Shown in pieces: positions 1 through 25,194 of a DNA stretch of 25,194 bases (positions within the stretch are counted from its first letter, which is position 1; every line of letters begins with the position of its first letter). The notes beneath the pieces were generated by a model. The model worked only from the letters and a program-made list of their open reading frames with translations. It was not told where the DNA came from and did not search any database. This DNA comes from a virus, in the IMG/VR virus record IMGVR_UViG_3300040801_003036, positions 1-25,194 of that record, one strand, 5' to 3'. Position numbers and translations under genes: made by a program.

Positions 1-60
1 AATAACTCACTATAGTGAAAATATAGCTTGCTATTTAGTGCCTTTAGAGTGATATATGTG
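1..60 (+). promoter_or_regulatory. Putative phage late promoter/operator region
   Basis: A TTGCTA hexamer at 28-33 is followed by AT-rich -10-like sequence (GATATA at 51-56 with a 17-base spacer, or TATATG at 53-58 with 19). Upstream, 8-17 is a perfect 10-base palindrome, CACTATAGTG. The first 17 bases match 23051-23067, in front of the SSB-like gene, at 15 of 17 positions, and the TTGCTA segment is shared too. This suggests a conserved phage promoter/activator element. The -10 is poor, so factor-dependent activation is plausible; that part is inference. Confidence 0.4.
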
Positions 61-91
61 GTAACAAAAAAACGAAAAGGAGCACTATAAA

Positions 92-514
92 ATGGAAATG
101 AAATTACAAGAATGGATCGAAAGATTTAATAATGGAGACTTTGAAGGAAAAGACTACCACACTCAATGCAACGCAGGTTGGTACGACTGGTTTTGTAAAG
201 AAACAAGCCTAACCAACAAAACAAAACGAATGGGAAACATTGTAAAGAAAGTAAATGGAAAAGGAAAGGTTAACCTTGAAACAATGTATGTTTGGTTCAA
301 AAACAACTGTCCTTTAGATGGACCTTTATATGATGATTTCAGATTCGTTGACATTGAAACAGGTGACACGCTATTCACCACACAAATTAATTGTTGTTGG
401 AATGAAAAACGCTACACAGTATACGGTAGAAAAAACAACTTCGAGATACCACTATTTGAAACAGATTCGTCTAGAGAGTTATCAAATTGGTTTAATGAAG
501 GGTGGCAAGAATAA
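92..514 (+). CDS. Conserved phage protein of unknown function
   Basis: A 140-residue soluble protein rich in Trp, Phe and Asn, without a signal peptide or membrane segment. The ATG at 92 follows an AAGGAG SD at about 77-82. Phrases such as GWYDWFCK, MYVWFKNNCP and YDDFRFVDIETGD resemble a conserved hypothetical protein that I recall from Firmicutes phages and integrative elements, but I know no assigned activity. It is the first gene of a three-gene overlapping unit: its stop overlaps the next start in TAATG, implying translational coupling. Its role is not known. Confidence 0.8.
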   Translation: MEMKLQEWIERFNNGDFEGKDYHTQCNAGWYDWFCKETSLTNKTKRMGNIVKKVNGKGKVNLETMYVWFKNNCPLDGPLYDDFRFVDIETGDTLFTTQINCCWNEKRYTVYGRKNNFEIPLFETDSSRELSNWFNEGWQE

Positions 515-888
515 TGTTTAAAGAGTTTAACGCACATCCTAAAGGAAAACTAGTAGGTGATTGTGTTGTAAGAGCAATTGTAACAGCAACCAACACTGAT
601 TATATGGAATGTAGAAGAGACCTCAATCGCAAAAAGCGAGAATGGGGGTTCGCTGATTACAAAGAGACAAAATTCTTATATAAATATCTAGAGAACTACT
701 TAAGACTCATCATTAAGATAGGTCCTGAGAAAAAAAGAGTAAAAGGACATGAGTTCACAGAGATTTATCCTAAAGGAACTTATATCCTCAAAATGAGAAA
801 ACACTTCACAGTCTGTATTGATGGAGTAATCCTAGATACTTGGGATTGTACACATTTATCAGTTTATACGGCTTGGAGGGTAGAATAA
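514..888 (+). CDS. Putative papain-fold phage cysteine peptidase-like protein
   Basis: A 124-residue protein. The ATG at 514 overlaps the previous stop (TAATG) and is preferred to an in-frame GTG at 502 because of coupling. The sequence shows GDCVVRAI with Cys17, then KHFTVCIDGVILDTWD with His97 and Asp108/Asp111. This Cys...His...Asp order and the surrounding phrases are typical of small papain-like or C39/NlpC-like folds found in phage genomes. Peptidase, transglutaminase or amidase chemistry cannot be separated from sequence alone. The target is unknown. It overlaps the next gene by one base. Confidence 0.6.
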   Translation: MFKEFNAHPKGKLVGDCVVRAIVTATNTDYMECRRDLNRKKREWGFADYKETKFLYKYLENYLRLIIKIGPEKKRVKGHEFTEIYPKGTYILKMRKHFTVCIDGVILDTWDCTHLSVYTAWRVE

Positions 889-1190
889 TGAAAGTAAACT
901 TTATTAGAAAAGCAACAGACTATGAACTCATCCCACAAGATGAGTTTGTGATTGAAAAGGTAGTAACAATAAAACCTAGACTTTTTGAAACATTCATCAA
1001 AGAACCATTAGATGATTATGGATTCATTTACGAAAATCGAGATGTAATGTGGTGTGATGCAAAAGACGTTTATCATTGCATTTTTGTAACAAGCGATGAG
1101 CACGATTTTGGAATCTTGGTGGAAAGCGAAGGTTATAGTTATGCTCGGTTTACAGCATACTTACCAAAGTTACTAGTTGGGAGCGAATAG
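888..1190 (+). CDS. Small phage protein, possibly DUF6329-like
   Basis: A 100-residue soluble protein. The ATG at 888 overlaps the preceding stop (TAATG) and is preceded by a GGAGGG SD around 875-880, so longer in-frame TTG starts are not needed. Phrases such as KPRLFETFIKEPLDDYGF and GILVESEGYSYARFTAY recall an uncharacterised family from phages and conjugative elements that I believe is DUF6329; this assignment is from memory. No catalytic motif is evident. It ends the first small-gene operon and its stop codon lies in a terminator-like hairpin. Confidence 0.7.
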   Translation: MKVNFIRKATDYELIPQDEFVIEKVVTIKPRLFETFIKEPLDDYGFIYENRDVMWCDAKDVYHCIFVTSDEHDFGILVESEGYSYARFTAYLPKLLVGSE

Positions 1191-1200
1191 CTCCTTTTTT
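1180..1200 (+). terminator. Weak intrinsic terminator or attenuator before metK
   Basis: GGAGC (1180-1184) pairs with GCTCC (1190-1194) around a 5-base loop and is followed by six T residues. The stem overlaps the stop codon of the 888-1190 gene. With only a 5-bp stem it may attenuate readthrough into metK rather than block it. Confidence 0.45.
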
Positions 1201-1231
1201 CGTACTTAATAAATAAAAGGAGTATATCGCA

Positions 1232-2359
1232 ATGAAAGTAATAACAAGTGAATCAGTATTTAGTGGACATCCTGATAAGGTTTGTGATCAAATTAGTGAT
1301 GCAATACTAGATGCTTTATTAGAGCAAGACAAACAATCAAGAGTAGCAGTTGAAACTGCAATTAAAGATAACTTTGTTTTTATCTTTGGTGAGGTAACAA
1401 GTAATGCAACTATTGATTATGAATTAATAGCGTTAAATAAGTTAAGAGAGATTGGATACAATGATGTGTTTGAAGTGCTAGTCAAGATTTCAACTCAATC
1501 AGTTGATATAGCACTTGGTGTTGATTCAACAGAATCACACGAACAAGGTGCAGGAGACCAAGGTATTATGTTTGGGTATGCTTGTAAAGAAACTCAAGAG
1601 TTTATGCCTCTACCTATAATGTTAGCTAATCAAATCTCAAAAGAAATAGATACCCTTAGAAAAACAAAATATTTGCACCTGTTTGGTCCTGATGGTAAAT
1701 GCCAAGTATCAATCAACTATGAAGAACAAATGCCTAAAATCGAAACTGTGGTGGTTTCTGCACAAATACAACCAGGAGTCTTTAAAAGACAAGTGGAAGA
1801 TGTTGTTATTAATGAGGTGCTGACTAAGTTCATGAGTTATGATGAGATTATTGATTGTGAGATATTAATCAATCCAACTGGTGAGTTTGTGATTGGTGGT
1901 CCTTATGCTGATTCGGGATTAACTGGTAGAAAGATAATAGTTGATACGTATGGTGGACATGGAAAACATGGTGGTGGAGCTTTCTCTGGTAAAGACGTAA
2001 GCAAAGTTGATCGCAGTGGGGCTTATTATGCGAGGTATGTAGCAAAGAGTCTTGTAGGGGCAGAATTAGCGACACAGTGCGAAGTTCAGGTTAGCTACGC
2101 AATTGGAGTAGCCAAGCCAGTAAGTATCTTTGTTAATACCTTTGGAACTGGGGTTGTATCAGATGAAGAACTACAAGCGTTAGTTCATTATGCATTTGAT
2201 TTCAAACCTGAGAACATAAGAAAAGAACTTAAACTTGATGATGTTAAGTTCCAAGAGTTAGCTAAGTATGGACACTTCGGTAGAGAAGACTTACAAGCTC
2301 CATGGGAATGTGTAGATGATAAAATCATTGAGTTAAGAAGACTGTATGAGAAAGCCTAA
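1232..2359 (+). CDS. metK: S-adenosylmethionine synthetase (phage-encoded MetK)
   Basis: A 375-residue methionine adenosyltransferase (ATP + Met to SAM + PPi + Pi), slightly shorter than typical bacterial MetK. The family signatures are intact: SGHPDK at 11-16 with catalytic His13 and Asp15, GAGDQGIMFGYA at 106-117, and GGGAFSGKD at 247-255 ahead of KVDRS. Two family positions differ: GGPYADSGLTGRK (222-234) where GGPxGDAGLTGRK is usual, and GVAKPVSI where GVAEPVSI is usual. The SD AAAAGGAG lies upstream of the ATG. The gene overlaps the HNH gene by 14 bases and so is part of the phage operon. Phage MetK often accompanies DNA methyltransferases; none is visible here, but it could lie left of the window. 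Confidence 0.95.
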   Translation: MKVITSESVFSGHPDKVCDQISDAILDALLEQDKQSRVAVETAIKDNFVFIFGEVTSNATIDYELIALNKLREIGYNDVFEVLVKISTQSVDIALGVDSTESHEQGAGDQGIMFGYACKETQEFMPLPIMLANQISKEIDTLRKTKYLHLFGPDGKCQVSINYEEQMPKIETVVVSAQIQPGVFKRQVEDVVINEVLTKFMSYDEIIDCEILINPTGEFVIGGPYADSGLTGRKIIVDTYGGHGKHGGGAFSGKDVSKVDRSGAYYARYVAKSLVGAELATQCEVQVSYAIGVAKPVSIFVNTFGTGVVSDEELQALVHYAFDFKPENIRKELKLDDVKFQELAKYGHFGREDLQAPWECVDDKIIELRRLYEKA

Positions 2360-2630
2360 GACACTTCATAACTTCTATAAGTCGATTCCTTGGAAAGTAG
2401 CTAGAGAAATCAAGATAAGAGATGCTGAAGGTTGGTGTGAACGATGTGGTGCTATAGGTGAAGAAGTTCATCATAAAGAACGATTAACGATTAATAATGT
2501 AATGGATCCTGAAGTGTCGTTGAATCAAAAGAACTTAGAGTTTTTATGTAAGAAATGTCATAACAAAGAACACAAGCGTTTCTCTTGTTCACAACAATTT
2601 GATATAGATGGAAATTTGATGAGAAGTTAG
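2346..2630 (+). CDS. HNH endonuclease of the cos packaging type
   Basis: A 94-residue protein with a textbook zinc-ribbon HNH: CERC at 31-34, His42-His43, Asn63 and CKKCHN with Cys68, Cys71 and His72. In HK97 and staphylococcal cos phages, such small HNH proteins sit beside the terminase genes and are required for cos cleavage with TerL; that is established for those phages. Here the gene starts inside the end of metK (14-base overlap) and lies about 0.9 kb from a GC-rich cos-like island. Its distance from terS (2.5 kb) is unusual and is caused by four accessory genes in between. Confidence 0.9.
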   Translation: MRKPKTLHNFYKSIPWKVAREIKIRDAEGWCERCGAIGEEVHHKERLTINNVMDPEVSLNQKNLEFLCKKCHNKEHKRFSCSQQFDIDGNLMRS

Positions 2631-2641
2631 GCAACTTTTCG

Positions 2642-2678
2642 TGATATACTATTCACGGAAAGGTGAGTGATAGTATAT
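2642..2678 (+). promoter_or_regulatory. Extended -10 promoter within a start-codon hairpin
   Basis: TGATATACT (2642-2650) is an extended -10 motif, without a convincing -35. The same bases form the left arm of a 9-bp inverted repeat, ATATACTAT (2644-2652) with ATAGTATAT (2670-2678). A possible inner TCAC/GTGA stem leaves GGAAAG in the loop. The right arm covers the first two bases of the ATG at 2677. It could be an operator over the -10 or, in readthrough RNA, a hairpin hiding the start codon. Confidence 0.4.
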
Positions 2679-3192
2679 GGAATGGTTGTATGTATTTATA
2701 CCTAGTTTAGTAACTGTTATTGGGTTTGGAATTACAATATATTTGAATAGAGTTGGATTGAGAGATGAAATAAGCAAAGTTCAACAAAACATTAGTTTAG
2801 ATCGTATTGCTGATGTACCATATGAGATATCTGAAATGTTAACAAGCGTAAGTAAGGGAGAACTAGATGTAACCGTGTATTCATCAATAATTAGTAAAGT
2901 AGTAGCATACGGTTCTGCTGATTCGGTGAAAATTTTAGAAACAATGCAGATTTATTCTTATTCTTTAAAAGGTAAAAAGTCAAGCGAAATAAAGGGTAAG
3001 GAGTATGATATTATTATTTATACTGCATTATTGCTATCTCAAATTAAGTTGGATTTAACCGGAAAAATTATTAAACCTTTATCTTGGATACGCATTCGTA
3101 TAAATGATGCTAATTTGATTGATAACATAATTACCAACAGGATAAATGAAATCATAATAGCTAATGATTTTGAAAAACAATTTTCGAATTAA
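2677..3192 (+). CDS. Membrane-anchored protein of unknown function (accessory)
   Basis: A 171-residue protein with one N-terminal hydrophobic helix (about residues 4-24), then a polar linker and a largely helical domain rich in Ile, Ser and Lys, probably cytoplasmic. I recognise no family. It lies between the HNH gene and the cos-like island, where most related phages have no gene. It has its own extended -10 and a start codon inside an inverted repeat. Position and architecture suggest a moron, possibly an exclusion or defence protein; this is inference from context only. Confidence 0.7.
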   Translation: MEWLYVFIPSLVTVIGFGITIYLNRVGLRDEISKVQQNISLDRIADVPYEISEMLTSVSKGELDVTVYSSIISKVVAYGSADSVKILETMQIYSYSLKGKKSSEIKGKEYDIIIYTALLLSQIKLDLTGKIIKPLSWIRIRINDANLIDNIITNRINEIIIANDFEKQFSN

Positions 3193-3209
3193 CTTCAGGA
3201 GGAAGAAGT

Positions 3210-3494
3210 ATGAGCAAAATACAAGTGGATTTAAAAAAAGATAGAACATTTGTTAGACTTTGTAATTCATTTATATTTAGATTTCAAAACACTAAGTTTA
3301 GTGAAATCCCTGTAAATCAGGGAAAACATTATCTTAACGATATAACCAATCATTATGGGAATATCAAATCATATGTAAATAGAAAAAACAACTATGCTAT
3401 GAAGATGAATAGTGTTGATGAAACAGGCATAGATACAGTTTATCCTTCTGAGTTTTTTAATGCAACGGACATTTATGATTATGCAAAAAACTGA
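3210..3494 (+). CDS. Small protein of unknown function upstream of the cos-like site
   Basis: A 94-residue basic, Asn- and Tyr-rich protein without membrane segments. The ATG at 3210 follows a strong AGGAGGAAG SD, 17 bases after the preceding stop, so it is likely cotranscribed with the membrane-anchored gene. Nothing in the sequence (for example KSYVNRKNNYAMKMN) identifies a family. Its TGA stop directly abuts the CCCCCC run of the GC-rich island. It could be a partner of the upstream membrane protein; this is unsupported beyond adjacency. Confidence 0.65.
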   Translation: MSKIQVDLKKDRTFVRLCNSFIFRFQNTKFSEIPVNQGKHYLNDITNHYGNIKSYVNRKNNYAMKMNSVDETGIDTVYPSEFFNATDIYDYAKN

Positions 3495-3566
3495 CCCCCC
3501 TCATCTTAATTCAAACTGAGCAACAGGGTACCGTACGGGGGGAGGTCTTATTCACACGAGACCTAA
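3491..3566 (+). other. GC-rich cos-like island
   Basis: An isolated GC-rich patch in AT-rich DNA. CCCCCC (3495-3500) can pair with GGGGGG (3537-3542); GGTACC and CGTACG palindromes lie at about 3527-3537; and AGGTCT (3543-3548) pairs with AGACCT (3559-3564). Cos sites of Gram-positive 3'-overhang phages are commonly GC-rich and lie between the HNH gene and terS, which is where this one is. The cut position cannot be read from one sequence. Confidence 0.5.
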
Positions 3567-3597
3567 ATTTTGAAAATATGAGAATGGGGTGTTGAAA

Positions 3598-4248
3598 ATG
3601 AAAATACCTACTAAAGCAATAGATGATTTGTTAGTTTACCTAAAGCTAGTTGAAAAGACAAATCAAAAATTGTTACTAATGTATGGAGTAGGAGCATTAG
3701 AGAACAATGCTTTCTCAAAATACTATTACAATGCAGATGAATTTTCTGATTCATTCTTTAGAGTGACAGGGTTTGAGTTTGATAGAACAAAAAACAGGAT
3801 TGTAACAACACATAAAAATGGGATATTATCTGTAAGAGATATTCGAGTGATGTACAGTATTAAATATTTACTTGAAGACCTGTTAAACAAGCGTTATGAT
3901 TTGATCGATACACTTAAAAAGTATAGAAATAAAGCACAACATAATCCTCATCAAATAGGGTTTCAATCTATAGGTAATACAAATAATGAGTTTGATGTGG
4001 CTTTTGATTACAAACGAAAAAGGTATCATTTAAAGAGTGAAGATCTTCGAGATATGGTTGTTGAACTGAACTCGGCAATAGTTAAACTGTTAGATGAGTT
4101 ATGGATTAACATAGACCTTAATACGAGAACACTTATTAATTCTAAGTCAAAAATTGAATCTATGTTAATGTCAAAAAAATATAGTAAATTTAATGAACTG
4201 TTACTTGATAATGAAAAAAAATATCTGATAGATTTGATGGAGGATTAA
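3598..4248 (+). CDS. HEPN-like protein, candidate RNase (accessory)
   Basis: About 216 residues, predicted mostly helical. KKYRNKAQHNPHQ contains Arg110-Asn111...His115, matching the R(N)xxxH active-site motif of HEPN ribonucleases, which act in toxin-antitoxin, abortive-infection and CRISPR systems. It sits in a helical context (LLEDLLNKRYDLIDTLKKYR), as HEPN motifs usually do. The ATG at 3598 is preferred over GTG 3589 and TTG 3592 because GGGGTG lies about 8 bases upstream. One base separates its stop from the next GTG, and GGAGG lies at its 3' end, so the two genes are probably cotranslated. RNase activity is inferred from the motif only. Confidence 0.6.
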   Translation: MKIPTKAIDDLLVYLKLVEKTNQKLLLMYGVGALENNAFSKYYYNADEFSDSFFRVTGFEFDRTKNRIVTTHKNGILSVRDIRVMYSIKYLLEDLLNKRYDLIDTLKKYRNKAQHNPHQIGFQSIGNTNNEFDVAFDYKRKRYHLKSEDLRDMVVELNSAIVKLLDELWINIDLNTRTLINSKSKIESMLMSKKYSKFNELLLDNEKKYLIDLMED

Positions 4249-4249
4249 A

Positions 4250-5161
4250 GTGGAAAACAAAAAAGGACAGCACCATGTATGGAGACACTACATATCTTCT
4301 TGGGCTAATTCAAACAAGGTATGGACCTTAGTCAGATCTAAAGTTTTATCTCCTCAGTCTACAGAAGATGTTGGTAAAAAACGATATATGTATAAAGTCG
4401 TACCCCCTACACTTGAAGAACACAATCTAGCTAAGAAATTTTATCAGATAGATAAGATGAGTCCCGAAAGAAAAAGAATGGCTGAAGGATGGATTAAACC
4501 TTTCGAGTTACTATATTATACTAATGAACTCAAGGAGAAGGGATATGTCGAATCTGAAGAAACTATTGAAGAGATAAACTATCAATTGAATAATATGGAA
4601 GAAGATTTACATAGTTCTTTTGAGAAAGACGCTTTGAAATATTTTACTAGTTTTAAAGAAAATGATTTTACTATTATAGAAGATGATGACAACAGAGTGG
4701 AGTTTTGTTTTTTTGTGGCTTTACAATTTTTTCGCACATTGAGAAATAAGAATGCTATGCTAAGAGTATTAACTCATGAAGGTGTTAAACAAGCCCTAGA
4801 TAAGACTTGGAACTGGGGAAAATTTATCTTTGCTAACAATATTGGATATCACCTTTATAAAGGTAGTATTACAATATACACAAATATAACAACTTTACCA
4901 TTCATAACTTCAGATCAGCCTGTAATTAATCTAGATGCAACATATATGTTTGATGGAACACCACCAGAAACAATGAGATTGTATTATCCTATTTCTCCAG
5001 ATGTTGCTATAGTTTTTGAGAATGGTGACAAAGAGGTTTATAGAAAATCATTAGATGATTATTATTTGATTGAGAAATATAATGACTTGATGCATAATTG
5101 GGCTGAAAATCATACATTTGCTAATCATGAGATAATGTTGAAAAAGTTTATAGAGAAGTGA
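4250..5161 (+). CDS. DUF4238-family protein (accessory)
   Basis: A 303-residue protein. QHHVWRHYISSWA at 7-19 is the N-terminal hallmark of DUF4238, and the later FRTLRN (161-166), PFITSDQPVI (217-226) and YPISPDVAIVF (246-256) follow the family order. DUF4238 has no established biochemical function that I know of. The GTG start follows GGAGG with a 6-base gap, and only one base separates it from the HEPN-like gene, so the pair probably works together. It lies between the cos-like island and terS, an unusual site for cargo. A terminator-like hairpin lies 25 bases downstream, inside terS. Confidence 0.75.
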   Translation: MENKKGQHHVWRHYISSWANSNKVWTLVRSKVLSPQSTEDVGKKRYMYKVVPPTLEEHNLAKKFYQIDKMSPERKRMAEGWIKPFELLYYTNELKEKGYVESEETIEEINYQLNNMEEDLHSSFEKDALKYFTSFKENDFTIIEDDDNRVEFCFFVALQFFRTLRNKNAMLRVLTHEGVKQALDKTWNWGKFIFANNIGYHLYKGSITIYTNITTLPFITSDQPVINLDATYMFDGTPPETMRLYYPISPDVAIVFENGDKEVYRKSLDDYYLIEKYNDLMHNWAENHTFANHEIMLKKFIEK

Positions 5162-5167
5162 TGTTAA

Positions 5168-5488
5168 ATGATAAATAAAGAATTTGAGCGATTAATATCG
5201 CTTTTTTCTTTGGTTGATGAATCAAAGAAAGAGTTAGTGAAAGATTTGGTTTATCAAGCTGCATTTATGAAAGTGGAACTTGATAAACTACAGTTACAAA
5301 TTAAAAAATATGGTGCAGTACAAATCTCTAACCGAGGAGCTCAAAGGCAAACTGAATCTGCTAAATACTATACCAAATTGGTAAACACCTATGGAACTGT
5401 AATCAAGACTCTGAACTCAATTCTTGGAACACAAGTAGATGATGTTGATGATGCATTTGATGAGTTTATTAGGAAGGCACAATCATGA
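5168..5488 (+). CDS. terS: Terminase small subunit, P27 family
   Basis: A 106-residue helical protein immediately before TerL, overlapping it by four bases (ATGA). The amphipathic helices and the conserved-looking KYYTKLVNTYGTVIKTLNSILG segment fit P27-type small terminases, which recognise packaging DNA as a ring oligomer. The acidic C-terminus (DDVDDAFDEFIRKAQS) fits a TerL-contacting tail. Its first codons contain a terminator-shaped hairpin, and the spacing to the preceding DUF4238 stop is only six bases. Confidence 0.88.
   Translation: MINKEFERLISLFSLVDESKKELVKDLVYQAAFMKVELDKLQLQIKKYGAVQISNRGAQRQTESAKYYTKLVNTYGTVIKTLNSILGTQVDDVDDAFDEFIRKAQS
5187..5210 (+). terminator. Intrinsic terminator-like hairpin inside terS
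   Basis: AGCGAT (5187-5192) and ATCGCT (5197-5202) form a 6-bp stem with a TAAT loop, followed directly by TTTTTCTT. It lies about seven codons into terS, just after the HEPN/DUF4238 pair. It could end cargo transcripts while a late antiterminated transcript reads through. Confidence 0.5.
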
Positions 5489-7128
5489 ATTATCTTATTG
5501 AGTATTATCAAGAGATTAAGAAAGGGAATATCATTGTTGGTGAGGAACTTAGAACTGAACTTGACGGTTTAATTAATGATCTAGATAATCCTAGGTACTT
5601 ATTTGACTTAAAACCTGGAGCAATCAGGATTGATTTTATCGAGACTTTCTGTAAGCATACTAAGTCACCATTTAATGGTATGCCTTTTGAACTTGAACTT
5701 TGGGAGAAAGCATTATTGCAAACTGCATATGGATTTAAAATGAGTGAAACAGGACTGAGAAGATTTAATGAAGTTATATTACTGATTGCTCGTAAAAATG
5801 GCAAGACCACATTCGTTGCAGGAATCGACTTATCTGAGTTCTTTCTTTCAAGTGGTGGTGTTGACATTGTATGTGCTTCGAATACAACTGAACAAGCTAA
5901 TATCTTGTTTGAAGAGATTAACAATATGCGTGAGCAATCACCGGCATTATCTAAAGACACAAGAAGTAAAAAGAACATCTATCATATATATAGTCCCAAG
6001 ACAAAAAACAAAATAAAGAAGTTATCAGCTCAATCAAGAAATAAAGATGGATATAATATAGAAGTTGGCTGTATTGATGAAGTACATGAAATGACTGATT
6101 CAAAAGTTTATGATGCAATCAAGCAATCACAATCAACTAAAAAAGAACCATTAATATTTATCATAACCACCGAAGGTACAACTGTTGGTGGTTTTTTAGA
6201 CAATAAACTAGACTATGTTAGAAAAATGTTGAAAGGTGATATTGACGATGAACGTGTACTTCCTTGGTTATATACACAAGATTCAACTAAGGAAATATAT
6301 GATGATCCAAAAACTTGGATGAAATCAAATCCAAGTCTAGGTGTAGTTAAAACTACTAATTACCTTGATGACATTATGAATAAATCAAAACACGACTTAT
6401 CAACTAGAGTTACAATGCTTTGTAAAGACTTCAATATCAAACAAGCTGATTCTGGTTCATGGTTAAGTTTTGAAGATTTAATCAATGAAGAGGTTTATTC
6501 AATTGATGATTTGAGAGACAGTTATGCTGTTGGTGGTGTTGATTTGTCATCAACAACCGATTTAACTGCAGCTGTACTAGTAATACAAAAAAGAGGTAGT
6601 AGTAAAAAGTTTGTTATACCTCATTTCTTTATGCCTAGTGAAGTGTTAGATAAAAGAATTAAGGAAGATAATGTACCATATGATATTTGGTTAAAGAAAG
6701 GATTTATAACTTTAACTAATGGAAACCAAAATGATTTTAGTATGGTTACTCAATGGTTCATGAAGAACATTCAAACATATAGTATTCGACCTTTGTGGGT
6801 TGGGTATGATCCTTGGAACTCACAATATTGGATTAAAGAAATGGAAGACCTAGGATTTAATATGGAAAAAATAAGACAAGGTATTTATACATTATCTGAA
6901 CCAATGAAAATTTTAGAAGCTGACTTTAAAAAAAATATTGTTAACTACAACAATAATCCAATATTAAAATGGTGTTTATCAAACACTCAAGCAAAAGTAG
7001 ATTTGAATGGTAACATTCAACCATCAAAACTTAACTCAAAGTATAAAAGGATTGATGGAACTGTAGCATTAATAATAGCTTATGTAGTTTTAAATAGATT
7101 TAAAAATGACTATGAAAACATGATATAA
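5485..7128 (+). CDS. terL: Terminase large subunit
   Basis: A 547-residue packaging ATPase/nuclease. The ATPase domain shows a Walker A-like RKNGKT at 103-108 and Walker B GCIDE at 195-199, with the catalytic Glu199. The RNase H-fold nuclease shows Asp353 in GVDLSSTTD, Asp442 in VGYDPW and a C-terminal Asp in RIDGTVALI. All three metal-ligand acidic positions look present. It is full length for Terminase_1/HK97-like enzymes. It pumps DNA into proheads through the portal and cuts at cos with the HNH partner. Its last codons overlap a TGATATAAT motif that may serve the AbiH gene. Confidence 0.96.
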   Translation: MNYLIEYYQEIKKGNIIVGEELRTELDGLINDLDNPRYLFDLKPGAIRIDFIETFCKHTKSPFNGMPFELELWEKALLQTAYGFKMSETGLRRFNEVILLIARKNGKTTFVAGIDLSEFFLSSGGVDIVCASNTTEQANILFEEINNMREQSPALSKDTRSKKNIYHIYSPKTKNKIKKLSAQSRNKDGYNIEVGCIDEVHEMTDSKVYDAIKQSQSTKKEPLIFIITTEGTTVGGFLDNKLDYVRKMLKGDIDDERVLPWLYTQDSTKEIYDDPKTWMKSNPSLGVVKTTNYLDDIMNKSKHDLSTRVTMLCKDFNIKQADSGSWLSFEDLINEEVYSIDDLRDSYAVGGVDLSSTTDLTAAVLVIQKRGSSKKFVIPHFFMPSEVLDKRIKEDNVPYDIWLKKGFITLTNGNQNDFSMVTQWFMKNIQTYSIRPLWVGYDPWNSQYWIKEMEDLGFNMEKIRQGIYTLSEPMKILEADFKKNIVNYNNNPILKWCLSNTQAKVDLNGNIQPSKLNSKYKRIDGTVALIIAYVVLNRFKNDYENMI

Positions 7129-7129
7129 T
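7121..7129 (+). promoter_or_regulatory. Extended -10 motif upstream of the AbiH gene
   Basis: TGATATAAT is a perfect TGn-TATAAT extended -10 overlapping the terL stop codon, 19 bases before the AbiH ATG. No good -35 is visible. The same 9-mer occurs before the structured RNA (14706-14714), and a one-base variant precedes the gene at 2677. Confidence 0.4.
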
Positions 7130-7147
7130 CTTTATTGAGGTGAGATT

Positions 7148-8041
7148 ATGTGTAAACTTGTTATAGTAGGAAATGGATTTGATAGGGCTCACAACATGAA
7201 AACGACATATTGGCATTTTAGGAGTTTTATTGAAGATAAACATCCTGAAATTCTAGATGTACTAGAACATTATTCATTAAAATCAAAAAACACTTTATGG
7301 AATGACTTTGAGAACAATTTATCAAAGATTGATATAGACAGACTTAGAGATTATTCTCAGATAGCAACAGTAAGAGGCAGAAATGATGATGATTATTATT
7401 CTGGTGAAGATGATGGAGTAGCTAACTTTTTACAAGATGAATTAGACTTTATATATGGGTGGGCTGATCTTGTAGAAGAGTGGATAACTGATTATGTGGA
7501 GTTGCCTGAAGATATGTGTTTCAAAAAAAAACTTTTTAGTGATGATAATTTTTATCTTTCTTTTAATTATACAGACACATTGGAATATACTTATGGAATC
7601 AATGATACTCAAGTAATACATATACATGGAAGAGCTGGATATCCTATAGAGATAATAATGGGACATAGAGATGATAAACATCTAGAAAATGTAAATGAAT
7701 CTCAAGTAGATTATGTATATGATCCAAAAGAAAGCTCTTTAATAAAAGCAGTATTGAAATATTTGAAAGCTTCATATAAAGATGTATATTCAATAATTAA
7801 TGAGTGGGATGTTTATCTCGAACAATATAAGAATGTTAAGGAGATACATATAATTGGATGGTCTCTAAATTTTATAGATATGCCTTACTTTGATAATATT
7901 TTGAGAATTGTACCTCAAAAGAGTCCGATATACATATATTATTATGATGAAGAAGCTAAAAGAAAATTTAACAAGATTTTGTCAAAATATAAAGTTAACC
8001 ATAAAATAATTCTTCTCGACGTGGGTGTTTTGAAGAAATAG
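7148..8041 (+). CDS. abiH: AbiH-family abortive infection protein
   Basis: A 297-residue protein with the AbiH signatures in order: KLVIVGNGFDRAHNMKTTY at 3-21, SFNYTDTLEYTYG at 138-150, HIHGRAG at 158-164, MGHRDD at 171-176 and IHIIGWSLNFID at 233-244. AbiH was described as a lactococcal abortive-infection gene, and family members are widespread in defence regions; the mechanism is not firmly known. It sits between terL and portal, which are normally adjacent, so it is an inserted cargo gene. GAGGTGAG provides the SD. Its TAG stop overlaps the SD of the portal gene. It is probably used by the lysogen to exclude other phages. Confidence 0.88.
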   Translation: MCKLVIVGNGFDRAHNMKTTYWHFRSFIEDKHPEILDVLEHYSLKSKNTLWNDFENNLSKIDIDRLRDYSQIATVRGRNDDDYYSGEDDGVANFLQDELDFIYGWADLVEEWITDYVELPEDMCFKKKLFSDDNFYLSFNYTDTLEYTYGINDTQVIHIHGRAGYPIEIIMGHRDDKHLENVNESQVDYVYDPKESSLIKAVLKYLKASYKDVYSIINEWDVYLEQYKNVKEIHIIGWSLNFIDMPYFDNILRIVPQKSPIYIYYYDEEAKRKFNKILSKYKVNHKIILLDVGVLKK

Positions 8042-8050
8042 GAGGTGCCT

Positions 8051-9271
8051 ATGCCCTTATTTAAAAGAAAAAAGAAAATTGGTTCATTTGATACAGTTCA
8101 ACTCGTTAGTGATTTAAATTCGTTTTATACACCGTTTGGAACGAATATATCCAAAAGTGATGTAGTAAAGATTTGCATTGATAGAGTTGCTACTCAATGT
8201 GCTAAGTTAAAACCAAGACATATAAAAAATGAAAACGATAAGACAGTTACCGATAAATCAGGTAGGCTGTCTTTTCTTTTGAAGTATAAACCCAATGAAA
8301 TAATGAGTCCTTATGACTTCATTTATAAGACAGTTACATTGTTGTTGCTGAATGACAATGTTTTTATTTATCCTATGTTTGATAGACATACAAATCAATT
8401 AAAAGGATTATATCCATTAAGACCGATAACGGTGGAAATGCAAGTGAGTAATACTAACGAGTATTATATAAAGTTCTTATTTGAAGATGGTAAAACATAC
8501 ACTTTACCTTACGAGAATGTAGTTCACTTAAAAAAACATTATGGGCAAAATGATATTTTCGGTGGAAGTGGTTCTTCAGGAGACCATGAAGCATTATTAA
8601 AAACAATATCAATTAATGACAGTTTGCTTCAAGGAATCGATAACGCCATGAAGACTTCATTACAAATTAAAGGTATCTTGAAGATGAATGGTATGCTATC
8701 AGAAACCGATAAGAAGAAACAAAGAGATATGTTTGAAGATGCTTTGTCTGAAACCGTACAAGTTAAAGGAAGTTCAATCATTCCTGTTGACTTGAAGTCC
8801 GAATATATACCGATTAATCTAGATCCTAAGCTAGTTGATAAAGACACCTTAGAGTTCTTGCAAGACAAGATTTTAGACTACTTTGGAGTATCTGTTCCAA
8901 TCTTTCAAAACAATTACTCAGAAGATGAGTATAACTCATTTTACGAATCAACAATAGAGCCTCTAGCTATTCAATTAAGCGAGGCTTTTTCTATAGGGTT
9001 GTTAACTGATAATCAAATGGAAAGAGGAGAGCAAATTGTATTTTATAGTGAAAGATTACAATATGCTTCTTGGAATACAAAGGTGACTGCAATTGAGAAG
9101 TTGATGAGTTTAGGTATTATGAGTCTAAACGAATCAAGAGCCCTTTTAGGATTAGAACCTATAGAAGGTGGAAATAAACGTCTACAATCATTAAACTTTG
9201 TTGATGCTGATAAGGCTAATCAATATCAAATTGGTAAGAAGGAGGAAGAAACAAGTGAAGATAACAGTTAA
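8051..9271 (+). CDS. Portal protein, HK97 type
   Basis: About 406 residues. The ATG at 8051 is chosen because AGGAGGTG (8040-8047) is its SD and overlaps the alternative GTG at 8045. N-terminal MPLFKRKKK and the following DVVKICIDRVATQCAKL, LLLLNDNVFIYPMFD, and C-terminal ERLQYASWNTKVTAIEKLMSLGIMSLNESRALLGLEP follow the HK97/SPP1-like portal pattern. It forms the dodecameric ring at the capsid vertex through which DNA is packaged and ejected. Codons around 8240-8280 encode a terminator-like RNA hairpin. It overlaps the next small gene by 17 bases. Confidence 0.93.
   Translation: MPLFKRKKKIGSFDTVQLVSDLNSFYTPFGTNISKSDVVKICIDRVATQCAKLKPRHIKNENDKTVTDKSGRLSFLLKYKPNEIMSPYDFIYKTVTLLLLNDNVFIYPMFDRHTNQLKGLYPLRPITVEMQVSNTNEYYIKFLFEDGKTYTLPYENVVHLKKHYGQNDIFGGSGSSGDHEALLKTISINDSLLQGIDNAMKTSLQIKGILKMNGMLSETDKKKQRDMFEDALSETVQVKGSSIIPVDLKSEYIPINLDPKLVDKDTLEFLQDKILDYFGVSVPIFQNNYSEDEYNSFYESTIEPLAIQLSEAFSIGLLTDNQMERGEQIVFYSERLQYASWNTKVTAIEKLMSLGIMSLNESRALLGLEPIEGGNKRLQSLNFVDADKANQYQIGKKEEETSEDNS
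8240..8280 (+). terminator. Intrinsic terminator-like hairpin inside the portal gene
   Basis: AAGACAG (8240-8246) pairs with CTGTCTT (8267-8273), and the inner TACC (8248-8251) pairs with GGTA (8261-8264), leaving a 9-base loop. TTCTTTT follows. It lies about 200 bases downstream of the AbiH stop and could terminate an AbiH transcript. Confidence 0.45.
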
Positions 9272-9491
9272 TGGAAATATATCAGAAGATGCTTTAAAAG
9301 TTATTTTAGAAAGGCAGAAAAAGAAAACTATCATAATTAATGAGTATTGCAAAAAAGAGAAGATTGATAACCTATCTTACAAAGATGCAGAACTTGAATA
9401 TGAGTATAGTAAAGAACTAAAGAAAGAACCAAAACCAGTAAAACCAAAACCTAAGAAAGTTGAGATTAGAGGAAATGTTAAAGGAAACTAG
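9255..9491 (+). CDS. Small basic phage head-region protein
   Basis: A 78-residue protein with a GTG start at 9255 behind GGAGG (9241-9245), overlapping the portal end by 17 bases and the protease start. Residues 1-50 look helical and polar; the C-terminus is a Lys/Pro run (KKEPKPVKPKPKKVEIRG). Small genes of this kind are common between portal and protease in HK97-type Firmicutes phages, without known function. The basic tail could bind DNA or another head component; this is speculative. Confidence 0.65.
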   Translation: MKITVNGNISEDALKVILERQKKKTIIINEYCKKEKIDNLSYKDAELEYEYSKELKKEPKPVKPKPKKVEIRGNVKGN

Positions 9492-10065
9492 ATTAGCGAA
9501 TGTAAAGTTAGAAGAATCAGAAGGCAAGATGATACTTGAGGGATATGCTATTGTATTTGGAAGTGAAACATTAATCGGTGATGAAGACTACGGATTCATC
9601 GAAGTAATAGATCCTTCAGCATTACAAGAAACGAAAATGAAAGATGTACCTATGAAATATAATCATATGGACTCTTTTTTAATTTTAGCAAGAACAAGAA
9701 ACAATTCACTCACTCTTACTGTTGATAATCAGGGATTAAAAGTAAGAGCTGAATTATTAGATACAAATACAAACCAGGATATTTATAAGATGGTCCGAAG
9801 TGGACTCTTAGACAAAATGAGTTTTGCATTCGCAGTAGATGAGCAAACTTGGAACCATGAAGGAGATATACCTAGAAGAACAATAACAAAAATTGAACGC
9901 TTATATGATGTGTCGGTAGTGGATACACCTGCATATGATTCAACAAGCATATATGCTCGTTCTTTAGAGTCCATGGAGTTGGAACTAAAGGCTATGGATA
10001 TGGCAGAGCAAGAAAGTAAAGCATTAATCATTAGAAAAAGAATTCATATTAAAACACAAATTTAG
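9475..10065 (+). CDS. HK97-family prohead protease
   Basis: About 196 residues. It processes the capsid scaffold domain during head maturation. ETRLANVKLEES, then LEGYAIVFGSE, is the usual S78 N-terminus; catalytic His64 is in KYNHMD and Ser116 in DKMSFAFAV, followed by YDVSVVDTPAYDST. The ATG at 9475 has AGAGG only two bases away, while an in-frame TTG at 9460 would add five residues (MRLEE), so the start is uncertain. It overlaps the preceding gene by 17 bases and is followed by the major capsid gene. Confidence 0.92.
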   Translation: MLKETRLANVKLEESEGKMILEGYAIVFGSETLIGDEDYGFIEVIDPSALQETKMKDVPMKYNHMDSFLILARTRNNSLTLTVDNQGLKVRAELLDTNTNQDIYKMVRSGLLDKMSFAFAVDEQTWNHEGDIPRRTITKIERLYDVSVVDTPAYDSTSIYARSLESMELELKAMDMAEQESKALIIRKRIHIKTQI

Positions 10066-10074
10066 GAGGAAATA

Positions 10075-11211
10075 ATGAATCTAGAATTAAGAAGAAAAGA
10101 AATTGAAGTAAGACTAGCTGAAATTAGAGGGCTAGTTGATGCTGAATCTGATTTAACTAAATTAGAAGCATTTGAAACTGAGACAAATAGTCTTCAAGAA
10201 GAACGCAGTGTAATTGACAAGAAAATGTCAATCTCTAGTAAAACTGAAATTCAACCAATCGTAATTGAAGATAGAGGACAAGTTGATAAAGAGAAATTGG
10301 AAAAACGTGGTAAAGATATGAGAGAATCTCGTGTAATTCAGGTATCAAGTTCAGAGATTTTATTGCCACAACATACATCGAATGGTTTAGCACCAGCACC
10401 ATTTAAACAAGTATCTTCTTTAGTTGATCGAGTGAATGTCATTAACTTAACTGGTGGGGAAACTTATAAAAAATCATTTGTTAAATCAAATGGTATTGCT
10501 GGTACAACTGCTGAAGGTGGAACTGCAACAACATCAGAACCAGGATTTGGATATTTAACTATTTCAAAAGTGAAATTAACTGTGTACACAGAAATCACTG
10601 AGGAATTAGAAAAACTACCTTCAATCCCTTATCAAGCTGAAGTATTAAGAAATATCAACATCTCACTTAAGAAAAAACTATCTCAACAAATCTTACTAGG
10701 TGCAGGTACAACAAATACATTCACAGGAATTTTCAGTAGCAACGCGGTTGCATTAGCTGATAAAGAACCAATCGAAATTGAGGCAATTACAGACTCTACT
10801 CTAGATGACATCATTTTTGCATATGGTGGGGATGAAGAAGTAGAAGGTGGAGCAGTTTTAATTCTTAATAAAGCAGACTTAAGAGCATTTGCTGGATTAA
10901 AAACATCTGATGGTAAGAAAGTTCATACTATTGATACAATCAATAAAACAATTGATGGTATTCCATATATTATCAACTCAAACTGTAAAGCTATTTCAGA
11001 CAGCAACACTGCAACTGGTGATTATGGTATCGCTTATGGAGCACTTACAAATTATGAAGTACCAGTATTCTCACCTGTTGAAATTAGTAAATCTACTGAT
11101 TACAAGTTCAAAGAAGGTATTGTTAGCTACAAAGCATCAGTATTCACTGGTGGTAATGTTGTAGGTTATAACGGATTCTTACGAATCAAGAAAAAAGCAG
11201 CTGCAGCTTAA
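10075..11211 (+). CDS. Major capsid protein, HK97 fold
   Basis: A 378-residue protein. Residues 1-60 form a heptad-rich coiled coil (RRKEIEVRLAEIRG, TKLEAFETETNSLQEERS), the internal delta/scaffold domain. A linker follows, and the capsid domain begins near 95-110 (EILLPQHTSNG, APAPFKQVSSLVDRV). ETYKKSF, TAEGG and KKKLSQQILLGAGT, then FTGIFS, are typical of the family. The prohead protease presumably cleaves in the 80-100 region. It has a strong AGGAGG SD after the protease stop. No separate scaffold gene is present, consistent with the fused coiled coil. Confidence 0.95.
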   Translation: MNLELRRKEIEVRLAEIRGLVDAESDLTKLEAFETETNSLQEERSVIDKKMSISSKTEIQPIVIEDRGQVDKEKLEKRGKDMRESRVIQVSSSEILLPQHTSNGLAPAPFKQVSSLVDRVNVINLTGGETYKKSFVKSNGIAGTTAEGGTATTSEPGFGYLTISKVKLTVYTEITEELEKLPSIPYQAEVLRNINISLKKKLSQQILLGAGTTNTFTGIFSSNAVALADKEPIEIEAITDSTLDDIIFAYGGDEEVEGGAVLILNKADLRAFAGLKTSDGKKVHTIDTINKTIDGIPYIINSNCKAISDSNTATGDYGIAYGALTNYEVPVFSPVEISKSTDYKFKEGIVSYKASVFTGGNVVGYNGFLRIKKKAAAA

Positions 11212-11246
11212 GAGCAGTTAATCTAGGTTAAGAAAGGATTGATTCA

Positions 11247-11543
11247 ATGGCTATTCTAGATGTAGTTAAAAGAGCACTTTTAATCCCTCTGACGGAGACT
11301 TTCGCAGATGAAGAATTAAGTGTACACATTTCAAGTTGTAAAAGTTATTTAGAAAGTTGTGGGGTTGATCCTTCTTATATAAATGATGAATCAAATCCCA
11401 TGGTTAGTACTATAGTTATTATTTATGTTAAAACCTTCTTTGGTTTTAAAAATGATGGAAGTGTAAAGGAACTTCCTAAGACATTTGATATGTTGGTAGG
11501 ACAAATCGCACTTACAAAAGGGATACAAGAAAATGTATCCTAA
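11247..11543 (+). CDS. Head-tail connector, gp6-like adaptor
   Basis: A 98-residue helical protein directly downstream of the major capsid gene. It has the size and pattern (ALLIPLTETFADEELSVHISSCKSYLESCGV, read in segments) of HK97 gp6-type connectors that form a ring under the portal. The ATG follows AAAGGA. It overlaps the next gene by 11 bases. Confidence 0.8.
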   Translation: MAILDVVKRALLIPLTETFADEELSVHISSCKSYLESCGVDPSYINDESNPMVSTIVIIYVKTFFGFKNDGSVKELPKTFDMLVGQIALTKGIQENVS

Positions 11544-11868
11544 TTCTCCTAATATTGTTTTGAAACTACTAACCATGGTTTTGATTCCAAACTCTATAGG
11601 TTCCAATAATTATAAGTTGATTAAATCAAGAAGTATTATTGGAATCAATATGAGTGTTTCATCAAGAGAACATTACGAAAGTAAACGTTCAAATATAAAA
11701 ATTGATATAGCAGTGAAGATTCAATGTTTCTTATATGACAACAGCAAGTATGTTGAAACTGATGAAGATATCTACAAAGTAGAGAGAACATTTCAAAACG
11801 GACAGTTCATGGAACTTTACTTAATAAAGATTAATTTAAGAAAGATCGATATCATTGATTACGCTTGA
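11533..11868 (+). CDS. Head closure / head-tail joining protein
   Basis: A 111-residue beta-rich protein in the second connector position. Length, basic character and location match Phage_H_T_join or SPP1 gp16-like stopper proteins, which close the portal channel after packaging. Phrases YESKRSNIKIDIAVKIQ and VERTFQNGQFMELYLIKI are consistent with a small beta-barrel. The call rests mostly on position. It overlaps the neighbouring genes on both sides. Confidence 0.7.
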   Translation: MYPNSPNIVLKLLTMVLIPNSIGSNNYKLIKSRSIIGINMSVSSREHYESKRSNIKIDIAVKIQCFLYDNSKYVETDEDIYKVERTFQNGQFMELYLIKINLRKIDIIDYA

Positions 11869-12238
11869 TCAGATAGGAAGTGCAATTGAAAGTATGGTTG
11901 AGGAATATGCTGAAGAGGTTATCAAGGATTTGGCTAAAGTCCTAGATGATACAGCTAAAGACATCGTTAACTATATGTCTTCTCATGCTCCTAGGAGTGG
12001 TGGGTCTAAACCTTTCGCTGAATCCTTTGTTGCTGAACCTATAGGTGAAGGAATTAATAAAACAATATCAATCTATTCAAACACCAAGGGTAGACTAACT
12101 CATTTGTTAGAATTTGGTTTCACACATAAAAGTGGTAAGTATGTAGGTCCTCGTCCATTTATGAGACCTGCATTTGATATATTAACACCAAAGATGATAG
12201 AAGAAGTTAAATCAATCATCGAGAAAGGTGGGAAGTAA
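11855..12238 (+). CDS. HK97 gp10-like tail component
   Basis: A 127-residue protein. The helical N-terminus (EEYAEEVIKDLAKVLDDTAKDIV) followed by HAPRSGG...KPFAESF, THLLEFGFTHKSGK and GPRPFMRPAFD is the recognisable HK97-gp10_like pattern; LLEFG and RPFMRPA are the most conserved parts. The start is a TTG at 11855 overlapping the previous gene by 14 bases, with only a weak AAGAAAG upstream, so translation is probably coupled. It acts at the head-tail or tail-completion interface. Confidence 0.85.
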   Translation: MITLDQIGSAIESMVEEYAEEVIKDLAKVLDDTAKDIVNYMSSHAPRSGGSKPFAESFVAEPIGEGINKTISIYSNTKGRLTHLLEFGFTHKSGKYVGPRPFMRPAFDILTPKMIEEVKSIIEKGGK

Positions 12239-12573
12239 TGCAAGAACTAATAGAAAGGTTATTCTCAACGCTAGATAACATATTACCAGGGAAAGTTTCC
12301 TATGGTACTAGAGATGGTCTAGAAGAAGAACCTGATTATATAATTTACCAAGAATTAAACAATAGAACTGTCGTATTTGCTGATGATGTTGCAATTGCAA
12401 AGGTGAGTACATTTCAAGTTAGTTTAATTACTGAAAAGAAAGATCTATTACTAGAGGACCGATTTGAGTCCTCTTTGTACTTTAATAACTATGAGTTTGA
12501 ACTTTTATCAGAATTTAACAATGAAGATGGTTCAGTAAACAGAGTTTATGAAATTAAACAGGAGGTATTTTAA
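12238..12573 (+). CDS. Tail terminator / tail completion protein
   Basis: A 111-residue protein immediately before the major tail gene, the usual place for the tail terminator (lambda gpU-like). PDYIIYQELNNRTVVFADDVAIAKVSTFQVSLITE, read as separate strands, fits the minor tail/completion fold. It caps tail polymerisation and docks tails to heads. The ATG overlaps the previous stop (TAATG). A 7-bp hairpin, AGAGGAC/GTCCTCT, with a short T run lies at 12453-12476 inside it. Confidence 0.72.
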   Translation: MQELIERLFSTLDNILPGKVSYGTRDGLEEEPDYIIYQELNNRTVVFADDVAIAKVSTFQVSLITEKKDLLLEDRFESSLYFNNYEFELLSEFNNEDGSVNRVYEIKQEVF

Positions 12574-13140
12574 ATGGATAATAAAGTAACTTTTGGTCTT
12601 AAGAATGTTCATTATGCTTTGGCTACTCAAGCTGAAGATGGAAGTTGGACATTTGCAACACCTAAAAAACTAGAAGGTGCTCAAGAAATTACTACCGAGG
12701 CAATCGGTGGAAGTACTCAAGTATATGCTGATGATAAAGTGTTAGCTACTCTTGTTTCAAACTCAGGAACGAATGTAACTCTTAAGTTCACTGAGATTGG
12801 AGATCAATTCAAAAAAGATGTGTTTGGATTATTGGAAGCTTCAAATGGAAATCTAGTAGAAGTAGTTAGTAATCAAGCGAAGACATTTGCTCTAGGATAT
12901 GAAATCCAAGGTGATATCAAAGCAAGACGCATTTGGTATTACTTATGCACTGCAACACCTACTGGTGACGCATCTAAATCAAAAGCAGATTCGATTGAAG
13001 CTAATGCTGTTTCCTTAAATGTAACTGCAAGACCAATTGAATCAGGTAACAATTTAATTATTAGAGCTATTGCTAACTTAGGTGATGTTAATTATAATGC
13101 ATTCCTAACTAGTACCCCTGCTCTACCAACATTCTTATAA
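12574..13140 (+). CDS. Major tail protein
   Basis: A 188-residue protein that forms the tail tube. MDNKVTFGLKNVHYA, the PKKLEGAQEI segment, then GSTQVYADDKVLAT and TNVTLKFTEIGDQF, followed by the ALGYEIQGD...RRIWYYLCTATP region, match Firmicutes major tail proteins of the phi13/TP901-1 type. An AGGAGG SD overlaps the end of the preceding gene. The high-expression SD and the position between tail terminator and G/GT genes support the call. Confidence 0.92.
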   Translation: MDNKVTFGLKNVHYALATQAEDGSWTFATPKKLEGAQEITTEAIGGSTQVYADDKVLATLVSNSGTNVTLKFTEIGDQFKKDVFGLLEASNGNLVEVVSNQAKTFALGYEIQGDIKARRIWYYLCTATPTGDASKSKADSIEANAVSLNVTARPIESGNNLIIRAIANLGDVNYNAFLTSTPALPTFL

Positions 13141-13154
13141 GGAGATAACTTTGT

Positions 13155-13508
13155 ATGGAAAAGACATTAAAACTAGGTGATAAGGAGTTTAGACTTCATT
13201 CATCACTATTTACAATTATTGATTATCGCAATGTGTTCTCAACTGAACTATTTAGCGATATCAAGAAATTAGAAAAAGCAAACCTAAAAAAAGAAGATGA
13301 CATCAGTAGAGTGATTGATACCATCTTCAGGATTATCTATGTGTTACATAGACCTTTTAGTAAAACATCATATAATGACTTTTTAATGTCGTTAGATTTT
13401 TCAATTTTAAGCAACCAAGATGAGTTGCAGAACTTAACTAATACAATTGGAGAAATGTTGGGTACCTTTCAAAAAGGAAAAACACCCAGACCAGTCACAA
13501 AGAAATAG
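13155..13508 (+). CDS. Tail assembly chaperone G-like protein
   Basis: A 117-residue protein (MEKTLKLGDKEFRLHSSL; later FRIIYVLHRPFS) in the position and size of lambda gpG-like chaperones that coat the tape measure before tail assembly. A following open frame in the +1 register overlaps its end and lacks a good start, so ribosomes probably shift near 13467-13488 to make a G-T fusion. SD: AAGGAGATAA. Confidence 0.85.
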   Translation: MEKTLKLGDKEFRLHSSLFTIIDYRNVFSTELFSDIKKLEKANLKKEDDISRVIDTIFRIIYVLHRPFSKTSYNDFLMSLDFSILSNQDELQNLTNTIGEMLGTFQKGKTPRPVTKK

Positions 13509-13695
13509 TGACGATCTAAACATAACAGCAAACATCATCTTTAATCTAGCTCATTTAGGTATATCGATTGAGGACACAAAAGTATTTGATTTAGATACTT
13601 ATTTTGAACTAGTAGAACTAGAAACTAAAGTAATCAAAGAGGCTAATTGTCCAAGGGGAGCTACACAAAAAGATATAGATGCCTTTTTAAACTAA
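13447..13695 (+). CDS. C-terminal T part of the GT chaperone (frameshift product)
   Basis: This frame is +1 relative to the G-like gene and opens at a TTG (13447) without an SD; no ATG occurs before the conserved part NIIFNLAHLGISIEDTKVFDLDTYFELVELE. It is therefore most likely made as a G-T fusion. Candidate slip sites are TTT-C (13467-13470; the same Phe tRNA reads TTT and TTC) and CCC-A (13485-13488); a -2 slip on the A-rich stretch would give the same frame. The T domain recruits major tail protein to the tape measure. Its last bases overlap a terminator stem. Confidence 0.75.
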   Translation: MEKCWVPFKKEKHPDQSQRNSDDLNITANIIFNLAHLGISIEDTKVFDLDTYFELVELETKVIKEANCPRGATQKDIDAFLN

Positions 13696-13704
13696 GGCAT
13701 CTAT
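13675..13704. terminator. Shared bidirectional terminator between converging genes
   Basis: ATAGATGCC (13675-13683) and GGCATCTAT (13696-13704) form a 9-bp stem around 12 bases that contain both stop codons: GT on plus and the GIY-YIG-like gene on minus. T-rich sequence follows on both strands. Confidence 0.55.
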
Positions 13705-14142
13705 TATTTCTTTTACAGTTGTTAAAATTTCTGGATTATGAATTGGGTTTTTCATTCCGTGAGAACCAATAACATTATAACCTTTGTCTAGTAGTTCTCT
13801 TGCTACTAAGTATTCGATAGAGGCAGTTAAGTCTCTAAAAGGGATGTGAGTGCTCATGTTATTTTGCTCGGGATATAAAGGACCAAATGCATACAACTTA
13901 TAATATGAATCTTTTAATGATATTTTAGCTTTCTTCATATTATTCGTTAGTGAATTACTGTGTAGATTTTTACAAAAGTGTGATAACATTCTACTAAAAG
14001 GTGAGCTTGCATGAGGAGATGAACTGTCACCAGTTCTAGCTACATAAAAATATGTTGTGTTGTTATGTAGAATTTTATACGTATATATCCAAAAACCTCT
14101 CTCTATAATTTTACCTGAGAATTCAATATGATATTGATTCAT
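13687..14142 (-). CDS. GIY-YIG nuclease-like protein (accessory)
   Basis: A 151-residue protein, the only sizeable minus-strand gene inside the structural operon. GFWIYTYKI, then YFYVARTGDS, resemble the two GIY-YIG strands (WIY 18-20, YVA 33-35). SPFSRMLSHF provides Arg51 and His55, and SIEYLVARELLDKGYNV gives Glu110 where the family has its catalytic Glu. The second Gly of YIG is replaced by Ala, so activity is uncertain. An AAGGAGG SD precedes the ATG, and a TTTACA/TATATT promoter lies upstream on the same strand. It may be a free-standing homing-type endonuclease or a single-gene cargo. Confidence 0.6.
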   Translation of the reverse strand: MNQYHIEFSGKIIERGFWIYTYKILHNNTTYFYVARTGDSSSPHASSPFSRMLSHFCKNLHSNSLTNNMKKAKISLKDSYYKLYAFGPLYPEQNNMSTHIPFRDLTASIEYLVARELLDKGYNVIGSHGMKNPIHNPEILTTVKEIIDALV

Positions 14143-14162
14143 AATATCGCCTCCTTAAGTTT

Positions 14163-14190
14163 AATATAGCAAAGGTTTTAGGTTTGTAAA
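14163..14190 (-). promoter_or_regulatory. Promoter of the GIY-YIG-like gene
   Basis: Read on the minus strand: -35 TTTACA (14190-14185), a 16-base spacer and -10 TATATT (14168-14163), 20 bases before the ATG, with an AAGGAGG SD in between. Confidence 0.5.
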
Positions 14191-14222
14191 AGAGGGCACA
14201 AACCGATAAACGTAGCATGCTC

Positions 14223-14251
14223 TTGAATCTAATACTCACAAACTATATAAT
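14223..14251 (+). promoter_or_regulatory. Consensus sigma-A promoter of the second HNH gene
   Basis: TTGAAT (14223-14228), a 17-base spacer and a perfect TATAAT (14246-14251), followed by GGAAGGAG and the ATG at 14280. It is divergent from the GIY-YIG promoter. Confidence 0.7.
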
Positions 14252-14279
14252 ATAATTAGATAAAGGAAGGAGTAAAAAT

Positions 14280-14651
14280 ATGGATATTAATGAAGAAACT
14301 GCAAAAAAATTATGGAGATCCAGATATGGTAATGAGGATAATGTTAAAGATTTTACTGGAAAATGGATGTATTTCTATGATTATGGTAAACAAAAAGAAT
14401 TAAGGGAGAGCAAAGGAGGGGAAATGATAGATTATGGTTGGAATATCCACCATATGTATCCTCAAGATTTAGGTGGTACCGATAACAAGAATAATCTAGA
14501 GATTGTTCATTGGGAAACTAATGCTTCTGCATCAAACAAAACTACTTACACGATAGACGGTATAACTTACAGAGTTAGAAAACTCAGTAATGGTCATTAT
14601 GGAATCTTTAATGGTGATGATCGTGTAGATTTTACTATACCGAACTCATAA
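14280..14651 (+). CDS. HNH endonuclease-like protein (accessory)
   Basis: A 123-residue protein. The HNH core is GWNIHHMYPQDLGGTDNKNN (about 53-72) with His57-His58, then NLEIVHWETNASASNKT with His77, Asn81 and Lys87. The zinc-binding CxxC pairs seen in the packaging HNH at 2346 are missing, so this is a different subfamily, closer to colicin/homing-type HNH. The C-terminal part (TYTIDGITYRVRKLSNGHYG) may be a DNA-binding beta unit. It has its own consensus promoter and lies in the G/GT-tape measure junction, suggesting a mobile or homing gene, or a toxin-like nuclease without a visible immunity gene. Confidence 0.7.
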   Translation: MDINEETAKKLWRSRYGNEDNVKDFTGKWMYFYDYGKQKELRESKGGEMIDYGWNIHHMYPQDLGGTDNKNNLEIVHWETNASASNKTTYTIDGITYRVRKLSNGHYGIFNGDDRVDFTIPNS

Positions 14652-14705
14652 CATACTTAGTGATATGTTATATCAGAATATTATATTCATCTATTGATAT
14701 GATTA

Positions 14706-14714
14706 TGATATAAT
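14706..14714 (+). promoter_or_regulatory. Extended -10 promoter of the structured RNA
   Basis: TGATATAAT, a perfect extended -10, lies 55 bases downstream of the HNH stop. The -35 is weak (TTCATC at 14686-14691, 17-base spacer). Expected start is about 14721. Confidence 0.5.
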
Positions 14715-14854
14715 ATTTACAGTAAATAAATTTCTGTAAGACCAAATCATTATTTAAGATACTAGCTCCAGGTGTCAGTTCGATTCTGACATTCACCATC
14801 CCAAAAATAGAGTTTTCTATTAGTTTCACTTTTACTCTTAAGGAGGTAATTGAA

Positions 14855-14914
14855 ATGATAATAGTTTTAGTTACATATTATTTCACTGGAGGAGCTTCTG
14901 GGGAATTGGTGTAA
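14855..14914 (+). CDS. 19-residue ORF inside the structured RNA
   Basis: An AAGGAGG SD (14840-14846) stands 8 bases before an ATG that opens 19 codons for a hydrophobic peptide (MIIVLVTYYFTGGASGELV). Its TAA stop falls in the D-stem/loop of the tRNA-like 5' half. The SD quality suggests real translation, for example a leader peptide whose ribosomes would disturb the tRNA-like fold. It is short enough to be chance. Confidence 0.3.
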   Translation: MIIVLVTYYFTGGASGELV

Positions 14915-14965
14915 TAGGTAGCACGGTAAAAATAGAGAATAGCCCCAGTGAAACCAAAAAGTTAG

Positions 14966-15000
14966 ACACTTATGTCAGTTGACATAGGTGTTTTATTTTG
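14966..15000 (+). terminator. Strong intrinsic terminator before the tape-measure gene
   Basis: ACACTTATGTC and GACATAGGTGT form an 11-bp stem (one G-T pair) with an AGTT loop, followed by TTTATTTTG. It ends the structured RNA and lies about 20 bases before the tape-measure start. Confidence 0.75.
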
Positions 15001-15019
15001 AACCATAGGAGGTGTATAA

Positions 15020-17029
15020 ATGGCTGAAACAGTAAAAGGACTTAATATTAAGTTAAGTCTAGATGGTAAAGATTTAGAGAATGAATTAAATGGGATTAAG
15101 AAGAATCTTAAAGAGCAAAACAAAGATTTAAGAGCCATAAACACCAATCTTAGATACGATACTTCTAATCTTGAGTTGTGGAAACAAAAGCAAGATAAAC
15201 TAAATGATATTCTAGGTGAAACAAAGAAGAAACTTGTGAATCAAAACAAAGAACTTAAGAATGCTAAAAAAGCAGTCGAACTTGGTGATATGTCACAAGA
15301 AGAATTTAATAAGATGAAAAGAAGTGTCCAATATACTGAGTCTACAATAGCAAAGTTAAATGGGCAATTAGATAAAACAGGAAACAAAATAAAAGAACTA
15401 GGTAATGCTAACTTTGAAAAGATAGGAAAACTTGGTTCAACATTAACAAAATCAGTGACAGCACCTATTGTGGGTGCTGTTTCTGCTTTGAGTGCTTTCG
15501 CTGTTAAGACAGCTTACACAGCAGATGAAGTTGGTGACTCAGCTGAAAAGTTAGGATTATCAGCTGAACAATTACAAGAGTGGAATCATGTCGCAACGAT
15601 CATGGGTGTTTCAACTGATACACTTTCAAGAGCATTTATAAAAGTAAATGGTGTTCTAGGGGACATCGCAACAGGGAATGGTGATAAGTTTGCTGAAAGT
15701 TTATCTTTGATTGGGCTGTCAGTTGATGATTTAAAAGGTAAAGATACCGATGAAGCATTTAACTTGATTCGAGATGCTTTATCTGAAGTAGAAGATGAAA
15801 CAGTTCGTGTTGGTGTAGCTAATGATTTGCTAGGTGAGAAAGTTGCATCTGAAGTAATCCCAGTATTAAGTGGACAAGCAGAAACAATCAGTGATTTAAG
15901 AAACGAAGCAAGAGAACTTGGTATTGTTACTAATGAGCAAGCTGCACAAGCAGGAGAGTTCACTGATGCTTTGGATAGAACTAAACAATCGATATCAAGT
16001 CTTGGTGTTGATTTAGCAAGTGTTCTTTTACCAGTTCTACAGGAACTAATTATTAAAGTGAGAGATAACATAGTTCCTACATTAAAAGACTGGATTCAAA
16101 AATGGGATAACCTTGATGGTGGTACTAAAAAAATGATAGCGACCCTTACAGCCCTCGTAGCCTCCATAGGGCCGGTTTTAAGCGTAGTTGGTAAAGTTGG
16201 ACCATTACTAAAAACGGCTTCGTTAGGTTTGAAAATGGTGGGTTCGTCAGGGATGTTTGCAGGAGTTGGAATCAATGCGGCTACCTTGGGTATTGGTGCT
16301 TTAATAGCTATACTAGTAGTCGCTTTATTTCAAAGTGAAGAGTTCAAAGCACTACTTGGTAGATTGATGGAATCATTCATGCAATTACTACCACCGATTA
16401 TACTGATTATCGATACTTTGATGTCAGCTTTACAACCAATCCTTGATGTGATCATTGAGTTGTTTGTTATGTTGATTGATATCCTGGTACCTTTGATTGA
16501 AATAGCATTGATGCCTATGATATCTCAAATCAGTATTTTTGCTGAACTATTAAGCTCATTAGCTCCACTAATAACAATTGTAGGTGATGTATTAACTGCT
16601 ATCTTAGTGCCAGCTGTAAATGCACTAAAATTTGTATTAGAACCAGTTCTAAAAGTAGTTCAAACAATAGTCGAGTTTTTACAGAAAATCTTTGAATGGA
16701 TAGGAGAACTACCTAAGAAGATAGGTGACTTTGGTGGAAATATTAAAGATGTATTTGGGAATGTGACTGAAGGTATATCTAATATAGCTAATAATGTAAC
16801 TGAAGGAATAAGCGACTTTGCTTCAAATGCAGTTGATAAGGTTGGTGGATTCTTTGGTGGTATAGGTGATTTTCTTGGTAATACATTCAATTTAAAAGGA
16901 AGTAGTACAGTTAACAATTCAAACTCAAGTACCTCAAACCAAAACACAAATAACATCACAATCAATACAACATCTCCAACATTTGATATTGATTCAATTA
17001 ATAAAGCGTTAGGAGGTAATGTCATTTGA
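15020..17029 (+). CDS. Tail tape measure protein
   Basis: 669 residues, setting tail length. The order is: an N-terminal polar coiled coil (about 20-115; LNGIKKNLKEQNKDLRAINTN), a small hydrophobic segment (about 145-165; SVTAPIVGAVSALSAFAV), the typical ADEVGDSAEKLGLSAEQLQEW motif read in two parts, long hydrophobic helices (about 380-540) that enter the host membrane, and a low-complexity Asn/Ser/Thr tail (NSNSSTSNQNTNNITIN). It is short compared with many tape measures, so the tail should be only about 100 nm, using the usual 1.5 A per residue rule. SD AGGAGGTG. It would normally follow GT directly; here 1.3 kb of insertion separates them. Confidence 0.95.
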   Translation: MAETVKGLNIKLSLDGKDLENELNGIKKNLKEQNKDLRAINTNLRYDTSNLELWKQKQDKLNDILGETKKKLVNQNKELKNAKKAVELGDMSQEEFNKMKRSVQYTESTIAKLNGQLDKTGNKIKELGNANFEKIGKLGSTLTKSVTAPIVGAVSALSAFAVKTAYTADEVGDSAEKLGLSAEQLQEWNHVATIMGVSTDTLSRAFIKVNGVLGDIATGNGDKFAESLSLIGLSVDDLKGKDTDEAFNLIRDALSEVEDETVRVGVANDLLGEKVASEVIPVLSGQAETISDLRNEARELGIVTNEQAAQAGEFTDALDRTKQSISSLGVDLASVLLPVLQELIIKVRDNIVPTLKDWIQKWDNLDGGTKKMIATLTALVASIGPVLSVVGKVGPLLKTASLGLKMVGSSGMFAGVGINAATLGIGALIAILVVALFQSEEFKALLGRLMESFMQLLPPIILIIDTLMSALQPILDVIIELFVMLIDILVPLIEIALMPMISQISIFAELLSSLAPLITIVGDVLTAILVPAVNALKFVLEPVLKVVQTIVEFLQKIFEWIGELPKKIGDFGGNIKDVFGNVTEGISNIANNVTEGISDFASNAVDKVGGFFGGIGDFLGNTFNLKGSSTVNNSNSSTSNQNTNNITINTTSPTFDIDSINKALGGNVI

Positions 17030-17856
17030 TAAGACAATTCTATCTAGAGAATAAATATGGTGAGAAGTATTATTTTAACTATAAAAATCAAACGCTCATT
17101 TCACAAGTTAGTGGACTGGGCTTTTCTTTAGATGTTAAGTATTTTGAATACAGTAGATTTTATTCGAAGTCTGAGTATAACATTCCATTAACTGAGATAA
17201 ATGAAACACTTATCTTCTTAAATGGGTATGTAGGATATAAGGATTTTGTTGATTATATAAGTAAAAGTAGCGAAGAATATAAACTGCATTATGAGAATGA
17301 TGCTTTCAGTGCTTACTGTTATGTGGATATAACTAGTCTTTCTAAAGGAGAACTTGTAGCTAATACAATTCAAAGTGATATTGTGTTTAAGAAACTATCC
17401 TTATGGTTAAAAGAAAAGAGATACGAAGTAACTGCGAATGGTTCTGTATCAGGTAAATCATATCCATATATTTATCCTGTGAGTTATACAAGTTCATTTG
17501 AAGGAAAAGCAAACATCAGTAATAACGGTTTAGATAAAGCACCAATTGTAATTGAAATTGAAGGTAATGTTATAGACCCTGAATTAATAATTTATAAGGA
17601 TGGTGAGAAAGTATCACAGTTAAGATTATATTTAGATGCTGACAATTGTAAGATAGCAATAAACTCAATACCAAGTAAACAAGAGATGACAATGATTCGA
17701 AACAATACTAGTATCGATATTTATGGAAACCAGGACTTTGAAGAAGATAACTTCATCTTCTTAGACCATGGAGAGTATGAAGTGGAATTTAAACCAGGAG
17801 TATCATCACAAGTTATTTGTAGATTAACAGTATTAGAAGGTTACTTAGGTATTTAA
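17026..17856 (+). CDS. Distal tail protein (Dit)
   Basis: 276 residues, in the Dit position right after the tape measure. It starts with TTG at 17026, supported by AGGAGGT (17011-17017), and overlaps the tape-measure stop by four bases. N-terminal IRQFYLENKYGEKYYF, then the beta-rich VEYSR-like FYSKSEYNIPL and C-terminal SITIY-like strands are typical of Sipho_tail/Dit proteins that form the hub ring of the baseplate. Confidence 0.85.
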   Translation: MIRQFYLENKYGEKYYFNYKNQTLISQVSGLGFSLDVKYFEYSRFYSKSEYNIPLTEINETLIFLNGYVGYKDFVDYISKSSEEYKLHYENDAFSAYCYVDITSLSKGELVANTIQSDIVFKKLSLWLKEKRYEVTANGSVSGKSYPYIYPVSYTSSFEGKANISNNGLDKAPIVIEIEGNVIDPELIIYKDGEKVSQLRLYLDADNCKIAINSIPSKQEMTMIRNNTSIDIYGNQDFEEDNFIFLDHGEYEVEFKPGVSSQVICRLTVLEGYLGI

Positions 17857-17857
17857 A

Positions 17858-18973
17858 ATGAAACTACTATTTTTGGATAGAAGTACTCTTCAGTATAAGG
17901 ACAATGCATATGTAAGTAACTCCTATGAAGTTAATCTTGATAATGTAGTAATTCAAAGGTCATTGTTTAACGTAAATAAAGCAAATATCAATTGTGCCAT
18001 AGGTGACATTGTAATTTTTAAGAATGATGTTTTTTCCTACATTGGAATTCTTGAAAGCATCGAATTAAAAGATGATCATATCACAACAATCAAGTCTCTC
18101 GATTTTCGAGAGATTTTTAATATTGGTGTTCCAGTGTCAAGTTACACTGGTGACTTAGCAGAATATTTATATCAAGTAATTACAGGTCACTTTAAGAACA
18201 ATGATGATTCTAATCAGAACCTTCCATATTTAACAGTGGTAAAAGAAGCTAGTGCAAACGGAACCTTAAGTTTTGAATCAGATAAGATTGAATCATTGTC
18301 AAAACTATTCGAACTGATATCGAAAGGATATGGAATTAGCTATGAAACTGATGTTACCTACTTAAGAGGAAGAATCACAGGTATCTTATTCAAGATAGTT
18401 AATGTGGACCAAGGACTTGTCATGAAGAGTACATTCTCATCAATTTTAAATGTTGAAACGAATGATTCAACAAGCCAGTTAGTGAACAAGGTTGTGTTCT
18501 ATCCAAGAAGTGACAACCAACTTCATACAAGAAAGATTGAGTATTACTTACTCAAAGATGGAACTATCACAACTGATAAGAACTCTGATAATAGATACTT
18601 AAGCGTTATGATGCAATCTTATATTTATTCAGACAACGATTATGAAACATTAGAAACCAAAGCAAGAAGTGAAATGGTCTCATCAAAACTGGACCATAAT
18701 ATCACTTTTACTTTGGATATGTACAACAAGATATTTAAACTATTTGATAACTTGAATCTTGGAGATTATGTTTCGTTTATCCACAATGGAAAAACATATG
18801 AATCAATAGTAACAGGAATTAAACTGAAGGACTCACTCAAATATGCAGTGGTGACTTTAGGAGAATACAGAGTAAAGCTAACAGAGAAGATACAGTTGTT
18901 AAGCAAGAATAAAGAATCAAGTGTTAGTAATGTCACAATCACTAATACTGATTTAGATGGAGGAGAATTTTAA
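17858..18973 (+). CDS. Tail hub / tail-associated (Tal-like) protein
   Basis: 371 residues (MKLLFLDRSTLQYKDNAYV), with the gp27-like hub-domain layout of Prophage_tail proteins: IESIELKDDHITTIKSLDFREIF, read in parts, SKLFELISKGYGISYE and LGDYVSFIHNGKTY. It is shorter than Tal proteins that carry peptidoglycan hydrolase domains, and no lytic domain is visible. It closes the tail tube and attaches fibres. It overlaps the next gene by one base. Confidence 0.82.
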   Translation: MKLLFLDRSTLQYKDNAYVSNSYEVNLDNVVIQRSLFNVNKANINCAIGDIVIFKNDVFSYIGILESIELKDDHITTIKSLDFREIFNIGVPVSSYTGDLAEYLYQVITGHFKNNDDSNQNLPYLTVVKEASANGTLSFESDKIESLSKLFELISKGYGISYETDVTYLRGRITGILFKIVNVDQGLVMKSTFSSILNVETNDSTSQLVNKVVFYPRSDNQLHTRKIEYYLLKDGTITTDKNSDNRYLSVMMQSYIYSDNDYETLETKARSEMVSSKLDHNITFTLDMYNKIFKLFDNLNLGDYVSFIHNGKTYESIVTGIKLKDSLKYAVVTLGEYRVKLTEKIQLLSKNKESSVSNVTITNTDLDGGEF

Positions 18974-19749
18974 TGGGAGTAAAAAAAATCACCTTTGAAG
19001 GTGGAAATGTTACTTCGAAGATAGATGCTGATGTTTATCACCATTTGTTTTCAGGTAAGAATGGAATATTACAAGGTCTAAAAGATGACTGTAGATATAC
19101 TTTAGCAAACAATACCATTACTTTTAGTGATGGTTATATTTCTATTTATGGACGACTTATATATATTGAGAAGTTAACAACAATAGGAGTAACTCCAGAT
19201 TCAAGTAAATATGGATATGTTGTACTTGGGGTGAATACTCAAGTAAATGAAGTAGGTCTTTATTTGAAAGAACAGGCTGGGAGTTATCCAAGTTTAACTA
19301 CTACAAATTTACTTACCAGTGCAGGACTTTATGAGTTTCCACTTTGTGCTTATACAAAGACAACAACATCTGTTTCGTTACAGAGTTATTTCATAAGAGA
19401 TTACATAACTAAAGACACAGATTATGTTGATAACTTGAAAACAGAATTATTTGAGAATTACATACCTTATACTAAATCAGTAACTAAGGTTTCTAATGGA
19501 GTTTATTCTGTAAGTGGGACTGGTTCATATGAGTTGTCACAAGTGATCGTTTATATTGTGATTTCTAGTAACACAATCGTTTCATTCCCTGGGGATATAT
19601 TGTTTATTGGGACTGGTTCTAATAAAACTGTTTCTTACAGATATGGAAATGCTGATTTCTCATTAGGAGTTGCTTATAAAGATGGAGTGCTAACACTATC
19701 TTGTGGAAGTACAACTCATGAAGTAACAAGAGTTTATATGAAAAAATAG
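18973..19749 (+). CDS. Baseplate/upper tail protein, unclassified
   Basis: 258 residues, beta-rich (FEGGNVTSKIDADVYHHLFSG; ITFSDGYISIYGRLIYIE), resembling baseplate upper proteins or short fibre adaptors that follow Tal in Firmicutes phages. Start ATG overlaps the previous stop (TAATG). The C-terminal strand repeats suggest a trimeric beta structure. The call rests on context. Confidence 0.65.
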   Translation: MGVKKITFEGGNVTSKIDADVYHHLFSGKNGILQGLKDDCRYTLANNTITFSDGYISIYGRLIYIEKLTTIGVTPDSSKYGYVVLGVNTQVNEVGLYLKEQAGSYPSLTTTNLLTSAGLYEFPLCAYTKTTTSVSLQSYFIRDYITKDTDYVDNLKTELFENYIPYTKSVTKVSNGVYSVSGTGSYELSQVIVYIVISSNTIVSFPGDILFIGTGSNKTVSYRYGNADFSLGVAYKDGVLTLSCGSTTHEVTRVYMKK

Positions 19750-19760
19750 GAGGAAATTAA

Positions 19761-20612
19761 ATGGCTACAATTCAAATAAAAAGAAGAACATCTGCAGGAA
19801 CAGGACCACTTACTGGAACGAGTGGAACGATTAAAGCAGGTGAACCACAAGTAGATTTTGGTGGTGAACATTTATATATAGCAAAATCAACGAAAACAGG
19901 GAGTACATCAACACCTTTAGCTGATTCCGATTATCTGAAGATACCAGGAGTGAATAAAGTTAATTCACAAATTGATACAAAGATTACAGCTCTTGGTTTA
20001 GGTAGTGCAGCTACACGAAATGTAGGAACGAGTAGTGGACAAATTCCAGTACTTGATTCTTCAGGTAAGTTAGTGGATACAGTAGTTCCAAAGATTGCGA
20101 TGACAAACACATATGTTGTTGCGAATCAAACTGCTATGTTAGCTTTATCTTCAGCACAAGAAGGTGATGTTGCAGTTCGTACAGATTTAAAGAAATCATT
20201 TATTTTAAAGACTGCAGGTTACAATGTTTTATCAAACTGGCAAGAATTACTAACTCCAACTGATGCAGTAACGAGTGTTAATGGTTCAACTGGGGCAGTT
20301 ACTATTTCACTAGCAGGGCTTGGTGGTGTTTCTACATCAACATTCAATACTCATACTGGAAGCAATGTTCATTTAACTAGTGAGCAAAGAACTATCTTGA
20401 GTAGCGTGTGTGATTCGAGAATTTACGAATCAGGTGGAGTTGCTTTGGCAACATCTGCATCAGATTATTCTAACAAGGTACTAAGTAATGGTTTAGTAAT
20501 GTGGGCTGTTGTAGATGATACTTATACACCTACAAGAATTAACTATCAATTAGGTATCGATAAATCAAAAGTATTATTACCAACTTCAGTGATTGATGGT
20601 GGTACGTATTAA
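19761..20612 (+). CDS. Tail fibre protein with Mtd-like N-terminus
   Basis: 283 residues. The N-terminus (IQIKRRTSAGTG; later GEPQVDFGGEHLYIAKS) resembles the Mtd/hyaluronidase-type fibre N-terminal domain that docks to the baseplate. Middle part AVTSVNGSTGAVTISLAGLGGVS and THTGSNVHLTSEQRTILSS are common linker motifs in phage fibres. Ser/Thr/Gly-rich. Likely receptor-binding or its stem. It shares its N-terminal domain type with the next gene. SD AGGAGG. Confidence 0.8.
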   Translation: MATIQIKRRTSAGTGPLTGTSGTIKAGEPQVDFGGEHLYIAKSTKTGSTSTPLADSDYLKIPGVNKVNSQIDTKITALGLGSAATRNVGTSSGQIPVLDSSGKLVDTVVPKIAMTNTYVVANQTAMLALSSAQEGDVAVRTDLKKSFILKTAGYNVLSNWQELLTPTDAVTSVNGSTGAVTISLAGLGGVSTSTFNTHTGSNVHLTSEQRTILSSVCDSRIYESGGVALATSASDYSNKVLSNGLVMWAVVDDTYTPTRINYQLGIDKSKVLLPTSVIDGGTY

Positions 20613-21292
20613 TGTCAGTTATAAGGGTTAAAAGAGGAACCTCAACACCAACAACATCTAACTTAACAAATGTAGGTGAACTAGCATTTGATTATAGTAA
20701 TAACGCTCTATATGCACGCAGTTCTTCATCAGTAGTTAAGATTGGTGGAACATTAGAGAAAGTCTATTATTATCAAGGTTATGCATATTCTAGAACGATC
20801 ACTTATGATTTCGATCCTGCATACATTTATAAAGTTCATGTTGTATCAAGTACAAAAGGAATATCAGTGGATTCTTCAGATACTTATATCTATTACAGAA
20901 CATCTGCAGGTACTAACCTATATGGTTCATATGTTAATCATCATTTGAATACGTATACCACTATCCATGATAAAAGAGCAGGAGTGAATACAACTGCGAA
21001 ATACATCGAAGATAGTTATCAAACAGCATCAACAATTACAAGTGGAATTACAAAAGTTATTGATTTTGAGATATCGCCAACTCTTCATGCAAGTTATCTT
21101 GATACTCAAGTATGGGTAGCATATGGAAAGGCTATGACAACATTATCAGCACAAAAAGATGGTTCAATTAAAATGGTAGATTTCGTTCACACATCATATG
21201 GAGACCTTGGACAGTTATATATCAACACTGGAATGTCAGTTGGCTCACCAGATAGTATTAACATCACAATTTATAGAATGAAAAGGAAGTAA
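20612..21292 (+). CDS. Second tail fibre / receptor-binding protein
   Basis: 226 residues. SVIRVKRGTSTPTTSN and VGELAFDYSNNALYARS parallel the N-terminus of the upstream fibre, so the two are partial paralogues, and the C-terminal part diverges (beta-rich with many Tyr and His). It probably contacts the host surface. Start overlaps the previous stop (TAATG). Confidence 0.75.
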   Translation: MSVIRVKRGTSTPTTSNLTNVGELAFDYSNNALYARSSSSVVKIGGTLEKVYYYQGYAYSRTITYDFDPAYIYKVHVVSSTKGISVDSSDTYIYYRTSAGTNLYGSYVNHHLNTYTTIHDKRAGVNTTAKYIEDSYQTASTITSGITKVIDFEISPTLHASYLDTQVWVAYGKAMTTLSAQKDGSIKMVDFVHTSYGDLGQLYINTGMSVGSPDSINITIYRMKRK

Positions 21293-21296
21293 TATT

Positions 21297-21629
21297 ATGG
21301 CGATAATAAAAGAACTAAATACAAAATTTGGGGTGAATGCATCTTATCATCGAATAACTGCATTTAACATAAGCTATTCACAAAAGAAGGTAATAATATG
21401 TGTAGCTTCTTACATTTCAAAAGAAGCTAGAGCGAACATGAACGACCCAATTGAAGAGATAGACATTGAGATTCCAATTGATGATTACAATCAGTTTCTG
21501 GATACGAATCCAATCGAACAAGCATATATTTGGATGAAAGAGAATGTGATTGGATTTGAAGACTCAGTTGATGATTATGATGTGATTGAACCAGTAGTCG
21601 TTGAACAGGAGAGTGATGTCATTGAATAG
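21297..21629 (+). CDS. Small acidic protein downstream of the fibre genes
   Basis: 110 residues, acidic C-terminus (ESDVIE), no membrane segment. The IEEIDIEIPIDDYNQF and EQAYIWMKENV phrases are not ones I can assign. The position between fibres and lysis genes is that of small fibre-assembly or hypothetical proteins. AAGGAAG SD. It overlaps the nucleotidyltransferase gene. Confidence 0.6.
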   Translation: MAIIKELNTKFGVNASYHRITAFNISYSQKKVIICVASYISKEARANMNDPIEEIDIEIPIDDYNQFLDTNPIEQAYIWMKENVIGFEDSVDDYDVIEPVVVEQESDVIE

Positions 21630-22269
21630 TCATGTAAAATTGGTTAGTAATGTGTTCCCAAATGCAAAGGTCCTGTTTATGTATTATTCAGGTTCAAGAG
21701 GTTATGGATATGATGAAGAAGATAGTGATATTGATGTTACTGTTGTTCTAGAAAACTTCAAAGGTTCATTGCATCTACAGTTAGGAAAACTTGATATATT
21801 CGCATTTTCAAAAGATATGTATATCAAAAGACAAAACTTCGATGAAACAGTGATCGATTATTACAAGAGTGCAACTGATGACATTCTGGTTCCTGAAGAT
21901 AAAATTTTGTACCTAAGTCCTGAGTTTGAGGAAACTTACGAGCAACTTAAATCTTTCAATGTGAAACGATTTATTGTGAATCAGATAACGGCTTTGTTAA
22001 ATCATACCAAGATTAGAATGAATATCAGTATGGAACTAAAGTCTCATTATCATTTATTAAGGTATCGTGGAATCTTGGAGCATTATGATCGCACTGGAGT
22101 ATTTGAACTAGTGATAGATGAACCTTGGAGAAGTGAAATGTTGCAATATAAAAAGAACTGGGATAACGAGATTGGGAAATCATACGAAAACAAGTTAGTA
22201 GAAACATTTGAGTATCTAGAGCAGTACAGAGATAGGATGATAATTAATGGATTGGACAAACATTATTGA
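21616..22269 (+). CDS. Pol-beta superfamily nucleotidyltransferase-like protein
   Basis: About 217 residues. YYSGSRGYGYDEEDSDIDVTVV holds the GSxxxG...SDxD signature of minimal nucleotidyltransferases (Gly26-Ser27 and Asp38/Asp40), and LGKLDIFAFS could supply the third acidic residue. It resembles COG3541-like predicted nucleotidyltransferases found in phages. The C-terminal half is helical. Starts at 21616 (ATG) or 21622 (TTG, 10-base offset from AGGAGAG) are both possible. It sits between fibre and holin genes, so a fibre-modifying or host-modifying role is conceivable but unproven. Confidence 0.72.
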   Translation: MSLNSHVKLVSNVFPNAKVLFMYYSGSRGYGYDEEDSDIDVTVVLENFKGSLHLQLGKLDIFAFSKDMYIKRQNFDETVIDYYKSATDDILVPEDKILYLSPEFEETYEQLKSFNVKRFIVNQITALLNHTKIRMNISMELKSHYHLLRYRGILEHYDRTGVFELVIDEPWRSEMLQYKKNWDNEIGKSYENKLVETFEYLEQYRDRMIINGLDKHY

Positions 22270-22594
22270 TTTATTTAGAATGGAAAACTTAATATATTGG
22301 ATTGTAACAATGGTAGTAGTAATTCTTACAACAATTAAGCAGTTCAGCAAACAAGAGCAGAACTCGAATAACAAGAACGATGAAATTATAGTTAATCTTC
22401 AAAAGATTGAAAAACAAAATGGTAAAATGCTTAATCTTCTAGAAATGCATGGACAAGACATCAAGTCATTAAAAAAGGACATGAACGTCCTAGAACATCG
22501 TGTATCTCGTTTGGAAGATTCACAAGTGAATATTTATAAGCAAATAGGAGGAAAGAATAATGACAAATCTGGAAATTATCCTGATCATATCTAA
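22247..22594 (+). CDS. XhlA/holin-associated membrane coiled-coil protein
   Basis: 115 residues: a hydrophobic helix at about 15-32 (LIYWIVTMVVVILTTI), then a heptad coiled coil (NLQKIEKQNGKML; DMNVLEHRVSRLED). The DMNVLEHRVSRLE phrase is close to XhlA-like proteins that accompany holins. Overlaps genes on both sides. Probable lysis accessory protein. Confidence 0.65.
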   Translation: MDWTNIIDLFRMENLIYWIVTMVVVILTTIKQFSKQEQNSNNKNDEIIVNLQKIEKQNGKMLNLLEMHGQDIKSLKKDMNVLEHRVSRLEDSQVNIYKQIGGKNNDKSGNYPDHI

Positions 22595-23051
22595 CTTTTT
22601 AGTTATTGTACTTTATGGTACCTCAAAATTCAAAGGTGACAAGGACTTTAAACAAGTTGTTAAAGAAGTTAAAGATGATATTAAAAACTCATCACAAACG
22701 GTATCGGAGCTTGTAAACAAGGCTACTGATATTGTATTTGATGAATCAATACAAAAAACAATCAAAGAGTTTATTATGATTGTTGAAGAGAAGAACCAAA
22801 TCGCGAAAGTACAAGGTGAAATATTCCTTAAAGGTGATGAGAAAAAGTATGCTGTTATTCAACGATTAAGTGAGTGGGTTTCTAACCTTACTGGTTCAAC
22901 TGATAAAGCAATTCATTTCGTAGAAACCAATCAAAGCAAGATAGAATCCATTATCGATGATTATGTATCATTTAGTAATAAAATGCATGGAAAATCAACA
23001 TTGTCTGAAGCTGAAAAAATTATTTCAAATAAACTCAATAACAATGGCTAA
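22560..23051 (+). CDS. Holin-like protein, LLH type
   Basis: 163 residues. One N-terminal transmembrane helix (about 4-20; LEIILIISNFLVIVLYG) and a long charged helical tail containing KGDEKKYAVIQRLSEWV, as in LLH-type phage holins. AGGAGGAAAG SD; overlaps the previous gene by 35 bases. It ends the structural operon. No endolysin gene follows. Confidence 0.65.
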   Translation: MTNLEIILIISNFLVIVLYGTSKFKGDKDFKQVVKEVKDDIKNSSQTVSELVNKATDIVFDESIQKTIKEFIMIVEEKNQIAKVQGEIFLKGDEKKYAVIQRLSEWVSNLTGSTDKAIHFVETNQSKIESIIDDYVSFSNKMHGKSTLSEAEKIISNKLNNNG

Positions 23052-23085
23052 ATAACTTGCTATAGTGGGTTTCTAGATGTAACAT
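23051..23085 (+). promoter_or_regulatory. Promoter of the SSB-like gene
   Basis: TTGCTA (23057-23062), a 17-base spacer and TAACAT (23080-23085). Bases 23051-23067 match the first 17 bases of the window at 15 positions. Confidence 0.55.
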
Positions 23086-23123
23086 GTGTACTAATAAAAA
23101 CAAAACATTAGGAGGAATTAAAC

Positions 23124-23381
23124 ATGTTAAACCAAGTAATTTTAGTGGGAAGAGTAAACAAGATTGATAAAGAGGCAGGTTTTATGTCGATTGAGGTTGT
23201 TAGAAAGGACAACAAGGAATCAGATTTGATACCAATCACATTTGGAGATGCACTTGCTGAATCATCATTCGAGTATTTAAAAGAAGATGCAACTGTAGGA
23301 GTTAAAGCGTCAATAAATATTGAAAATAACATCCTAAGAATTATCGGTGAAAAAGTTACATTTATTAATCCAGTAGCTTAA
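23124..23381 (+). CDS. Short SSB-like OB-fold protein
   Basis: 85 residues. MLNQVILVGRV is the SSB first strand, and the following ALAESSFEYLKEDATVGVKASI and IIGEKVTFI fit a minimal OB-fold. It lacks the acidic partner-binding tail of replicative SSB, so it is an accessory ssDNA or RNA binder. Strong AGGAGG SD. Own promoter and terminator; placed after the lysis genes instead of with replication genes. Confidence 0.75.
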   Translation: MLNQVILVGRVNKIDKEAGFMSIEVVRKDNKESDLIPITFGDALAESSFEYLKEDATVGVKASINIENNILRIIGEKVTFINPVA

Positions 23382-23387
23382 TAAAAT

Positions 23388-23421
23388 GAGACCTTCAAAA
23401 AAGGTCTCGCTTTTTTCTTTT
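23388..23421 (+). terminator. Strong terminator after the SSB-like gene
   Basis: GAGACCTT (23388-23395) and AAGGTCTC (23401-23408), CAAAA loop, followed by GCTTTTTTCTTTTT. Confidence 0.9.
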
Positions 23422-23456
23422 TACTTAGGGTCATATATGGTCTTGATAGATTCAAA

Positions 23457-23499
23457 AAAAACATCTAAAATTTATATTACATAAATTTTAGATGTTTTT
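23457..23499. terminator. Long perfect hairpin, terminator of the peptide gene
   Basis: A 19-bp perfect inverted repeat (23457-23475 with 23481-23499) around ATTAC. On the minus strand it directly follows (and slightly overlaps) the peptide gene stop and ends in a T tract, so it terminates that gene; it can act on both strands. Confidence 0.75.
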
Positions 23500-23647
23500 A
23501 TGTTTTAACAAAATCAGGATCTCCAGAGTCACCAAAGTCTAAGTATGAATTATCTCCAAAATTATTGGGTTCATAGGTTTTATTTGACATCATAGAGACT
23601 AACATTGTAAAAATTAGAAACATATAGAATATCTTACTTTTTTGCAT
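23498..23647 (-). CDS. Putative secreted signalling-peptide precursor
   Basis: A 49-codon gene: basic start (MQKSKI), a hydrophobic stretch (FYMFLIFTMLVSMM) and a polar acidic C-terminal part (about 21-49; NNFGDNSYLDFGDSGDPDF with two FGD repeats). This is the plan of exported pro-peptides of RRNPP systems such as Phr, PapR or AimP, where a short C-terminal segment is the mature signal. GGAGGTG lies 7 bases before the ATG. It is divergent to an HTH-TPR regulator and has a conserved box upstream. The peptide sequence itself matches none I know. Confidence 0.65.
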   Translation of the reverse strand: MQKSKIFYMFLIFTMLVSMMSNKTYEPNNFGDNSYLDFGDSGDPDFVKT

Positions 23648-23693
23648 GTATCACACCTCCACAATAAATATACTTTTTATTGTTCAGTGTATA

Positions 23694-23710
23694 CAGTGCA
23701 GAATTGTCCC
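23694..23710 (-). promoter_or_regulatory. Regulatory box of the peptide promoter
   Basis: Minus strand GGGACAATTCTGCACTG, followed by T. It matches GGGACAAAAGTGCACTG at 24699-24715 in 14 of 17 positions, with all mismatches in the central three bases. A TATATT -10 lies 21 bases downstream on the minus strand (23672-23667 region). Confidence 0.6.
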
Positions 23711-23729
23711 ACATTTAAGGAGGAAGAGT

Positions 23730-24641
23730 ATGGATGAGACTAGGTTATGTAATTATATTGAATCATTGAGGTATGATAGGAAGATAACGCAAGAGTAATT
23801 TGTTTCAGGTGTATGTGACATTAGAACATACAAAAGGTATAGAAGAGGGGAGAATAAACTACCATTAAGAGTTATTGTTGAATTTGCTTGCAAACTTGGA
23901 GTTGAACCAACTACTTTATTATTAAACTTCGAAGAGGCAAAGCGAAAAGAAAAAAAGTTATTAGATAACATGTATAACTTGATTGCAAACTGTAGCCCTA
24001 ATGTTAGTAAACAGTTTTCTAATTTTGATGAAGATGATATTATCGATACTGAAAATGTACTATATTACAAGTACATAAAATTATTCTATACAAAGTCTAT
24101 AAATGTAATAAATGAGAAGGACTATCAACTAAGAGTCATTTCGTTGTTGAATTATCCCGATATATTACAAAAGGTTAAGTTTACAGATGTTGAGATTCTA
24201 ATATTAAGTTCGATTCTAGATTTTAGCATTGAAATAAATTATGATTTATTATTAAGTAAAATCGAGAATTTCTTGAATAATAATGAACGAAATTTTCTAT
24301 GTAGTAATACGAGTTATATGGCACCGTTATTATTAATGAGATTGTCAAAATACTATGGAGTTAATAACAAACTTGATAAAGTAGAGTATTACTGTAAAAA
24401 GGGTATTGAAAGTTTTGAACTAACAAGAAACATTTACTTAATTGAATATTTTTATTACTATTTGGCTTTGGTTTACCATAATACTAATAGAATGAAAGAT
24501 TTTGAACAATCAGTTTATCAGTGTTTCAATGCTATTTATATACAGAGAAACAAAGATAAAATTAGGAAGTTTTCTAACTTGATTCTAAATGATTTTAGTA
24601 TTATTTATGAAGAGTTTATGATAAGATATTTGATTAAATAA
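23730..24641 (+). pseudogene. RRNPP-type HTH-TPR regulator with in-frame stop
   Basis: A 303-codon frame with one TAA at codon 23 (23796-23798); the rest is open to 24641. The N-terminus (LCNYIESLRYDRKITQE, then stop, then FVSGVCDIRTYKRYRRGENK) is an XRE-like HTH interrupted after its first helices; a single C-to-T change from CAA (Gln) would explain it. Residues 80-303 are helical repeats (for example KVEYYCKKGIESFEL; YYYLALVYHNTNRMKDFEQS), as in TPR domains of peptide-sensing regulators. AAGGAGG SD six bases before the ATG. The next ATG (23970) would lack the HTH. A recent nonsense mutation, suppressor readthrough or a sequencing error are possible. Confidence 0.72.
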
Positions 24642-24649
24642 ATATTAAA

Positions 24650-24692
24650 AAAAATAATCCAAGAAGTTATTCATACTTTTTGGATTATTTTT
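24650..24692 (+). terminator. Terminator after the regulator
   Basis: AAAAATAATCCAA (24650-24662) and TTGGATTATTTTT (24680-24692) form a 13-bp stem with a 17-base loop; T-rich right arm. Confidence 0.7.
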
Positions 24693-24698
24693 ATATTA

Positions 24699-24745
24699 GG
24701 GACAAAAGTGCACTGTGATGAAAGAGTAAATTGTATTATTATAAT
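24699..24745 (+). promoter_or_regulatory. Regulatory box and promoter of the ABC exporter gene
   Basis: The box GGGACAAAAGTGCACTG (24699-24715) is followed by TATAAT at 24740-24745. No good -35 hexamer is seen 17 bases upstream, which fits an activator-dependent promoter. The same box precedes the peptide gene. Confidence 0.6.
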
Positions 24746-24797
24746 TCTTGATGTTCAGAGTACTAGTAAATTTATTAGAGTTAGAAGGGTGATTATT

Positions 24798-25194
24798 GTG
24801 TTTAAGTTGTGGAAGAGTGATGCATTTAGAAGAGTTTGGAGTAAATATCGTTTCAAGTTTCTGCTCTATATCTCCTTGAATCTATTTTTAGCATTTTTAT
24901 CAGCTTATCCATTGAAAATGTTAAGACAGATTATTGATGATATGGTAGCCTTTAATAACGGTACCTTATCTACTGATGATATCTTACAGCTTGGGTTTAT
25001 TACAGGAGCATATATAATATGCTTATTTCTTTCACATTCAATGATAAATTTTATGGTTTATCAGAATGGAAAAGCAAGGAATCTCGTCGCTTCAGATTTA
25101 AGAATAAATTTCTACAATAATCTTACGTTATTAAATCAAAGTGTTTTTGATGAAACAGATTCTAACGAAATGTTGGGTATTGTTATGTTAGATT
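24798..25194 (+). CDS. ABC exporter, transmembrane part (partial, runs off the window)
   Basis: 132 codons visible, starting with GTG at 24798 after AGAAGGGTG. The N-terminus has a basic start, a first membrane helix (about 21-40; FLLYISLNLFLAFLSAYPLK), the IIDDMV motif after it, a second helix (about 67-84; GFITGAYIICLFLSHSMI) and LRINFYNNLTLLNQSVFDE. This is the ABC_membrane pattern of type-I exporters (lipid, drug or peptide). The ATPase domain would lie beyond the window. The promoter box shared with the peptide gene suggests that it exports the peptide or a peptide-controlled product. Confidence 0.8.
   Translation, partial: MFKLWKSDAFRRVWSKYRFKFLLYISLNLFLAFLSAYPLKMLRQIIDDMVAFNNGTLSTDDILQLGFITGAYIICLFLSHSMINFMVYQNGKARNLVASDLRINFYNNLTLLNQSVFDETDSNEMLGIVMLD

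Follow-up and report, generated by a model that had tools for sequence, protein, structure and literature searches.

Locus and cargo slot

The DNA analysed here, called the window throughout, is a stretch of 25,194 nucleotides (IMG/VR record IMGVR_UViG_3300040801_003036, positions 1 to 25,194) from a prophage of Acholeplasma-like bacteria. Relatives of its tape-measure gene were collected from viral contigs and genomes, the host genomes being those of Acholeplasmataceae and related 'Tenericutes'. Between the genes for the tail assembly chaperone and the tape measure lies a cargo slot (13690-15019 in the window). Counted without de-duplication, 93 contigs include 42 in which the slot is nearly empty, with no more than 33 nt, and 51, the window among them, in which it is filled. 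The fillings are very varied, consisting of unrelated genes or micro-cassettes, and many of them have an extended -10 element soon past the chaperone stop codon and a terminator right before the tape measure; genes for defence or superinfection may account for many of the fillings across the relatives. In the window, the slot holds a tRNA-like cassette preceded by an HNH-like gene and a minus-strand ORF. A second contig, L095 (IMGVR_UViG_3300040971_000257), whose tape measure is 78% identical to that of the window phage, bears the cassette at the same place as the only filling of its slot. The features of the window slot are as follows.

13690-14142, minus strand: ORF with no Pfam or PHROG match; homologous DNA in the related locus L002
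14280-14651, plus strand: gene for a small HNH-type protein, Pfam score just below the cut-off; homologue in the related locus L007 at 57.5%
14706-14714, plus strand: extended -10 element TG-A-TATAAT, TGATATAAT, promoter-like by sequence only
14761-14798, plus strand: tRNA 3' half, ACTAGCTCCAGGT, with T arm 14774-14790, 3' acceptor strand 14791-14797 and A73 at 14798; 2 of 39 nt differ from L095
14806-14821, plus strand: linker hairpin A (AATAG/CTATT), 5 of 5 pairs in the window and in L095
14840-14846, plus strand: Shine-Dalgarno (SD) sequence AAGGAGG, 8 nt upstream of ATG, inside a 16-nt stretch identical in L095
14846-14874, plus strand: linker hairpin B, 11 bp, containing the start codon; 11 of 11 pairs in both sequences and in the minimum free energy (MFE) fold
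14855-14914, plus strand: candidate 19-codon ORF MIIVLVTYYFTGGASGELV (L095 version MILILITVYFTGGASGELV), ending within the D arm
14881-14889, plus strand: 5' strand of helix H1, TTTCACTGG, invariant, 9 of 9 pairs in both sequences and in the MFE fold
14900-14925, plus strand: tRNA 5' half, with acceptor strand GGGGAAT 14900-14906, T8, G9, D arm 14909-14924 and G26; differs from L095 at tRNA positions 9 and 17 only
14926-14944, plus strand: invariant stretch GTAAAAATAGAGAATAGCC after the D arm, the same in L095; no anticodon stem by ARAGORN on the un-permuted sequence
14945-14953, plus strand: 3' strand of helix H1, CCAGTGAAA, pairing with 14881-14889
14964-15000, plus strand: intrinsic terminator (14964-14993 predicted), directly before the tape-measure ribosome-binding site; stem kept in L095

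The closer relatives L001, L002 and L003 lack the cassette, so that its distribution is patchy. A scan of viral contigs returned no relatives of the HNH gene. An earlier reading, made from the sequence alone, had placed the element in a phage tail operon; the site is a cargo slot rather than the tail operon proper.

The unit has its own promoter-like element and terminator, as that sequence-only reading had held. Transcripts would be expected to start near 14720, although no convincing -35 was found upstream of the extended -10; TATGNTATAAT is likewise kept in L095, and similar elements begin many cargoes of the slot. One terminator was predicted against 0.4 expected, and its stem carries a C-G to T-A double change in L095. 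A promoter-RNA-terminator cassette forming its own putative transcription unit is thus supported.

Micro-ORF cassettes of another kind occupy the same slot in L012/L013/L081, L094/L131, L090/L124, L116, L084/L122/L123 and L083, with a gap of 237-277 nt. They encode 29-36 aa, with an SD, a terminator and one to three in-frame TGA codons at positions aligned to tryptophan; where L090 and L116 carry TGA, L083 carries TGG, and the overall count is 13 TGA to 1 TGG in six distinct versions. In the loci examined, 4-9 ORFs of at least 100 codons end in TGA, and the micro-ORFs look like micropeptides reading TGA as tryptophan in phages that otherwise use it as a stop. Their start codons vary (ATG/TTG/ATC), which leaves translation uncertain, and a search of the hosts for a UGA-reading tRNA-Trp gave no match, as did the tRNA-Trp(CCA) control.

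Elsewhere in the window, a protein of the AbiH abortive-infection family (Pfam E 4e-41) is encoded at 7148-8041, between the terminase and portal genes, likely a second cargo site. Positions 1232-2359, in the phage early region, hold a gene that resembles S-adenosylmethionine synthetase by eye and matches phrog_1569 (E 4e-133), a phage family with no assigned function. An RlaP/nucleotidyltransferase-like gene (21601-22269; weak Pfam match just above the cut-off) lies near the end of the tail module in most relatives; a link with the cassette was considered and rejected, the gene being widespread in the phage family.

Two tRNA halves in permuted order

The core of the cassette is a tRNA 3' half, comprising a T arm and 3' acceptor strand (14774-14798), followed 101 nt further downstream by a 5' half with an acceptor strand and a canonical D arm (14900-14925). 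The T stem GTCAG/CTGAC is fully paired (5/5, 14774-14778 with 14786-14790) around the loop TTCGATT, and the 3' acceptor strand reads ATTCACC. In the 5' half, a 4-bp D stem (GTGT/GCAC, 14909-14912 with 14921-14924) is accompanied by all of the tRNA residues A14, A15, G18, G19, A21 and G26. T48 could form an A15-U48 Levitt pair. The two acceptor strands pair at six of seven positions in the window, with G3.A70 as the mismatch. The sequence-only reading had described a perfect 5-bp T stem, a canonical D arm and acceptors pairing 6/7 in reversed order about 100 bases apart, and its coordinates for both parts proved exact to the base.

Such a combination is rare in its surroundings. Within the window this is the sole T arm with 5/5 pairs and the sole D arm with at least two G-C pairs. 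A scan of the window together with 96 related loci, 1.83 Mb with both strands counted, for a fully paired (5/5) T arm with a D arm no more than 300 nt away gave two cases, the window and L095, each in permuted order; 1000 simulated windows (first-order Markov) contained none.

In sequence, both halves resemble phage tRNA-Ala. The 5' half is 92.6% identical over 27 nt to the tRNA-Ala of Streptomyces phage Tomas, and is nearly identical to the corresponding part of the tRNA-Ala genes of Tomas and Aeromonas phage Akh-2, with the same acceptor strand GGGGAAT; the Akh-2 3' half ends ATTCTCCA, compared with ATTCACCA in the window and ATTCCCCA in L095. The Tomas and Akh-2 genes have normal order, an anticodon arm and U70, whereas position 70 is A in the window and C in L095. 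The G3.U70 pair is the identity element of alanine tRNA, and it is absent from both sequences, being replaced by G.A and G-C, respectively.

Conservation in a second phage

The window and L095 are 81% identical over 317 nt of the cassette. The T arm and D stem are the same in both, changes in the D half are confined to positions 9 and 17, which vary among tRNAs, and the 101-nt spacing is kept without an indel. The acceptors differ at one position only (14795, tRNA position 70, where L095 has C in place of A), and this raises the pairing from 6/7 to 7/7. This bears on the acceptor covariation that the sequence-only reading had proposed to examine: the mismatch is repaired in L095, but two sequences were compared and the change is a one-sided repair, not a two-sided compensation.

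Across the two halves and the enclosing 9-bp helix H1, 4 of 113 positions differ, against 17 of 80 in the linker (Fisher p = 2e-4), and the flanking genes are only 72-78% identical. The 74-nt block of the D arm and H1 has two differences, the fewest among all 74-nt windows in the 11.4-kb alignment. Because the halves and H1 differ less than the linker and flanks, both halves look selected at the RNA level, and the earlier claim that they belong together gains from this homologue. Since a second, different phage keeps the arrangement almost unchanged, the cassette is apparently a functional RNA rather than scrap, and one whose kind we have not found described.

Further members were sought in several ways, and two are known, the window and L095. 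DNA patterns for the T arm, D arm and post-D stretch returned only the L095 contig among 2.9 M viral contigs; BLAST of phages and plasmids gave ordinary tRNAs, chance matches or nothing, and whole-element BLAST of 160 host-order genomes gave only short chance pieces. A covariance model, R1, searched over 97 sequences and the 160 genomes, likewise returned two members only. A weak R1 match, L164, was discarded as lacking tRNA features, and a match in Pseudoalteromonas phage Pq0 proved to be an ordinary tRNA-Gly.

Linker, micro-ORF and competing helices

The linker between the halves holds an SD and a 19-codon ORF, and a 9-bp helix, H1, encloses the 5' half; the sequence-only reading mentioned none of these. 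From its start codon the ORF reads across the 5' strand of H1 and on into the 5' half, where its final codons consist of the 5' acceptor strand and the leading half of the D stem and its stop lies within the D arm. It is the sole SD-led ORF; it precedes and overlaps the 5' half, after which in-frame stops follow. Its codon changes between the window and L095 are mostly non-synonymous, though conservative. Hairpin B keeps its pairing despite four differing positions (G.U to A-U and back).

The acceptor pairing and H1 cross, so the two can coexist only as a pseudoknot. In nested folds, H1 is favoured over acceptor pairing, the margin being 10 kcal/mol for the window and 4 for L095. The acceptor duplex itself is predicted to be weak in the window (-2.6 kcal/mol) compared with L095 (-9.7). 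For an L095 segment ending at the D arm, and therefore without the 3' strand of H1, the fold with the acceptor closed has almost the same predicted energy as the alternative (-40.1 vs -40.7). The whole unit is more stable than its dinucleotide shuffles (z -3.1), the terminator accounting for part of this.

Relation to known RNAs

ARAGORN found no tRNA or tmRNA, a tRNA in normal order (RF00005 or ARAGORN) was not detected, and no Rfam family matched, riboswitches included. No anticodon arm could be recovered in the window or L095; on un-permuted joins, ARAGORN gave inconsistent, join-dependent anticodons with U33 and a stem missing. Of the permuted-tRNA covariance search that had been suggested earlier, model R1 recovered the two sequences, and ARAGORN, Rfam and the permuted-tmRNA model RF04321 gave no match.

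Circularly permuted tRNA genes have been reported in six unicellular algae and one archaeon (PMC3978253). The cassette shares with them the upstream 3' half, the acceptors that pair across the intervening sequence (7/7 in L095) and the intact T and D arms. It differs in that it lies in a bacterial phage, gives no complete cloverleaf or predicted mature tRNA once un-permuted, shows no anticodon arm, has no bulge-helix-bulge junction that we noticed, and carries an SD and ORF in its 101-nt intervening sequence. To our knowledge, no permuted tRNA-type gene exists in bacteria or their viruses outside tmRNA, and we know of no splicing route of the permuted-tRNA type in bacteria. Nor did a literature search of incomplete coverage turn up a permuted tRNA-like RNA in any phage, tmRNA aside.

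Permuted two-piece tmRNA (RF01849-RF01851, RF04321) occurs in three bacterial groups and also in phages (PMC9004378). It resembles the cassette in its permuted gene and in a tRNA-like acceptor and T arm without an anticodon arm, and its processing by tRNA enzymes is a known route. The cassette, unlike permuted tmRNA, has a true 4-bp D stem and no tag frame after the 5' half, and RF04321 (gathering threshold 47 bits) gave no match in the window and at best 7.5 bits on the L095 contig, elsewhere on that contig. A permuted tmRNA was rejected on the D stem and the missing covariance-model match. An attachment-site fragment was also rejected, the site lying inside the tail module and neither half occurring in 160 host-order genomes.

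Two further RNAs offer partial parallels. The TLD-only tmRNA of mycobacteriophage DS6A comprises little beyond the tRNA-like domain of tmRNA (PMC4131195, PMC11915505), and a molecule of the DS6A kind is a strong tmRNA inhibitor whether or not it can be charged (PMC4131195). Like it, the cassette is a phage RNA cut down to a tRNA-like top half and a possible decoy; unlike the DS6A RNA as described, it is permuted, has a D arm and loops out an ORF. The yjdF riboswitch is a tRNA-like mRNA domain controlling translation (PMC9142559), with a tRNA-homologous D-loop/T-loop elbow within the mRNA. The cassette has elbow residues and an SD-led ORF as well, with no Rfam riboswitch match, but yjdF is in normal order, upstream of its ORF and ligand-responsive, whereas the cassette halves flank and overlap the ORF.

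The RNA is not a functional tRNA, because it lacks an anticodon arm and matches neither tRNA, permuted tmRNA nor any Rfam family; it is a tRNA-derived, circularly permuted tRNA-like RNA, since G3.U70 is replaced and the anticodon arm is not recoverable. The option of a tRNA mimic or regulatory RNA, which the sequence-only reading had left beside that of a tRNA, is the one that these results favour.

Proposed function and alternatives

Our preferred reading, tentative at a probability of roughly 0.38, is that the unit is an autonomous RNA cassette (an 'RNA moron') whose permuted tRNA-like RNA acts as a cis switch around the micro-ORF. The halves would meet in the transcript to form an acceptor/T-arm stack and a D-T elbow, with no anticodon arm and the 101-nt linker looped out. 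Because the ORF and the permuted fold draw on the same nucleotides, translation and folding would be mutually exclusive, and for that reason the fold could act as a switch. Once formed, it would stop the ribosome, or be cut by RNase P before 14900 and by tRNase Z after 14798, which would take the ORF stop codon away; if ribosomes or H1 won, a small hydrophobic peptide would be made. The overlap of the ORF with the 5' half is plain from the coordinates; folding, cleavage and any regulatory effect are inferred.

Consistent with the cis switch are the conservation of the halves and H1, the 7/7 acceptor of L095, changes at tRNA-variable positions only, the exact SD, the kept start-codon hairpin, the lone filling of the L095 slot and the near-equal acceptor energy before the 3' strand of H1; the yjdF precedent (PMC9142559) is also counted in its favour. 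Counting against it are the comparison of two sequences, the one-sided acceptor change, the favoured H1, the weak acceptor of the window and the non-synonymous ORF changes. A variant that we consider rather improbable is processing of the permuted mimic in the manner of a pre-tRNA, with RNase P and tRNase Z cutting out the loop between the acceptor ends; what remains would be a tRNA-like body in two pieces, and a short, stop-less mRNA with a strong ribosome-binding site would be released.

The main rival to the cis switch, although unlikely, is a trans-acting decoy of the DS6A type, in which the permuted top half would bind SmpB, EF-Tu, RNase P, the CCA enzyme or a tRNA nuclease and the ORF would be incidental. 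The missing anticodon arm and the absence of G3.U70 in both sequences suit a mimic that must not decode, the unit has its own promoter-like element and terminator, and the DS6A-like RNA provides a precedent for tmRNA inhibition (PMC4131195). A decoy leaves unexplained, however, the conserved SD, the start-codon hairpin and the exact overlap of the ORF end with the D arm, and the true D stem and the failure against RF04321 are unlike tmRNA.

Almost on a par with the decoy, and also unlikely, is a micropeptide cassette (type I toxin-like or a superinfection factor), in which the hydrophobic 19-aa peptide would be the product and the tRNA pieces a stabilising or regulatory UTR that need not meet. 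The slot of other phages holds promoter-hairpin-SD-micro-ORF-terminator cassettes, and the SD is conserved here, but the most conserved nucleotides lie outside the ORF or at its end, silent positions included, and the complementary acceptors and intact elbow residues are not accounted for. Less probable again is a tape-measure leader or attenuator, with ORF translation setting H1 or acceptor pairing and terminator read-through. It would make use of the short SD-led ORF, helices that exclude one another and a terminator lying 20 nt upstream of the tape-measure gene; yet the terminator holds the same position behind unrelated cargo, and most relatives lack the cassette, their tape measure lying 11-33 nt after the chaperone.

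That the halves are decayed fragments of two unrelated tRNAs, for instance what is left of the two inner halves of a tandem pair, was the refuting case named by the sequence-only reading, and we regard it as very unlikely. A T arm followed by a D arm is indeed the tandem order, and all 49 viral-contig pattern matches look like tRNA arrays, 45 of them with both partners called by ARAGORN. When acceptor strands of separate phage tRNAs are combined, 4.3% of the combinations pair at 6/7 or better and 0.5% at 7/7; for GGGGAAT the figures are about 10% and about 2%. A coincidental match between unrelated halves is thus conceivable though improbable, and it would leave unexplained the conservation in L095 of both halves above the flanks, of their spacing and of the acceptor pairing, as tandem remnants would decay like neutral DNA with no shared constraint. 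A functional circularly permuted tRNA gene, its transcript circularised or decoding in two pieces, shares the gene order and acceptor pairing of known cases (PMC3978253), but is highly improbable given the missing anticodon arm in both sequences, the inconsistent un-permuted anticodons and folds in which no bulge-helix-bulge motif was noticed.

The locus is a compact natural test case for the action of bacterial RNase P and tRNase Z on acceptor stems whose ends are joined by a long loop rather than free. If the excision variant is true, the phage would possess a device that links the processing of tRNA with the stalling or rescue of ribosomes. With a permuted tRNA mimic that is under selection and overlaps an ORF, phages would be shown to rework the topology of tRNA into a regulator or decoy.
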